DNA of 64,000 nucleotides from Candidatus Tisiphia endosymbiont of Sialis lutaria. GTDB taxonomy: Bacteria; Pseudomonadota; Alphaproteobacteria; Rickettsiales; Rickettsiaceae. Location of the stretch: contig NZ_OZ032153.1 in NCBI RefSeq assembly GCF_964026535.1, forward strand, positions 806,001 through 870,000. Reading direction: 5' to 3'. Numbering within the stretch: position 1 is the stretch's first letter; the number at the start of each line of letters is the position of its first letter. Below are positions 1-64,000 of the stretch, one piece after another. The notes below the pieces were generated by a model. The model made no database searches, had not been told where the DNA came from, and saw only the letters and a list, made by a program, of their open reading frames with translations. Both the position numbers and the translations under genes were made by a program.

Positions 1-554
1 AGCTTCGGTAGAATCGTGTCATGATAATAGGCACAATGCGGGCAAGTTGGGGAAAAATACTCAACTACCACCACATTTGCCTCAATATTACCAAGTATTA
101 TATCATTTTGACTAACATTGAAAGTTGGTTTATAAGATATCTGTTTCGGGCTAACAACCTGCACGTCAGTCTTCCCATCAACAGATTCAACTGTAGAATT
201 CTTTGTTGTTTCTAGAGGCTTCTCAGTATCAGTTGAAATCGTAGAATCTTGTTGTTCTACTTCCTGATCATCTACTATTATGTCTAATTTATCATTAGCA
301 GGGTTATAGTCAATTGATGAGAAGTTGGTGACGTCGTCACTCGTCGCTCGCCTATTACTTATAGGCGTCGCTCCATCGCTCCTGCTACCCAATTTCCCTG
401 AATTGACTATATCATTATTTTCTTCCGATGGTGCTTTCTCCTGACTTACCTCTGCCTTATTATCAGCTAACTTGTTTTTATTATTAGATGTATCACTTTC
501 TTCTGAGCATGATATCAACAATAATGAGACTAGAATGATAATGATAGTATGCAT
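1..554 (-). CDS. DsbA/thioredoxin-like lipoprotein (3' end outside window), with in-frame palindromic insert
   Basis: Read on the minus strand from the ATG at 554. The N-terminus is a lipoprotein signal (hydrophobic run ending LLIS-C at residue 16), so the protein is probably anchored at the membrane facing the periplasm. A long polar, low-complexity linker follows. Near the window edge the frame reads VVVVEYFSPTCPHCAYYH, the start of a thioredoxin fold with a CPHC redox centre as in DsbA. The expected role is disulfide formation in secreted proteins. The linker contains a complete copy of palindromic element A (305-411), which adds about 35 residues in frame. The C-terminal part lies beyond base 1. 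The identification rests on the CPHC motif and lipobox. An oxidase role rather than an isomerase role is inferred. Confidence 0.85.
   Translation of the reverse strand, partial: MHTIIIILVSLLLISCSEESDTSNNKNKLADNKAEVSQEKAPSEENNDIVNSGKLGSRSDGATPISNRRATSDDVTNFSSIDYNPANDKLDIIVDDQEVEQQDSTISTDTEKPLETTKNSTVESVDGKTDVQVVSPKQISYKPTFNVSQNDIILGNIEANVVVVEYFSPTCPHCAYYHDTILPK
305..411 (-). repeat. Palindromic element A, in frame inside the DsbA-like gene
   Basis: A 107-bp copy with ends TATAGTCAATT/AATTGACTATA and the inner hairpin CGCCTATAAGTAATAGGCG. It is read on the minus strand as ...[10 protein letters not shown] then [15 protein letters not shown] without a stop. It sits in the flexible linker between lipoprotein signal and thioredoxin domain, where extra residues are likely tolerated. 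This matches what is known for Rickettsia palindromic elements. Confidence 0.9.
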
Positions 555-723
555 AGTCTGGATATATTCTTTGAAATTAAATTAAAACACAAATGTTATA
601 TAAATATAAAGTTTTACTTACCTTTAAGCAATAAAAACTTGTATTTTTAAGGCAATATATTTTATCTTACCCCCATATCTGTAAGAATTACATTAAATTT
701 CAATGAGTTATGTCAATGAGTTA

Positions 724-752
724 TTGGTTGATTTACTAATTGAGTGTATAAT
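724..752 (+). promoter_or_regulatory. Candidate sigma-70 promoter of the restriction-modification gene
   Basis: TTGGTT (724-729), a 17-nt spacer and a perfect TATAAT (747-752) lie 36 nt before the ATG at 788. Just upstream is a tandem 13-nt near-repeat (TCAATGAGTTAT, 700-725), which could be a regulator site. This is by pattern only. Confidence 0.5.
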
Positions 753-787
753 ATTGGTAACTTGGTTGATTTATTTTTTTAAGGCTA

Positions 788-3229
788 ATGACTATGTCCA
801 AACTTGAAGCAGTTACTGATATAATTATTATTAACATGTTACGTTCTCAAAATTATATTGATGGGAATTTTAATAACATTAATAAAAATGTATTAGTTTG
901 GGCAAGAAAAGCAGAAAATTCAATAATCAATGACATCTTATCAAATGCTTCAAAGAAACAAACTGGTAATCAAGGATATCCAGAGTTTATTATTTATGAC
1001 CAAGAAAGTAATCTAGTTATTGTTATAGAGAATAAAAGTGATATCAAATATCATATATATGAAAAAGATATTGTGCAATGTGTTGCAGATTATGCAGTAA
1101 ATGGTGCGTTATGGTACGCATCATTTTTAAAGAATCAATTTGATACTATTGCCATTGGGGTTTCTGGTAGTACAATTGAAACATTAAAGATTGATACATA
1201 TGGTTGGAAAAAATCTGCTGAAACATTTACAAATTTTAACATCAAGCAAATCAAAAAAATTGAAGATTATCGCAATCTGATCCATCAACAACAACGAATT
1301 ATCAATAATTCTGAGCAATTAAAGCTGCTTAGTGAAAAATCTAAATTAATCAATGAATTTCTTCGTAGTTATTTAGGAGTATTGGAACATAAAAGGTTAT
1401 ACGCACTTGGCTCAATACTTTTTGCTTTGGAAGATCCTGCCTTTAAAATGTGTTATTCTTCTTTTAATAATAATAAAGAACTTGCACAATTTTTGTATCA
1501 AACTTTAGATAGAAAGATAAAAAACGCTGGACTTAGAAAAAAAGAAATCATTAAAAGTGAATTACAACCAGTATTGGAAAATTTAGGGATTAACGATAAG
1601 GAAGCTGCAAGGCAAAAATTCCCAAATGGCACTTTATTAGAGTTAGTGAGAAATGTCGATAATATTTTATTTGAGTATTATAAGAAAAGTGAGCTAGATT
1701 TAATAGCATTGTTTTTTAATGTGTTCTTGTCTTATTCAACTTCTGGCGGTTCTGACCTAGGGATAGTTCTAACTCCATCCCATATAACCAAATTATTTTG
1801 TGAGCTAGCAGATATTAATATTAATTCAAAAATTTTAGATCCATGTGTTGGAACTGGTGGATTTCTGACTGCTGCTTGGAAAAAAATATCGTTAAATGAT
1901 AAATATTCATTTTCAGAAAAAGAAAAGTTCAGGAAAGAAAATATTATCGGAGTAGAGAAAGAAACTAGCATCTACACTATAGTTGCATTAAATATGTTTA
2001 TTAATAAAGATGGGAGATCTAATCTATATTGTGATGATTGTTTTGCTATCAAGGATACATTATTAGAGAAAGAATGTAATGTTGGCTTTATTAATCCGCC
2101 TTATTCGGACGAGATATATTCTGAAATCTCATTTGTAGAATTAATGTTAGATGTTTTACTACCTAACTCTATCGGAGTGGCAATTATCCCTGTTAATGCT
2201 GTATCAAGCAGAACCAAAAAACACTCTGGATTAATATCAATTAAAGAAAGAATTCTTACCAAGCATAAGCTTTTAGCCTCTATAAAAATGCCCTGTCAAT
2301 TGTTTTATCCTAAAGGTACGGAAACTATTATTTTGGTTTTTGAAACACACTCACAACACATTGGTGAAACATGGTTTGCTGAATTTAATGATGGTTATGA
2401 ACTAATTAAAAATCAAAAAATGAGAACTCCTAAATACATAGCAGAACAAAATTACCAGAATTTCTTAGATGCATACAAGCAAAAATCTGAAACAAAATTT
2501 TCATTTAAAAAAATTATTACAGCAAAAGATCAGTGGGTTTATACGTTACATAAAGAATTCAACTATTTAATGAAAATCAACGATATACAAAATACAGTAA
2601 ATAATTATTTTGCATATTTAGTGCAAAATAGGTATTTTAAATTCTTGCCAAGAGATTATTATAATACGCAGCACAAATATGGTGATTCTATAGATATTAT
2701 CAATTACTTATCTAAAGAATTACTGATAACATATTTTGATATTTTGCCAACAAAACAAATTGATAAAATAAACATTGAATTATCTAACCTTTTTAATCCA
2801 AAAGCGATTCCTTTTATCGGTAGAAAAGGTGTAAATAACGGAGTTTCTGACTATGTTATTCCTGCGAATGGTTTGATAAATAATGGAAATACTATAACAA
2901 TAGCCTTAGATGGTAGTACTGGTTCAACCTTCTACCAACATCATGATTTTTGCTCCGGTCAAAATATCTGGATTTTAAAAATAAAAGAAGAGAAATTACC
3001 AAATAAAATACTTGATCCTGATGTGGCATTATTTCTGACTACCTCTATAAGATTAGCAGTGCAAGAGTATAGTTATAATCTAGGATTAACCAAAGGTAGA
3101 TTACAAAATATTTCATTCTTACTACCTTTAAATAAGAATAAAACCATTAACGTTGAATTTATTAAAAGTTTAATGGCGGGTATTGATAATTCAGTGTTTC
3201 TCAAACATATTTTAGGATCGCGATATTAG
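788..3229 (+). CDS. Fused restriction endonuclease / N6-adenine methyltransferase / specificity protein (type IIG-like)
   Basis: An 813-residue protein carrying all parts of a restriction-modification enzyme. Residues 60-85 hold a PD-(D/E)XK-like nuclease signature (GYPE at 63-66, then ENK at 81-83). The central methyltransferase has the AdoMet loop DPCVGTGGF at about 351-359 and the catalytic NPPY at about 435-438, the class that makes N6-methyladenine. The last 130 residues resemble a type I specificity/target-recognition domain (GSTGSTFYQHHDFCSGQNIW). No separate hsdR or hsdS gene is nearby. It would methylate host DNA and cut unmodified DNA. It starts after AAGG at 781-784. A methyltransferase-only activity is possible if the weak nuclease site is dead. 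Confidence 0.8.
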   Translation: MTMSKLEAVTDIIIINMLRSQNYIDGNFNNINKNVLVWARKAENSIINDILSNASKKQTGNQGYPEFIIYDQESNLVIVIENKSDIKYHIYEKDIVQCVADYAVNGALWYASFLKNQFDTIAIGVSGSTIETLKIDTYGWKKSAETFTNFNIKQIKKIEDYRNLIHQQQRIINNSEQLKLLSEKSKLINEFLRSYLGVLEHKRLYALGSILFALEDPAFKMCYSSFNNNKELAQFLYQTLDRKIKNAGLRKKEIIKSELQPVLENLGINDKEAARQKFPNGTLLELVRNVDNILFEYYKKSELDLIALFFNVFLSYSTSGGSDLGIVLTPSHITKLFCELADININSKILDPCVGTGGFLTAAWKKISLNDKYSFSEKEKFRKENIIGVEKETSIYTIVALNMFINKDGRSNLYCDDCFAIKDTLLEKECNVGFINPPYSDEIYSEISFVELMLDVLLPNSIGVAIIPVNAVSSRTKKHSGLISIKERILTKHKLLASIKMPCQLFYPKGTETIILVFETHSQHIGETWFAEFNDGYELIKNQKMRTPKYIAEQNYQNFLDAYKQKSETKFSFKKIITAKDQWVYTLHKEFNYLMKINDIQNTVNNYFAYLVQNRYFKFLPRDYYNTQHKYGDSIDIINYLSKELLITYFDILPTKQIDKINIELSNLFNPKAIPFIGRKGVNNGVSDYVIPANGLINNGNTITIALDGSTGSTFYQHHDFCSGQNIWILKIKEEKLPNKILDPDVALFLTTSIRLAVQEYSYNLGLTKGRLQNISFLLPLNKNKTINVEFIKSLMAGIDNSVFLKHILGSRY

Positions 3230-3462
3230 ATTATATACTCACCTTACGCATAACCCAGGGTAATTAAAAATTGCAAAAAAGACCGTAGGTCGATAGCAAT
3301 TATAAATTCAAAATATAAATTGCTATAATATAGCTATAATTGCTAGGTGTAAATTTAGAGTAATTAAGTCTCTAAACAATTAGTAATTAACATTATAGTT
3401 AGCTCTAAAGTTGTAATGTTATTTTGTTTTAAAACTAATATTTTTGAATTTATAATTGCTGG

Positions 3463-3569
3463 TATAATCAATTCAGGAGAATTTGGTACTAGGAACGATG
3501 GAGCAACGCCTATAAGTAATAGGCGAGCGACGAGTGACGACGTCACCAACTTCCCATCAATTGATTATA
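3463..3569 (+). repeat. Palindromic element A
   Basis: Full 107-bp copy, TATAATCAATTC...AATTGATTATA. Both ends carry the matching change (G to A in one arm, C to T in the other), so the terminal pairing is kept. Confidence 0.85.
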
Positions 3570-3607
3570 GGTCGACGAAGCAACCATGTTTTGTGTTATC
3601 CCTGCAT

Positions 3608-3753
3608 TAGACCTCTTTCAAAACTCGCTTATGCTGAGGAATTTGAAGGAGACGCGGAACGCAGAACCGCAGCGTACTCTAGCGTACGTGAGGATTCGAG
3701 TACCGCATCGACGTACAAATTACCAGTAGAAGTAGAGTTTTGAAAGAGGTCTA
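3608..3753 (+). repeat. Palindromic element B
   Basis: 146 bp with ends TAGACCTCTTTCAAAACT and AGTTTTGAAAGAGGTCTA. The body is nearly identical to the copy at 13482-13627. Its ends differ from that copy by paired substitutions that keep the hairpin. Confidence 0.85.
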
Positions 3754-3865
3754 TTTGATGCCCCGACTTAATACGGATACTACGTGGTCTCGCTAATAGA
3801 TATTTTGCAATTTTCAAATTGCTAGGGGTTATGCGTAAGGTGAGTGATACAATAGGTTATTAGTT

Positions 3866-5674
3866 ATGTATGAAAAAAGATTAAAAAACTGCTTCGTCTC
3901 TTTAAGCTCTGAGTATATCGTGTCTTGTAAGTATCCTAATACTTTAAAAAGGTCTTTGTATACTTTTAGTATTATAAAAATCCTGCAACAAAATAGTGAT
4001 TTGCTTGATTATCTTAGTTCGAATAGCCAAAAGAATTTGCATTCCATTTTGGAACAATACGGAACACTTTCTATTGAGCTGTTAAAGCAACAAAAATATC
4101 AAACAGAAGAGATAACAAATTTTTCTACTTCTCTTAAGCAATTATTGGATTATTTAGAAAACTCTTCTAATTCACATCGGGCAAAAGATAATCAAGCACT
4201 AAAAACAGTAATGGATTTAGCGGAAAATTTTGTACAACATTGTTGCCTACTGATAACTGAAGATATTAAGAATCAAGATGTTATAAATAATCTACAGGCG
4301 ACTGCAATTATTGTAAATTTAGATATAGGTGCTAGGAACGATGAAGCGATGCCTATATGTAATAGGCGAGTAACTAGTGACAACGTCACCAATTTCTCAT
4401 CAATTAACTATAATTTATTAACAGAACAACAAAATCTACTTTTAGATCAATTATTGCTTATTAAAGAATTATGGCAGATTGATTCTACTATTGATCTAAA
4501 GAAAGACTCTGTCCCATTGCTATTCCATGCCAATATATTATTAATACTGCAAGCAGAGAACTCCGTAGATTATAAATATACTTTTGAAAGAATTGTTAAT
4601 TTCCTGATAAATGATCACAACGTATTAATAGAATTAACTAATGCTAAGTTAATTTGCTTATATAATAGGCTAAAAGATTTATGTGTTAAATCTAATATTA
4701 TAAACCATATTTTGATAAAAATACATGAGGAATCGAAATTTAGAAAAAATTCCAATAAATTGAATAATTCAGGATATGAGCTTTTAGAATTATTTGAAAA
4801 TTATAATACTATGATACATCAGATAGAAAATTCGGAATTTACTATAGTAGAAAGATTTTTACTCCAGCGAAATACCTTTATGCATGAAGTTTTAATTAAT
4901 ATTACAAAGCATATAAATGCTATCAGGATACTTAATATAACCGTAGACCCTGATCTTAATTATATACTATCTTATATTAGAAAAGGGTTAACTCAAAACA
5001 TTCAAAGTGGTCATACTATTTCTTTAATGATTTCTTCTATTGAATCTAAATTTTCTTCAAAACTTGAAGCTAAAATTATTAAACGATATATTTCTTTAGA
5101 TAGTTTTACTAAAAATGCCTTAAAAACTAGGTATCAGCTACTATTTAGCAATATTAGTTCATTGTTAAAAAAAGATCTAAATTATGTAGAGTTTATACAA
5201 CAAATAATAACCTGTAAAATCGTAGCTGACTATAAGATAAATAGCTATGTTACTTCAGTCAAAATGTTGAGGATAATTGAACAAGAAAGGGTAATAGTAA
5301 TAAACCAATTACGCGAAATAAATTTTGTAGAAATTTTTAGTGATAAATATTTAAATAAAACATTTAGTTTAAATTTTAAGAAATATGTCAGGAGGACTAA
5401 TATAACAACTCCTTCAGGTTATGTTACAGTAATCATTAGAATATTGCTAACAACTTTTAGTGTTGAACAGCTTCAGCTCTTATCGCAATTTCTAAAGAAT
5501 GGTAATTTAACGACAATTCAAGAAATTGTTCAGCAGGAGTTGGTTATGCAAGTTAAAAAACGCACCACTATAGGCAAAATAATATATTATATATTTACTA
5601 GGAGGAAAAATGAACTTATCATACTTAATAACATCAAGAAATCTCTAAATGAATATACTAACCGTCATTGCTAG
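3866..5674 (+). CDS. Unknown 602-residue protein with in-frame palindromic insert
   Basis: I recognise no family. The protein is rich in Leu, Ile, Asn and Lys and looks mostly alpha-helical, with no clear signal peptide or membrane segment. Residues of about 149-182 are encoded by a diverged copy of element A (ARNDEAMPICNRR...), flanked by ordinary helical sequence on both sides (NNLQATAIIVN before, LLTEQQNLLLDQLL after). The insert is therefore a later addition to an older gene. The stop codon TAG overlaps the CTAG target duplication of the small transposon-like element that follows. It could be a secreted or structural protein. No function is assigned. Confidence 0.7.
   Translation: MYEKRLKNCFVSLSSEYIVSCKYPNTLKRSLYTFSIIKILQQNSDLLDYLSSNSQKNLHSILEQYGTLSIELLKQQKYQTEEITNFSTSLKQLLDYLENSSNSHRAKDNQALKTVMDLAENFVQHCCLLITEDIKNQDVINNLQATAIIVNLDIGARNDEAMPICNRRVTSDNVTNFSSINYNLLTEQQNLLLDQLLLIKELWQIDSTIDLKKDSVPLLFHANILLILQAENSVDYKYTFERIVNFLINDHNVLIELTNAKLICLYNRLKDLCVKSNIINHILIKIHEESKFRKNSNKLNNSGYELLELFENYNTMIHQIENSEFTIVERFLLQRNTFMHEVLINITKHINAIRILNITVDPDLNYILSYIRKGLTQNIQSGHTISLMISSIESKFSSKLEAKIIKRYISLDSFTKNALKTRYQLLFSNISSLLKKDLNYVEFIQQIITCKIVADYKINSYVTSVKMLRIIEQERVIVINQLREINFVEIFSDKYLNKTFSLNFKKYVRRTNITTPSGYVTVIIRILLTTFSVEQLQLLSQFLKNGNLTTIQEIVQQELVMQVKKRTTIGKIIYYIFTRRKNELIILNNIKKSLNEYTNRHC
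4311..4412 (+). repeat. Diverged palindromic element A, in frame inside the 602-residue protein
   Basis: The right end CAATTAACTATA and the core GCCTATATGTAATAGGCG are clear, and the left end is eroded. It is read in the same frame as the copy in the DsbA-like gene ([13 protein letters not shown] there, AMPICNRRVTSDN here). It has more substitutions than intergenic copies but no stop, which suggests an older insertion kept open by selection on the host protein. Confidence 0.85.
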
Positions 5675-5831
5675 GCTCTGTGAACAAAATTTTAATTGTT
5701 TAGATTTTGAGTATTTTTAAGCGAAAATTAATAAGATTTTTGCCGGAATAGTTAGTTCTATTTCAAAAAAATCTTATAATTTGCAGCTAAAAAGAGTCGA
5801 AATCTAGTAATTTAAATTTTGTTCACAGAGC
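5675..5831. mobile_element. 157-bp MITE-like element with CTAG target duplication
   Basis: The inverted ends GCTCTGTGAACAAAATTT and AAATTTTGTTCACAGAGC enclose about 120 bp with no coding capacity. CTAG stands directly on both sides (5671-5674 and 5832-5835). A CTAG duplication is known for part of the IS5 family (IS427 group), so this may be a non-autonomous relative. The family assignment is inferred. Confidence 0.75.
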
Positions 5832-5885
5832 CTAGGTATATAGTCAATTGATGAATTAATCAAAATCCACCCTACTTTTATCTTT

Positions 5886-6305
5886 TTACCTGCTATCCAA
5901 AAAAATCTCTACTCCATTTATCTGACAAGCATTTATTAAATCATTGTCTTTAGTAGCAATACCTAATCCTTCGTGCATAGCCAATAATAAGTAATTTGCG
6001 TCATATGAGGTCAGTTTATTACTACGAGCGGTATTTATAATCTCAGACATAGAAAATGATAAATCAGAAATGTATATTGCTAAAGAACCTAACATATCTA
6101 TAAACCTAGTTGAGTCAGCATTTTTTAGTCTACCGCATTTTTCAGCCATAAGCAAAACGTTGATTACTTCAAGGCTCCAAAGCGGTGGTACCAAAGCTTT
6201 GGATTGAGTAAGAGAGTTAAGAACTATTTCGGAATAACTATCAAATTCATCTTCAAAGCACCATGACATAGTAACGGAGCAATCCAATATAAAAGATTTA
6301 GTCAT
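5886..6305 (-). CDS. vapC: VapC-type PIN-domain ribonuclease toxin
   Basis: A 139-residue PIN-domain protein. The acidic residues expected at the metal site are visible: Asp8 (FILDCS), a Glu in LWSLEVINVL, an Asp in SYDANYLLLA and one in ATKDNDL. VapC toxins cleave RNA, often tRNA, and are blocked by the antitoxin encoded just upstream. The start codon overlaps the antitoxin stop (TAATG), which indicates translational coupling. The size is usual for the family. Confidence 0.85.
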   Translation of the reverse strand: MTKSFILDCSVTMSWCFEDEFDSYSEIVLNSLTQSKALVPPLWSLEVINVLLMAEKCGRLKNADSTRFIDMLGSLAIYISDLSFSMSEIINTARSNKLTSYDANYLLLAMHEGLGIATKDNDLINACQINGVEIFLDSR

Positions 6306-6559
6306 TATTTTCTTCCTACTGTTATTAGCTCTTTGAGAGATAAACCAGCGAGTTTTTTTCCTTGACGGAATTCACCAAGATTTTTTATTATTTCTTCAAT
6401 ATTGAACCTTTGTTGGGAAGGAATGGGCATAAGAATTGCAATTGGTGTATTATGTTTTAAAATAGTGAATTTTTCCCCATCTTTTACTCTTTTAATAAGA
6501 TTAGAAAAATGTGTTTTTGCTTCAAATGCACTAATTTGGTTAGAAAGCTTTTCTTTCAT
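6305..6559 (-). CDS. Phd/YefM-type antitoxin for the adjacent VapC
   Basis: 84 residues. The N-terminus QISAFEAKTHFSNLIKRVK followed by GEKFTILKHNTPIAIL is the classic Phd/YefM DNA-binding fold. The C-terminal half (EEIIKNLGEFRQGKKL) is the likely toxin-binding tail. It would neutralise VapC and repress the operon. Its ATG overlaps the stop of the upstream DUF1543 gene (ATGA, 6556-6559), so three genes are probably on one transcript. Confidence 0.85.
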   Translation of the reverse strand: MKEKLSNQISAFEAKTHFSNLIKRVKDGEKFTILKHNTPIAILMPIPSQQRFNIEEIIKNLGEFRQGKKLAGLSLKELITVGRK

Positions 6560-6855
6560 AAGATTTGCTGATGATTCTCACTGACCGTAGGTTTTATTTC
6601 ATCAATATGAATATTAAAACCATCAATAGTATCTGCTATAAACCAAGAATCAATATGTAATGATCCAGCTGTACCAATCCATTTGCTTTTAATCTGTTTA
6701 GACATATCTATGTTTGACTTTCCAATTACAAAAACCACATCATGTATTTCTATGTTACATCCTTCAATCTTACCACCAAGATAAAAAATGCCTAATTTAG
6801 GAGAGTTAAATATAAAATCATGAAATTGTTGCATATAAAAAACTCTATATAACAA
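6556..6855 (-). CDS. DUF1543 family protein, first gene of the toxin-antitoxin operon
   Basis: 99 residues. The stretch IFYLGGKIEGCNIEIHDV followed by VFVIGKS matches the start of DUF1543 proteins (small cytosolic proteins of unknown function, usually beginning FYLGG...CNIE.HD). An internal Met at residue 8 (MQQFHDF) may be the real start. The gene overlaps the antitoxin gene by 4 nt. Its place at the head of a Phd-VapC operon is unusual. It might be a third component or simply a cotranscribed passenger. Confidence 0.75.
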   Translation of the reverse strand: MLYRVFYMQQFHDFIFNSPKLGIFYLGGKIEGCNIEIHDVVFVIGKSNIDMSKQIKSKWIGTAGSLHIDSWFIADTIDGFNIHIDEIKPTVSENHQQIL

Positions 6856-6871
6856 ATAAAATTATTTATAA

Positions 6872-6970
6872 TATAGTCAATTCAGGGGAATTTGGTGCTA
6901 GGAGCGACGCATATAAGTAATAGGCGAGCATTGAGCAACAACGTCACCAACTTCTCATCAATTGACTATA
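6872..6970 (+). repeat. Palindromic element A
   Basis: 99 bp. The 107-bp form has lost 8 bp near GGAGCGAC. It lies upstream of the DUF1543 operon and before the CBS-domain gene, followed by a single element C end (CTGCGTAAGGTGAGT, 6984-6998). Confidence 0.85.
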
Positions 6971-7103
6971 GTAAAAAAGATCCTGCGTAAGGTGAGTTCA
7001 GGAGTATATAGCTTCTGCAGTATTTCAAATAAAAAAGTATTAGGGAAATTTTACAGTTAGTAATATAATCATCTTTATACTAAATAAATTTATACAAAGA
7101 TCA

Positions 7104-8375
7104 ATGACTATTTTTTTGATAATCATTATTGTTCTAATGATAGGATGTTCCGCACTACTCTCAGCCACTGAAACGGCTATAACCGCCTCGTCTCCTGGGA
7201 AAATACAAAAATTTAAGGCAGAAGGTATTAAACGTGCCACGATTGTATTACAAGTTCTAAAGAAAAAAGAAAAAGTAATTGGCACATTACTAATTGGCAA
7301 TACCTTATTTAATACTGTCTGTACTACGATTGCTACCAGTATATTTATCGATTGGCTAGGTGATAATGGTACTGTTGCAGCTTCAGCAGTTATGGCTTTC
7401 TTGATAATTGTTTTTGGTGAAATCATACCAAAAGCTATTGCTGTAGCAAAAGCAGAACAGTTAGCGTTATTCACTTCTCCAGCCATTATATATCTTTTAA
7501 ACATTTTGAGACCAATTAACTATATCTTTGAATTGATAGTTAAAGGGTTTTGTTTTATTTTTCGTATTAATCTGCAACAAAATATCTCAGGAACAGAAGA
7601 AGTTAGGGGAGTTATTGAGCATTATCATCAAGAAGGTAATGTTTATAAATCTGACCGTGATATGTTAGGCGGTATATTAGATATTAGGAAAATGACAGTA
7701 TCTGAAATTATGATACACCGAAGTAATGTCATAGCCATCAATATAGATTTGCCTAAAGAGGAGATAGTAAGGAAAGCATTATTATCCAGCCCTCACACCA
7801 GAATACCATTATGGAAAGATACTCAGGACAACATAATTGGTGTACTTCACATACGAGATATGCTCCGAGCTCTTTATGAAAAAAATAATGATGTAAAAAA
7901 AATTAATATCGAGGAATTGATAAGTCAGCCTTGGTTTATACCTGATAACGCTTTGGTCACTCATCAACTTCATGCTTTTAGAGAAAGAAAAAACCATTTT
8001 GCTTGTGTTGTTGACGAATATGGCGATTTACAAGGTATTATTACTTTAGAAGACATTTTAGAAGAGATTGTTGGTCCTATTATTGATGAACATGATTATC
8101 CTATTGACACAATTGTAAAGAAATCTGAAGTGGAGTTTATTATTGACGGCTCTGTAACTATAAGAGATGTAAATAGAGAACTAAATTGGAATTTACCTGA
8201 TTATAATGCAAATACCATAGCCGGCTTAATTATCCATGAACTTGAGCGTATTCCTAATCAAGGGGAATCTATAAAAATATTTAATTTAAGTATTACTATT
8301 AGCAAAAAAGTAGGCAATAGGCTTGATAGCATAAAAGTTATTGTTTTACCAAATAAAGAATCTGAAAGTGATTAG
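7104..8375 (+). CDS. CNNM/CorC-family transporter-like membrane protein with CBS pair
   Basis: 423 residues in the order: N-terminal DUF21/CNNM membrane domain with about four helices (residues 1-145), two CBS domains (about 195-310, with TVSEIMIHRSNV and GDLQGIITLEDILEEIVG), then a CorC_HlyC C-terminal domain (about 330-410, EFIIDGSVTIRDVNRELNW). Family members are linked to magnesium/cobalt efflux and are often annotated as hemolysins in Rickettsia. The first matches the full-length CorB/YfjD type rather than the short TlyC. The next gene, ccmF, starts inside its last codons. Confidence 0.85.
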   Translation: MTIFLIIIIVLMIGCSALLSATETAITASSPGKIQKFKAEGIKRATIVLQVLKKKEKVIGTLLIGNTLFNTVCTTIATSIFIDWLGDNGTVAASAVMAFLIIVFGEIIPKAIAVAKAEQLALFTSPAIIYLLNILRPINYIFELIVKGFCFIFRINLQQNISGTEEVRGVIEHYHQEGNVYKSDRDMLGGILDIRKMTVSEIMIHRSNVIAINIDLPKEEIVRKALLSSPHTRIPLWKDTQDNIIGVLHIRDMLRALYEKNNDVKKINIEELISQPWFIPDNALVTHQLHAFRERKNHFACVVDEYGDLQGIITLEDILEEIVGPIIDEHDYPIDTIVKKSEVEFIIDGSVTIRDVNRELNWNLPDYNANTIAGLIIHELERIPNQGESIKIFNLSITISKKVGNRLDSIKVIVLPNKESESD

Positions 8376-10209
8376 TAATTTTGGTAATTATTTACAAATA
8401 TTGGCAATGCTGTTCAGTATACTAGCAGTTATTACCGCTTCATATCGTACAGGTACTTTATTTTTTTACTGTAGCTGGCTGTCCACATTATTATCTTTTT
8501 TGTTATTAGTGTGTGGATTTATTATATCGGATTTTTCTATACAGAATGTTTTTTTTAATTCGAGTACATTAAAGCCTTTAGGATTTAAAATTGCTGCCAG
8601 CTGGGCAAGTCATGAGGGGTCTATTCTGTTGTGGCTGTGTTTATTGCAAACTATAGGCGTTATTTATATTGCACTATTTAATAGCCGTCCAACTCGAGTC
8701 TACCACATAATTGTACTAGCACTAATACAAATACTGTTCAGTAGCTTCATTTATTTTACCTCCAACCCATTTGACAGCCTATCATTCCGTCCCACTCAGG
8801 GTCTCGGCTTAAACCCTATGCTTCAAGATATTGCCCTAATAATACATCCACCTATATTATATCTAGGTTCGGTCTGTTATGTCGCCCCTTTTACATCGGC
8901 TTGCGTTATGTTGCTTACCTCTAACTTAGACTCGGCTAATCTTAGAACTATTAAAATATTTAGCAATTTAGGAATAATTTTTTTAACCTTAGGAATAGCC
9001 CTAGGATCATGGTGGGCTTATAGAGAACTCGGCTGGGGTGGCTTTTGGTTTTTTGATCCAGTAGAAAATATTTCCCTACTACCATGGTTGTCGGCTATCT
9101 CTCTACATCACTCAATCTTGGTAACAATCAAATCTGGACGAATGAAAAATTGGACGATAACCTTATCCATCATCACTTTCTTACTGGTAGTTTTGAGTAC
9201 GTTCTTGGTACGCTCAGGGCTAATCACCTCAATTCACTCTTTTGCCTCATCAGCTGAGCGGGCAATCTATATGCTGGCAATATTTGCTATTATTGCCATA
9301 TCAAGCTTAGTTCTACTACTAGTAAAAGGGCAAAATATCACTCAACCTAATTCGATAGGATTAGACAAACACCAATTCAAGCACAAGCTTATTGTTTGGG
9401 GCAGTATATTTTTCTTAACGGCTCTAGTAGTATTACTATGTTCCACCATTTACCCCATAGTTTATTCTTTATTATACCAAGAATCTGTTACCATTAGTGA
9501 AAGATTTTTTATCAATAATTTTATAATTTTTATCATCCCAACGGTTCTACTAGCTGGTATCGCTCAAAGAAATCATATAAGAAAAAAAAACCTACTCATT
9601 TTAGTTTGTTCTTTTGCAATAACGTTTATCAGCTCATACCAAATTCAGTATGGCTTCATTTCAGCATGGGCTGTAACATTTTCTCTTTTTCTAATAATAC
9701 AAAATTGTTATTATGTATTAACAAAGAGCCATTTTTTTAGAACCAAACTAAAAGCCAATATTGCCATGATCTTAGGACATTTAGGCTTTGGCTTACTTGT
9801 TTTAACTATTACTGTTAATTCATTATTACAAAGTGAAGTAGATTTTATAGGCAAAGTTGGAGACAAGGTGACAGCAAAGGGATTTGAAGTTACTTTAAAA
9901 GATATTAGAGTATCATCAGCCCAAAACTATTATCGGCAAATTGCTGAATTTTGGATTCAGGATCAACAAAATAATATCACTATATTAAAACCTGAAAATA
10001 GATTTTATATAATAGAAAAACAACTATCCCAAGAAAGTAATATATATTCTTATTTAACTTATGATCTTTACGCGGTGTTAAGTAAAATTGATGATGATGT
10101 AATTCATGCAAAAATATATTACAAACCGATGATGAGTCTTATCTGGCTATCTATTATACTTATAGCCGGAGGATTGTTAATCGGATTATTTAATAAACTT
10201 AGTATATAA
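8368..10209 (+). CDS. ccmF: Cytochrome c-type biogenesis protein CcmF (heme lyase subunit)
   Basis: About 613 residues with many membrane helices. CcmF accepts heme from CcmE and attaches it to apocytochrome c at the periplasmic face. The heme-handling segments are visible: WASHEGSILLW near residue 85 and the WWD motif GWGGFWFFDPVENISLLPWL near residue 230, with nearby conserved His. I chose the GTG at 8368 (V-ISNFGNYLQILAM) because it gives the usual CcmF N-terminus. A TTG at 8341 would add nine residues. Both overlap the preceding gene. The size is normal for the family. Confidence 0.9.
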   Translation: MISNFGNYLQILAMLFSILAVITASYRTGTLFFYCSWLSTLLSFLLLVCGFIISDFSIQNVFFNSSTLKPLGFKIAASWASHEGSILLWLCLLQTIGVIYIALFNSRPTRVYHIIVLALIQILFSSFIYFTSNPFDSLSFRPTQGLGLNPMLQDIALIIHPPILYLGSVCYVAPFTSACVMLLTSNLDSANLRTIKIFSNLGIIFLTLGIALGSWWAYRELGWGGFWFFDPVENISLLPWLSAISLHHSILVTIKSGRMKNWTITLSIITFLLVVLSTFLVRSGLITSIHSFASSAERAIYMLAIFAIIAISSLVLLLVKGQNITQPNSIGLDKHQFKHKLIVWGSIFFLTALVVLLCSTIYPIVYSLLYQESVTISERFFINNFIIFIIPTVLLAGIAQRNHIRKKNLLILVCSFAITFISSYQIQYGFISAWAVTFSLFLIIQNCYYVLTKSHFFRTKLKANIAMILGHLGFGLLVLTITVNSLLQSEVDFIGKVGDKVTAKGFEVTLKDIRVSSAQNYYRQIAEFWIQDQQNNITILKPENRFYIIEKQLSQESNIYSYLTYDLYAVLSKIDDDVIHAKIYYKPMMSLIWLSIILIAGGLLIGLFNKLSI

Positions 10210-10367
10210 CTAACCAGATTATGATTAGTTTTATTCTTACAAAACACTCAAAAAAAAATAGCTTCTTAATAATCGTGATAGCATTGAAAAATTTTATCTT
10301 AAGTCTGAGAATACAGTGAATTAACTTGAATTAGGTACAAAGTGGCTACATATTGTTTATAATTTCC

Positions 10368-10401
10368 TAGTTTATCGGTCGCGATCGCGACCGATAAACT
10401 A
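10368..10401. repeat. 34-bp perfect palindrome centred on GCGATCGC
   Basis: Reads TAGTTTATCGGTCGCGATCG and continues as its exact reverse complement, with no loop. The core is GC-rich in a very AT-rich setting. It could be a protein-binding site or a cruciform. No U-run follows, so it is not a typical terminator. Confidence 0.8.
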
Positions 10402-10541
10402 TATACTTTGAATACGGTCTTAATGATAATAAATTCTCAAGGAAAAATGAAAATTCAAGAAAAGGGGATTCAAAAGCTATCAAATATTGATAGGCAAGAG
10501 CTAAAAAAAATATTTGATTAAAATTATAGAAAAAATATAAA

Positions 10542-10561
10542 AAGTTCGCGGCCGCGAACTT
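10542..10561. repeat. 20-bp perfect palindrome with NotI-like core
   Basis: AAGTTCGCGGCCGCGAACTT is perfectly symmetric, 140 bp from the 34-bp palindrome and of the same style (GC core, AT flanks). Confidence 0.8.
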
Positions 10562-10697
10562 AGGTTATGCTGAAAATATTGTTCTAGAAATGTTTCTTAC
10601 TAGTACTACAGTTGTAGTTTAGATGTGAGCATTCACGTTTTTTTTTGCTATTTTTTGTAATGAATAAAAAAACCTGATCACCAAGCGTCATTGCGAG

Positions 10698-11992
10698 CTG
10701 ATGTATCCCCACGAAATTGTTGCAAAATAGCAAGAATTGATAGAATATCATCATTATTTAATGATGATGGAGATAGTAGGTTATGGATGTAAAAACAGTA
10801 TTAAATGAAGTAATAAAAGAACATTGTCCTTTTATACATAATAATCGTTTAAATGCGTTACTTGATGTTGCAGAAGGCTTGCGATATAGTCAGAATTTGT
10901 CTTTGAGTGCAATTGGCAGGAACTTGAGTGGTGATAGTAAAGTGAAACATAAAATAAAAAAAGTTGATAGATGTATAGGTAACAAACATTTATATAACGA
11001 GGTTGATAGTCTCTATAGTGCTTTATCATATTTCATATTTGAGTTTATTAAGCATTCTAATGATGACAGTGTTGTGATTGATTTATGTTATCTTAAAGAT
11101 GATCGCATGGTACAAATGCTAAGTACTCAATTTTGTACAAGAGGGATGAGTTTACCTTTATATCAAGATGTGTTTGAAGAAGGTGAATTAAAGGGCAGAA
11201 CGGTAGAATTTCTAAATAAATTAAAGAGTATAATACCTGATGGAAAAAGGGTTATTGTGATTATGGACGTTGGCTTTCATATTGAATGGTTTAAGGAAAT
11301 AGAAAAACAAGGGTGGAGTTGGGTGTGTCGGGTACGACAAGGAAAAGATTTAAAATTAGCTAAGAATGAGGATTGGATATCAGTTGAAAATTTCATGCCA
11401 TCAATTGGTTCAAAAACGATGGAATGTGGTACGATTCTGCTAACCAAAGCTCATAAATATTCCTGCAGAATGGTTACAACTTGCAAAGTCCCTAAGGGGC
11501 GAGTGCAGAAGGTTAGCAGGAATCGTACTAGCAGCAAAACAGCAAATGGTTCATATAACAAAGCTGCAAAAGAACCTTGGATATTGGTAACTAACTTAAG
11601 TTCTGATGAATATAAGGGAGCAGAAATAGTGAGGCTATATAGCAAACGTATGCAAATAGAGGAGACGTTTCGAGCAATAAAAAGTCATCAATTTGGTCTT
11701 GCTGGAAGATATATTCGAACTTTAGATGTGAATAGATGGGGAGTTTTAATGTTACTATCTGCCATTGTTATTATAACATATTGGGTTATAGGTGTGGTAT
11801 GCTATAGCCAAGGTATGCAAAGAATTTTCCAACCTAACACAGTAAAAGATAAAAAGATTTATTCGTATTTTACCCTTGAGAAATTTATTATTGAATTTAA
11901 TTATTTGCATGCCATAAAACCATTGGTAGAACCCCTGGCATCTATTATAAAGACGGAGCTTTGTCGTGCTTAATTTCGTGGGGATACATCAG
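10698..11992 (+). mobile_element. Intact IS4-family insertion sequence (IS10-like group)
   Basis: 1,295 bp with perfect 21-bp inverted ends (CTGATGTATCCCCACGAAAT plus T on the left, its complement on the right). It carries one transposase gene whose stop codon overlaps the right end. It is flanked by GCGTCATTGCGAG on the left and CTCGCAATGACG on the right, the two arms of repeat D, so it appears to have landed at the centre of that palindrome. A 9-bp direct target duplication, expected for IS10 relatives, is not visible. Two degraded relatives lie at 37911-38182 and 59165-59664. Confidence 0.9.
10783..11973 (+). CDS. IS4-family DDE transposase
   Basis: 396 residues with a complete catalytic triad: Asp100 (VVIDLCYLKDD), Asp162 (VIVIMDVGFH) and Glu293 in the YREK signature Y286-x2-R289-x3-E293-x6-K300, typical of the IS4 family. 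The run QIEETFRAIKSHQFGLAGRY is closest to the IS10 group. No frameshift is seen, so it may be active. A short palindrome (ATCATCATTATTTAATGATGATGG, 10747-10770, split here as two arms ATCATCATT and AATGATGAT) sits before the start and could limit read-through expression. Confidence 0.92.
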   Translation: MDVKTVLNEVIKEHCPFIHNNRLNALLDVAEGLRYSQNLSLSAIGRNLSGDSKVKHKIKKVDRCIGNKHLYNEVDSLYSALSYFIFEFIKHSNDDSVVIDLCYLKDDRMVQMLSTQFCTRGMSLPLYQDVFEEGELKGRTVEFLNKLKSIIPDGKRVIVIMDVGFHIEWFKEIEKQGWSWVCRVRQGKDLKLAKNEDWISVENFMPSIGSKTMECGTILLTKAHKYSCRMVTTCKVPKGRVQKVSRNRTSSKTANGSYNKAAKEPWILVTNLSSDEYKGAEIVRLYSKRMQIEETFRAIKSHQFGLAGRYIRTLDVNRWGVLMLLSAIVIITYWVIGVVCYSQGMQRIFQPNTVKDKKIYSYFTLEKFIIEFNYLHAIKPLVEPLASIIKTELCRA

Positions 11993-12110
11993 CTCGCAAT
12001 GACGTTTTTATGCTGCTTAATACTTATAGAATAAAAATTGTAGGGTACTGAGGCATAGCTCCCACAACTGTTGAAAGTTAAAAAATGCAAAGTATTTAGG
12101 CAGATCCCAT

Positions 12111-12365
12111 ACGTCACTTAGTTGTGAATTATTTTATGAAGAAGTTGAGTGGAAAGCGATCTATATTATTGCTTACAAAAAGCTGCCACCTAATACTGTC
12201 TCTTCGATTGGTAAAATAAATAAGATAATTTCCCGATTCGGTGGGTTTTTAAATAGAAAAAGTGATAAAGCTCCGAGCATTAAATCCATGTGGATATGAC
12301 TCCAAAGGCTAAAGGACTTTACTTTGGCATTAGAAACTTTTAACTCATTAAAAACTTATGGGTAA
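12111..12365 (+). pseudogene. C-terminal remnant of an IS4-family (IS50-like) transposase
   Basis: The frame reads TSLSCELFYEEVEWKAIY, then IISRFGGFLNRKSDKAPSIK, then SMWI-stop-LQRLKDFTLALETF. This matches the end of IS50-group transposases (CEL..EWKALY, LGGFLGRK, LW.GLQRL). The in-frame TGA at the W-G position and the missing N-terminal part make it dead. A different IS from the intact element nearby. Confidence 0.75.
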
Positions 12366-12379
12366 AGATATGACTAAGA

Positions 12380-12449
12380 TGTATGTGAGGAACGGAGATG
12401 AGTTTTTACAACAAAATTACCAATTAGATTAGGTTATGCAAGAGGTCTA
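12380..12449 (-). repeat. Half copy of palindromic element B (variant)
   Basis: Ends GGTTATGCAAGAGGTCTA. On the minus strand it matches the first 70 bp of the variant copy at 29651-29796 (AACCTAATCTAATTGG, CCGTTCCTCAC). The other half is absent next to the transposase remnant. Confidence 0.7.
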
Positions 12450-12470
12450 TTGCTATAGTTAATTATATGA

Positions 12471-13199
12471 CTATATATTAAATTGTTGATAAAATTTGAT
12501 AGCTTTGTTTAAATCTTCTGGGGTATCAACAGAAATGGGGATATTATTAACATAACATACCCCTATGGACATATTATTTTGTAAGGCTCTTAGTTGTTCT
12601 AATTTTTCGCTTAATTCTAAAGTTGAGACAGGTAAGTTTATGAATTTAATTAATGCTTCTTTGCGGAACCCATACATTCCTACGTGATATAGAAATTCTT
12701 CAGAGCCATAAGGAATAAGACTGCGAGAAAAATACAGAGCCTTATCATTATGGTCAGTAATAACTTTGACATTACTATTGCCATTTACGGCGTTTATACC
12801 AACTTTTACTACTGGGGTCATAATATCATGGTCACTAGACTTTAGGCTTTCAATAACTTTAATAATTGATTCCGGTTCTATAAAAGGCATGTCACCTTGG
12901 ACATTTAGGATATAATTAATATTATGATTGTTAGGTATTGCCTGAAATGCCTCATAGACACGGTCAGTACCAGTCTGGCAGTCTGGGTTTGTCATAATCA
13001 ATTGCCCACCACAATCAGTAACTTTTTTAGCTATAATTTCTGAGTCAGTTGCTACATAAATATTTTTTAGTTTGGTTAAGTGTACTTGTCTTAGAACGCG
13101 TTCAATTATTGACAGTTCCCCTATCAATTGTAAAGGTTTCTTAGGAAGCCTAACAGAATCAAGTCTTGAAGGGATAATAATTGCAACATCAGAATGCAT
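12471..13199 (-). CDS. kdsB: 3-deoxy-manno-octulosonate (Kdo) cytidylyltransferase
   Basis: 242 residues. It activates Kdo to CMP-Kdo for lipid A/LPS core synthesis. Visible signatures are [16 protein letters not shown] (nucleotide-binding N-terminus), YVATDSE, and [14 protein letters not shown] (metal-binding Asp loop), plus [10 protein letters not shown] and LEQLRALQN in the C-terminal half. The length is normal. It implies the organism still makes Kdo-containing LPS, as Rickettsia does. It is divergent from the tRNA-Lys gene. Confidence 0.93.
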
Positions 13200-13234
13200 A
13201 AGTTACCATTTAAAGATATTTACCAAAATAATTG

Positions 13235-13263
13235 TTGACATGATAGCCTTTTTAAACGATAAA
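13235..13263 (+). promoter_or_regulatory. Candidate promoter of tRNA-Lys
   Basis: A perfect TTGACA (13235-13240), 17-nt spacer and GATAAA (13258-13263) stand about 58 nt before the tRNA and point towards it. Confidence 0.55.
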
Positions 13264-13320
13264 GTAAAGCGTGTTGGAATATTGTTTTGGGACACAATTT
13301 GTCTTTAAGCATTATGTTTG

Positions 13321-13396
13321 GGGCTCGTAGCTCAGCTGGTAGAGCACTTGACTTTTAATCAGGTTGTCCCGGGTTCGAATCCCGGCGAGCCCACCA
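13321..13396 (+). tRNA. tRNA-Lys(TTT)
   Basis: A complete cloverleaf: acceptor GGGCTCG/CGAGCCC, D-arm AGCTCAGCTGGTAGAGC, anticodon arm TTGAC-TTTTAAT-CAGG with anticodon TTT, T-arm CCGGGTTCGAATCCCGG, and CCA encoded in the DNA. Confidence 0.97.
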
Positions 13397-13459
13397 CTTC
13401 AGGGTAGTTAACCCCCTTAGTTGTATATGAATACCGCCGCCAATATTTAAAGGCGGAGA

Positions 13460-13478
13460 CTAGGAGACCGCCTCCTAG
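13460..13478. other. Hairpin CTAGGAG-ACCGC-CTCCTAG
   Basis: A 7-bp stem with 5-nt loop between the two tRNA genes. Similar CTAGGAG/CTCCTAG hairpins stand at 53720-53758 and 55253-55273. No U-run follows. It could be a processing signal or a repeat remnant. Confidence 0.4.
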
Positions 13479-13481
13479 TAA

Positions 13482-13627
13482 TAGACCTCTTGCAAAACTC
13501 GCTTATGTTGAGGAATTTGAAGGAGACGCGGAACGCAGAACCGCAGCGTACTCTAATGTACGTGAGGATTCGAGTACCGCATCGACGTACAAATTACCAG
13601 CAGAAGTAGAGTTTTGCAAGAGGTCTA
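13482..13627 (+). repeat. Palindromic element B between two tRNA genes
   Basis: 146 bp, ends TAGACCTCTTGCAAAACT and AGTTTTGCAAGAGGTCTA. It stops 2 bp before tRNA-Ile. Compared with the copy at 3608-3753 only a handful of bases differ, including a paired G/C for T/A swap in both arms. Confidence 0.88.
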
Positions 13628-13629
13628 AT

Positions 13630-13706
13630 GGGTTTGTAGCTCAGCTGGTTAGAGCACACGCCTGATAAGCGTGAGGTCGGAAGTTCAAGTCTTCTCAAAC
13701 CCACCA
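13630..13706 (+). tRNA. tRNA-Ile(GAT)
   Basis: Acceptor GGGTTTG/CAAACCC, anticodon arm CACGC-CTGATAA-GCGTG with anticodon GAT, T-arm GGAAGTTCAAGTCTTC, and encoded CCA. It lies outside any rRNA operon in this window. Confidence 0.95.
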
Positions 13707-13721
13707 TCATAAGTATTCTTT

Positions 13722-15077
13722 ATGAATCTTGAGAATAATATAATTGATCAATTAAGTCGTAATAAATTAGCTATTTGCTGGCTTAGAAATGGGGTAATCT
13801 CGCTTGCCCTTGCTGGGGTGTATTCAATAATATTGGTAATGCTCCGCACTCCTATATTAGTTACCCTATTTCCCAATACAGAAATCTTTAAATCAGCTTT
13901 GGTTATTCATGTTAATTTATCAATCCTAGTTTGGTTGATATCCGTTACAGCATGTATTTGGAGCTATAATTTACAGCCAACGACTTCCAGTATAACATAT
14001 GTAATAATAGCATTTTTTGGCACTGCACTAATAGCTTTATCACCACTTTGTGGACAAAATCTTCCTGTAATGAATAATTACATACCAATGCTGGAGAATA
14101 TAATGTTTATTCTTGGAATTAGTTTATTTGGCGTATCGGTATTGTTATTTTCATCAAACGTCATCCTAGCAACGATTAAGAACCTAAAAAGTCAAAAATT
14201 GATCAATTTTACTATCCTTTCTACTGCAATAATGTGGATATTAGTATGGGTATGTTTTATTTGTTCTTATTATCAACTACAACAAGTTATTAAGCTTGTG
14301 CCAGTCGATATAGAATTTTACTATGAATTGCTTTTCTGGAGTGGGGGGCATTTATTGCAATTTATTTACACACAAATTATGATATTAGTAATAATAGTAT
14401 TATCCAATACTTGGGTAAATAAAGAATTAAGATTTAACAAATTATATCTGATTTTATTATATTTAAATTTTTTGATAAGTATTGCAGCTATTTGGGGACA
14501 CTTATCATATGATATTATAGATGCTGAATTCAAAGAATATTATACTAAACAAATGAAATATGGTGGCGGAATAGCCCCAGCTCTGTCTTTGATACTAATA
14601 TTTTATGAGCTAGTTAGCCATAATCATAAACTAGTGGTAAATTCTCTTGTAAGAAATTCTCCTATAAAAGCAAGCATCATTTATTCTAGCATATTATTTT
14701 TGTCTGGAGGGTTTATTGGCGTGTTAATTACCAGTATGAACGTTACTGTTCCTGCCCACTATCATGGTTCGATTGTTGGAATAAGTGTGGCATTTATGGG
14801 ATTTAGCTTTCTTTTATGTGACAATGCATGTAATAATGAACAAAAGAAAAACTCATATTCCTCTGCAGCAATTATTACTTTAACTATCGGGCAAATGTTA
14901 CATATTATAGCTCTTCTTTTTGCTGGTGGTTATGGGGTGATGCGAAAAACACCAGGAGTAGAAATGACGATTAGCAGTAAGTTACTGATGGGGGCAATGG
15001 GTGCTGGAGGACTAATTGCTATTGTTGGTGGCTTGATGTTTGTTGTTATTTGTGGTAAAAAGATGGTATTGAAATAA
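13722..15077 (+). CDS. Heme-copper oxidase subunit I-like membrane protein
   Basis: 451 residues with about 12 hydrophobic segments. His-containing helices typical of the COX1 superfamily are visible: [45 protein letters not shown] and [20 protein letters not shown]. It is shorter than classical COX1 and lacks an obvious HPEVY-type motif, so it resembles the divergent oxidase subunit I proteins annotated in alphaproteobacteria. No subunit II or III gene is adjacent. Oxidase activity is inferred from the fold only. Confidence 0.7.
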
Positions 15078-15094
15078 TTAGTATAATAAAAATA

Positions 15095-15673
15095 ATGACC
15101 TTGAAAAAACCTACTATAGAAGAAGCCCAAGAGGCAGTTAGAACTTTATTGCGATTTATTGGTGAGGATCCAAATAGAGAGGGGTTAGCGAAAACTCCTG
15201 ATAGAGTAATAAAAACTTACCAAGAGATGTTTTGTGGGTACAATAAAAATGTAGAAGAAATATTATCTACTAAATTTTATGAAACTGGTAACTTTCAGGA
15301 CTTCATTCTATTAAAAGACATAAAGTTTAATTCTTTTTGCGAACACCATTTGTTACCAATAAATGGTACGGTTGATATAGCTTATATACCAGATAATTGT
15401 ATAATAGGTATCAGTAAATTTGCCAGAATAGTTGATGTTTTTGCAAAAAGACTACAGATTCAAGAAAAAATGACAGTACAAATTGCTGAAACATTACAGA
15501 AATATATTAAGCCTATGGGTGTTGCGGTCAGGATTTCTGCATTACATAGTTGCATGACTCTTAGAGGTGTTATGCAAAATGATAGTATTATGAATACTAT
15601 GCATTATACTGGTATATATTTAGAGCAGCAGAAATATCGTCATGAATTTCTAAATATTATTGCCAAAAAATAA
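15095..15673 (+). CDS. folE: GTP cyclohydrolase I
   Basis: 192 residues. It converts GTP to dihydroneopterin triphosphate, the first step of folate synthesis. The zinc ligands are visible in FCEHHLLP and in HSCMTLRGV, together with [16 protein letters not shown] and [17 protein letters not shown]. The length is usual. It is 17 nt after the oxidase-like gene and 14 nt before proS, so they are probably cotranscribed. No other folate genes are in the window. Confidence 0.95.
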
Positions 15674-15687
15674 TCAAAGAAAGAGCT

Positions 15688-16989
15688 ATGTTACTATCAA
15701 AATATTTTTTACCCGTGCTAAAGGAAGAGCCAGTAGAGGCTCAAGTAGTTTCTCACAGATTGATGCTTAGAAGTGGTATGATAAGACAACAATCTGCTGG
15801 AATTTATAGCTGGTTGCCTATGGGATTAAAAGCCCTAAAAAATGTTGAAAATATTGTCCGACTTAATATGAATAAAGTAGGTGCCATTGAAATATTAATG
15901 CCTTGTATTCAACCAGCATCTTTATGGATGGAATCTGGAAGATTTGAGAATTACGGTAAGGAAATGTTAAAATTCCAGGATCGCCATGATAATACGTTAT
16001 TATTTGGACCTACTAATGAAGATATGGTTACCGATATTTTTAGAAATAATATTAAGTCCTATAAAGATTTGCCAAAAAACTTATATCATATTCAGTGGAA
16101 ATTTAGGGATGAAATTAGACCTCGCTTTGGGGTGATGCGTGGTAGAGAGTTCTTAATGAAAGATGCGTATTCTTTTGATATAGACCAAATAAGTGCGATA
16201 AAAACTTATAATCAGATGTATCTAGCATATATGCAAACTTTTCGTGATATAGGACTCCGTGTAATCCCAGTACTTGCTGATAATGGTCAGATTGGTGGGG
16301 ATTTAAGCCATGAGTTCCATATTCTTGCCACTAATGGTGAGAGTACTATTTTTTATGACAAAAAATTTCTATCTTTAATAGATCAGGAAAATTTAGATAT
16401 TGAAAAATTACAATCCTTATATGCGGTAGCAGAAGAAAAACATGTTCATGATAAATGTTTGTTAACAGAAGAGAATCTTGCTAGTAGTAAGGCTATAGAG
16501 GTTGGGCATATTTTTTATCTTGGTACAAAATATTCTAAAGCAATGAAGGCTCTAGTAAATGCTAGTGATGGGAGTCTTGTGCCAGTGGAAATGAGTTCCT
16601 ATGGTATAGGTATTTCAAGACTTTTAGCCGCCATAATTGAATCAAGTCATGATGATAAAGGGATTATATGGCCTCCAAATATTGCTCCTTTTATGGTATC
16701 AATATTAAATTTGAATATACTTGATAGTAAATGCAATGAACTATCACAAAATCTATATGATCAGTTTGTAGCGAATAAAATAGAGGTATTATACGATGAT
16801 ACAAATGAGAGAGCTGGTAAAAAATTTGCCACTCATGATCTTATAGGTTCACCGTACCAAATAATTATTGGTTCCAAAAACTCTGAGAAAGATGTGGTCG
16901 AATTAAAAGATCGTAAAACAGGAATAACAGAAGAGTTAACAGTAGAAAATGTTGTTACCTACCTCTCTAAAATTCTTTCTTATATGTAA
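15688..16989 (+). CDS. proS: Prolyl-tRNA synthetase (short alphaproteobacterial type)
   Basis: 433 residues, class II synthetase charging tRNA-Pro. Motif 1 region [20 protein letters not shown], motif 2 [20 protein letters not shown], and motif 3 [14 protein letters not shown] are all present. The large editing insertion of the E. coli enzyme is absent, as expected for the short form in Rickettsiales. It is followed after 3 nt by the Rpn nuclease array. Confidence 0.95.
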
Positions 16990-16992
16990 GTT

Positions 16993-18021
16993 ATGACTCT
17001 AGACAAGCCAAAACATGACGAAATCTTTCGCAAATCTATGGAGAATCCCATAGTTGCTAAAGAGTTTTTGGCAACTCATTTGCCTAAAGATGTGCTGGCT
17101 TTAATCGATAGTACATCTTTAAAATTAGAAAAAGATAGTTTTATTGAGCCAGACCTTTCTGAAACTATTTCTGATGTATTATTTTCTGTTAAGTTTAATG
17201 ATCAAGATGGCTATATTTTTTTGCTATTGGAACATCAAAGTACTGTTGATAAAATGATGGCGTTTAGGTTATTTAAATATATGATTAATATTTGTGATCG
17301 ATATTTAACTACTAATCATAAAGCTAAATGCCTTCCAGTAATTTATCCCCTAATAATTTATAATGGCAAGAAGAAATATAACGCATCGCTCAATATATGG
17401 AATTTATTTAGCCATCCAGATTTAGCCAGAGGCTTTTGGACAAATGATTGTCAGCTTATTAACGTACATGATATTCCTGATGAAAAACTCAAGGAAAAAG
17501 TATGGTCTGGGATTTTGTTATTTTTCCTCAAACACATCCACGAACGTCAATTACTGAAAAGATGGCAAGAAATCTCTCATCTCTTGCCTAAATTGAGTAA
17601 AATAACAATAGGCTATGACCATATAAGAAATCTATTACAGTATACTTTGATCTTTATTGAGCAAAATGATAAAATAGAGTTAGAAAAAATATTAAAAAAT
17701 AGTTTAACTAAAGAAAAAGGAGAAGAACTTATGCCTAGTATAGCTCAAGTATGGAAAGAAGAAGGGATTCAAATCGGACTACAGGATGGTATCAAAATCG
17801 GAGTGCAAGATGGTATTAAAATCGGAGTGCAAGATGGTATTAAAATCGGAGTACAGGATGGTATTAGAATCGGAGAAGCTAGGGGAGAAGCTAGAGGCGA
17901 AGCTAAAGGTGAAGCTAAATTAATAAAAATGATGATAAACAATGGCAGCTCTATTGAAGAAGTAGCGAGAATTACTGGACTATCTATTACTAAAATCAAT
18001 GAATTACTGAAAGTACAATAA
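16993..18021 (+). CDS. Rpn-family PD-(D/E)XK nuclease, tandem copy 1
   Basis: 342 residues of the Rpn/COG5464 family (recombination-promoting nuclease, often annotated as putative transposase). The nuclease core carries Asp61 (ETISDVLFSV) and Glu80-x-Gln82 (FLLLEHQS), the family's metal site. The C-terminus has four in-frame 8-residue repeats of the type GVQDGIKI, four GEAx units, and a helical tail GSSIEEVARITGLSITKINE. Rpn proteins in E. coli are DNA endonucleases linked to recombination and to phage defence. It starts 3 nt after proS, so it is probably read from the proS transcript. An internal Shine-Dalgarno and ATG at 17731 could produce the C-terminal part separately. Confidence 0.85.
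   Translation: MTLDKPKHDEIFRKSMENPIVAKEFLATHLPKDVLALIDSTSLKLEKDSFIEPDLSETISDVLFSVKFNDQDGYIFLLLEHQSTVDKMMAFRLFKYMINICDRYLTTNHKAKCLPVIYPLIIYNGKKKYNASLNIWNLFSHPDLARGFWTNDCQLINVHDIPDEKLKEKVWSGILLFFLKHIHERQLLKRWQEISHLLPKLSKITIGYDHIRNLLQYTLIFIEQNDKIELEKILKNSLTKEKGEELMPSIAQVWKEEGIQIGLQDGIKIGVQDGIKIGVQDGIKIGVQDGIRIGEARGEARGEAKGEAKLIKMMINNGSSIEEVARITGLSITKINELLKVQ
17731..18021 (+). CDS. Possible internal short form (intragenic antitoxin) of Rpn copy 1
   Basis: An in-frame ATG preceded by AAAAAGGAGAAGAACTT: a consensus AGGAG 8 nt before the start, stronger than the ribosome sites of most genes in this window. The product would be 96 residues: MPSIAQVWKEEG, the 8-residue repeats, the GEA repeats and the helical tail, without the nuclease core. 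In E. coli, Rpn nucleases are reported to be inhibited by short proteins made from an internal start in the same gene. The parallel here is inferred from the site and frame. Confidence 0.6.
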   Translation: MPSIAQVWKEEGIQIGLQDGIKIGVQDGIKIGVQDGIKIGVQDGIRIGEARGEARGEAKGEAKLIKMMINNGSSIEEVARITGLSITKINELLKVQ

Positions 18022-18061
18022 GTAATGAATTATTAGATTAGCTATATAAGCAAATTTTATT

Positions 18062-18982
18062 ATGACTTCAGACAAGCCAAAACATGACGAAATCTTTCGC
18101 AAATCTATGGAGAATCCCATAGTTGCTAAAGAGTTTTTGGCAACTCATTTGCCTAAAGATGTGCTGGCTTTAATCGATAGTACATCTTTAAAATTAGAAA
18201 AAGATAGTTTTATTGAGCCAGACCTTTCTGAAACTATTTCTGATGTATTATTTTCTGTTAAGTTTAATGATCAGGATGGCTATATTTTTTTGCTATTGGA
18301 ACATCAAAGTACTGTTGATAAAATGATGGCATTTAGGTTATTTAAATATATGATTAATATTTGTGATCGATATTTAACTACTAATCATAAAGCTAAAAGC
18401 CTCCCATTAATTTATCCCCTAATAATTTATAATGGCAAGAAGAAATATAACGCATCGCTCAATATATGGAATTTATTTAGCCATCCAGATTTAGCCAGAG
18501 GCTTTTGGACAAATGATTGTCAGCTTATTAACGTACATGATATTCCTGATGAAAAACTCAAGGAAAAAGTATGGTCTGGGATTTTGTTATTTTTCCTCAA
18601 ACACATCCACGAACGTCAATTACTGAAAAGATGGCAAGAAATCTCTCATCTCTTGCCTAAATTGAGTAAAATAACAATAGGCTATGACCATATAAGAAAT
18701 CTATTACAGTATACTTTGATCTTTATTGAGCAAAATGATAAAATAGAGTTAGAAAAAATATTAAAAAATAGTTTAACTAAAGAAAAAGGAGAAGAACTTA
18801 TGCCTAGTATAGCTCAAGTATGGAAAGAAGAAGGGATTCAAATCGGAGAAGCTAGGGGAGAAGCTAAAGGAGAAGCTAAATTAATAAAAATGATGATAAA
18901 TAATGGTAGCTCTATTGAAGAAGTAGCGAGAATTACTGGACTATCTATTACTAAAATCAATGAATTACTGAAAGTACAGTAA
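18062..18982 (+). CDS. Rpn-family nuclease, tandem copy 2
   Basis: 306 residues, almost identical to copy 1 through the nuclease core (Asp61, Glu80-x-Gln82). None of the 8-residue GVQDGIKI repeats is present: EGIQIG runs straight into three GEAx units. The 40-bp spacer before it is the same as before copies 3 and 4, which shows duplication of a whole gene-plus-spacer unit. It shares the internal AGGAG/ATG site. This is the shortest form, which may be close to the ancestral length or a contraction. Confidence 0.85.
   Translation: MTSDKPKHDEIFRKSMENPIVAKEFLATHLPKDVLALIDSTSLKLEKDSFIEPDLSETISDVLFSVKFNDQDGYIFLLLEHQSTVDKMMAFRLFKYMINICDRYLTTNHKAKSLPLIYPLIIYNGKKKYNASLNIWNLFSHPDLARGFWTNDCQLINVHDIPDEKLKEKVWSGILLFFLKHIHERQLLKRWQEISHLLPKLSKITIGYDHIRNLLQYTLIFIEQNDKIELEKILKNSLTKEKGEELMPSIAQVWKEEGIQIGEARGEAKGEAKLIKMMINNGSSIEEVARITGLSITKINELLKVQ
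18800..18982 (+). CDS. Possible internal short form of Rpn copy 2
   Basis: Same AGGAG-8 nt-ATG site as in copy 1. The product would have 60 residues (MPSIAQVWKEEGIQIGEARG..., ending NELLKVQ). It is the shortest of the predicted internal proteins because the variable repeats are missing. Confidence 0.55.
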   Translation: MPSIAQVWKEEGIQIGEARGEAKGEAKLIKMMINNGSSIEEVARITGLSITKINELLKVQ

Positions 18983-19022
18983 GTAATGAATTATTAGATT
19001 AGCTATATAAGCAAATTTTATT

Positions 19023-19979
19023 ATGACTTCAGACAAGCCAAAACATGACGAAATCTTTCGCAAATCTATGGAGAATCCAATAGTTGCTAAAGAGTTTTTG
19101 GCAACTCATTTGCCTAAAGATGTGCTGGCTTTAATCGATAGTACATCTTTAAAATTAGAAAAAGATAGTTTTATTGAGCCAGACCTTTCTGAAACTATTT
19201 CTGATGTATTATTTTCTGTTAAGTTTAATGATCAGGATGGCTATATTTTTTTGCTATTGGAACATCAAAGTACTGTTGATAAAATGATGGCATTTAGGTT
19301 ATTTAAATATATGATTAACATTTGTGATCGATATTTAACTACTAATCATAAAGCTAAATGCCTTCCAGTAATTTATCCCCTAATAATTTATAATGGCAAG
19401 AAGAAATATAACGCATCGCTCAATATATGGAATTTATTTAGCCATCCAGATTTAGCCAGAGGCTTTTGGACAAATGATTGTCAGCTTATTAACGTACATG
19501 ATATCCCCGATGAGGAGCTAAAGAAAAAAGTATGGTCTGGGATTTTGTTATTTTTCCTCAAACACATCCACGAACGTCAATTACTGAAAAGATGGCAAGA
19601 AATCTCTTATCTCTTGCCTAAATTGAGTAAAATAACAATAGGCCATGACCACATAAGAAATCTATTGAGCTATACTTTGACCTTTATTGAGCAAAATGAT
19701 AAAATAGAGTTAGAAAAAATACTAAAAAATAATTTAACTAAAGAAAAAGGAGAAGAACTTATGCCTAGTATAGCTCAAGTATGGAAAGAAGAAGGGATTC
19801 AAATCGGAGTACAGGATGGTATTAGAATCGGAGAAGCTAGGGGAGAAGCTAGGGGAGAAGCTAGAGGAGAAGCTAAATTAATAAAAATGATGATAAATAA
19901 TGGTAGCTCTATTGAAGAAGTAGCGAGAATTACTGGACTATCTATTACTAAAATCAATGAATTACTGAAAGTACAGTAA
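19023..19979 (+). CDS. Rpn-family nuclease, tandem copy 3
   Basis: 318 residues with one GVQDGIRI unit and four GEAx units. The nuclease motif residues are intact. It differs from copies 1 and 2 in a short block (DEELKKKVW for DEKLKEKVW, GHDHIRNLLSYTLTF for GYDHIRNLLQYTLIF) that it shares with copy 4. This indicates two sublineages or gene conversion inside the array. Confidence 0.85.
   Translation: MTSDKPKHDEIFRKSMENPIVAKEFLATHLPKDVLALIDSTSLKLEKDSFIEPDLSETISDVLFSVKFNDQDGYIFLLLEHQSTVDKMMAFRLFKYMINICDRYLTTNHKAKCLPVIYPLIIYNGKKKYNASLNIWNLFSHPDLARGFWTNDCQLINVHDIPDEELKKKVWSGILLFFLKHIHERQLLKRWQEISYLLPKLSKITIGHDHIRNLLSYTLTFIEQNDKIELEKILKNNLTKEKGEELMPSIAQVWKEEGIQIGVQDGIRIGEARGEARGEARGEAKLIKMMINNGSSIEEVARITGLSITKINELLKVQ
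19761..19979 (+). CDS. Possible internal short form of Rpn copy 3
   Basis: Same AGGAG-8 nt-ATG site. The product would have 72 residues, with one 8-residue repeat, four GEAx units and the helical tail. Confidence 0.55.
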   Translation: MPSIAQVWKEEGIQIGVQDGIRIGEARGEARGEARGEAKLIKMMINNGSSIEEVARITGLSITKINELLKVQ

Positions 19980-20019
19980 GTAATGAATTATTAGATTAGC
20001 TATATAAGCAAATTTTATT

Positions 20020-20974
20020 ATGACTCTAGACAAGCCAAAACATGACGAAATCTTTCGCAAATCTATGGAGAATCCCATAGTTGCTAAAGAGTTTTTGGCA
20101 ACTCATTTGCCTAAAGATGTGTTGGCTTTAATCGATAGTACATCTTTAAAATTAGAAAAAGATAGTTTTATTGAGCCAGACCTTTCTGAAACTATTTCTG
20201 ATGTATTATTTTCTGTTAAGTTTAATGATCAGGATGGCTATATTTTTTTGCTATTGGAACATCAAAGTACTGTTGATAAAATGATGGCATTTAGGTTATT
20301 TAAATATATGATTAATATTTGTGATCGATATTTAACTACTAATCCTAAAGCTAAAAGCCTTCCAGTAATTTATCCCCTAATAATTTATAATGGCAAGAAG
20401 AAATATAACGCATCGCTCAATATATGGAATTTATTTAGCCATCCAGATTTAGCCAGAGGCTTTTGGACAAATGATTGTCAGCTTATTAACGTACATGATA
20501 TCCCCGATGAGGAGCTAAAGAAAAAAGTATGGTCTGGGATTTTGTTATTTTTCTTCAAACACATCCACGAACGTCAATTACTGAAAAGATGGCAGGAAAT
20601 TTCTCATCTCTTGCCTAAATTGAGTAAAATAACAATAGGCCATGACCATATAAGAAATCTATTGAGCTATACTTTGACCTTTATTGAGCAAAATGATAAA
20701 ATAGAGTTAGAAAAAATATTAAAAAATAGTTTAACTAAAGAAAAAGGAGAAGAACTTATGCCTAGTATAGCTCAAGTATGGAAAGAAGAAGGGATTCAAA
20801 TCGGAGTGCAAGATGGTATTAAAATCGGAGTACAGGATGGTATTAGAATCGGAGAAGCTAGAGGCGAAGCTAAATAATAAAAATGATGATAAACAATGGT
20901 AGCTCAATTGAAGAAGTAGCGAAAATTACTGGACTATCTATTACTAAAATCAATGAACTATTGAAAATGCAGTA
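20020..20974 (+). pseudogene. Rpn-family nuclease, tandem copy 4, frameshifted near the C-terminus
   Basis: The nuclease core is intact (Asp61, Glu80-x-Gln82) with two 8-residue repeats. One T is missing in GCTAAATAATAAAA compared with GCTAAATTAATAAAA in the other copies, so the main frame ends at 20877 after GEARGEAK (285 residues). The tail (MMINNGSSIEEVAKITGL...KMQ) is still present downstream in another frame to 20974. Its internal ATG at 20758 would give only a 39-residue product without the helical tail. It may still make an active nuclease, now without a complete partner. Confidence 0.8.
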
Positions 20975-21028
20975 AACTGGTTAGCTATAGGCTGTGCAAC
21001 ATTACCCCAAATCAATTATAGATGAAAT

Positions 21029-21883
21029 ATGTGGCTAAAATATCTTACATATATAACATTACTAATTAGTGTTATATCATTATGGCTTCCTGTAAAAGGA
21101 AAATTTAAACCATGGCAATTATTTCTATCTATTTCTCTAGTCTTATCTTTTGTTAGTAATATAGCGAGTCTGTTTGCTATTTTAGCAATTTTGTTGTTTT
21201 TTTATTTAGTATTTTCGTATCATAAATCTTCTACTAAATTGAAATATGTCTTATGGAGTTTAGTGTTCGTACTTGGATTAATGTTAGAACTGCATTTAAT
21301 TCCAGGATTTGATAATTTATTAGTTTTAGATAAAATACAATTCACTCCAGATGCTTTACCGTTTACACTATATTTAAACTTAGATAAGACAATTGTCGGT
21401 TTAATTATTATAGGTTTAACTTTAGATTTAGCATCTACTTGTAGCGAACTGAAAATATTACTCTTGCAAGTTTTTTATAGATTACCAATTATTCTATTAG
21501 TAATAATAGTGTTATCTATTGCATTTGAGTACATCAAATTTGCACCAAAGATACCACAAAATTTATGGATATGGGTAATCAATAATTTATTTTTTACATG
21601 CGTTGCTGAGGAAGGATTATTTAGAGGATTTTTCCAAGAATCATTAAATCAGTTAAAATATAAATATTCTAAGGATATAGCCATACTAATACCTGCACTT
21701 TTCTTTGGAGTGATGCACTATCCAGGAGGGCTAAAATACGTAATTTTAGCTACAGTAGCTGGAGCTTTATATGGATGGATATATAAAGTAACGAAAAGAA
21801 TTGAAGCAAGTATACTTGTTCATTTTATGCTTAATTTAACTCATATTTTACTTTTTACTTATCCAGCTGTTAATAAGCTTTGA
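21029..21883 (+). CDS. CPBP-family intramembrane glutamic protease
   Basis: 284 residues with about eight membrane helices. The three CPBP motifs are in order: EEGLFRG (motif 1, catalytic Glu pair, near residue 195), FFGVMH (motif 2) and HFMLN (motif 3). Eukaryotic members process prenylated proteins. Bacterial ones are often involved in bacteriocin immunity or regulated proteolysis. The gene stands alone downstream of the Rpn array, and whether it works with it is unknown. Confidence 0.85.
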   Translation: MWLKYLTYITLLISVISLWLPVKGKFKPWQLFLSISLVLSFVSNIASLFAILAILLFFYLVFSYHKSSTKLKYVLWSLVFVLGLMLELHLIPGFDNLLVLDKIQFTPDALPFTLYLNLDKTIVGLIIIGLTLDLASTCSELKILLLQVFYRLPIILLVIIVLSIAFEYIKFAPKIPQNLWIWVINNLFFTCVAEEGLFRGFFQESLNQLKYKYSKDIAILIPALFFGVMHYPGGLKYVILATVAGALYGWIYKVTKRIEASILVHFMLNLTHILLFTYPAVNKL

Positions 21884-21885
21884 AG

Positions 21886-22015
21886 ACTGGTACAGATAAT
21901 GGATTAGGAACAAGCATAAACTGCCGGTTATATGGAAAAGCTTATACAGCAATTTGAGAGGACGTATGCAAATTGGTGATAACTTCTTCGTCAGATCGCA
22001 ATGGCTAAATTCTTA
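21886..22015 (+). pseudogene. Possible gene remnant of unknown origin
   Basis: One frame reads WYR-stop-WIRNKHKLPVIWKSLY, then SNLRGRMQIGDNFFVRSQ and a stop. The basic, Trp-rich composition and the continuous frame after the first stop look like the tail of an inactivated gene, perhaps from a mobile element. I do not recognise the family. The rest of the gap to the AsmA-like gene holds element A and nothing else visible. Confidence 0.3.
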
Positions 22016-22047
22016 ATCGGATTAGCTATATCCCAAATTCAGTGATA

Positions 22048-22154
22048 TATAGTCAATTCAGGGGAATTTGGGGCTAGGAACGATGGAGCGATGCCTATAA
22101 GTAATAGGCGAGCATTGAGCGACGACGTCACCAACTTCCTATCAATTGACTATA
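22048..22154 (+). repeat. Palindromic element A
   Basis: Full 107-bp copy between the CPBP gene and the AsmA-like gene. Confidence 0.9.
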
Positions 22155-22261
22155 GTTTCTATTTTTAACGTTTTTGATATATACCTAAGAGACCATCAGG
22201 GATAATTACTTTAGTTATTTCTAACAATCTCCTAGTAATATTGGATCTTGGATAATCTTTT

Positions 22262-24877
22262 ATGATAAGAAAAATAATTATATCTACTATCATTGCTATT
22301 TCATTGTTAATATGCTCTATATTAGTTGCTGTAAACTTTGTTGACTATAATTCTGTCAGTAACAGTTTTGTCAATGAATTAAAAATTTCTCCTCAAAATC
22401 TAAAAAACATAAAAATAACTAAATTTCCTATACCTTATTTGACTATTGATCGTATAAAAGAAGATGGAAGGCTAGAATTAGAAAATATAAAAATTTACTT
22501 TGCTCCATGGTCATTATTAATTCTTAGACCAAAAATTAGTGCTGTAACCATAAATAATGCCACAATATATTCAGATGAGCAGGATTTTGACATTATAAAC
22601 CATGATAGGATAGTTAGTTCATTGATAATAAATGGTATAATAGATATAAATTTTGATGTTAAAAATCTGACTATTTTAAATAAAGATAACCAACCTATTC
22701 TTACTTTAAATAACTGCTCTCTATTTAAAAACAACCCTGTTTCTAGTAAAATTTCATTCAAGGGAAATGGGGGGTATGTAGGAAAATTATCCGGATTCTT
22801 TGAAAGAAATGCTAATCAAATAAATCTTGACCTTACTATTGCTAATAGTGATTATAATTTTCACCTGTTAGAAACCTATATAGACTCTAAACTGATAAAT
22901 GGCAAAGCAGAATATCTAATACAACATTTAGCTGATATATTACATATTCTTATACCAGATTTAGATTCTTTGTTTAGAAGATTTAATCCGAATGAAAAGA
23001 TAAATATAAAATTTGATATTTTACCTACTCCCCAATTACTTAAGCTAGAAAATATAATTATAGATTCTAATTCACTAGCAGGTAATGGTTCAATATATTT
23101 GAATAAAAGTGATGATATTACTAGTATAATAAAATTACATTTTCCTAAGATAGATACAAAATCACTGATTACCTCATCAAATAATATTAAACAATTTAGC
23201 AATTCAATTTTTGGGTTAAGGTTTCTCTTTGAGAATAAATCAATTATCACCAATATTTTAGTTGATCAAATAATATTAAATAACGATGAGGTATTAAATA
23301 ATACTAAAATTTTGCTTAATTTAGACAAAGGGGTATTAGTGGTTAATGATTTTTCTGGTACAATAAAATCCGGAGGAAATTTTCAATTTGTAGGTAATGT
23401 AACTCAAAACTCAGTAAGAAGTATATTTGACGGCACAATTTACTTGCAACATAATGACCTTAATTCTGTATTGAATACTTTAGGTTATCAACAGGCAGTT
23501 AGTAAAAATCCTACAGCTTTTATTTTATCCTCAGATTTAAAACTAACTTTAATAGATGTATATTTACAAAATCTTATGCTAAAAACTGAGAATACTAAAG
23601 TTACCGGTAATATTACGGCTAGATTTATTGGTTCTATGCCACATTTTATAGCTATTCTTGACTTCTCCTCGATAGATTTAAATAGAGAGGATTATCCAAT
23701 AATTTCACCATTGGTAAAATTTGTCAAAAGTTTGTCAGAAAATATGAAAGATGAATCATACTTAGCTAAATATATTCCCATTAGAACAGTTAATTATTTA
23801 GGTAATTTTGATATCACGATCAATGATATAATTATGGGAGATAATTCATTTGGGAAAGCATATATATTAGCAAATATTTCGCCAGGTAATATTGAAATTA
23901 GTAATCTTGATATAAGAACCAATAGTGATTACATCAATCTTAGTGCCAATTTGTTAGCAAATAATATTAAACCACAATTAGAAGTTACAATAAATGATGG
24001 TTCTCTTAATGTTAACTATTTAACTGCTGAATCTTTACTTAATCTACGAAATAAATTACTAAATGAATTTGATTTAGAAAAAATAGAGTTAAAATTAGAT
24101 GGCATGTTATCAAAAATAACGCAGAATGATCTAGTATTACAAAATATTAAATTTGCTTTAGCAAATAACAATGCCCTATTTAAGATCAGTAACCTTGAAG
24201 CAAATTTACTTTCTGGTAAATTAGCAGCAGAAGGTAATATTTTATTAGATCCATATACTCTTAGCTTTGTTTATGCCCTAAATTCTATTGATTTAGCTCA
24301 ATTATCTAATATTTTTCCGAAAGGGTTACTAAACAATTATGGGGGGATGAGTATCAATGGAACACTCGTCACTAATGGTGATAGTTTAAAAAAATTGTTA
24401 TATGAGCTTAGCACTCAATCAGAGTTTGTCGTAAAAAATGCTAAAATCAGTAACTTTTCCATTGATTCATTTATAGAAAAAGTTAATAATAAAGATTATA
24501 ATCTTAAATATTTAAAAGAAGATTTAGCCTATGCTATGTATCAAGGGCAAACTGAATTAGATAGTTTGCGTGGCAACATTCAGTTAAAAAATGGCATAGC
24601 TACAATAAAAGATGTAGTATTTAATACGAAATATACTAGTGGGTCTGCATCATTAGCTGTAAATGTATATAATTGGGACATGACATTATCTTCAATATTA
24701 TCTTTCTATATAGCAGACTCAAAACTTAATTTAAATGACTCTAGTAATCAAAATACTCCTATAAATCTTAAAATAAAAACATCGGGTACTATATTAGAAC
24801 CTATAAAAACGTTAGATGAAACTGAATTAACAAAGGCTTTAGAGAACAAAAAAAAATCCACAGTTATAAAACAATAA
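22262..24877 (+). CDS. AsmA-like envelope protein
   Basis: 871 residues. One N-terminal membrane helix (IIISTIIAISLLICSILVAV) is followed by a long beta-rich periplasmic region with alternating Asn/Asp/Ile. The AsmA pattern is seen at the start (VDYNSV, then LTIDRIKEDGRLELENIKI) and at the end (IQLKNGIATIKDVVFNT and a closing ILEPIKTLDETELTKAL). AsmA-like proteins span the periplasm and move phospholipids to the outer membrane. The assignment to the family is firm, the subfamily is not. Confidence 0.8.
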   Translation: MIRKIIISTIIAISLLICSILVAVNFVDYNSVSNSFVNELKISPQNLKNIKITKFPIPYLTIDRIKEDGRLELENIKIYFAPWSLLILRPKISAVTINNATIYSDEQDFDIINHDRIVSSLIINGIIDINFDVKNLTILNKDNQPILTLNNCSLFKNNPVSSKISFKGNGGYVGKLSGFFERNANQINLDLTIANSDYNFHLLETYIDSKLINGKAEYLIQHLADILHILIPDLDSLFRRFNPNEKINIKFDILPTPQLLKLENIIIDSNSLAGNGSIYLNKSDDITSIIKLHFPKIDTKSLITSSNNIKQFSNSIFGLRFLFENKSIITNILVDQIILNNDEVLNNTKILLNLDKGVLVVNDFSGTIKSGGNFQFVGNVTQNSVRSIFDGTIYLQHNDLNSVLNTLGYQQAVSKNPTAFILSSDLKLTLIDVYLQNLMLKTENTKVTGNITARFIGSMPHFIAILDFSSIDLNREDYPIISPLVKFVKSLSENMKDESYLAKYIPIRTVNYLGNFDITINDIIMGDNSFGKAYILANISPGNIEISNLDIRTNSDYINLSANLLANNIKPQLEVTINDGSLNVNYLTAESLLNLRNKLLNEFDLEKIELKLDGMLSKITQNDLVLQNIKFALANNNALFKISNLEANLLSGKLAAEGNILLDPYTLSFVYALNSIDLAQLSNIFPKGLLNNYGGMSINGTLVTNGDSLKKLLYELSTQSEFVVKNAKISNFSIDSFIEKVNNKDYNLKYLKEDLAYAMYQGQTELDSLRGNIQLKNGIATIKDVVFNTKYTSGSASLAVNVYNWDMTLSSILSFYIADSKLNLNDSSNQNTPINLKIKTSGTILEPIKTLDETELTKALENKKKSTVIKQ

Positions 24878-24907
24878 TTTTAACCTTGCCGACTAGTAAT
24901 ATTATTC

Positions 24908-25014
24908 TATAGTCAATTCAGGATAAGTTGATGCTAGGAGCGATGGAGCGACGCCTATAAGTAATAGGCGAGCGACGAGTGACGACGTCACCAACTTCTC
25001 ATCAATTGACTATA
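24908..25014 (+). repeat. Palindromic element A
   Basis: Full 107-bp copy in the gap between the AsmA-like gene and the carboxypeptidase gene. Its left arm reads AGGATAAGTTGATGC, so it is slightly diverged. Confidence 0.9.
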
Positions 25015-25046
25015 TCTTAACAAGAAGATTTTTAAACCATATAATT

Positions 25047-25997
25047 ATGCTAATGCGATTACAACTATTGCTATTTTTTTCCTGTATAATAACATTCAAT
25101 ATAAGCTCATATTCTGCTTATGCTGCAAAAAAACCTGTATCTGCACCAACTCCAACAAGTCTTGTCGTAGATTACAATAGTGGTAGAATCTTGCATGATA
25201 AAAATTCTACTACTAAAATATATCCGGCTTCATTAACAAAACTAATGACCTTGTATTTATTGTTTGAAGCAGTAGAATCTGGTAGGTTATCAATAAATCA
25301 AAAATTATATGTTTCAAAAAATGCAGAAAAAACGTTACCAAGTAAACTAGGACTTAAAGAGAAAGACTCTATTACTGTAAAAGAGGCTATTTTAGGTCTA
25401 ATTGTTAAATCGGCAAATGACGCGGCTATGGTTGTGGCTGAAAATATTAAAGGTAGTGAGGAAAAATTTGCTCGGTTGATGACTGTTCGTGCCCATCAGC
25501 TTGGTATGAGAGATACTTATTTTAAAAATGCTTCTGGATGGCATCATCCTTGTCAAAAAACTACTGCTCGGGATCTTGCTAAACTATCTATAGCTATTAA
25601 GCGAGATTTTCCCAAATATTATAGTTATTTTTCTAAAAATAACTTTGTTTTTAGAGGTAAAACTATACGAGGGCATAATAAAGTGAATGAAACTTATGAA
25701 GGAGTTGAAGGGTTAAAAACCGGCTATACCACTCCAGCTGGTTATAACTTGATTACTGCTGCAACTAGAAAAAACAAATCATTGGTTGCTATTGTCACTG
25801 GCGGCAGATCTGCTGAGTCCAGAAATTTGCAAATGGTAAAACTATTAGATACGCATTTTGATAAATCGAGCAATAATAAGACAATGGCTAATAAATTGAT
25901 AAAAGTTCCATCAAAAAAATATATTAAAAGAACAAAATCAACTAAAATTGTGACAAATATTAAAGCAAAAAACAAAAAAAAGTTGACTCGAAGTTAG
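25047..25997 (+). CDS. D-alanyl-D-alanine carboxypeptidase (penicillin-binding protein, DacA/DacF type)
   Basis: 316 residues with a signal peptide (LLLFFSCIITFNISSYSAYA). The three active-site motifs of S11 peptidases are present: SLTK (PASLTKLM), SAN (VKSANDAAM) and KTG (EGLKTGYT). It trims the terminal D-Ala of peptidoglycan stem peptides in the periplasm. The tail is short and very Lys-rich (KYIKRTKSTK...KKKLTRS) and lacks a clear membrane anchor, unlike E. coli DacA. Confidence 0.92.
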   Translation: MLMRLQLLLFFSCIITFNISSYSAYAAKKPVSAPTPTSLVVDYNSGRILHDKNSTTKIYPASLTKLMTLYLLFEAVESGRLSINQKLYVSKNAEKTLPSKLGLKEKDSITVKEAILGLIVKSANDAAMVVAENIKGSEEKFARLMTVRAHQLGMRDTYFKNASGWHHPCQKTTARDLAKLSIAIKRDFPKYYSYFSKNNFVFRGKTIRGHNKVNETYEGVEGLKTGYTTPAGYNLITAATRKNKSLVAIVTGGRSAESRNLQMVKLLDTHFDKSSNNKTMANKLIKVPSKKYIKRTKSTKIVTNIKAKNKKKLTRS

Positions 25998-26053
25998 GGA
26001 GAGGTAAGTAACCTCAATTTGGTATAAGAATAAGCCTTTTAAAGATATGGTTA

Positions 26054-26476
26054 ATAGTTTACGCATGGCATTTAAAAAAGTCATATAGAAAATAGCTTAG
26101 CGTCATTGCGAGCCACCCATAACTGTTGAAAGTTAGAAGAGGAAGCGGTTTTAGACCGGATAGTTTAAAAGTCGTATGTGGTCAACGTCTATTAGCGAGA
26201 AAGACCGTAGGTCAACGAAGCAATCCACAAAAGTAATCAAAAGTGGATTGCCACGACCTACTTGCGTGGTCTCGCAATGACAGAAAACCTATCTAAAACC
26301 TGCTTTACCTTCTAACTTTCAACAGTTGTAGCGAGCCACCGTAGGCGGCGTGCTAATCCATTTCTAATCATTTTTCTGGATTGCTTCGTCGACCTTACGG
26401 GTTCCTCGCAATGACGGTTTCTAAATTATTATTTTCTTAAACTAACGTTTATGTGGGGTTTATGTGTAAGGTGAGA
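26054..26476. repeat. Nested palindromes: D inside E inside D inside C
   Basis: The outer ends are ACGCATGGCATTTAAAA on the left and TTTATGTGTAAGGTGAG on the right (C). Inside are CGTCATTGCGAGCC / CCTCGCAATGACGG (D), then AACTGTTGAAAGTTAGAAG / CTTCTAACTTTCAACAGTT (E, 26117-26330), and at the centre another D with GAAGCAATCCAC and ACTTGCGTGGTCTCGCAATGA. The 690-bp gap has no coding sequence. The remaining 26477-26688 is AT-rich with nothing recognisable. Confidence 0.8.
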
Positions 26477-26688
26477 TAGTAATACTGAGTTATGGAATGA
26501 AAAAAATAAGCAATACCAAAAAATAATGAAAACAGCTATTAGTGGAGCATAAAAATCTGCTATATTTATAGATATAACCGAATTTGCAATAACTTGTTAT
26601 ATTGAATTTATGTTAAGTAAATAACTCTTACAACCTAAAGTTTAGGATTAAGGTAATTTAAAAGCACTTAACTAATTACTTAACGTTG

Positions 26689-28044
26689 ATGAATAGGAAG
26701 AACATAGCAATAGGGGGACATATTCAAAGCAATCTAACTAACAAACAAAAAAAGGCCGTTTTGTTACTCTCAATCGGTACATTCTTAGAATATTTTGATC
26801 TGATGCTCTATATACATATGATGGTAGTTCTTAATGAACTTTTTTTCCCAAAATATGATCCGCATGCAGCACAATTACTTTTATCCTTTACTTTTTGTGC
26901 TACATATTTATTGAGACCTATAGGGGCATTAATTTTTGGATGGATTGGTGATAATGTAGGTCGTAAATCAACCGTTATTATCACCACTTTCATGATGGCA
27001 ATTTCTTGTCTTATCATTGCTAATTTACCAACTTATGCTGAGATAGGTATCACTGCTACTGTGATTGTATCAATATGTCGTATTGTGCAAGGTATGAGTT
27101 CCATGGGAGAAATAATAGGGGCAATACTATATTTGAGCGAAACTATAAAACCACCACAACAATATCCAGCTGTATCACTATTGGCTTTTTTATCTGCATT
27201 AGGGGGAACATTTGCTTTAGGCATTGCATCTATGGCCATCTCTTACAATTTCAATTGGCGTTATGCTTTTTGGTTTGGTGCATCAGTTGCGTTAATTGGT
27301 TCAGTAGCTAGGACGACTTTAAGAGAAACACCAGAGTTTATTGATGCAAAACGTCGAATGAAAAGAATTTTTGCAGATATTAATGAAGAACAAGATATAC
27401 TAAAAAATGACCCTATTTGGACAAAGAAAGTTGATAAAATCACAGCCTTATCTTTGTTTTTAATGAGTTGTATGTGGCCGGTATGTTTTTATTTAACATT
27501 TATTCATTGTGGAGAAATTCTTAGAAATAATTTTGGCTATAAGGTTGAACAAGTCATGTACCACAATTTTTGCGTTTCAGTGGTAGAAATGTTAGGAGGT
27601 CTGGTATCGGTATACTTAAGTTATTATATATATCCTATAGTGATTTTAAAAATCAGATTAGTAATTTTCTGGGGTTTTATTTTGATTTATCCATACTTAT
27701 TAAATAATGTTAGAACGCCATTTGATATTCTTTTACTTCAGTCATTTATGATATTTTTTGCAATTCATGTTGTTCCAGCCACACCAATTTTTTACAAATA
27801 TTTCCCTATCTTTAAACGTTTTACTTATTGTGCTTTTATACATGCTATGTCACGTACGGTAATGTATGTTATCACATCTTTTGGGCTTATTTATTTAACA
27901 GAATATTTAGGTAATTATGGATTGCTGATTATTACAATTCCAATCATGATTGGATATAGTTTTGGCATATTGCATTTTGAAAAATTAGAGAAAACAACTG
28001 GAAATTATCCTAAAAAGAAAAAATGGTTTCTCTTAATGAATTAG
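26689..28044 (+). CDS. Major facilitator superfamily transporter (metabolite:H+ symporter, ProP-like)
   Basis: 451 residues with about 12 membrane helices. The MFS signature between helices 2 and 3 is present (GWIGDNVGRKST), and the early part (LSIGTFLEYFDLMLYIHM) matches the metabolite:H+ symporter group, of which Rickettsia carry many ProP-like copies. The substrate is unknown. I prefer the ATG at 26689 over a TTG one codon earlier. Pieces of the 3' half of this gene are repeated at 29046-29157. Confidence 0.85.
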   Translation: MNRKNIAIGGHIQSNLTNKQKKAVLLLSIGTFLEYFDLMLYIHMMVVLNELFFPKYDPHAAQLLLSFTFCATYLLRPIGALIFGWIGDNVGRKSTVIITTFMMAISCLIIANLPTYAEIGITATVIVSICRIVQGMSSMGEIIGAILYLSETIKPPQQYPAVSLLAFLSALGGTFALGIASMAISYNFNWRYAFWFGASVALIGSVARTTLRETPEFIDAKRRMKRIFADINEEQDILKNDPIWTKKVDKITALSLFLMSCMWPVCFYLTFIHCGEILRNNFGYKVEQVMYHNFCVSVVEMLGGLVSVYLSYYIYPIVILKIRLVIFWGFILIYPYLLNNVRTPFDILLLQSFMIFFAIHVVPATPIFYKYFPIFKRFTYCAFIHAMSRTVMYVITSFGLIYLTEYLGNYGLLIITIPIMIGYSFGILHFEKLEKTTGNYPKKKKWFLLMN

Positions 28045-28078
28045 GTAGTATTATATGGTTAAATGATGTCTAAAGAAG
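28014..28078 (+). repeat. 65-bp direct repeat, left copy (end of MFS gene plus first codons of rimM)
   Basis: Identical to 29101-29165. It contains the last ten codons of the transporter, its stop, and ATGATGTCTAAAGAAG, which is the start of rimM in the right copy. Here that start runs into a stop after seven codons. Confidence 0.95.
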
Positions 28079-28311
28079 AAGTATGAATAAAAAATTGTGT
28101 TATTAGGTTTGAAGAAATAAAATTTTTTGTGTTTAACACATTATTTATAGTGTATATCAATAAAATTGATAAAAACAAAATTATACTTGTTATTATTTTT
28201 TAATTATTATAATGTTGTATTACAAGTTATCAAATAATTAACTTGATCTACAGGATATATTTTATTAAATTAGAATATATATTAATAATTATTATTTTAT
28301 AAGAGGTTTTT

Positions 28312-28574
28312 ATGTCTAAAAATAATCAACAATGTAGTATTTTAAACCAAATAGTATAACTCAAGGTTGTCTTGGTGCTATCAAGGATTCGGCTACTGAT
28401 CCGGGGGGTGCTACAGCTGCAGTTGGCTATGCAGCAGCACATGCTTTGGTGTCATCAACTCCAGTTGGTAGGTTTATAAAGGCTTTAGGGGGTGAAACTG
28501 CAGCAGCTTGTGGTGCAGGAGCAATTAATGCAGCTGTAGATAATTATAACACTCTGGATGTAGTACAAATTTGA
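28312..28574 (+). pseudogene. Small Gly/Ala-rich peptide gene, bacteriocin-like, one base short
   Basis: A good ribosome site (AAGAGG, 5 nt before ATG) precedes MSKNNQQCSILNQ. The frame then stops, but adding one A in the run at AACCAAATAG joins it to NSITQGCLGAIKDSATDPGG, TAAVGYAAAHALVSSTPVGR and FIKALGGETAAACGAGAINA, ending VVQI. The restored product has about 87 residues, rich in Gly and Ala with small-residue spacing like pore-forming class II bacteriocins. It is followed by a membrane protein of immunity-protein size. No double-Gly leader is clear. The deletion may be real decay or a sequencing error. Confidence 0.5.
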
Positions 28575-28625
28575 TAGGTGATCACCACACTATGGAGATG
28601 TTTGGTTATTGGAATCATCACTAAA

Positions 28626-29027
28626 ATGATAAAAAAATATCTATTTTTATTATTGGGAGTTTGTATATTTGAGGTTGTTTTTCTCCAATGTTATGAACTC
28701 CCTACTCTTTTTCAGTTTCTATATATCTTGTTAACAATCTGTATATTCATAATATCTAGGATACATTTTTATTATATTAAGGACAAGAAGAAAAGAGTTC
28801 AACATATTTTAAGTTTTTTTGTAAAAATTGTGACATTCATTTGTATTTGGTTGGGCGTTATTATAATATTTATTATTGTAGATATTTATGAGCAAAAACC
28901 TTTAAATTGGTATCAATATTCAAAAACTAGCTTGAAGCTGATACCTATCTTCATAGGAGTTATCATCTTGTGTACTGTAGAACTAGTACGTGATCTGTCT
29001 AAGCTTGATAAAACATCATTAAAGTGA
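28626..29027 (+). CDS. Small four-helix membrane protein, possible immunity partner of the upstream peptide
   Basis: 133 residues from the ATG at 28626 (MIKKYLFLLLGVC), or 149 from a GTG at 28578. I prefer the ATG because it gives a normal positively charged start before helix 1. Four hydrophobic helices (about 5-22, 30-50, 68-92 and 108-128) with Lys-rich loops. I recognise no family. It lies 4 to 52 nt after the Gly/Ala-rich peptide. A role in immunity or export is suggested by context only. Confidence 0.55.
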   Translation: MIKKYLFLLLGVCIFEVVFLQCYELPTLFQFLYILLTICIFIISRIHFYYIKDKKKRVQHILSFFVKIVTFICIWLGVIIIFIIVDIYEQKPLNWYQYSKTSLKLIPIFIGVIILCTVELVRDLSKLDKTSLK

Positions 29028-29045
29028 CAAAAGTTTCGTGTTTTG

Positions 29046-29157
29046 TAAAATCACAGCCTTATCTTTGTTTTTAATGAATTGTGCTTGGTCGGTATGTTTT
29101 AAAGAAAAAATGGTTTCTCTTAATGAATTAGGTAGTATTATATGGTTAAATGATGTC
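29046..29157 (+). pseudogene. Duplicated fragments of the MFS transporter gene
   Basis: AAAATCACAGCCTTATCTTT and the following 33 nt match 27437 onward in the transporter with a few substitutions. The copy then jumps about 520 nt to its last codons (AAAAAATGGTTTCTCTTAAT). It is a remnant of a second copy of the gene, with an internal deletion, directly before rimM. Confidence 0.85.
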
Positions 29158-29165
29158 TAAAGAAG
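29101..29165 (+). repeat. 65-bp direct repeat, right copy (includes the rimM start)
   Basis: Identical to 28014-28078. Together the two copies bracket the peptide/membrane-protein cassette, so the segment between was gained by or after a duplication of the MFS-rimM junction. Confidence 0.95.
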
Positions 29166-29647
29166 GTTTAATTTTTGTTGGTGTAGTACTATCAGCACAA
29201 GGAATAAAGGGCAATGTTATAGTAAAATCTTTTACTATGCCAAATACTAATATCATTAAAATGAATTTAGTTGATGAATTAGGAGAAAAAATTATTCTAA
29301 AACTACTTAGTCAAAATTCTAAAGGTGATATAATATGTAGATTTAACCAAGTGAATAATAGAACCTCTGCTGAACAATTAAAGGGATGTAAGATTTTTTG
29401 TCATAGGTCAGATTTTCCTTCCTTAGGTGAAGAGGAATTTTACATTGAAGACTTAAAAGGTTTATTAGTACTAGATGCCAATTTAGTCGTTATAGGAAAA
29501 ATTATAAATATTTTTAATTTTAATGCCGGTGATATTATTGAAATTGAGTTTGCCAGCAATAAAACAGTAGAGTTATTTCCTTTTAACAAACAATTTTTTC
29601 CAGTAATTACTAAAGAACATGCTATTCTTAATTTGAACGTACAATAA
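29150..29647 (+). CDS. rimM: Ribosome maturation factor RimM
   Basis: 165 residues. RimM helps 30S subunit assembly by binding S19. The N-terminal domain begins FVGVVLSAQGIKGNVIVKSF, and the PRC-barrel domain follows (FYIEDLKGLLVL...GKIINIFNFNAGDIIEI). The gene is usually next to trmD and rplS. Here those stand 24 kb away. The start lies inside the 65-bp repeat, and either of two adjacent ATGs may be used. Confidence 0.92.
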   Translation: MMSKEGLIFVGVVLSAQGIKGNVIVKSFTMPNTNIIKMNLVDELGEKIILKLLSQNSKGDIICRFNQVNNRTSAEQLKGCKIFCHRSDFPSLGEEEFYIEDLKGLLVLDANLVVIGKIINIFNFNAGDIIEIEFASNKTVELFPFNKQFFPVITKEHAILNLNVQ

Positions 29648-29650
29648 CAA

Positions 29651-29796
29651 TAGACCTCTTGCATAACCTAATCTAATTGGTAATTTTGTTGTCAAAACTC
29701 GTCTCCGTTCCTCACGTACATCTTAGTACGCTGCGGTACTCGACTTCGTTTTTCCTAAAAATTCCTCAATTATCTTTAGGTTAGGCAAGAGGTCTA
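29651..29796 (+). repeat. Palindromic element B, variant type
   Basis: 146 bp, ends TAGACCTCTTGCATAACCTA and TTAGGTTAGGCAAGAGGTCTA. The outer 10 bp match the other B copies but the body is different in detail (TCGTCTCCGTTCCTCACGTA...GTACGCTGCGGTACTCGAC). It begins 4 nt after the rimM stop and may act as its terminator. Confidence 0.8.
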
Positions 29797-29937
29797 ATAT
29801 CAAAATAACCTATTCGGCTTAGCTATAAAGGATTAATATTTGATGTTATGCGATTGATGTGTTAGAATATTTTCTGTGGATTAAACCTGTCCATTACCCA
29901 CTGATATTAACATTTCCATTGGTATTGGCATTAGATA

Positions 29938-31914
29938 ATGACCCAACAAAGCTTTCTAGATTCATTAAATCATCAGCAATTAGCAGCGGTTCTACACGTG
30001 CGTGGTTCTCTGCTTGTGCTTGCTGGAGCAGGGACTGGTAAAACTAAAGTATTAACAACAAGAATAGCCAACATAATTAATCAGGGTTTAGCGTCACCTA
30101 GCAATATTTTAGCAGTTACTTTTACCAATAAAGCGGCTAGAGAAATGCAAGAGCGAATCAGTAAAATGATTGATTGTTATGGGCTAAACATAGGCACTTT
30201 TCATTCTATAGCAGCCAAGATTTTACGCCAGCAAGCAGAGCATTTGAATCTTAACTTAAACAGTAGATTTACTATTATTAGTCATGATGATCAGCTTAAA
30301 TTGGTTAAAGACATAGTTAAGCAAGAAAATATAGACCCCAAAAAATATGTTCCTAAAGTATTGCATATTATTATCTCACGTTGGAAGGATCAAGGATTAT
30401 TGCCGTGTAAACTTTCGGAATCTGACATTAAGTTACCGATTCATAAAGTGGCTAAATCTATCTATGACGAGTATCAGCAAAATTTATTAGCATCTAACGT
30501 AGTGGATTTTGGAGATTTGCTACTATACAATAATGAGTTATTTATAAAAAATCCTGCAATATTAAAGCATTATCAGGAACGATATCAATATATTTTAATT
30601 GATGAATATCAAGATACCAACGCTGTCCAATATCTTTGGGCTAGGATGCTTGCGAGTAGCACAAAGAATATTTGTTGCGTTGGCGATGATGATCAATCTA
30701 TATATGGTTGGCGTGGTGCGGAAATTGGTAATATATTACGTTTTGAAAAGGATTTTCCAGATGCTACAGTAATAAAATTAGAACAAAATTATAGGTCTAG
30801 TTCAGAAATTTTATCAGCGGCATCCAGTGTAATTGACAATAACAAGAATCGTCATGGTAAAACCTTGTGGACTGATAAAAATGATGGACAAAAAGTCAAA
30901 ATTATATCTTGTTGGAACGATAAAGAAGAAGCAAGATTTGTTGTATCTGAAATTGACAAATTAGTTACAGAAGGTAAGTATAATGCCAGTTTAGTTGCGA
31001 TATTAGTTAGAGCTGGTTTTCAAACTAGAGCATTTGAAGAAGTTCTGATTAGTAATGCATTACCGTATAAAATAATCGGTGGTCTTAAGTTTTATGAACG
31101 AATGGAAATACGCGACCTACTCTCCTACATACGTATCACTTTAAATCATAGTGATAGTCTTGCTCTTGAGCGTATAATAAATGTTCCAAGAAGAGCCATT
31201 GGCAATACTACATTAAAACAAATAAAAGATTATGCAGCTGAACATAACATACCTATTCTTATTGCTATTCGTCAAATGTTACAAGAAGGAGTTGTTAAAA
31301 ATAAGGTCAAAGATAGTTTAAATCAGTTAATTACTAACATAGATAATTGGAATTTGCGATATCAAAACGAGCCAGCACTTAATGTGACAAAAGATTTATT
31401 AAAAGAATCAGGTTATCTACCAATGTTACAAGAAGAAAAGACTGACGAGGCAATTGGCAGGATTGAGAATATTAATGAAATGCTGAGAGCAATTGCAGAA
31501 TTTGGTAATATTCAAGAATTTATCGAACATTCGAGTTTGGTAATGGAAAATGAAACGTTAGAATCAAATTTTGGTGGGTCTATTAGTATTATGACTCTAC
31601 ATGCTGCCAAAGGTCTTGAATTTGATTTAGTTTTTTTGCCCGGTTGGGAAGAGGGGGTTTTTCCACATCAAAGATCACTAAATGAAGATGGAGAGAAAGG
31701 TTTAGAAGAAGAGCGGAGAATTGCTTATGTTGGTATTACTAGAGCAAAGAAAGAGCTGTATATTACTTATGCCGAAAGTCGTTTTATGTTTCATGAAGTA
31801 ATAAGGTCTTCTCCTTCTAGATTTCTTAGGGAAATACCGGATAATGTTTGTGTTAGAACTTCTTCAACCAAACAGCTTAATTATTTAGGGGCAAAGCACA
31901 AATTTTCTTTTTAA
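29938..31914 (+). CDS. uvrD: UvrD/PcrA-type superfamily 1 DNA helicase
   Basis: 658 residues. The helicase motifs are in order: Q-motif LNHQQLAAV, Walker A GAGTGKTK, motif Ia [11 protein letters not shown], motif II DEYQDTN, motif [16 protein letters not shown], motif [10 protein letters not shown], motif [12 protein letters not shown] and motif [14 protein letters not shown]. It unwinds DNA 3' to 5' in mismatch and excision repair and in fork restart. The length is slightly below E. coli UvrD because the C-terminal tail is short. PcrA would be an equally good name. Confidence 0.93.
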
Positions 31915-32048
31915 CCTAACTTGATTAATATTTGAGCCATAGTAAATGTGCGTTTATTACTCGATAATCAAGTTTTTTGTAGGGATTATAAATAGTAGGT
32001 TGTTCGGAATATATCCAAGTCACAACATCTATCTTTAAACGCAAAATT

Positions 32049-32341
32049 TGTCATTCCCGCGTAAGCGAGAATCTAAACCCCTGCTTACGCAGGGGTGACA
32101 CCACAACTGTTGAAAGTTAGAAGGTGGAGCGGATTTTAGATAGCTTTTTCGTCATTGCGAGACCACGCAAGTAGGTCGTGGCAATCCATTTTTGGTTAAT
32201 TTTGTGGATTGCTTCGTCGACCTACGGTCTTCCTCGCTAATAGACGTTGACCACATATGACTTTAAACTACCTGGTCTAAAACTGCTTCCTCTTTTAACT
32301 TTCAACAGTTGTGGGGGTGACACTAAGTCGAACAGGGATGA
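32049..32341. repeat. Composite element E carrying element D
   Basis: E ends AACTGTTGAAAGTTAGAAG (32104) and CTTTTAACTTTCAACAGTT (to 32310) enclose a D copy (CGTCATTGCGAGACCACGC...GGATTGCTTCGTCG). The outer sequence has the short inverted pair TCATTCCCGCGTAAGC/GCTTACGCAGGGGTGAC. The 430-bp gap between uvrD and the carboxypeptidase gene holds nothing else. Confidence 0.75.
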
Positions 32342-32343
32342 CA

Positions 32344-33834
32344 CTAATATAAATATTTTTGTTTGAGATAGTTTAAAAATATTTCCGATTGAATTCGATC
32401 TTCACCCGTAGCGTCTTTAATTAATTCACTAGTACTTTTTAATGAGCCATAGTTTCTAAGATTATTATTCAAGAATTGGTTTATACCTTTGAATTCTCCT
32501 CTGGTGATTTCTTTTTTTATGTTATGATTCACTTCTTGTGCTTTTTTCATCAGCATTGAAGCAATAATTGCTCCGTTAGTATAAGATGGGAAATAACCAA
32601 AGCTGCCCATTGGCCAATGTATATCTTGTAAGCATCCATCTGTATCTGTTTGTGGAGTAATTCCTAAATATTCTTGCATCTTATTATTCCAATAATGCGG
32701 CAAATCATCCAAAGTTAGATCTCCGCTAATTAATAATTCTTCTAATTCAAGCCTAACTATTACATGTATTGGGTAAGTAACTTCATCTGCTTCTACTCTA
32801 ATAAAACTAGGGGAGACTCTAGTCATTAATTTGTAAAGATTTTCCCCAGAATATTCTTGTCCTTTAAATCCGAATTCGTCCTTAAGTAGCATTGATAAAA
32901 ATTCACAGAATTCTCGTGATCTACCTACTTGCATTTCCATAAATAGAGACTGACTTTCATGGACAGCCATACCCTTAGCCTTGCCTACAGGTTGGTTCTT
33001 ATATTTGCTAGGCAGATTTTGTTCATATAAAGCATGACCTGTTTCATGTATAATTCCCATGATCCCTGAAATAAAATTACGTTCATCATACCTATTAGTT
33101 AATCTAATATCATCAGGAGTGCCTTGACAAAATGGATGAGCCGATTCATCTAATCTACCTTTAGTGCAATCAAACCCCATTATTGCCATAAGCCTTTTGG
33201 CAATTAGTTTTTGTTGTTCTTTATTAATAGTGTCAACTATAGGTAGGACATGTTCTTTGCTTTGTTTTTCTACTACCTGACTAATTAATTGCGGTATGGT
33301 TTTTTTAATATTATTAAAAACTACTTTAATTTCATCTAGTTTACGCTCAGGGTCATATGTGTCAAGTAAAGCATCATATTCAGTACAATTTAGGGTTTTG
33401 GCTTTAGATTTAGCCATTTCCCGTATACAATCTAATACTGTTTGTAGATAAGGTTTAAGTGATAGATAGTCATTATTCTTTTTAGCATTTCGCCAGATTA
33501 ACTCACATTTTGCACTAGCAGTAACATATTTTTTTCTTAAATCATCATCTATACAGTTAGATTCTACGATCCGTCTTTTTGTTTCTCGTAAATTTGCTAA
33601 TTGCCAAATATCTAGCATATCTTGGTTTTCAGAAACAGCCTGTATTAATTCACCGAGTTTTGGTGATTTTAATCTAGAATGTGCTATGGAAGATAATAGT
33701 GATATTTCGTTTGTTCTACTATCAATCGATCCTTGCGAAATGTTTACTGCGATATCCCAATAGAGTATACTAATCACGTTATTAATTTGAAAGATTTGCT
33801 CTAATTCTTGTTCTAACAATGTATAATGTTTCAT
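32344..33834 (-). CDS. M32 family carboxypeptidase (Taq-type)
   Basis: 496 residues. The metal site HETGHALYEQ is the HExxH motif of M32 metallocarboxypeptidases, with the downstream HESQSLFMEMQVGRS holding the third ligand. The DPERKLDEI, DEVTYPIHVIVRLELE and DIHWPMGSFGYFPSYT stretches are also family hallmarks. It is a cytosolic enzyme removing C-terminal amino acids, likely useful for recycling peptides taken from the host. Full length for the family. Confidence 0.93.
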   Translation of the reverse strand: MKHYTLLEQELEQIFQINNVISILYWDIAVNISQGSIDSRTNEISLLSSIAHSRLKSPKLGELIQAVSENQDMLDIWQLANLRETKRRIVESNCIDDDLRKKYVTASAKCELIWRNAKKNNDYLSLKPYLQTVLDCIREMAKSKAKTLNCTEYDALLDTYDPERKLDEIKVVFNNIKKTIPQLISQVVEKQSKEHVLPIVDTINKEQQKLIAKRLMAIMGFDCTKGRLDESAHPFCQGTPDDIRLTNRYDERNFISGIMGIIHETGHALYEQNLPSKYKNQPVGKAKGMAVHESQSLFMEMQVGRSREFCEFLSMLLKDEFGFKGQEYSGENLYKLMTRVSPSFIRVEADEVTYPIHVIVRLELEELLISGDLTLDDLPHYWNNKMQEYLGITPQTDTDGCLQDIHWPMGSFGYFPSYTNGAIIASMLMKKAQEVNHNIKKEITRGEFKGINQFLNNNLRNYGSLKSTSELIKDATGEDRIQSEIFLNYLKQKYLY

Positions 33835-33931
33835 ATAATTATTCCCTAATTGTAACTATTTTTATAGTATACTAGTTTAGCAAAAATCACTATAATAAAT
33901 ACAAAAACTTGATTTTTTTATATATATAACT

Positions 33932-34088
33932 AACTCGACTAACATTACTTTCAATTCACAACATCATTGCGAGAAAGACCTTAGATAGACGAAGCAATCC
34001 ACAAAAGTAACCAAAATGGATTGCTTCGTCGCTACTAAAGTAGCTCCTCGCAATGACGTTGTGAATTGAAAGTAATGTTAATCGGGTT
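33932..34088. repeat. Palindromic element F with D inside
   Basis: Outer arms AACATTACTTTCAATTCACA and TGTGAATTGAAAGTAATGTT (flanked by AACTCGACT / ATCGGGTT) enclose CATTGCGAG...CTCGCAATGACG of element D. It lies between the divergent carboxypeptidase and metG genes, so it may separate their promoters. Confidence 0.8.
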
Positions 34089-34154
34089 AATTGCAATTAT
34101 CCAATTTTTGGATAATTAATTATAACAAATTTATGTTATTATAAATTGACCATT

Positions 34155-35684
34155 ATGAAAAATACATATTACATTACTACACCGATTTATTATGTCAATG
34201 ATATACCTCACATAGGGCATGCTTATACAAGTGTTGCATCTGATGTAATAGCAAGATTTATGCGTTTATCAGGTAAAGATGTAATGTTTTTAACAGGTAC
34301 TGATGAACATGGTCAGAAGGTAGAAAAATCGGCTATTGCCAAAAATGTTGAACCGCAAATATTTACTGATACGTTGTCTGAAACTTTTCGGACATTAATG
34401 CATTCAATGAACATTTCTAATAATGATTTTATTAGAACCACAGAAGCTAGGCATAAGCAAGCGGTAAGTAGTTTGTGGCAGACATTACTTGATAATGGTG
34501 ATATTTACCTAGGTAGCTATAAAGGTTGGTATTCTGTACGTGACGAAACATTTTATAATGAATCAGAATTAACAGCCGACGGATTAGCTCCAACTCAAGC
34601 TCCTGTTGAATGGCTTGAAGAACCAAGTTACTTTTTTTCTTTATCAAAATGGCAAGATAAATTATTGGATTTTTACGATGCCAATCCTGATTTCATCAGA
34701 CCAAATACCAGGCGTAACGAGGTTATTAGCTTTGTGAAATCAGGGCTGCATGATTTTTCTATATCGCGTTCTAGCTTTAACTGGGGGATTAAAGTGCCAA
34801 ATGATAAACAGCATATAATATATGTATGGCTTGATGCGTTAACAAACTATATTTCAGCTTTAGGATACCCAAATGATACAAGCCAATATAATAAATTTTG
34901 GCCAGCTGATGTGCATGTGGTTGGTAAAGATATATTACGCTTTCATGCAGTATACTGGCCAGCATTTTTGATGGCAGCAGGGTTGCCGCTGCCAAAATGT
35001 ATTATGGCACATGGATGGTGGCTTAATGAGGGGCAAAAAATATCGAAATCTATAGGAAATGTAATTGACCCACTGCAGTTAATAAAAGAATTTGGTTTAG
35101 ATCCAGTTAGATATTATTTGATGAGAGAGATAATATTTGGCTCAGATGGAAGTTATTCTCGAAGTGGTTTTGTTAATAGAACCAATAGTGAGTTATCTAA
35201 TAAAATTGGTAATTTGTTGCAAAGAACTCTAGCCTTTGTTTATAAGAATAATGATGCAAAAATTCCGTTAATTAGCCAAGAATCTATCAATAGCATTTAT
35301 GAATCATTTTTAATTAAAACGTCACAACAAATTATATCAGAAAATTTAATATTTATGGATAGATTTGATATGAACTCGGTGTTAGAAAATATCATTACTT
35401 TAACTGAAGAAGCAAATATTTACATAGATCGAGAAGCCCCTTGGCAGTTAAAAAAAACTGATCCTATAAAGATGGCGGAAGTGCTATATACGCTACTTGA
35501 AACACTAAGATATATTGCTGTAATGTTACAACCATTTATCCCTGATTCAGCTAGTAAAATGCTTGATCAACTTGCTGTGCCAGAGAGCCAGAGAATGTTT
35601 AAACATTTAACCAAGGAGTTTAGTTTAACTCCAGGCAGCAGCATCAGTCAGCCAGAAGCTATATTTCCAAGATTTCAGATATAG
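34155..35684 (+). CDS. metG: Methionyl-tRNA synthetase
   Basis: 509 residues from the ATG at 34155 (MKNTYYITTPIYYVND). It is a class I synthetase with HIGH intact (IPHIGHAYTSV) and the KMSKS loop as KISKSIGN. The C-terminal dimerisation/tRNA-binding domain of E. coli MetG is absent, as in many alphaproteobacteria. A TTG three codons upstream is in frame but less likely. The end of the protein is followed by an A-like sequence (TATAGTCAATCAAGGAG) at 35680. Confidence 0.95.
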   Translation: MKNTYYITTPIYYVNDIPHIGHAYTSVASDVIARFMRLSGKDVMFLTGTDEHGQKVEKSAIAKNVEPQIFTDTLSETFRTLMHSMNISNNDFIRTTEARHKQAVSSLWQTLLDNGDIYLGSYKGWYSVRDETFYNESELTADGLAPTQAPVEWLEEPSYFFSLSKWQDKLLDFYDANPDFIRPNTRRNEVISFVKSGLHDFSISRSSFNWGIKVPNDKQHIIYVWLDALTNYISALGYPNDTSQYNKFWPADVHVVGKDILRFHAVYWPAFLMAAGLPLPKCIMAHGWWLNEGQKISKSIGNVIDPLQLIKEFGLDPVRYYLMREIIFGSDGSYSRSGFVNRTNSELSNKIGNLLQRTLAFVYKNNDAKIPLISQESINSIYESFLIKTSQQIISENLIFMDRFDMNSVLENIITLTEEANIYIDREAPWQLKKTDPIKMAEVLYTLLETLRYIAVMLQPFIPDSASKMLDQLAVPESQRMFKHLTKEFSLTPGSSISQPEAIFPRFQI

Positions 35685-35720
35685 TCAATCAAGGAGAATC
35701 TCTGCTTCGGTGCGGGATAT

Positions 35721-35827
35721 TATAGTCAATTCAGGAGAATTTGGGGCTAGGAGCGATGGAGCGACGCCTATAAGTAATAGGCGAGAGACGAGTGACGACG
35801 TCCCCAACTTCTCATCAATTGACTATA
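35721..35827 (+). repeat. Palindromic element A overlapping the end of the rluC-like gene
   Basis: Full 107-bp copy. On the minus strand its first bases (TATAGTCAATTGA) supply the last codons and TGA stop of the convergent pseudouridine synthase gene. Confidence 0.9.
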
Positions 35828-36739
35828 GTACAACCAATACTAAAGTAACTTGGTAAAGACGTATCAATTATTATTTCTTTACCAAGTACTTTCTCAGGTA
35901 AGATTACTTTTTTGGCATGTAATAACATTTCCCTGGATAAAGCTATTGCTTCTAAGGTGCCGTATTTTCTGTCCCCTATTATAGGACAAGCTAGCATTTT
36001 CGCATGAAATCGAAGTTGATGCATCCTGCCAGTAAGAGGAGTAAACTCAACCAGTGTCAAATCATTATTTAACTTCTTAAGGAATTTATAGCGGGTTATC
36101 GATAATTTACCATTTTCCTCATCATTTTGCACAGTTTCATACGCCCCCCCCCCTATTCTTACCTATCATACCACTAATTTCTCCCTCGGATTGTGGAAGC
36201 TTACCTAAAACTACTGCTATATAGGTCTTTTGAATATCCTTCTCCTGAAAGGATTTAACTAATTTTATACTACTCGCATAATTTTTAGCAATTAGCAATA
36301 TTCCTGAAGTATCTTTGTCTAACCTATGAACTAACTTAAAATCTGCCCCCCGACCATTTAAATATTGCAATGCATCATCTATAGATAGAGTTATCTTGCT
36401 ACCACCTTGGGTGGCAAGACCTGACGGCTTATTGATTGCTATAAGCCACTCATCTTGGTAAATTAGATAATCCTTCAACAATTTACCAGCTAGTTTAATC
36501 GCTGAACTGGTAAAAATCCTATCAGAAGTTTTCAGAGGTTGTAAATTTAAACTATCCTCTATAAAAATTTGATCACCAACATTTATTCGCAGATTGGCTG
36601 CTACCTGACAAGAATTAACCATTATCTGCTTAAACCTTAAGGCACGCTCAATCACTCCTTGAGTAAGACTAGGATATAATTTTTTTAAGTAACGATCCAA
36701 CCTACAAGGCAGTTCTAGATCAACATTTAATATTGCCAC
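35815..36739 (-). pseudogene. RluA-family pseudouridine synthase, frameshifted at a run of ten G
   Basis: The N-terminal part (36137-36739, 200 residues) has an S4-like RNA-binding domain and the catalytic HRLDKDTSGILLIAKN with its Asp. It ends at GKNRGGGV because of ten G in a row (C at 36144-36153). With nine G the frame would go on as RGGAYETVQNDEENG and TPLTGRMHQLRFHA to the end at 35815 (35815-36132 holds that part). The restored length of about 307 residues is normal for RluC/RluD, which modify 23S rRNA. It may be a true frameshift, a sequencing error, or slippage-tolerant expression. Confidence 0.8.
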
Positions 36740-37753
36740 TTATGCACTCTTTAATAAAAAATAACTCCACAATATACAAGATAACAGTATAATTGCACAA
36801 ATCTGATGGAATAAAGCTATTAATACAGGTACTGAATATAAAATAGTAGTTATGCCAGCTAACATTTGTAATAGCAATATACCAACAATGTAATAAGCTG
36901 CTTTATTTAATTTAGGATGCTTAGTTTTTATTAAGCTCACTACTAAAAATCCAGCACTAATACAAACTATATATGCTCCCATTCTATGAAAAAACTGAAT
37001 AACCACAGGGTCGCTTAAACTATCTATAGTAAGTAGTTTAAACGTTAGTTCTTCAGGTATAAAATTATTACCCATTAATGGAAAGCTATTATATACCTGC
37101 CCAGCATCAAGACCTGCAACCAACCCCCCTAAAAAAATCTGTATATAAACTATACTAATAGTTACTAAACAACATAATTTTGCTGAATTCAAACTTATCG
37201 TTTGTTCATTTAGTAAAATATCAAAACTATTATTCATCAGCTGATAGAACAATAAATTATAGATGATAATCGCTATAATCAAATGCCCAGCTAAGCGGAA
37301 ATGACTAACATATGGCTGCAAAATTAGCCCACTTTTTACCATATACCAACCCATAAACCCTTGAACCGCAAATAATAACAATATCCCCAAATATACTGGT
37401 AGTGATCTGCTAGCAATTTGCCTCGTCACCAAAAAATATACCAACGGTATCAGGTATAATAAACCAACAACTCTCCCAGCAAAACGATGAATAAATTCAA
37501 TCCAAAAAATAAATTTAAACTCTGAGAGAGTCATATTAATATTTTTTTGCTTATATTCGACTGATTGCTGATATTTACTAAACTCACCCTGCCACTCAGC
37601 ATTATTGAGTGGCGGGACAATACCTGATACTGGCTTCCATTCAACAATTGATAAACCAGCATCAGTAAGCCTAGTAAAACCACCCCAAAAAATCATAAAA
37701 ACCACCATACAGCAGCATGCAGCCAACCAAGGCTTTATTAATAGTTGTGACAT
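36740..37753 (-). CDS. ctaA: Heme A synthase (COX15/CtaA)
   Basis: 337 residues with eight membrane helices. It oxidises heme O to heme A for cytochrome c oxidase. Signatures are GGFTRLTDAGLSIVEWKPV near the N-terminus, EFIHRFAGRVVGL and FHRMGAY with the heme-ligand His, and VSHFRLAGHL. The start ATG at 37753 (MSQLLIKPW) is preferred over an upstream TTG. It ends 1 nt before the rluC-like gene begins, so the two are cotranscribed. Confidence 0.93.
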   Translation of the reverse strand: MSQLLIKPWLAACCCMVVFMIFWGGFTRLTDAGLSIVEWKPVSGIVPPLNNAEWQGEFSKYQQSVEYKQKNINMTLSEFKFIFWIEFIHRFAGRVVGLLYLIPLVYFLVTRQIASRSLPVYLGILLLFAVQGFMGWYMVKSGLILQPYVSHFRLAGHLIIAIIIYNLLFYQLMNNSFDILLNEQTISLNSAKLCCLVTISIVYIQIFLGGLVAGLDAGQVYNSFPLMGNNFIPEELTFKLLTIDSLSDPVVIQFFHRMGAYIVCISAGFLVVSLIKTKHPKLNKAAYYIVGILLLQMLAGITTILYSVPVLIALFHQICAIILLSCILWSYFLLKSA

Positions 37754-37853
37754 TAAACCCAATATCTTTGATATCTATAATATAACAGATTTTTTTGATC
37801 CACTAATAGCTGTTTTCATTATTTTTGTAATATTTTGTATTTTTTTAACATAG

Positions 37854-38240
37854 TCACCTTACGTATGGTATTTAAAAGTCATATAGAAAATAGCTTGGCG
37901 TCATTGCGAGCTGATGTATCCCCACGAAATTGTTGCAAAATAACACGAGTTGCCAATTAATTGATTTTAGTAAACCCTAGACTTCACAAGGTTTGAAGAA
38001 CATTTAATCAGGTCAAAAAATGCAATAAATTCTCAAAATTAGAAATTTTTTAAAATACATAGCGTTTTGATTATACTTTTCACGTGTCAAATAGTTCGTA
38101 AACTGCTTGACATCTAGGTTTTATGAGCTAACTTAATTGGCAACTCGCGTAAAATAGCAAGAATTTCGTGGGGATAGATCAGCTCGCAATGACGCCAGAC
38201 TATTTTCCATATGGCTTTTAAATTCCATGCGTAAGGTGAG
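37854..38240. repeat. Composite element C with mini-IS at its centre
   Basis: Arms CACCTTACGTATGGTATTTA and TTAAATTCCATGCGTAAGGTG, then the D ends GGCGTCATTGCGAG / CTCGCAATGACGCC. Exactly between the D ends sits an internally deleted IS copy (37911-38182). Confidence 0.85.
37911..38182. mobile_element. Mini-IS: ends of the IS4-family element with a 204-bp inverted-repeat insert
   Basis: The left end (CTGATGTATCCCCACGAAAT...GTTGCAAAATA) and right end (AATTTCGTGGGGATAGATCAG) of the IS are kept, with all of the transposase gene lost. Between them lies another element with arms CGAGTTGCCAATTAA / TTAATTGGCAACTCG (37946-38149), flanked by AAAATA on both sides, a possible target duplication. Confidence 0.75.
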
Positions 38241-38259
38241 TAATTAGTTATAGTGTTTT

Positions 38260-38745
38260 TTAACTCTTAATAACCACAGTTCCAGCGATTTTATCATGTA
38301 AAGCTTGGCGTTGTTTAGAAAATAGTATAAACCAAATACCAACTAGCACTAATACATATCCACAAAATCTTTTAATTAATTGGCATTTACTAGGTTTTTC
38401 AAGAGTTATTGCATCTACTATTTTCATATGCATAATAAGTTTTCCAGGTGTGGCTCCGCAATAAATCCAAAAACCAATAAAATATGTTGATACTAGAGCA
38501 AAGTTAATGATAAGCATTAAAATAAATAATGTAAAAATACCACTAGCAGTTATGTTTTGGAGTAATTCCGGTTTTCTGCTACCCATTATTAGTATATCAG
38601 CCATATTAGCTTTAAAAAATAATAAAGATAGTCTAGATAAAATAAAGGCAGTGATTGGCGTTGTAAAAATTGACAACAAAAATGAATCTAGACAAGAAGC
38701 AAAAAGCCTGGGAACTAGCTTGGAGTATATAATTTGTTTATTCAT
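38260..38745 (-). CDS. RDD-family membrane protein
   Basis: 161 residues with three or four membrane helices. The RDD pattern is seen as LVPRLFASCLDSFLLS at the start (Arg and Asp) and GATPGKLIMHMKIVDA in the middle, ending with ALHDKIAGTVVI. Family members are small inner-membrane proteins, some linked to ion transport. The function here is unknown. Confidence 0.8.
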   Translation of the reverse strand: MNKQIIYSKLVPRLFASCLDSFLLSIFTTPITAFILSRLSLLFFKANMADILIMGSRKPELLQNITASGIFTLFILMLIINFALVSTYFIGFWIYCGATPGKLIMHMKIVDAITLEKPSKCQLIKRFCGYVLVLVGIWFILFSKQRQALHDKIAGTVVIKS

Positions 38746-38786
38746 TTTTTTTTCTAGCTTATATTGTATAATTATTTCCGATAGAC

Positions 38787-38818
38787 TCCTAGCCCCAAAT
38801 TCTCCTGAATTGACTATA
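38787..38818 (-). repeat. Half copy of palindromic element A
   Basis: Only the left third is present (TCCTAGCCCCAAATTCTCCTG then AATTGACTATA). It lies between the RDD gene and the zinc-ribbon gene. Confidence 0.7.
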
Positions 38819-38843
38819 TTATAAATTCTCTTTCGAAAGAAGT

Positions 38844-39494
38844 CTAATGTAATATAAGATCCAAACCATTACCAAGCATAATATTTAATAACTCACTGGA
38901 ACGAGGCACTACATCAAGATTCGTAGCGATATCAATATGTTGTTTAGGTAGGAGTTTGATATTTTTGTGATGCATTATATAAGATTTTACCGTTACATAT
39001 TTTTTATCTAACAGTCTAACTCTAATTAATGGTATGGTCACATCACGGTCGGAGTTATTGGTTATCTGGTAGGAAACTTTAATTTGTCCTATTTCTTTAT
39101 TTTGTTCAACATGGATGTTTCCTATAGTTAGGATATTATCATTTTCTTTATACAAAGCTGGTATGTTAAGTTTTTCTTGAAATAACAATAATAATAAAAG
39201 AATAATTACGCTAAACAATAATATAGGTAAAATATTTGAATGTTGGGGAGTTTTGGGTGGTAATAAAACTGGTAAATTGGCACCTTTGGTCAAAAATATT
39301 TTATTATTTTCATTAGTGCTAGCATTTTTTGCTGTATGATGATTTGATATAATTGGTGGTTGTTGTTCATCAAGCTCTGCTTGCTGATACCAGATATGGT
39401 TACATTGTGAACATTTGACCTTCCTACCGGTCATACCTATTTGTTCTTTCGAAACTATAAAGTTAGTGTTACAACTTGGGCAAGAAATACTCAT
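38844..39494 (-). CDS. Zinc-ribbon (MJ0042-type) membrane protein
   Basis: 216 residues. The N-terminus is a CxxC...CxxC zinc ribbon (SCPSCNTNFIVSK, then VKCSQCNHIW), as in MJ0042-type proteins common in alphaproteobacteria. One membrane helix follows (ILPILLFSVIILLLLLLF), then a beta-rich domain (IGQIKVSYQITNNSDRDVTI) resembling DUF3426 with a FxxAM-like sandwich outside. Role unknown. It is divergent from dapD. Confidence 0.8.
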   Translation of the reverse strand: MSISCPSCNTNFIVSKEQIGMTGRKVKCSQCNHIWYQQAELDEQQPPIISNHHTAKNASTNENNKIFLTKGANLPVLLPPKTPQHSNILPILLFSVIILLLLLLFQEKLNIPALYKENDNILTIGNIHVEQNKEIGQIKVSYQITNNSDRDVTIPLIRVRLLDKKYVTVKSYIMHHKNIKLLPKQHIDIATNLDVVPRSSELLNIMLGNGLDLILH

Positions 39495-39593
39495 TTACGT
39501 ACTCTAATTTAGATACTCAAATTATTTTAGTATATTAGGTTGACTTAAAGATAAAGTAAATTATGATTTTTTTTATAATTTAGCAAGGATGTT

Positions 39594-40421
39594 ATGCAAA
39601 AACATATTAATACTATAGAAGAATTTTGGCAAATACGCGACAAATTAACCCAAAATTCAGAAAAAACTAATTATGCCAAACAAATATTGCAGGATATTAT
39701 TAATGGTTTGAATCAAGGGGTAATCAGGGTTTGTAAGAAAGAAGGGGCTGATTGGCAAGTTAATCATTGGGTAAAAAAAGCTATTTTATTACATATGATG
39801 GTAACTGATCCACAAATTTACTCTGGAGATTGCATGAGGTGGTATGATAAAATTGCCCCCAAATTTTCTACAGATTATAGTACAGAATTATTTCAAACAG
39901 ATGGCTGTCGTATTGTTCCCGGAGCAATTATTAGAACAGGGGTCTATTTAGCAAAAAACGTTGTTGTTATGCCTTCTTTTATTAATATAGGGGCATATAT
40001 AGGAGAGGGAACAATGGTTGATACCTGGGCTACTATAGGCTCATGTGCCCAAATAGGTAAGAATTGTCATATTTCCGGTGGAACAGGTATTGGTGGTGTG
40101 TTAGAACCAATCCAAAATAATCCGGTAATAATCGAAGATAATTGTTTTATAGGTGCAAGATCAGAAATAGCAGAAGGAGTTTTAGTAGAAGAGGGAAGCG
40201 TAATTAGTATGGGAGTATTTATTGGTGCTTCTACGAAGATAGTAGATAGAGAAAGTGGCAAAATAATTTATGGTAAAGTTCCAGCCTATTCAGTTGTAGT
40301 ACCTGGTAGCTTGCCTGCTGATTCAGGGAAACCAAGTTTATATTGTGCCGTAATCGTTAAGCAGGTAGATGCCGGAACTAGGAGTAAAGTATCTATAAAT
40401 GATTTGTTAAGAGGCAATTAA
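39594..40421 (+). CDS. dapD: Tetrahydrodipicolinate N-succinyltransferase
   Basis: 275 residues with the left-handed beta-helix built from hexapeptide repeats ([36 protein letters not shown]). It uses succinyl-CoA in the diaminopimelate branch of lysine synthesis, needed for peptidoglycan cross-links. The conserved N-terminal helical domain ([11 protein letters not shown]) and C-terminal [14 protein letters not shown] are present. The length is as expected. dnaN starts 4 nt after it. Confidence 0.95.
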
Positions 40422-40425
40422 AGAT

Positions 40426-41589
40426 ATGGGAAACAACGAATTAAAGATTATAGTTGAGACCAAAACCCTAACTCATGCTCTGACTTTTGCTAATTCTGTA
40501 GTAGAGAAACGTAATGTAGTTACCGAACTTAGTCATATTAAATTATCATCGAAGGATGGTAAACTAGAGTTAATGGCTACTAATATGGAAATATATTTAA
40601 GCCAGAAAATAGCTGCTCAAGTAATAAGTGAGGGGGCAATAACAGTATCTACTAAAACATTAAATGATATAGTAAAAAAGATACCTGATAAAGATATAGT
40701 ACTCAATGTGTCAAATGAAACAGAGCAGCTTGAAATTGTAGGAAAGAATTGTGCTTTTAATCTTCTAACTTTACCTGCTGACCAATTCCCCACATTAGAT
40801 GATATTAATGTTGAAGCTACTTTTAAAATACCTTGTCGTGACTTTGTTAAGATGATTGAGGGTACTTTGTTTTCAGTATCTCTTGATGAAACTCGCTATA
40901 ATCTTAATGGTGTTTATTTTTACGTAAAAGATGAAGAATGTTATATGGCTAGCACTGATGGTCATAGATTATCAGTGTCAGTAGTGGAAATGACCTATGA
41001 GGTTAGCGAATTTGGCGTTATTTTATCTAAAAAAACTCTCGAAGAAATTGTCAAAATATTAAAAGATCCTAAAAATATTCAGTTAGAGGTAGAAATTTTT
41101 CTAAGTGTGAATAGGGTTAAATTTGTTTGCAATGATATTATGATGGTATCAAAACTAATTGATGGAACCTTTCCAGATTACCAAGGTTTTATTCCAGTAG
41201 AAAACAACTATAAGCTTACTATTAATACCAAATTGCTAGCTGATGTTATAGATAGAGTAGCAACAATAACTATAGATAAATTTCAAGCAATAAAATTAAC
41301 TTTATCAAAAGATTTACTTGAAATTACGGCTTCTGGGGAAGCAAGGGGAGCAGCCAAAGAGACTATACCACATTCACTAGATGAAAATAATTTATGTGTT
41401 TTTGATCATGAAGAATCTTTGTCTATAGGTTTTAATCCTAAATATCTTACTGAAGCCCTCAATTCTATATTAAATGCTACTAAAGCAAACCAAGTTGACC
41501 TATATTTTTTGGATGCATCATCGCCAATGTTATTAAAAACGCTTCAGAATCCTAAAGACGTTTTCGTGATTATGCCAGTTAAAGTTTGA
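40426..41589 (+). CDS. dnaN: DNA polymerase III sliding clamp (beta subunit)
   Basis: 387 residues with three clamp domains. Recognisable stretches are [31 protein letters not shown] followed by DGHRLS, and the C-terminal SSPMLLK...FVIMPVKV. It forms the ring that holds the polymerase on DNA. The gene is next to dapD, not in a dnaA-dnaN-recF cluster, so the window is not at a classic replication origin. Confidence 0.95.
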
Positions 41590-41624
41590 TCACCACAAGA
41601 ACATCACTTATAGCTCCTTGCTAA

Positions 41625-41917
41625 TATAGTCAATTGATGAGAAGTTTAAGAAAACAATAATTGAGAAACCGTCATTGCGAGAAGGCGTAGCCGACGAAGC
41701 AATCCACAAAAGTGATTAGAAATGGATTGCCACGCCACCTACGGTGGCTCGCAATGACGCTTGAAATGCATAAATGTCATTGCAAGACCATGCAATGGTT
41801 TAAGCAATCCAGAAAGTGAGCAAAAATGGATTGCTTCGCCCATTACATGGTCTGGCAATGACGTTTTGTACTTTTCCGGAATTTTTAAATTGTCATGGGG
41901 TTTATGTGTAAGGTAAG
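41625..41917. repeat. Composite of half A, two D copies and a C end
   Basis: Starts with half of element A (TATAGTCAATTGATGAGAAG), passes directly into AAGAAAACAATAATTGAG and a D copy (CGTCATTGCGAGAAGG...GGCTCGCAATGACG, to 41758), then a second D-like copy (GTCATTGCAAGACCATGC...TGGCAATGACG, to 41862), and ends with TTTATGTGTAAGGTAAG of C. No coding sequence. Confidence 0.75.
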
Positions 41918-41956
41918 TTAATAAGTTGTTTTAACAACTTTTAAAGTAGTGAAGGT

Positions 41957-42562
41957 ATGTTTATGAATAAATTAAATGAAATAGATCAGTTGGTTTATCT
42001 TCTCTCTAAACTACCTGGTCTTGGTCAAAGATCAGCAAGGCGTATAGTCTTACATCTTTTACAAGAAAAAGATGTTAGGCTAAAAAGTCTAATTTCAGTT
42101 CTTTGTTGTGTAGATAGTAATGTTGTCAAATGTAATATTTGTGGTAACATAGATTCTCATCATATTTGCAGAGTATGTTCATCTGATGATCGCAACGAAT
42201 CTATCATAGCAATTGTTGAGACAGTGACAGAATTATGGGCAATAGAGCGTAGTGGTATTTTTAAAGGGCATTATCATGTACTAGGGCATAATTTATCAAC
42301 TTCTAATGGTCACAACCCCAAAGCACTAAGACTACCGGAATTATTAGCTAGATGCCAGGATAAGAACATTAATGAAATAATTATTGCAACTAATTCTACT
42401 TTAGAAGGTCAAACTACCGCTTATTTCATTACTGAATATTTCAAAAATTCCACCATCAAAATATCAAGACTAGCTAGTGGCATTCCAATAGGCGGAGAAC
42501 TGGACTATTTGGATGAAGGAACTCTATCTGCTGCAATAACATTAAGACAGCCTTTTGAATAA
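41957..42562 (+). CDS. recR: Recombination mediator RecR
   Basis: 201 residues. It works with RecF/RecO to load RecA at gaps. The helix-hairpin-helix ([17 protein letters not shown]), the C4 zinc finger (CNICGN...CRVCSS) and the Toprim domain ([16 protein letters not shown]) are in order. The length is normal. An ATG two codons into the frame could also be the start. Confidence 0.95.
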
Positions 42563-42897
42563 TTTATTAAAAGTTATTTATTTTATCAAAATATTAGGTA
42601 TTATACATAAAGTGTTGGTTATATAATTTGATAACTTCTATTAATGAATTATTCAAGGTTACTATAATAAATTGTTTACATATATTGTTAAATGATTATT
42701 TAAATAGTTTAACCTTTTCTTAGTTATTTTATATTTCCCTCACTATACTACTTTGATCTTAAGAATTGAATTCCATTTTGAATGGTGATTACATATTAAA
42801 CACTAATAAGATTAGTGAGCATGTAAATTCATGATAAAATGAGAAAGTGATTCTTAAAAACAAAGCAATATATCATTTTTTTAGGTAAAATAATCAT
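42563..42897. other. 335-bp AT-rich gap without recognisable features
   Basis: Between recR and the histidine kinase gene. No open frame, palindromic repeat or clear promoter was seen. It is more than 75 percent A+T by eye. Confidence 0.6.
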
Positions 42898-43749
42898 ATG
42901 CTCCAACTTCTTTGGGCTATTTTAGTTATATTTTTGATTCCTGTATTTTTTTATATTTGCAGGTATGCGATGTTTTCATGGTTCAATTTAAGAAGTAATT
43001 CAAAGACTAAAATATTAGCATTAGAACAGAAATTATCAGAACAAGATAATATTTTAAATCATGTTACTCATGAAATAAGGAGTTCAATACATGGCGGAAG
43101 TAGTATATCTCAATTTTTATATGAAAATTGGGATAAAATGGATGAGCAAGAGCATATAAAATATGTTGGTATAATAGCTAAGAATAATCAGCATATTATA
43201 AAATTAATTAATGATCTACTAGACCTATCTAAGTTTAGTACTGGGAGGATGAATTTTAATTTTGTTGCTATGGATTTATTATCTTCTATAAAAAATATTG
43301 TGCAACAATTTACAGAATTAAATATATTTAACGATAAAGTCAATATTATTCTTATTAATAATAAGATTACGAAAGCAATGATTAGTGGGGATGAAATTAG
43401 GATCAGTCAATTATTAAATAATTTATTTAATAATGCACTCAAATATACTAAAGAAGGGTTAATTGTGGCAATAATTAATTTAAAAAATTATGATGATAAG
43501 CCTTATTGGTCCTTTAGCTTAATCGATACAGGCATAGGAATCCCAGACTCAGAGCTTGAAAATGTTTTTGAAGTATTTACTCGTAGCTCACGAACTAATG
43601 ATAATTCTATTATTGGTACTGGCATTGGTTTATCTATTTGCCGGGAAATTATATTAGCTCATAATGGCTATATTTATGCCGAAAATAACCGTAGAAAAGG
43701 AACAAGGGTAGAATTCATGATTCCTGTATATGATGAAAAAGAGACATAA
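42898..43749 (+). CDS. Sensor histidine kinase without a sensor domain
   Basis: 283 residues. One N-terminal membrane helix (LLWAILVIFLIPVFFYI) leads directly into the phosphoacceptor domain with His58 in HVTHEIRSSIHGG. The ATP-binding domain shows NNLFNNALKYTKEG (N box), DTGIGIPDS (G1) and GTGIGLSICREI (G2). No periplasmic sensor is present, so input may come from a partner or from the membrane. It overlaps the response regulator gene by 20 nt. Confidence 0.9.
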   Translation: MLQLLWAILVIFLIPVFFYICRYAMFSWFNLRSNSKTKILALEQKLSEQDNILNHVTHEIRSSIHGGSSISQFLYENWDKMDEQEHIKYVGIIAKNNQHIIKLINDLLDLSKFSTGRMNFNFVAMDLLSSIKNIVQQFTELNIFNDKVNIILINNKITKAMISGDEIRISQLLNNLFNNALKYTKEGLIVAIINLKNYDDKPYWSFSLIDTGIGIPDSELENVFEVFTRSSRTNDNSIIGTGIGLSICREIILAHNGYIYAENNRRKGTRVEFMIPVYDEKET

Positions 43750-44158
43750 AATGTTGGCAAAGTGTAATATTATAAAAGTATTTACTATACTTTTTGTTGA
43801 TGATGAACCAATCTGCCATGACGCGATAAATTTAGTGCTACGTCATGAACAGAAATATAGAATTATCAATGCTTATACCGGGCAAGAAGGCATTGATTTA
43901 TTTAAAATACATACTAACAAAATAGACCTAATATTTCTTGATATTTCTCTTCCTGATATGACAGGTTGTGAAGTGCATAAACAGATAAGAAGTGATAAAA
44001 ATCTTGCTCATATTCCTATAATTTTCCAAAGTGGTTTGTCTAGCAATCATCAGGAAATACAAGAATTTTTACAAGAGCAAGCAACATACATAATCCGCAA
44101 ACCATATAAAAATCAAGAATTGCTTAAAACTATAAGGCAGTTCTATAAAGCTCCATAG
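43730..44158 (+). CDS. Single-domain response regulator
   Basis: 142 residues from the first ATG (or 135 from 43751). The receiver domain has the acidic pocket LFVDDEP, the phosphoacceptor Asp71 in LIFLDISLP and Lys in IIRKPYK. No output domain follows, as in CheY or Spo0F. It is likely the phosphorylation partner of the overlapping kinase, acting by protein binding or in a relay. Confidence 0.88.
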   Translation: MMKKRHKMLAKCNIIKVFTILFVDDEPICHDAINLVLRHEQKYRIINAYTGQEGIDLFKIHTNKIDLIFLDISLPDMTGCEVHKQIRSDKNLAHIPIIFQSGLSSNHQEIQEFLQEQATYIIRKPYKNQELLKTIRQFYKAP

Positions 44159-44161
44159 AGT

Positions 44162-44236
44162 TATAGTCAATTCAGGGAAATTAGGTAGCAGGAGTGATGA
44201 TTAACGCCGTCACCAACTTCTCATCAATTGACTATA
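44162..44236 (+). repeat. Palindromic element A with internal deletion (75 bp)
   Basis: Both ends are kept and the central CCTATAAGTAATAGG hairpin is lost. It starts 4 nt after the response regulator stop. Confidence 0.8.
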
Positions 44237-44380
44237 GGAATATCATAGGAGGGATTATATCACCTTCGAGTTTAGGCGTAACCAGGAAATTATTTAGCTA
44301 TAGAAGTTATTTTTGCAAAATTGAAAAATTTAGATTAGTGAGTAGTATATAATATGGTATACTTCAAATAATTTGAATTA

Positions 44381-44448
44381 TATAGTCAATTCAGGAAAAT
44401 TTGGGGCTAGGATCGACGACGTCACCAACTTCTTATCAATTGACTATA
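44381..44448 (+). repeat. Palindromic element A with internal deletion (68 bp)
   Basis: GGGGCTAGGATCGACGACGTCACC shows that the segment with the central hairpin has been removed between two GCGACGA-type repeats (GGATCGACG...ACGTCACC). It lies 48 nt before nuoG. Confidence 0.8.
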
Positions 44449-44496
44449 GAAGAATATATAATTTTGACATAATGTAAAACTATAATATGAACATCA

Positions 44497-46560
44497 ATGA
44501 TAAAACTTACTATAGATGATATTGAAATTGAAGTAGAAGAGGGTACAACCGTATTTCGTGCCTGCAGCAAGCTTGGTATAGAAATCCCCCATTTCTGCTT
44601 TCATGAACGTTTGAAAATTGCTGGTAATTGTCGTATGTGCCTGGTAGAGATGGAAAAATCTCCCAAACCTATCGCCTCTTGTGCTACGCCTGTTGCCCCA
44701 GGTATGGTGATCCATACTAATACTATCGGCGTTAAAAAGGCTCGTGAAGGGGTAATGGAGTTTCTATTGATCAATCATCCTCTAGATTGTCCTATTTGTG
44801 ACCAAGGAGGTGAGTGTGATCTACAGGATCAAGCATTTAAATATGGTGGAGTACGTTCTAGATTTTTGGAAAATAAAAGGACAGTCAAAGACAAATATAT
44901 GGGACCTTTGATTAAAACCCAAATGACTAGATGCATACAATGTACAAGATGTATAAGGTTTGCCACTGATATTGCTGGAATTGAGGAAATAGGAGCTCTT
45001 TATAGAGGAGAGCATATGGAAGTTACCTCTTACCTTGAGCGTAGTCTTGCTTCAGAGTTGTCAGGCAATATTATCGATGTTTGTCCAGTTGGAGCATTAA
45101 ATTCAAAGCCTTATTCTTTTAAAGCTCGTAGTTGGGAATTAAAGAAAACTGAATCAATAGATGTATTTGATGCCCAAGGTTGTAATATCAGGATCGATAG
45201 TAGGGGGGAGGAAGTAATGAGGATATTACCTAGGGTTAATGATGACATTAATGATGAGTGGATATCCGATAAAGCACGATTTGCTTATGATGGTTTGAAA
45301 TATCAAAGGTTAGATTCTCCATATATCAGACAAAATGGTAAATTAGTTGAAGCCTCTTGGAATGATGCTATTGCCCTAGTAGCACAAAAGTTACAATCGC
45401 TTGCCGGTGATCAAATGGCGGCAATCGCTGGAACACTCGCCTGTACTGAATCAATGTTTTTATTAAAAACATTGTTACAGAAGCTAGGATGTAATAATTT
45501 TGATAGTAATCAATTTAATTATAAAATAGACCGATCTAGTAGAGGAAACTATCTATTTAACACAACGATTTCTGGACTTAAAAAAGCTGATCTTGCTTTG
45601 TTAATTGGGGCAAATATTAGGCAAATAGCTCCAGTCCTTAATGCTAGTATTGGTATATTACAAAGAGAGGGGAAGTTAAAAATAGCTCGAATTGGTAATA
45701 TTAGCGATCAAACTTATTCTATCAATGAATTAGGGGCTAGCCCTGAAATAATTAAAGCAATAATATCAGGAGACCATCAATTTTCTAAGGAGTTGGCAGC
45801 CGCAAAAAATCCAATAATAATCATTGGTGATGGAGTATATTCTCGGGAGGATGGTTATGCTATTTTGGCGCTCATTCATCAGATGGTGGATAAATATAAG
45901 ATAGTTAGAGAGGATTGGAATGGTTTTAATATATTGCATAACCATGCGTCAATGGTCGGTAGTTTAGATATAGGTTTTAGCCCTAAAAATTCTAGTGCTA
46001 AGGGTGGTGGTAATGGGGTTTATGAAATCTTACAAAAGGCAGAAATAGGTGATATCAAATTTGTCTATTTACTAGGTAGTGATGAGATTGATATGAGTAA
46101 AATAAAATCATCTTTTGTTGTATATCAAGGGCATCACGGTGATAATGGAGCAAATGCAGCAAATGTTATTTTTCCTGCTAGTAGCTATACAGAGAAAGAT
46201 GCTATTTACCTAAATTTTGAAGGAAGACCACAATATGCTAGGGCGGCAACTAATCCAGTAGGACAAGCAAAAGAAGATTGGCTTATTATAAATAACCTAG
46301 CCAGTGGTTTAGGGCTAAATCTTGGTATGAATAATTTAGTTGAAATAAGAAATAAGTTGGCAGCAGAGTTTCCAGTATTTGACAATATTTCTGAAATAAT
46401 GAGTGGTGACTTTATAAAATTTACCTCTACAGATAAATTACTTAACTATGATATAGTTACTAAACCGATAAATTATTACATGACAGATTCAATTAGTAGG
46501 GCATCTATTACTATGGCAAAGTGTTTGGAATCAAAACAAGAAAGGGAAAAAGTTGCATGA
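44497..46560 (+). CDS. nuoG: NADH-quinone oxidoreductase subunit G
   Basis: 687 residues. It is the iron-sulfur subunit of the complex I peripheral arm. N-terminal ferredoxin domain with Cys ligands ([24 protein letters not shown]), the HxxxC cluster [18 protein letters not shown] and the 4Fe-4S site [12 protein letters not shown] are present. The molybdopterin-oxidoreductase-like domain follows. The stop overlaps the nuoH start (ATGA). No nuoE or nuoF is in the window. Confidence 0.95.
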
Positions 46561-47573
46561 TATCGTTATTTCAACAATATCTATTGCCGTTAATTATTGT
46601 GGCATTGAAAGTCCTATCTATCACTATTCCTCTTTTGCTGTGTGTAGCATATCTTACCTATGCTGAGCGAAGAGTAATAGGTTTAATGCAGTTAAGAAAA
46701 GGTCCAAATGTCGTTGGATATTTTGGGTTGTTGCAACCAATTGCTGATGCAGTAAAACTATTATTTAAAGAAACAATTATACCAAAGCAAGCTGATAAAA
46801 TATTATTCACCTTGGCTCCTATGGTTACCTTTGTGCTTAGTTTAATTGGTTGGGCAGTGATACCTTTTGATACAAAACTGGTATTAGCTGACATCAATGT
46901 TGGTGTTTTATATATTATGGCAATCTCATCATTGGGGGTTTATGGTATAATCATAGCTGGTTGGGCAAGTAATTCGAAATATGCTTTCCTTGGGGCTATT
47001 CGTTCGTCGGCTCAGATGATTTCATACGAAGTATCTATAGGGTTGGTGATTGTTACTGTACTTTTAACGACGGGAACTCTTAATCTTTCAGAAATCATAG
47101 AAAGGCAACAATTATTGCCTTGGTGGGTTGATTTGATGTTGTTACCTATGGCAGTAATATTCTTCATATCAGTACTTGTAGAAACTAATAGATTGCCTTT
47201 TGATTTATCAGAGGCTGAATCTGAGCTGGTTGCTGGTTATAATGTTGAATATTCTTCGATGGGTTTTGCCTTATTTTTTCTTGGTGAATATGCTAATATG
47301 ATTTTAGCTAGCGGTATGACCACAACATTCTTCTTAGGTGGTTATTTCCCGCCTTTTGGCATTAAATTCTTGAATTTTATACCAGGCTTTATTTGGTTTA
47401 TAGTAAAAGTTGGGTTGTTATTATTTTGTTTCTTATGGATAAGAGCGACATTACCTAGATATCGTTACGACAAGTTAATGCGTTTAGGTTGGAAAGTATT
47501 TTTACCTTTTACTTTATTTTGGGTGGTGTTAGTATCAAGTGTTTTAATGTTTACTGGTAATTTACCAAACTAG
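46557..47573 (+). CDS. nuoH: NADH-quinone oxidoreductase subunit H
   Basis: 338 residues, eight membrane helices. It forms part of the quinone site of complex I. Signatures: [36 protein letters not shown] and [21 protein letters not shown] chose the ATG at 46557 that overlaps the nuoG stop, giving the usual N-terminus. A composite repeat begins 11 nt after the stop. nuoI, the usual next gene, is not there. Confidence 0.95.
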
Positions 47574-47581
47574 CTAAAATA

Positions 47582-47768
47582 ATTCACCTTACGCATGGCA
47601 TTTAAAAGTCATAGGGAAAACAACCTGACACTATTAGCGAGGTGCCACTGGTGGGTCAAAGCAATGAATGTGGATTGCCACGACCTACTTGCGTGGTCTC
47701 GTAATGGCGTCTTGTACTTAATTCTGCAATTTTTTAATTGCCACGGGGTTTATGCGTAAGGCGAGTAA
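47582..47768. repeat. Element C with a degraded D inside
   Basis: Arms TCACCTTACGCATGGCATTT and CACGGGGTTTATGCGTAAGG. The D part is eroded (CACTATTAGCGAGG...CTCGTAATGGCG). It shows that C can carry D without any IS. Confidence 0.8.
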
Positions 47769-47821
47769 GTAATGAATACCTTTATTAGTTAATTTATAAA
47801 TGAATTTTATAGGAGAATTTT

Positions 47822-48376
47822 ATGGGAACATATTTAACCGTTGGCATAGTGCAAAATATTGCAGTCGATAAGAGACGCATAAAGTATCCAGATATAACAG
47901 TTGAGCATATTACCAGGCGATTAAACGATGAACTAAATCTTGATTATTATAATTATAGTGAAGATAATGACGGATATTACTGGGAAATTAAACCACAAAC
48001 TCTTGAAGGAAACCTAGTGGATTTTCTAGATGCTCAATTCCAAATGTACACAAGTAAAAAACATAGCAATATGCAAGAGGTTATTGAAAAATTAACAAAA
48101 ACTAAGAACGGCGAAGAAATAATAAAATTAGCCGCAGATGAACATTTTGTTAATTTTCAGTTAGTTGAGCAAATAATTGAATATGTAGAGGTAATCCGTG
48201 ACAACGGCTTTAGCGAGCATATCTGCCTATGTTACAGTTTAATCTCGTATTTTATGGATGGAAAAATCATCATGGAAGGTTACGGTGGGATGTTCAGATA
48301 TTTTGAACATAATATACGTTTGCAAAGAGAAAAATACCCTTTAGCAGATTGTATAAAAGTCATGATTACTAGTTAA
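47822..48376 (+). CDS. Unknown 184-residue protein, paired with an Rpn-like nuclease
   Basis: I recognise no family. It has a good ribosome site (AGGAG, 7 nt before ATG) and begins MGTYLTVGIVQNIAVDKRR. The sequence is acidic and mixed alpha/beta, with no membrane helix or signal peptide. It ends 21 nt before the next gene, so they are probably cotranscribed. It could be a regulator, inhibitor or unrelated neighbour of that nuclease. Confidence 0.65.
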   Translation: MGTYLTVGIVQNIAVDKRRIKYPDITVEHITRRLNDELNLDYYNYSEDNDGYYWEIKPQTLEGNLVDFLDAQFQMYTSKKHSNMQEVIEKLTKTKNGEEIIKLAADEHFVNFQLVEQIIEYVEVIRDNGFSEHICLCYSLISYFMDGKIIMEGYGGMFRYFEHNIRLQREKYPLADCIKVMITS

Positions 48377-48397
48377 AATAAATATAGAGTTAGATTT

Positions 48398-49315
48398 ATG
48401 TCAAATATTAGTCCTAGGGTTGATATTGCCTTTAAAAAAATCTTCGGAGTTGAAGAGAATAAGGATTTGCTTATTTCGCTGATCAATTCGATTGTATCTA
48501 GAGAAGACCAAGTAACAGAAGTACAACTTCTCAATCCATATAATCCAAAAAATTTCAAGAGCAATAAACTGTCAATTTTAGATATTAAAGCTCAAGGAAA
48601 AGATGGCAAAAGATTTAATATCGAAATGCAAATTACTGATGCGGATGATTATGACAAAAGAGCTCTATATTATTGGGCAAAGTTATATACTGAGCAATTA
48701 AAGAATGCAGAAGATTATGCTACTTTATCGAAAGCCATTGGTATTCATATATTAAATTTTACCTCTATTTTACATGAAAATAAATATCATAATGTGTTTC
48801 ATATAGTAGAAAAAGATAGTGGTTTGTTATATTTTAAAGATTTAGAATTGCATACTATTGAGCTAAATAAGTTTACTAATAATCCGAAGGAGCAGCTGAC
48901 GGACATAGTAAAGAAGGTAAAAACCTCTCTTGATAGATGGAGTACTTTTTTAACTAGACATGATTTGCTGAACAAAGATAATTTACCTAAAGAGTTAAAT
49001 GATGCTAGCCTAAAAAAAGCCCTGACAGTTCTGGATGTGATGAATTTCACTAAAGAAGAACGTGATTCATATGAAGAACACCTGAAATGGCTACGTATTG
49101 AAGCTAACACTCTCAAGAAAGCACGGAGGGAAGGCAAAGAAGAAGGTAGAGTAGAAGGTAGAGTAGAAGGTATCCAAATTGGTGAAGCTAAGGGAGAAGC
49201 TAAATTAATAAAAATGATGATAGAAAATGGCAGTTCTATTGAGGAAATAGCGAAAATGACGGGTCTAGCTATTACCAGAATTAATGAATTATTGGAAAAT
49301 AAAAATGCCTCTTAA
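48398..49315 (+). CDS. PD-(D/E)XK nuclease transposase-family protein (Rpn-related, second type)
   Basis: 305 residues. The N-terminal part (SPRVDIAFKKIFGVEENKDL) is that of the PD-(D/E)XK nuclease-transposase family; the metal site is Asp62 (SILDIKAQG) and Glu76-x-Gln78 (FNIEMQITD). The core is unlike that of the tandem array at 17-21 kb. Yet its last 55 residues (RVEGIQIGEAKGEAKLIKMM, ENGSSIEEIAKMTGLA) are nearly the same module as in the array. No internal ATG with a strong ribosome site was seen in this gene. Confidence 0.85.
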   Translation: MSNISPRVDIAFKKIFGVEENKDLLISLINSIVSREDQVTEVQLLNPYNPKNFKSNKLSILDIKAQGKDGKRFNIEMQITDADDYDKRALYYWAKLYTEQLKNAEDYATLSKAIGIHILNFTSILHENKYHNVFHIVEKDSGLLYFKDLELHTIELNKFTNNPKEQLTDIVKKVKTSLDRWSTFLTRHDLLNKDNLPKELNDASLKKALTVLDVMNFTKEERDSYEEHLKWLRIEANTLKKARREGKEEGRVEGRVEGIQIGEAKGEAKLIKMMIENGSSIEEIAKMTGLAITRINELLENKNAS

Positions 49316-49528
49316 TATCTTTCATAGTTTAATATAGCTAATCCGATTAGTATTTGTCCATTTGCTTAAATAAAAAAATGTCATGTATGGACGAGTTGGT
49401 TTGTTAACAAAGAAAATAAAGCTACAAAGGAGGCATTCATTCTTGCGTAGACATATTATGAACATGTCAAAAATAACTAAAGTAATTATATATTTTTAAT
49501 TTTTTAGCTTTTGTCCAAAGCCCAAAAG

Positions 49529-50149
49529 TTACTCAATAACTTTATTCAATTGTACATCATGCAAATTACGACAAACATTTTCAATTGCCTGCTCGTAATC
49601 AATAAGTTCCGCTATAGTCCAATTAAACTGGTCGAAAATATTATATGCATTATTGATCTGACTATTAATACCAGCTGTATTAAGTCTTACATTAGATAAT
49701 AACTTTTTTATTAATTCTGTTTCCTGTGTTTTTTTATATTCATCATGGTTTGCTGTACCAAATTCTGCAATATTATGCATCTCTCTGGTTCGTATTTGTA
49801 TTTCTATGTTACGTTCATAAATATCAACTACAGCTATAACATGCAAAGAACGATAGCCATTATTCTTAGGATTATCAATATAGTTTTTAGACTTCTTGAT
49901 ATTAACAGAATAGAGATTGTAAATAATAGCCAATACTTTGTAACAATCTTCTTTTTTATCAACTATAATTCTAAAAGCAATTATATCAGTTAATTCTTTC
50001 AAAGTAATAGTTTTTCTTAATATCTTCTTTAAAACAGAACAAGGATCTTTTAATCTGTAATGTATTTCAGCTACTATATCATTTTTATATAGTTTAGTAC
50101 TAATATCACCTATGATATTACGTAAGTTGTTAGTATTTGTATCTTGCAT
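49529..50149 (-). CDS. Orphan RelA/SpoT synthetase-domain protein
   Basis: 206 residues. The (p)ppGpp synthetase core is recognisable: DIIAFRIIVD, NNGYRSLHVIAVV and IEIQIRTREMHNIAE. No HD hydrolase domain and no C-terminal TGS/ACT regulatory domain are present, so it resembles small alarmone synthetases or a piece of a split spoT, which Rickettsia are known to have. It is divergent from the STAND-type gene. Activity cannot be decided from the sequence. Confidence 0.8.
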   Translation of the reverse strand: MQDTNTNNLRNIIGDISTKLYKNDIVAEIHYRLKDPCSVLKKILRKTITLKELTDIIAFRIIVDKKEDCYKVLAIIYNLYSVNIKKSKNYIDNPKNNGYRSLHVIAVVDIYERNIEIQIRTREMHNIAEFGTANHDEYKKTQETELIKKLLSNVRLNTAGINSQINNAYNIFDQFNWTIAELIDYEQAIENVCRNLHDVQLNKVIE

Positions 50150-50484
50150 AATTATACTCTACTATAATGCAGTGAACTTGTTTAAAATACTTATGACTTC
50201 TTTGACTTATGCGGGAAGTCTAATAATTTAAGTTGTAGCTTAGCTAATATTTAACCTGAAAGAATATATTAAAACCTATATTAAAATTATTTTAATATAT
50301 TAAGTGTTGTAAAATATTTCAATTGTTAAAAAGTATTAAGTATTATACGTAAGTAAAAAATACATGGATATAATTCAGAAAATTAGCGATTATGTTTTGT
50401 ATTTAAAATACAATTCTCTAATCTTTAGTAAATGATCTTTTAAGATTTATAGGATGATAGTAGTTTAAATAAATTATATATATT
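50150..50484. other. 335-bp AT-rich gap between divergent genes
   Basis: It should hold the promoters of the RelA/SpoT-like gene and the STAND-type gene. Only very AT-rich sequence with several TATAAT-like strings (for example TATAAT at 50370-50380) is seen, with no palindromic repeat. Confidence 0.5.
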
Positions 50485-53481
50485 ATGGAAAATAAGAATA
50501 TCTTGTACCCACAAGAGATTTATGAGAAACATTTGTTAATAATTAACAATATCAGATTTACATCAAGAGAAATAGATGTAATAGCATGCATTGTACATGG
50601 GAAAAATGCAAAAGGAATAGCTAGTTTTTTATCAAATGAGGATAAACAGATCGAGACGAGAACTATTGAAAGTCATATTTCTAATATCAAACGGAAAGTA
50701 GCCACAAATTCTCGAGAGGGTATTATAAATTTTATAGAAGAATCTGATAAATACAAATTAGTACAAAGTTATTATTTAAGTTTATTAATCCAACAAGAAT
50801 TTAGAAAAATCTTGAAGGAAATTTTTATATTAACAAAGTCTGATGCTATATCATTTTTTATTGTTTTACAAAGCCTGAGAAATAATGGATCAGAAAACAA
50901 TGATTTAAACTTGATGATCAATAAGATACGTAGTGATTTACAACTTATAGGTATAACAGTTTTTGTAGAGCTGCGAGAAAATCTTGATGCTCATATAGTT
51001 TTAGGAAAGCACAAGAACAAAGGCAAAAAACAGTCAAGACAATGTATAATCTATGTTCTATCTGTAAATGAAGCTAATATAGCTAAACAACAGCAAGGTA
51101 ATAATTATGTTATTATTTCTAATGATCAGAATATATCCAAGGTATTTTTTCTTATACCGCAGGAAGAGCAATGTATAAAATTTTTACCTAAACAAAGTAA
51201 TTTTGAATATATTAATCTCTTACCATCTAAACAATATCATTTTATTTTTTTAGAAATTATCACAAAAGTTTTTTCTAATGAGAATATAGACAACATGATC
51301 ATTAAGTTTAGTGAAAGATATAATAATATTATATCGAATAATACCTGTTCAGTTTTTCCTAAACCTCATTTGACAGATAAGAATATTAAAAGTAAAGCCA
51401 AGAATATTTACTTACAAATATTTGGTGTATTGGTTCTGATTATTTGTAGTACTTATCTTTTAATGTTTGATTTAACTATTAAAAAAACAGTCAAGAGTAA
51501 AGAAATAGAAGTGCAATGGTCTAAACTACAATATCCAATAATATTTCCTAAAAATCTAACTAGCTGGAATATACCTAGACAAGATCATGTTTTTATTGGT
51601 AGAGAAAAACTATTGAGGGATTTGTATAATAAATTACATTACAATCATACATCTGATGTAACAAGTAATTTAGCAATTACTGCATGTGCTGGACTTGGCG
51701 GAATAGGCAAAACACAATTAGCCTTGCAATATATAAATTATACAGAGCATCCTTATACACTTAAAGTTTGGTTTCTTGCAGAAAATATTGATCATTTATA
51801 TAACAAATATGTTGAATTTGCTAAGTTATTAGGACATGCAGAAGTCATCTATACAAGAGAAAGCATTATCGCTTATGTTAAACAATGGCTAGCTAAAAAT
51901 CCAGGGTGGCTTTTAGTTTATGACAAAGTAAACAATTATCGTGAAATCGAACCATTTTTACCAGAATCTGGCGGATATGTGATTTTAACAACCCGTCAGC
52001 GTTATTGGCCAACAAAGTTCTCAGTATTGCCTATTGATATCATGACAGAAGAGGAGGCTATCAAAACAATAAAGACCTTAATACAGCGAAATATAGCAGA
52101 AGAACAAAATACTATAAAAGAATTAGTTGGAGTTTTAGGATATTTACCCTTAGCACTGGTGCAAGCTGGTGCTTACATTAAACAAAAACATATCACTATT
52201 CCAGAATATTTGGATCTTTATAAAAAGTATGAAACAGAATTACTATCGGACAACACTTTTTTAGATGAAACAAATACCTATAATTACCCAGTAGCAATAA
52301 CCTGGAATATTAGTTTAGAGGCAATTGTTAGAGATACTAAAATTAATAATAGACCACCTATAGCTATTGAGCTTTTAACAGTATGTGCTTACCTAGCACC
52401 AAATAAAATCTCTCGTAAACTATTACTCAAATGGTTACAAACAGCTTATCCTCATTTACCATCTCCACAATTAACGTTAAACAAACATATTGCTCTATTG
52501 TGGCAATATTCAATGATCAATTATGATGACAATGATAATATCGCTATTCATCGCCTAGTACAGGCAGTATTACGTCATCAACTTAGTCAATCGTTAGACA
52601 GTAAGGATAATATTTGTTCTACCTTAAATTTAAGATGGTTTGAGTCATTATTGCGGTTTTTTATAGATAATGAGCATGAGTTTAAGCTAACTAATTCTTT
52701 TCAACAACTTCTTGAAACTAGTCGGCAATTTAAAACTAAATTTAAGAATAAATATAATGAAGATCTTGCGGCAATGGACTTGATGATTTCTTCGGTCTAT
52801 TTTCACCAAGAAAAATATGAAAATTTTCTAAAGATAGTTGATAAGGTTAATAAATATTTGCAGAAAACTGAAGGCTTAGAAATATTAAAATGTAAAATTC
52901 TATATGTATATTCGGCATATTTTTGTAAAATTGGTAATTATCAAAAGGCAGAACAAAAAATAAATACAGCAATTAAAAGGTATAATAATATAAAAGTAGG
53001 TAAATCAATAAAGAATAATGATGTGAGAGGTTTAAAGGCGAAATTATTTTACCATAAAGCTAATCTTGTCTTAGCCAAAAATAAAAAAGCAAATAAAATT
53101 GATAGAAATAAACTAGAAATAGAAACGTCTATTAAATCAATTCAAGAAGCAATAGCTCTATTTAAGGAAGTTCATAACACTAGAGACTTTTTACAATCAA
53201 TAGAATTATATGGAAAACTACTTATTTTGACCAACCAAATTGATAAAGTAATAGTAGAGTTTAGTAAATATAATAACTTAATTGAACAAATAGCTGATGA
53301 TATAATAAAAATGGGTTTTTATTTAACTTATTCAGATGCTTATTTTAGCAAGGGAGACTTCAACAAAGCTCTGGATTATTGTAGTAAAGCTAAACATCAA
53401 GCAAAAAAATTGCATCTTAAGAATGAACTAAATAATATTAGCAATAAAGAAATAGCTATTAAAGCCTCATTGCAAAAATGA
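50485..53481 (+). CDS. LuxR-type HTH / NB-ARC STAND NTPase / TPR protein
   Basis: 998 residues. A LuxR-like helix-turn-helix lies at about 22-75 (FTSREIDVIACIVHGK, then TIESHISNIKRKV). A strong hydrophobic segment follows at about 307-328 (FGVLVLIICSTYLLMF). The NB-ARC NTPase starts near 365 (HVFIGREKLLRDL), with the P-loop GLGGIGKTQLA at about 403-413, WLLVYDKV (Walker B), TTRQRYW and LGYLPLALVQAGAYI. TPR-like helical repeats fill the last 250 residues. STAND proteins act as ligand-triggered switches in regulation or defence. An HTH and an NTPase on two sides of one helix is hard to place in the membrane. No prior function is known to me. Confidence 0.82.
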   Translation: MENKNILYPQEIYEKHLLIINNIRFTSREIDVIACIVHGKNAKGIASFLSNEDKQIETRTIESHISNIKRKVATNSREGIINFIEESDKYKLVQSYYLSLLIQQEFRKILKEIFILTKSDAISFFIVLQSLRNNGSENNDLNLMINKIRSDLQLIGITVFVELRENLDAHIVLGKHKNKGKKQSRQCIIYVLSVNEANIAKQQQGNNYVIISNDQNISKVFFLIPQEEQCIKFLPKQSNFEYINLLPSKQYHFIFLEIITKVFSNENIDNMIIKFSERYNNIISNNTCSVFPKPHLTDKNIKSKAKNIYLQIFGVLVLIICSTYLLMFDLTIKKTVKSKEIEVQWSKLQYPIIFPKNLTSWNIPRQDHVFIGREKLLRDLYNKLHYNHTSDVTSNLAITACAGLGGIGKTQLALQYINYTEHPYTLKVWFLAENIDHLYNKYVEFAKLLGHAEVIYTRESIIAYVKQWLAKNPGWLLVYDKVNNYREIEPFLPESGGYVILTTRQRYWPTKFSVLPIDIMTEEEAIKTIKTLIQRNIAEEQNTIKELVGVLGYLPLALVQAGAYIKQKHITIPEYLDLYKKYETELLSDNTFLDETNTYNYPVAITWNISLEAIVRDTKINNRPPIAIELLTVCAYLAPNKISRKLLLKWLQTAYPHLPSPQLTLNKHIALLWQYSMINYDDNDNIAIHRLVQAVLRHQLSQSLDSKDNICSTLNLRWFESLLRFFIDNEHEFKLTNSFQQLLETSRQFKTKFKNKYNEDLAAMDLMISSVYFHQEKYENFLKIVDKVNKYLQKTEGLEILKCKILYVYSAYFCKIGNYQKAEQKINTAIKRYNNIKVGKSIKNNDVRGLKAKLFYHKANLVLAKNKKANKIDRNKLEIETSIKSIQEAIALFKEVHNTRDFLQSIELYGKLLILTNQIDKVIVEFSKYNNLIEQIADDIIKMGFYLTYSDAYFSKGDFNKALDYCSKAKHQAKKLHLKNELNNISNKEIAIKASLQK

Positions 53482-53501
53482 ACTATAGTTCCATTTATAT
53501 A

Positions 53502-53573
53502 TATAGTCAATTTAGGGGAATTGGGTAGCAGGAGCGACTAATAACAACTTCCCAAACTTCTCTCTAATTATTT
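53502..53573 (+). repeat. Decayed palindromic element A
   Basis: The left end TATAGTCAATTTAGG is clear and the right arm has eroded to TCTCTCTAATTATTT. It begins 21 nt after the STAND gene. Confidence 0.65.
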
Positions 53574-53619
53574 AAGATTTTTAGTAAGAGCAAAAAAACT
53601 CTGGAAAGGTGATAAGTGA

Positions 53620-53696
<77 letters not shown>

Positions 53697-53719
53697 AATA
53701 AATGATAAAAATCAAAATA

Positions 53720-53758
53720 AGTACTAGGAGGCGAAGATAACGAAAATCTCCTAGTACT
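53720..53758. other. Hairpin AGTACTAGGAG / CTCCTAGTACT
   Basis: An 11-bp stem with a 17-nt loop just 5' of tRNA-Pro. The inner CTAGGAG/CTCCTAG is the same as in the hairpin at 13460. It could end transcription coming from the plus strand or be a repeat remnant. Confidence 0.5.
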
Positions 53759-53765
53759 TAAGTGT

Positions 53766-53864
53766 TATAGTCAATTCAGGAGAATTTGGGGCTAGGAATG
53801 ATGCCAATAAGTAATAGGCAAGCGACGAGTGACAACACCCCCAATTTCTTATCAATTGACTATA
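53766..53864 (+). repeat. Palindromic element A
   Basis: 99 bp with both ends intact. It lies before trmD. Confidence 0.85.
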
Positions 53865-53949
53865 AGTTAGATTGGTATTGTTTAATTATATAGACTATAA
53901 TACAAGCCAAATCAATTTTTTTGTTTTAAAAATTCAGCATATTTATAAA

Positions 53950-54660
53950 ATGTCTTCATTACATACCTCAATATTAACCATATTTCCAGAAATGTTTCCT
54001 GGATCTTTACAATATTCCCTTGCAGGGCAAGCCTTAAAAAAAGGTATTTGGTCTTATAATGTGGTTAATATAAAAGATTTTGGGTTAACTAGACATAAAA
54101 ATGTTGACGATGAAGCTTATGGCGGTGGTAGCGGACTGATAATGCGTCCGGATGTACTTGGTAGTTGTTTAGATAATGTTTTGTCTTCAAGTCCTAATAC
54201 CCCAATATATTACCCATCACCAAGAGGAAAATTATTTAACCAAAATATTGCTCATCAAATTATACAAGAAAAACAAATAATAATTTTATGTGGACGATTT
54301 GAAGGGATTGACGAACGTATAATTGAAGAGTATAATGTTAGAGAAATTAGTATAGGGGATTATATTTTATCTGGTGGCGAGGTAGCAGCCCTTACTATTC
54401 TCGACTGTTTGATTAGACTACTTCCGAATGTATTAGCAAACCAAGATACATTGCAATCAGAGTCTTTTGAGAAAAATGGTGAATTTGCTGGATTGCTTGA
54501 ATGCCCTTTATATACGAGACCAGTAAAATGGAAAAACAGAGAAGTTCCAAGTGTTTTGTTGTCTGGTAATCATCAGTTAATTAGAGATTGGAAAAGTAAT
54601 CAGTCTATGGAGATTACTAAAAAACGTAGACCAGATTTATTAAATTTTATAGGAGTTTAA
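53950..54660 (+). CDS. trmD: tRNA (guanine37-N1)-methyltransferase
   Basis: 236 residues from the ATG at 53950 ([18 protein letters not shown]). An upstream in-frame extension adds 26 residues unlike the family. It methylates G37 of tRNAs, using the trefoil-knot AdoMet site with [24 protein letters not shown] and [14 protein letters not shown]. rplS follows 4 nt later. rimM, the usual upstream partner, stands 24 kb away. Confidence 0.95.
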
Positions 54661-54664
54661 AGCG

Positions 54665-55090
54665 ATGAATATTATTGAGCAATTTGAACAACAGCAAATT
54701 GCAAAACTAACCGAAAATAAAGAAATCCCTGATTTTAAGGCGGGAGATACTGTAAAGGTCACTGTAAAGATAATTGACCGGACAGTCGAAAAAGATGGCA
54801 AGGAAAAATTGTTAGAGAGACTGCAAGCATATGAAGGTGTGGTAATTGCTAGAAGAAATAGTGGAGTTGCCTCTTCTTGCGTAGTTCGTAAGGTCAGTCA
54901 TGGTGAAGGCGTAGAGAGACGATTTATGATTTTCTCACCGATGGTACATGCAATTGAAGTTGTAAAATATGGTGTAGTACGTCGTGCTAAACTCTATTAC
55001 CTAAGAAACCTAAGTGGTAAAGCAGCTAGAATTAAAGAAAAACTTCAAGTAAACACTAAAAAAATAAATAAGAAAAAAGTTGTTGCTTAA
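54665..55090 (+). CDS. rplS: 50S ribosomal protein L19
   Basis: 141 residues. It is at the 30S-50S interface. Signatures are [30 protein letters not shown] and [12 protein letters not shown]...[15 protein letters not shown]. The Lys-rich tail ([16 protein letters not shown]) is slightly longer than in E. coli. It is cotranscribed with trmD. Confidence 0.96.
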
Positions 55091-55127
55091 GAAGGATACA
55101 ACTATCTCGCAAGGTGCATATACGTCT

Positions 55128-55213
55128 TTAGCAAGACCATGTAGTGGTTGTGGCAATCCATTTCTAATTACTTTCCTGGATTGCTTCGTCGGCTACGCCT
55201 TCTCGCAATGACT
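55128..55213. repeat. Element D
   Basis: GTCTTTAGCAAGACCATG...TTGTGGCAATCCATTT and GGATTGCTTCGTCGGC...TTCTCGCAATGAC form a long inverted repeat between rplS and the convergent recN gene, where it may serve as a two-way terminator. Confidence 0.7.
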
Positions 55214-55252
55214 TTTAAGATATAATACATCTCATTAATTTTGTGTGCATCA

Positions 55253-55273
55253 CTTAGGAGGCAACCTCCTAAG
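55253..55273. terminator. Hairpin at the end of recN
   Basis: CTTAGGAGG-CAA-CCTCCTAAG: a 9-bp stem with 3-nt loop overlapping the recN stop codon. No clear U-run follows on the minus strand (TGATGCACAC), so termination is only possible. Confidence 0.4.
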
Positions 55274-57023
55274 GCTTAAGCAACTCTTTAGCTGCTTTTA
55301 GGCTCGCATCCGTAATGGATTTTCCTGAAATCATGCGAGCAAGCTCAGCTTGTCTTTCCTGAAGATTCAGGCTTTTTACCGTAATTTTAGTAGTTTCATC
55401 CAATTGTAGTTTGTTGACAATAATATGCTGATCTGCTTTACCTGCTACTTGAGGTTGGTGAGTAATAACAATTACTTGGGCAATAGAGCTAAGCTTTTTA
55501 AGTTTTTCTCCAACTTTATCAGCCACAATACCACCAATTCCGGTATCTATCTCATCAAAAATAATAATGTCTTTCAGTGATTTATCAAAGAGACAAGTTT
55601 TTAGTGCTAACATAAACCTTGATAATTCGCCACCAGAAGCAATTTTATCAATAGGTGCAAGTTGCATACCTGGATTTGTTGAGGCAACGAAACATATATT
55701 ATCAATACCATCAGACATCTTGCATAATAGCATCTGACTAGTTCTACCTTCCGTATTTTGCTTAGTTTCTTCTAAAAACTCCTCGCTTATGTTTAATTCT
55801 GCAAAATTTTTATTATTGGTTTGGTTAGAAGGATTATTTTTAGGTGCTATTTCTACTTTAAAAATCGCCTTTTCCATTTTAAGTTGTTCAAGCTCTTTTT
55901 GTACAGCTAATTCTAGATTTTTTGCACTAATAGAACGCTTGTATGATAAAGCTTCAGCTAGTTCAAAATATTTTTTATGTTCTGCTAGCTTATTAATATC
56001 TAGGATTTTAACATTATTGATTTTATTTTTAAGGGTATTTAATTGTTGATTAGAATTATCAAAAAATTCAGGTATTTTATCGCAAGAAATATTATATTTT
56101 CGTGCTATATCACGAATTTTAAATAGCCTTTCTTCCACTTCGTCTAAGTTAAATTCATTTCTATCAATGTTATTAATAATATTCTGTAATTTTATACGTG
56201 CTTCTTCTAAGCTATTATAGCAATCATCTAAATTTAATGAAATAGAGGCAAATTCTTCGTTTTGCTGTAAATTACGGTTTATCAAACGTTGAGCATTATT
56301 AATTGACTTATTAATTTCAGGGACTTCAAGATATGATAATATATCTTGGATCACTTGTATTTCTTTATCACGATTTTGTACACTACGCCTTATAGTAACA
56401 AGCTTTTCTTCTTCTCCTATTTGATAATCAAGAGCTTCTAATTCTTTGGTAACAAAGGTTAAATAATCTATTTCTTGTTCTATAGCATCTTTATCTCTGG
56501 TAACTTTATTGATTTCTTTGGTAGTTGTCTGTAAAATATCAAAATGTTTTGATAATTCATATCTTAAATTTACAAGCCCTCCATAATCGTCCAAAATGTT
56601 AATGTGGAAGGAAGGGCTAAGAAGAGAAGTATGACTATTTTGCCCATGAAGTTCAAATAAATAATCTGCTACTTGTTGCAAGGTACTTATCGTTACTACT
56701 TGATCATTAATAAGAAATTTCTTACGGTTGTTAGGTTTTTGAATACGTTTTATTAATAATTCCTGGTCATACTCAATATTAAATTGCTCCAAAAGCTTTT
56801 TTAAATCATCATTGAGAGTGAAGGTCGTAGCAACCGAACAGTAATCACTCCCATGTTTTATTACATTATCAGAGAATTTGTTACCTAAAGAGAACAAAAT
56901 TGCATCTAGCAAAATAGACTTACCAGCTCCGGTTTCTCCGGTAATTACACATAGCCCCTTTTCAAACTCTATCTCCAATTCGTCTATCAGAATAAAGTTC
57001 TTAACCGAAAGACTTTGTAACAT
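55269..57023 (-). CDS. recN: DNA repair protein RecN
   Basis: 584 residues, an SMC-like ATPase for double-strand break repair. Walker A is ITGETGAGKSILLDAI near residue 30. A long coiled coil follows (about 155-370), and the head ends with SGGELSRFMLALK (ABC signature) and IIFDEIDTGIGGIVADKVGE (Walker B). The length is normal. bamD ends 6 nt upstream of it, so they may be in one operon. Confidence 0.95.
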   Translation of the reverse strand: MLQSLSVKNFILIDELEIEFEKGLCVITGETGAGKSILLDAILFSLGNKFSDNVIKHGSDYCSVATTFTLNDDLKKLLEQFNIEYDQELLIKRIQKPNNRKKFLINDQVVTISTLQQVADYLFELHGQNSHTSLLSPSFHINILDDYGGLVNLRYELSKHFDILQTTTKEINKVTRDKDAIEQEIDYLTFVTKELEALDYQIGEEEKLVTIRRSVQNRDKEIQVIQDILSYLEVPEINKSINNAQRLINRNLQQNEEFASISLNLDDCYNSLEEARIKLQNIINNIDRNEFNLDEVEERLFKIRDIARKYNISCDKIPEFFDNSNQQLNTLKNKINNVKILDINKLAEHKKYFELAEALSYKRSISAKNLELAVQKELEQLKMEKAIFKVEIAPKNNPSNQTNNKNFAELNISEEFLEETKQNTEGRTSQMLLCKMSDGIDNICFVASTNPGMQLAPIDKIASGGELSRFMLALKTCLFDKSLKDIIIFDEIDTGIGGIVADKVGEKLKKLSSIAQVIVITHQPQVAGKADQHIIVNKLQLDETTKITVKSLNLQERQAELARMISGKSITDASLKAAKELLKP

Positions 57024-57029
57024 TATATT

Positions 57030-57791
57030 TCATTCTTTTAAAGAGTTATTAATTAGTGAGTAGCAATATTTATACCAAGTACTGTCCGGATAGTTATGAC
57101 CGAGTACCGCGGCATATTTCTTTGCTTCATTGCTAAGACCTAGCATTAAATAACTTTCCACTAAGCGATAAAGTGCTTCTGGTATATGTGATGTAGTTTG
57201 ATAATCATCTACAATAATCTGGAATCTATTGATAGCAGCTATGGGGTTATTCTGCATGAGATAATAACGACCTACGTCCATTTCTTTACCTGCTAAATGA
57301 TCATTTACTAAATCGATTTTTAAAGCTGCATCAATTGAATATTTTGTTTTTGGGAAAAGTCTTATCACATCTTCAAAACTCTTTTTAGCTAAAAAGGTTC
57401 TTGATTGATCAAGTTGTACATTCGAGATTTGCATATAATAGGATAATGCCTTTAGGTAATAGGCATATGCAATATCTTCATGCATTGGATGAAGCTTAAT
57501 AAAGCTATCCAGTACATCTACTGCTTCTTCATACTGACCTCCGAGGAATAAAGAATATGACTGCATCAACTCAGCTTGAGGAGTCATTTTATTACCAGGA
57601 TCTTGATAAAAAATCCTCGAAAATTCTTCGGCAGCTTTCAAATATTGTTGCTTTTCCAGTAAAATAAGACCATCATTGTATAATTCTGGAGCTGGAACTA
57701 TTAAGTCTTCGTCCGTCTTCTTAGTTTTACAACCAGATAGGATTAAGCAGGTAGTGATTGTATAAAATAATAATTTTGCTAATTTCATCAT
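57030..57791 (-). CDS. bamD: Outer membrane assembly lipoprotein BamD
   Basis: 253 residues from the ATG at 57791 (MMKLAKLLFY). It has a lipoprotein signal ending LILSGC and five TPR-like units (LYNDGLILLEKQQYLKAAEE, DVLDSFIKLHPMHEDIAYAY). BamD is the essential lipoprotein partner of BamA in inserting outer membrane beta-barrels. An upstream in-frame start would add 12 residues and spoil the signal peptide. Confidence 0.92.
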   Translation of the reverse strand: MMKLAKLLFYTITTCLILSGCKTKKTDEDLIVPAPELYNDGLILLEKQQYLKAAEEFSRIFYQDPGNKMTPQAELMQSYSLFLGGQYEEAVDVLDSFIKLHPMHEDIAYAYYLKALSYYMQISNVQLDQSRTFLAKKSFEDVIRLFPKTKYSIDAALKIDLVNDHLAGKEMDVGRYYLMQNNPIAAINRFQIIVDDYQTTSHIPEALYRLVESYLMLGLSNEAKKYAAVLGHNYPDSTWYKYCYSLINNSLKE

Positions 57792-57870
57792 AGAACTTGA
57801 TAAGTTTTTTAAACTTAATTTATACACGAAACATCAATGAGTATACAAGATTATTTTAAAAATTATTATT

Positions 57871-58145
57871 TATAGTCAATTGATGAGCAGTTGGTGACGG
57901 CATCGTTCAAAGCTCATAAGCGTCAATTTAAGAAAACAATAATTGAGAAATCGTCATTGCGAGGAGACCGTAAGGTCGATGAAGCAATCTAGAAAAGTGA
58001 TTAAAAATGGATTGCCACGCCACCTACGGTGGCTCGCAATGACGATTTTCTACTTTATTTTCTTAAACTGACGCCTATGCACTCAATGCTTGCCTATTAC
58101 TTATAGGCATCGCTCCTAGCCCCAAATTCTCCTGAACTGACTATA
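57871..58145 (-). repeat. Palindromic element A interrupted by element D
   Basis: Outer ends TATAGTCAATTGATGAG and CTCCTGAACTGACTATA belong to A. Between them, D with its longer arms (GCGTCAATTTAAGAAAACAA... / ...TTTTCTTAAACTGACGC, centre CGTCATTGCGAG/CTCGCAATGACG) occupies about 57925-58075. Confidence 0.85.
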
Positions 58146-58167
58146 GCATAGATTTTTAGAACTATAT

Positions 58168-58252
58168 TGGTACCTCTGGCCGGACTTGAACCAGCACGCC
58201 TTTGGGGCTGTAGATTTTGAGTCTACTGTGTCTACCATTCCACCACAGAGGC
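58168..58252 (-). tRNA. tRNA-Leu(CAA)
   Basis: Minus strand, 85 nt with a long variable arm (CAGCCCCAAAGGCGTG region). Acceptor GCCTCTG/CAGAGGT, anticodon arm GTAGA-CTCAAAA-TCTAC with anticodon CAA, T-arm CTGGTTCAAGTCCGG, encoded CCA. Confidence 0.95.
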
Positions 58253-58344
58253 TAAATATGTCTAATCAGTAAAATAGCTAGATATTTGTACTATGTAAAT
58301 AAATTACTTGATTAAAACTAAATTTTTATTTTAGAATTTTCTTC

Positions 58345-58373
58345 TTGAAAAGAAAAGGTTTGCATCCTATACT
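58345..58373 (+). promoter_or_regulatory. Candidate sigma-70 promoter of the Bax-inhibitor-like gene
   Basis: TTGAAA (58345-58350), a 17-nt spacer and TATACT (58368-58373), 27 nt before the ATG at 58401. Confidence 0.6.
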
Positions 58374-58400
58374 ATATTATATAGAGATAATAACATATTC

Positions 58401-59147
58401 ATGGGGTTTCTTATGGTTGATTATACAAAAACTTTTACCGCCACTCAGAAAACATATGATGCAGGACTGAGAGAATACATGCTAAAAGTCTATAATTATA
58501 TGGCTTTAGCTCTTGTGCTAACTGGAGTAACAGCTATTGCTACTATATCATTCGATCCATTGACCAGGCTTTTATTTCAGACTGCACCAAATGGACAATT
58601 TATAGGCAATACTGGTTTGGGAACGTTGGTAATGATTTCTCCTTTGGGGATTGCTTTGTACTTCTTTATGGGCTTTGGCAAGATGAGTTTAGAAACTACT
58701 AAAGTATTGTTTTGGGTTTATGCTGCATTAACTGGTATGTCCTTAGCATCTCTTGGGCTTATCTATACTGGAGAGTCAATTGCTCGGACTTTCTTCATTT
58801 GCTCATCTGTATTTGGAGCAATGAGTCTTTATGGCTACAGTACCAATAGAGATTTGACTTCAATTGGCTCATTTCTTGTTATGGGATTGTTTGGTATTAT
58901 CATTGTATCGTTGGTTAACATATTCTTACAAAGTTCCGCTATATATTTTGCAACGTCTCTAATTGGGGTTGCTGTATTTATGGGGCTTATTGCATGGGAT
59001 ACTCAAAAAATTAAGTCGATGTATTTTATGTCTGGTGGTGGAGAATTAGGACAAAAAATGTCTATAATGGCTGCTTTTAGCTTATATTTAGACTTTATCA
59101 ACTTGTTCTTATATCTTTTAAGATTCTTTGGTAATAGAAGAAGCTAG
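58401..59147 (+). CDS. Bax inhibitor-1/YccA family membrane protein
   Basis: 248 residues with seven membrane helices. The family pattern is seen in MLKVYNYMALALVLTGVTA, YAALTGMSLASLGLIYT and the C-terminal AWDTQKIKSMYF...AAFSLYLDFINLFLYLLR. Family members are pH-sensitive calcium leak channels or modulate FtsH. A second Met at residue 5 (MVDYTKTF) may be the real start. Confidence 0.9.
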   Translation: MGFLMVDYTKTFTATQKTYDAGLREYMLKVYNYMALALVLTGVTAIATISFDPLTRLLFQTAPNGQFIGNTGLGTLVMISPLGIALYFFMGFGKMSLETTKVLFWVYAALTGMSLASLGLIYTGESIARTFFICSSVFGAMSLYGYSTNRDLTSIGSFLVMGLFGIIIVSLVNIFLQSSAIYFATSLIGVAVFMGLIAWDTQKIKSMYFMSGGGELGQKMSIMAAFSLYLDFINLFLYLLRFFGNRRS

Positions 59148-59184
59148 AACTGACGTCATTGCGAGCTGATATGTCCCCACGAAA

Positions 59185-59475
59185 TTAAGCATGACAAAGC
59201 TCAGTCTTTATAATAGATGCCAGGGGTTCTAGCAATGGTTTTATGGTATGCAAATAATTAAATTCAATAATAAATTTCCCAAGGGTAAAATACGAATAAA
59301 TCTTTTTATCTTTTACTGTATTAGGTTGGAAAATTCTTTGCATACCTTGGCTATAGCCTACCACACCTATAACCCAATATGTTATAATAACAATAACCCT
59401 TTTACCATCGGGTATTATACTCTTTAATTTATTTAGAAATTCTACCGTCATTTAATACTGTTTTTACATCCATAA
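59185..59475 (-). pseudogene. Transposase remnant with two internal deletions
   Basis: The remaining coding sequence joins codons for MDVKTVLN (start) to TVEFLNKLKSIIPDGKRVIV and then to ITYWVIGVVGYSQGMQRIF and the C-terminus of the intact transposase at 10783. The catalytic Asp and Glu residues are lost. Both joints fall in short matching sequences (AATGA/GAACG region and GTTATTGT), typical of slippage deletions. Confidence 0.85.
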
Positions 59476-59479
59476 CCTA

Positions 59480-59588
59480 TTATAAGTCAATTCAGGGGAA
59501 TTGGGTAGCAGGAACGATGGAGCGACGCCTATAAGTAATAGGCGAGCGACGAGTGACGACGTCACCAACTTCCCATCAATTGACTATA
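59480..59588 (+). repeat. Palindromic element A inside the IS relic
   Basis: TATAAGTCAATTC...AATTGACTATA. The same position is empty in the intact IS (AGATAGTAGGTTATGG at 10771-10786), so this insertion is younger than the IS copy. Confidence 0.88.
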
Positions 59589-59722
59589 TCTCCATCATCA
59601 TTAAATAATGATGATATTCTATCAATTTTTGCTATTTTGCAACAGTTTCGTGGGGATACATCAGATTACAATGACGTTCCGCAATTTTTAAATTGCCATG
59701 GGGGTTTTATGCGTAAGATAAG

Positions 59723-60508
59723 TTACTCATTAAATTGCTCTTTGATAATTCGATTTTCAAGGCTATTTTTTTTATCAAATAGTAATTTGATCATCTTGTT
59801 TTTTGCTGATTTAATTAATACTGACTTAATATCGTCAAATTCCTGAAAATCGGCAGCTGCATTTACTGGTCTTTTATTACTTTCTAAAATTTCAAATCTT
59901 ATAGTAGTGGAAAATGGTAATAACGCACCGTGCCAACGTCTTGGACGAAAAGGACAAATTGGCGTTAGACATAATACATTTGACTCAAGTGGTAAAATAG
60001 GTCCCCCGGCAGATAAGTTGTAAGCACTGCTACCAGCTGGAGTCGCAACCATTGCCCCATCAGCTACTAATTCACTCATACGTTCAACTTGATCAATTTC
60101 AATCTTAAATTTAGCTGCTTGGTTGGTTTTACGAAATATCGAGACTTCATTAATAGCTAGGGCGGTATAGGTTTTACTATCTACAGTTTCTACTTGCGTC
60201 TCTAAAGGGTATAAATGAGAAACTATTGATTCTTGTAAATTATCTATTAATTTTTCTATAATAATTGAATTCATTAAAAACCCAATATTGCCAGAGTTAA
60301 TTCCATAAAAAGGAACGTTTAGGTGCATATAACGATGTATCGCATGTAATAATTCGCCATCTCCGCCAACTACAATAATTACTTCTGCTTCTTCCACTTT
60401 GCAGAATTTATAGAATAGTTCGAGCTGTTTAACTAGTTCTAACGATTTCGTGGAATTGTTAAAAATAATTGCAATTTTATTTATATTAATTTTAGTTTTT
60501 GCCAACAT
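59723..60508 (-). CDS. nadK: NAD kinase
   Basis: 261 residues. It phosphorylates NAD to NADP. The GGDGE motif (IIVVGGDGELLHAI), NSGNIGFLMN and the second glycine-rich region ATPAGSSAYNLSAGGPIL are all in place. It overlaps the upstream PAP2 gene by 28 nt. A 5' repeat piece with GCGTAAGATAAG of element C lies right after its stop. Confidence 0.94.
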   Translation of the reverse strand: MLAKTKININKIAIIFNNSTKSLELVKQLELFYKFCKVEEAEVIIVVGGDGELLHAIHRYMHLNVPFYGINSGNIGFLMNSIIIEKLIDNLQESIVSHLYPLETQVETVDSKTYTALAINEVSIFRKTNQAAKFKIEIDQVERMSELVADGAMVATPAGSSAYNLSAGGPILPLESNVLCLTPICPFRPRRWHGALLPFSTTIRFEILESNKRPVNAAADFQEFDDIKSVLIKSAKNKMIKLLFDKKNSLENRIIKEQFNE

Positions 60509-61149
60509 AAATACAATATATGGTTAATTATTAATACAAAAAAACATGAGGCTAGTACATCACTTAAAAAATGCCCCCCCATTAATATGCGACTTAACCC
60601 AATTAATGAGCCGAAAATTAAGGTGATACTGTAGATTCTTGAGAAATATATAACAGGAGCAATATACGCAAGGCTAGTTAAACTATATCCCATAGCTGCA
60701 TGTCCTGATGAAAATGAGCAGTTATGTACACATTCATTAGAAATTGAAAAAGCTCGAGTAAAATTTTTGGAACCATTAAAATTTTTAATTTGCACAGGAC
60801 GAGCCCTGCCAAAATGTTCTTTAAATAGATGATTCACCAATAATCCAGGACCTATTGCTGTAGACAAAATTATATAAAAGCTCCCAGAAATAATAAGTCT
60901 ATTAAAAGTTTTATACTTAACAATTAAGTAAATTAAGTATAATAATGTTACTGTAAGTAGTAGTTTAGTTAATATTGGAATAATTTCAAACAATAATTGG
61001 ACAATGCTATTGTTACGGTAGATAAATCCATCGTTACTGTCGTAGAATAAATTTGAGAAATCTATATCAAAATTAGGAAATAGTACGATCAATAATAAGA
61101 CTATACCAAAAGCAAATATGTTCGCATAAACTAAATTAGTATTAATCAT
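60481..61149 (-). CDS. PAP2-superfamily membrane phosphatase
   Basis: 222 residues, about six membrane helices. The acid phosphatase signature is complete: KEHFGRARP (C1), SFSSGHAAM (C2) and SRILMGGHFLSDV (C3) with the catalytic His pair. Such enzymes remove phosphate from lipids (phosphatidylglycerol-P, lipid A, undecaprenyl-PP). Substrate not decidable here. The gene is divergent from rnj. Confidence 0.88.
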   Translation of the reverse strand: MINTNLVYANIFAFGIVLLLIVLFPNFDIDFSNLFYDSNDGFIYRNNSIVQLLFEIIPILTKLLLTVTLLYLIYLIVKYKTFNRLIISGSFYIILSTAIGPGLLVNHLFKEHFGRARPVQIKNFNGSKNFTRAFSISNECVHNCSFSSGHAAMGYSLTSLAYIAPVIYFSRIYSITLIFGSLIGLSRILMGGHFLSDVLASCFFVLIINHILYLCWQKLKLI

Positions 61150-61212
61150 AGACTAAAAGCCGAAAATAAGGTATAAAAATATACTTAAACCATACATAAT
61201 ATAGAAGTTAAC

Positions 61213-62886
61213 ATGCCATTCAACATTAAAAACCATAAAAATGCTTTACTATTCTTACCACTTGGCGGGTCAAATGAAATCGGCATAAACGTCAATCTAT
61301 ATCATTATAAGGGAAAGTGGTTGATGGTTGATTGTGGTAGCGGCTTTGCTGATAACTATTTACCAGGTGTTGATATGATAATTGCTGATATTAGCTTTAT
61401 CGAACAATATAAAAAAGATTTGTTAGCTTTAGTCCTAACTCACGCACATGAAGATCATTTGGGAGCAATCCAATATTTGTGGAGCAGTCTAAAATGCCCA
61501 ATATATGCAACTACCTTCACTGCAAATTTTCTGAAACTTAGATTAGCTGAATATGATTTTGCTAAAACTATAAAAATTCATGAAGTAAAACCTTCGGCAA
61601 AAATAAATCTTGATCCATTCCAATTAGAAATGGTACCGCTTACCCATTCAGCTCCAGAAATGCAAGCAATTATGATACGCACAGAAGCTGGCAATGTTTT
61701 TCATACTGGAGATTGGAAATTTGATCATGATCCTTTACTCGGTGAAAAAGCTAACAAGGATTTACTAAAATCCTATGGTGATGAAGGGGTTTTAGCTTTA
61801 GTTTGTGATTCAACTAATGTATTTAATGCAGGGACTTCTGGCTCGGAAGGAGAAGTGCGTAAAAGTTTAATAGATATTATAGCAGGTTGCCCCCAAATGA
61901 TTGTGGTAACAACCTTTGCTTCAAATTTGGCACGACTTGAAACTATAATTCATGCAGGTCAGATGGCAGGAAGAAAAGTAGTGCTATCAGGAAGAAGTTT
62001 GCATAGAATTTTGCTCGCAGCTCAGGAAAGTGGTTATATGAAAGATATTGCCCCTTTAATTGATGAGCGGGATGTTGCAAGATTTAAAAGGCAAGAACTT
62101 TTAATTATTGCTACTGGCTGTCAAGGGGAACCTCTAGCAGCTACTGCCAAAATGGCAAATAATAGTCATCCTAGTATCAAGTTAGCTCCTAAAGATACAG
62201 TTATATTCTCTTCAAAAATTATTCCTGGCAATGAAAAGAAAATTTTCCGTATGTTTAATATTTTCGTAAAAGCAGGAATTGAAGTGATAACTGAACGAGA
62301 TCATTTCGTTCATGTTTCTGGACATCCATCAATTGACGAACTCAAGCAAATGTACGCCTTAATTAGACCTCAGATTTGCGTGCCAGTACATGGTGAACCG
62401 GTACACATACATGAGCAAGCAAAATTAGCTCGTAAAAATGGTATAAAGCATGCTATTGAAGTAGAAAATGGTAGCCTAGTATTACTTGATCCTCATAATC
62501 CACGTATTTTAACTAAAGTAACAACGGGTTATTTGGCTGTTGATGGCAATTATCTTTTACCAGCTGAATCATCAATTTTCAGAACCCGCAGACGTATGCG
62601 TGATGATGGTATAGTAGTTGCTTCTCTGATAATAAATAAGAAGGGCGAACTTACTTGTAGACCTATTTTATCTATGCCAGGACTTCTTGACTCTAATGAT
62701 GATGCACAGCTAATTAATCTAATCAAAGATAATATTGCTGAAACAGTAGAAATTCAGAGAAAATCAAAAGGTAATCTCCTCGATGATCAGGTCGAAAATG
62801 CTGTAAGGTCAGCTATTCGCAAAATATTAAAACATGAAATGAATAAATCGCCTCTTATTATAGTTAATGTGGAGAAAGCGATTTGA
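61213..62886 (+). CDS. rnj: Ribonuclease J
   Basis: 557 residues. It is a metallo-beta-lactamase/beta-CASP ribonuclease in RNA decay and rRNA maturation. The metal site HAHEDHLGA, then FHTGDWKFDHDP, the beta-CASP motifs (SGRSLHR, KIIPGNEKKI and VHVSGHPSIDELK, HGEPVHI) are present, and a C-terminal domain follows. Full length for alphaproteobacteria. Confidence 0.94.
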   Translation: MPFNIKNHKNALLFLPLGGSNEIGINVNLYHYKGKWLMVDCGSGFADNYLPGVDMIIADISFIEQYKKDLLALVLTHAHEDHLGAIQYLWSSLKCPIYATTFTANFLKLRLAEYDFAKTIKIHEVKPSAKINLDPFQLEMVPLTHSAPEMQAIMIRTEAGNVFHTGDWKFDHDPLLGEKANKDLLKSYGDEGVLALVCDSTNVFNAGTSGSEGEVRKSLIDIIAGCPQMIVVTTFASNLARLETIIHAGQMAGRKVVLSGRSLHRILLAAQESGYMKDIAPLIDERDVARFKRQELLIIATGCQGEPLAATAKMANNSHPSIKLAPKDTVIFSSKIIPGNEKKIFRMFNIFVKAGIEVITERDHFVHVSGHPSIDELKQMYALIRPQICVPVHGEPVHIHEQAKLARKNGIKHAIEVENGSLVLLDPHNPRILTKVTTGYLAVDGNYLLPAESSIFRTRRRMRDDGIVVASLIINKKGELTCRPILSMPGLLDSNDDAQLINLIKDNIAETVEIQRKSKGNLLDDQVENAVRSAIRKILKHEMNKSPLIIVNVEKAI

Positions 62887-62888
62887 AT

Positions 62889-63150
62889 TAGTTATCGTAG
62901 GCAGCCTTCTAGAGCGAAGCAATCCATCATTCCCGCCCACTATTGTCATTCTTAGCAATGGTTGGGAATCTGGATCTCGCACCGAAGTAGGGATGACCCC
63001 ACAACTGTTGAAAGTTAGAAGGTAAAGCGGGTTTTAGATAGGTTTTCTGTCATTGCGAGACCACGCAAGTAGGTCGTGGCAATCCATCTTTGGTTACTTT
63101 TATGGATTGCTTCGTCGACCTACGGTCTTTCTTGCAATGACGTCAGTTTG
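62889..63150. repeat. E end plus D, degraded composite
   Basis: CAACTGTTGAAAGTTAGAAG (one end of E) at 63003 is followed by TGTCATTGCGAGACCACGC...GGATTGCTTCGTCGACC...CTTGCAATGACG of D. A short outer inverted pair (TCATTCCCGCCC / GGGATGACCCC) precedes it. No partner end of E is found. Confidence 0.65.
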
Positions 63151-63209
63151 CTATGGATAAATGCTAATCGGTTTAGCTGTATAGTCAATATTATAACCAG
63201 TAGGGAACT

Positions 63210-63950
63210 ATGTCTACACAATCTTCTATTAATCAAACAGAGCTAGAAAAATTTAGCAAGATTTCTAACCAATGGTGGCAGGAAGATGGAAAATTTAAAA
63301 TTCTTCATAAAATAAATCCAATTCGTGTTGGTTACATAATAGACAAGATAAAAGAGCATTTTAACGTGCAGGATGACATATTACCTTGTTCAAATTTAGA
63401 AATTTTAGATGTAGGGTGTGGAGGAGGATTAATTACCTCTCCTCTCTGTAAATTAAATGGCATAGTTACCGGCATAGATGCTTTACAAAGTAATATAGAT
63501 ATTGCAGTACAGTATGCTTCGGAACAAAGTTTGAATATACAATATCTTAAATCAACTGTTGAGGAATTAGTATACTCAGATGATTTACAGTATAAGTATG
63601 ATGTGGTGCTGTGTTTAGAAGTAATAGAGCATATAGATAATCCTGGTGATTTTATAAAAAACCTGGCTAGCTTAGTAAAACCAAATGGTATGATTATAAT
63701 TTCAACGATTAATCGTACAGTGAAATCATATATGCTAGCTATTTTGATGGCAGAATACCTACTTAATTGGGTACCCAAAAATACTCACGATCATAGCAAA
63801 TTTCTTAAACCATCGGAAATTTACTCGATGTTCAATGATAATAATATTGGGCTTAAAGAACTCAAAGGCTTAACCTATAATATCGTTAATGGACGTTGGC
63901 AGTTGAGTGATGATATAGATGTAAATTATTTTGCTTACTTAACTAAATAA
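63210..63950 (+). CDS. ubiG: Ubiquinone biosynthesis O-methyltransferase UbiG
   Basis: 246 residues. It performs both O-methylation steps in ubiquinone synthesis. The start region FSKISNQWWQEDGKFKILHK with NPIRVGYI is typical, motif I is ILDVGCGGGLITSPL, and VVLCLEVIEHIDNPGDFIKN plus ISTINRTVKSYMLAI follow. The length is normal. gltX follows after 8 nt. Confidence 0.95.
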   Translation: MSTQSSINQTELEKFSKISNQWWQEDGKFKILHKINPIRVGYIIDKIKEHFNVQDDILPCSNLEILDVGCGGGLITSPLCKLNGIVTGIDALQSNIDIAVQYASEQSLNIQYLKSTVEELVYSDDLQYKYDVVLCLEVIEHIDNPGDFIKNLASLVKPNGMIIISTINRTVKSYMLAILMAEYLLNWVPKNTHDHSKFLKPSEIYSMFNDNNIGLKELKGLTYNIVNGRWQLSDDIDVNYFAYLTK

Positions 63951-63958
63951 AGGAAAAT

Positions 63959-64000
63959 ATGACTGTAATTACTAGATTTGCTCCATCTCCTACTGGCTTC
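63959..64000 (+). CDS. gltX: Glutamyl-tRNA synthetase, first 14 codons
   Basis: ATG at 63959 after AAGGAAAAT. The start MTVITRFAPSPTGF is the conserved N-terminus of GltX before its HIGH motif. The rest lies beyond the window. Confidence 0.85.
   Translation, partial: MTVITRFAPSPTGF

What the first reader, a model, noticed from the sequence alone, without database searches (positions are those of the whole stretch)
16993..20974. Tandem Rpn nuclease array with a conserved intragenic ribosome site: possible nested toxin/antitoxin genes
Seen: four nearly identical nuclease genes, each with the same in-frame ATG (17731, 18800, 19761, 20758) preceded by AGGAG with 8-nt spacing. The gene-start ribosome sites are far weaker: copy 1 has only GTT between the proS stop and its ATG. 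Known: in E. coli, Rpn nucleases are restrained by short proteins translated from inside the same gene and act in phage defence. Inference: this endosymbiont carries an amplified version in which the nuclease is weakly translated and the internal inhibitor strongly translated. Each copy has a different inhibitor length, which could give partner specificity.
Basis: partly seen in the sequence, partly recalled or inferred. Interest (0 to 1): 0.85.

Follow-up and report, generated by a model that had tools for sequence, protein, structure and literature searches.

The report
Nuclease genes hiding their own antidote
An insect symbiont (Torix-group Rickettsia) carries a row of four near-identical DNA-cutting toxin genes, each of which appears to contain a second, complete small gene for its own inhibitor, with its own promoter and ribosome site; this is a known E. 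coli phage-defence design, found here in many copies with swappable inhibitor ends.

Summary
Four tandem Rpn (PF04754) nuclease genes at 16993-20974, 97-99% identical, each carry AGGAG-8nt-ATG at 17731, 18800, 19761 and 20758. One correction: copy 4 has a one-base deletion near 20873 and loses its tail; by repeat number copies 3 and 4 are equal (7 four-residue repeats; copies 1 and 2 have 13 and 4).

It is a RpnL/RpnS nested toxin-antitoxin gene (Zhong et al. 2023). The internal Met aligns exactly with the proven internal start of E. coli RpnA (M244), and all RpnA catalytic residues are kept. The four most codon-constrained residues of 293 are its -35 and three at the internal start. A second subfamily has its own embedded promoter elsewhere.

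Tails are exchanged between diverged Rpn bodies, and with PF12784 nucleases that lack a conserved internal start.

Expression, toxicity and inhibition in Rickettsia are inferred, not shown. Verdict: new member of a known kind.

The parts
16993..18021 (+). rpnL copy 1 (342 aa), PD-(D/E)XK Rpn nuclease; starts 3 nt after the proS stop
   Evidence: PF04754 E 1.3e-56; RpnA model E 1.6e-43; catalytic residues kept
18062..18982 (+). rpnL copy 2 (306 aa)
   Evidence: PF04754 E 8.8e-57; AlphaFold2 model, mean pLDDT 85.5
19023..19979 (+). rpnL copy 3 (318 aa)
   Evidence: PF04754 E 8.6e-57
20020..20877 (+). rpnL copy 4, truncated (285 aa) by a one-base deletion near 20873; nuclease domain intact, last two tail helices lost
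20878..20974 (+). out-of-frame remainder of the copy 4 tail
   Evidence: sequence comparison with copies 1-3
17731..18021 (+). nested rpnS 1 (96 aa; 13 four-residue repeats)
   Evidence: aligns to E. coli RpnA M244 start; repeats
18800..18982 (+). nested rpnS 2 (60 aa; 4 repeats)
19761..19979 (+). nested rpnS 3 (72 aa; 7 repeats)
20758..20877 (+). nested rpnS 4, truncated (39 aa; 7 repeats, no tail helices); probably not a working inhibitor by itself
17718..17722 (+). AGGAG ribosome site of rpnS 1 (also 18787-18791, 19748-19752, 20745-20749)
   Evidence: dG -8.9 kcal/mol; synonymous conservation
17647..17675 (+). embedded sigma70-type promoter of rpnS 1: TTGATC-17-TAAAAT with TG extended -10
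18716..18744 (+). embedded promoter of rpnS 2 (TTGATC-17-TAAAAT)
19677..19705 (+). embedded promoter of rpnS 3 (TTGACC-17-TAAAAT)
20674..20702 (+). embedded promoter of rpnS 4 (TTGACC-17-TAAAAT)
17764..17919 (+). four-residue (12-nt) repeat stretch of copy 1, inside the predicted long helix; copies 2-4 have shorter equivalents
   Evidence: helix 240-280 in copy 2 model
48398..49315 (+). PF12784 nuclease whose tail resembles the Rpn tails at DNA level but which has no nested start

Best explanation
Each copy is a gene within a gene. The full frame makes RpnL, a PD-(D/E)XK DNA endonuclease that is toxic when free. Inside it lies a complete small gene: a sigma70-type promoter about 55 nt before the internal ATG, an AGGAG ribosome site, and a reading frame for RpnS, the C-terminal part (start of a long helix with four-residue repeats, then two short helices). 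RpnS is made in excess from its own promoter and ribosome site, while RpnL is weakly translated. RpnS pairs with the identical tail of RpnL through the long helix and keeps the nuclease off; loss of the pairing, for example during invasion by phage or mobile DNA, frees it. Because toxin tail and antitoxin are the same DNA, a change in repeat number or a tail swap alters both partners at once, so each copy can become a separately paired unit. Shown by sequence: anatomy, homology, conserved catalytic residues, nucleotide-level conservation of promoter and start, repeat variation, tail exchange. Inferred from E. coli: translation, toxicity, inhibition, defence.
For: Homology to E. coli RpnA, with M247 of copy 2 aligned to the proven RpnA start M244 (PMC10327210). 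RpnA catalytic D11, D63, E82, Q84, R94 (PMC5350276) correspond to D9, D61, E80, Q82, R92; four are invariant and E80 nearly so in 40 diverse homologues. dN/dS about 0.15 among 27 close copies. Internal SD much stronger than starts or other internal ATGs and beyond a synonymous null in subfamily A. Top four codon-constrained residues of 293 are 219 (-35), 243 (SD), 246 and 249 (beside the ATG); window 219-249 ranks first of 269. Promoter scan against a synonymous null: the only strong peak along the gene is there, z about 8.5; subfamily B has its own single peak, z about 9. The strict promoter pattern occurs 14 times in the genome, 12 in rpn copies, against 2 for the reversed pattern. Lengths vary only in 4-residue steps in 23 of 23 copies, as in the published system. 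Predicted nuclease-like core, helix 240-280, then two helices.
Against: No expression, toxicity or inhibition data exist for these proteins. Subfamily B keeps the internal ATG but its SD is not stronger than expected. The match of the RpnS model to the RpnA-S crystal structure 7TH0 is weak (E 1.2, Z 5.0) and tied with other small helical domains. Copy 4 is broken, as is the single orthologous copy in one relative, so some copies are decaying. Null tests treat relatives as independent; ranking against other columns of the same alignment only partly controls this.
Confidence: 0.86

Rival explanations
1. The internal AGGAG/ATG is a by-product of purine-rich codons (Lys, Gly, Glu) in a conserved protein and does nothing.
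For: Given only the amino acids, a synonymous null already predicts fairly strong pairing (pooled null mean about -5.6); subfamily B shows no excess.
Against: In subfamily A the excess is clear. The residue after the SD glycine varies (E, G, D, A, V) while GGAG is kept. E. coli makes the same core from different codons at the same place. The embedded promoter independently points to the same start.
Confidence: 0.07
2. The short protein is real but is mainly a DNA-binding autorepressor or structural partner, not an antitoxin.
For: The tail resembles helix-turn-helix domains (weak Pfam hits; TrpR- and resolvase-like rows). Zhong et al. also note HTH relatedness.
Against: E. coli RpnA-S and RpnB-S block DNA damage by their RpnL partners, and RpnA-S binds RpnA-L (PMC10327210). 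A dual role is not excluded.
Confidence: 0.1
3. The array is amplified transposase-like debris without present function.
For: PF04754 is named 'Putative transposase'; copy 4, two split or broken copies elsewhere (L023, L024/L026) and the single copy of a relative are damaged.
Against: Most copies are open with dN/dS about 0.15 and kept catalytic residues. Synonymous constraint sits on promoter and start. Published work found no evidence for autonomous transposition (PMC10327210).
Confidence: 0.08

Closest known systems
E. coli RpnA-L/RpnA-S and paralogues (Zhong et al. 2023, PMC10327210; structure 7TH0)
   Same: Same family (PF04754), same catalytic residues, internal start at the aligned Met, Shine-Dalgarno of the same core, four-residue repeats beginning 8-20 residues after the start (here residue 12), three-helix tail, variable repeat number, tandem arrays by duplication; E. 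coli has an internal transcript start in every rpn gene.
   Different: Far more copies per Mb (20 PF04754 matches in 1.46 Mb); the promoter lies about 55 nt from the ATG with a different sequence; tails are shared across diverged bodies and with PF12784 nucleases; the organism is an obligate intracellular alphaproteobacterium with no tested phage.
Bacillus thuringiensis sv. yunnanensis multi-copy rpn (26 copies, cited in PMC10327210)
   Same: High copy number in one genome.
   Different: A different, unrelated bacterium; its copies were not examined here.
PDDEXK_2 (PF12784) nucleases of Rickettsiaceae
   Same: Nuclease family with repeat-plus-helix tails up to 91% identical at DNA level to Rpn tails.
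   Different: No alignable body DNA in this genome and no conserved internal ATG or SD before the tail in 39 ORFs.

Membership tests
Rpn (PF04754 / TIGR01784) nuclease | Sequence match above the curated cut-off | tested here: met
   PF04754 190-192 bits vs cut-off 21; TIGR01784 69-101 bits vs cut-off 52.1
Rpn (PF04754 / TIGR01784) nuclease | PD-(D/E)XK catalytic residues (RpnA D11, D63, E82, Q84, R94) | tested here: met
   D9, D61, E80, Q82, R92 in copy 2; D9, D61, Q82, R92 invariant and E80 at least 90% in 40 homologues
Rpn (PF04754 / TIGR01784) nuclease | PD-(D/E)XK fold | tested here: inconclusive
   Confident model; Foldseek finds nothing significant; best second-look row is EndoMS, Z 6.9, 97 residues aligned, below the level to trust alone
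RpnL/RpnS nested toxin-antitoxin | Internal in-frame start with ribosome site before the C-terminal tail | tested here: met
   Aligned to RpnA M244; SD conserved beyond a synonymous null in subfamily A
RpnL/RpnS nested toxin-antitoxin | Separate internal transcription start | tested here: inconclusive
   Conserved embedded promoter-like site in subfamilies A and B; no RNA data
RpnL/RpnS nested toxin-antitoxin | Four-residue repeats starting 8-20 residues after the internal start, varying in number | tested here: met
   Repeats start at residue 12; 13, 4, 7, 7 repeats; 23 of 23 copies differ by multiples of four residues
RpnL/RpnS nested toxin-antitoxin | RpnS three-helix structure like 7TH0 | tested here: inconclusive
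   Long helix plus two short helices in the RpnL model; RpnS model pLDDT 66 hits 7TH0 weakly
RpnL/RpnS nested toxin-antitoxin | RpnS binds and inhibits a toxic RpnL | not testable with these tools
   Needs protein or growth assays
RpnL/RpnS nested toxin-antitoxin | Anti-phage activity | not testable with these tools
   Needs phage challenge in a laboratory strain
Transposase / insertion sequence | Autonomous transposition, terminal repeats, target duplications | not tested
   Only the published conclusion for rpn genes (PMC10327210) is available; copies in G000 have differing flanks

The most novel reading that the evidence does not exclude
Interchangeable inhibitor tails form one network across two nuclease families: PF12784 nucleases, which carry Rpn-like tails but no nested start, are held in check in trans by RpnS proteins made inside the PF04754 genes, and recombination in the 12-nt repeats rewires who inhibits whom.
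Probability: 0.2. Interest if true: 0.75.

Novelty: new member of a known kind. Interest (0 to 1): 0.46.

Why it matters
It carries a recently described defence design (toxin and antidote in one stretch of DNA) into obligate intracellular symbionts, and gives sequence evidence that the inner gene is complete, with a promoter kept by selection on silent codon positions and placed differently in two subfamilies. The tail exchange suggests how matched toxin and antidote specificities could arise in one recombination step, and the many natural length variants are a ready test set for the open question of how Rpn pairs recognise each other.

Tried and rejected
A search for the 16S end with the usual GGATCACC failed; the tail reads GGATTACCTCCTTT. 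Pooled over all 81 relatives the synonymous null did not separate (mean p 0.41); splitting into two subfamilies showed A passes and B does not. The general promoter scan gave no excess over shuffles (27 vs 21.3, sd 4.9), so promoter claims rest only on the codon-conservation tests. A first promoter test for subfamily B at the subfamily A position was negative; scanning the whole gene found its own site. A third-base test aimed at residue 226 read the wrong column (all Asp) and is not used. Sequence search of PDB with RpnS found only designed repeats and HTH proteins. Foldseek with the RpnL model gave no significant match. An ungapped tail comparison between families gave low identities because the ends differ in length; local alignment corrected this. 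In the RiCNE draft the longer 'copy 1' is an assembly join across unknown bases, so it was not used as evidence of longer repeats.

Full report
What is there. Four PF04754 (Rpn, 'YhgA-like') genes lie head to tail between proS and a CAAX-type protease gene: 16993-18021, 18062-18982, 19023-19979 and 20020-20877. Their nuclease parts are 97-99% identical. Relatives fetched by name are mostly Torix-group Rickettsia, endosymbionts of midges and other arthropods; the window lies at 806001-870000 of a 1.46-Mb genome with 20 PF04754 and 12 PF12784 matches. The in-frame ATGs at 17731, 18800, 19761 and 20758, each with AGGAG and an 8-nt spacer, are as described. Copy 4 has a one-base deletion near 20873, so it keeps the nuclease domain but loses the last two helices.

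More than chance. With this genome's anti-Shine-Dalgarno tail, pairing at the internal sites is -8.9 kcal/mol; no other gene start in the window is stronger than -7.3, and 2 of 236 in-frame internal ATGs of other genes reach -8.9. The Rpn gene starts have no pairing, but many other genes in the window are also weak, so a weak start is not special.

The site is homologous to a proven one. Aligned to 40 diverse homologues, E. coli RpnA places its experimentally proven internal start M244 exactly on M247 of copy 2. E. coli spells its site AAG GAG, here it is AAA GGA GAA: the same core from different codons. Of 82 aligned family members 80 have ATG there and one more has it one residue away. The catalytic residues of RpnA (D11, D63, E82, Q84, R94; PMC5350276) correspond to D9, D61, E80, Q82, R92. 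Close copies show dN/dS about 0.15.

Conservation beyond the protein. In subfamily A (27 representatives under 93% nucleotide identity) the SD exceeds a synonymous-codon null, and the third base of the SD glycine is the most conserved of 48 four-fold columns. An unbiased scan of codon choice over 293 residues ranks residue 219 first (z 24), then 243, 246 and 249; window 219-249 ranks first of 269. Residue 219 is a leucine spelled TTG in 25 of 27 although TTG is 16% of leucines: it is the -35 of a promoter TTGACN-17-TAWAAT with the TG of an extended -10. Where lysine is replaced by isoleucine, TAAAAT becomes TATAAT and the -10 survives. Sliding the test along the gene, this is the only strong peak (z about 8.5; next independent about 2.9). 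Subfamily B has a single peak of its own, TTTACW-17-TAYACT, at residues 209-218. In this genome the strict pattern occurs 14 times, 12 of them in rpn copies; the reversed pattern occurs twice. In E. coli rpnA, B, D and E a promoter-like ATGACA-17-(TTTAAT or TTAAAT) sits 87 nt before the internal ATG, and Zhong et al. report an internal transcript start in every rpn gene. Relatives are not independent, so the stated P values are optimistic; the ranking against other columns of the same alignment is the safer statement.

Subfamily B is the limit of the claim: it keeps the Met and has an embedded promoter-like site, but its SD is no stronger than the amino acids predict.

Structure. The RpnL model (mean pLDDT 85.5) has a nuclease-like alpha/beta part, then one long helix 240-280 that holds the internal Met and the repeats, then two short helices, the layout published for RpnA-S. 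The RpnS model alone is poor (pLDDT 66), and its match to 7TH0 is weak.

Repeats and tails. Repeats begin at RpnS residue 12. Copies 1-4 have 13, 4, 7 and 7 four-residue units. Among 23 copies with the same end module the distance from Met to the module is always 3 modulo 4. Tails are exchanged: an A body and a B body with 36% amino-acid identity share 111 of 111 tail nucleotides, and near-identical bodies carry unrelated tails. PF12784 nucleases, whose bodies share no alignable DNA with Rpn in this genome, carry tails up to 91% identical over 113 nt, yet have no conserved internal start in 39 ORFs.

History of the array. Five closely related genomes share the proS-rpn junction and the outgroups have no rpn there. 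Two relatives have a single copy, one of them frameshifted in the repeat; a draft of the same species is collapsed across a gap. So one copy was probably inserted in the clade's ancestor and the array of four is recent (inference).

Mechanism and verdict. The best reading is a nested toxin-antitoxin gene in which RpnS has its own promoter and ribosome site, pairs with the identical tail of RpnL through the repeat helix and keeps the nuclease off. Anatomy, homology and conservation are shown; translation, toxicity, inhibition and defence are inferred from E. coli. This is a new member of a known kind. The embedded promoter, its different position in a second subfamily, and the sharing of tails with nucleases that lack a nested start are the parts a specialist would want to follow.

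Noticed in passing
48398-49315, and L001-L008, L148-L151, L176-L202: PF12784 nucleases carry Rpn-like repeat-and-helix tails (up to 91% DNA identity over 113 nt) but have no conserved nested start before the tail.
   Followed up: partly
4316-4411 inside ORF 3866-5674; also about 306-383, 3485-3568, 22070-22153, 24932-25013, 35743-35826, 59510-59587: A repeat of about 96 bases, resembling a Rickettsia palindromic element, is inserted in frame in one protein and recurs at least seven more times in the window at 83-88% identity; a similar element splits the rpn copy at L024/L026.
   Followed up: partly
L009, L014, L018 and other subfamily B rpn genes: Subfamily B keeps the internal Met and has its own embedded promoter-like site, but its ribosome site is weaker than the amino acids alone would predict.
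   Followed up: partly
L074 (2501-3358 and following bases): In the Culicoides impunctatus symbiont the single rpn copy at the same proS locus is frameshifted within the repeats, at a different point from copy 4 here: tail loss recurs at this locus.
   Followed up: partly
17564-17588, 18633-18657, 19594-19618, minus strand: Terminator-like hairpin on the minus strand within copies 1-3 (10 pairs, then T-rich); not tested for conservation.
   Followed up: no
L088 and L089: Two relatives carry another three-copy rpn array elsewhere in the genome, with spacers like those between copies 2-4 here.
   Followed up: no
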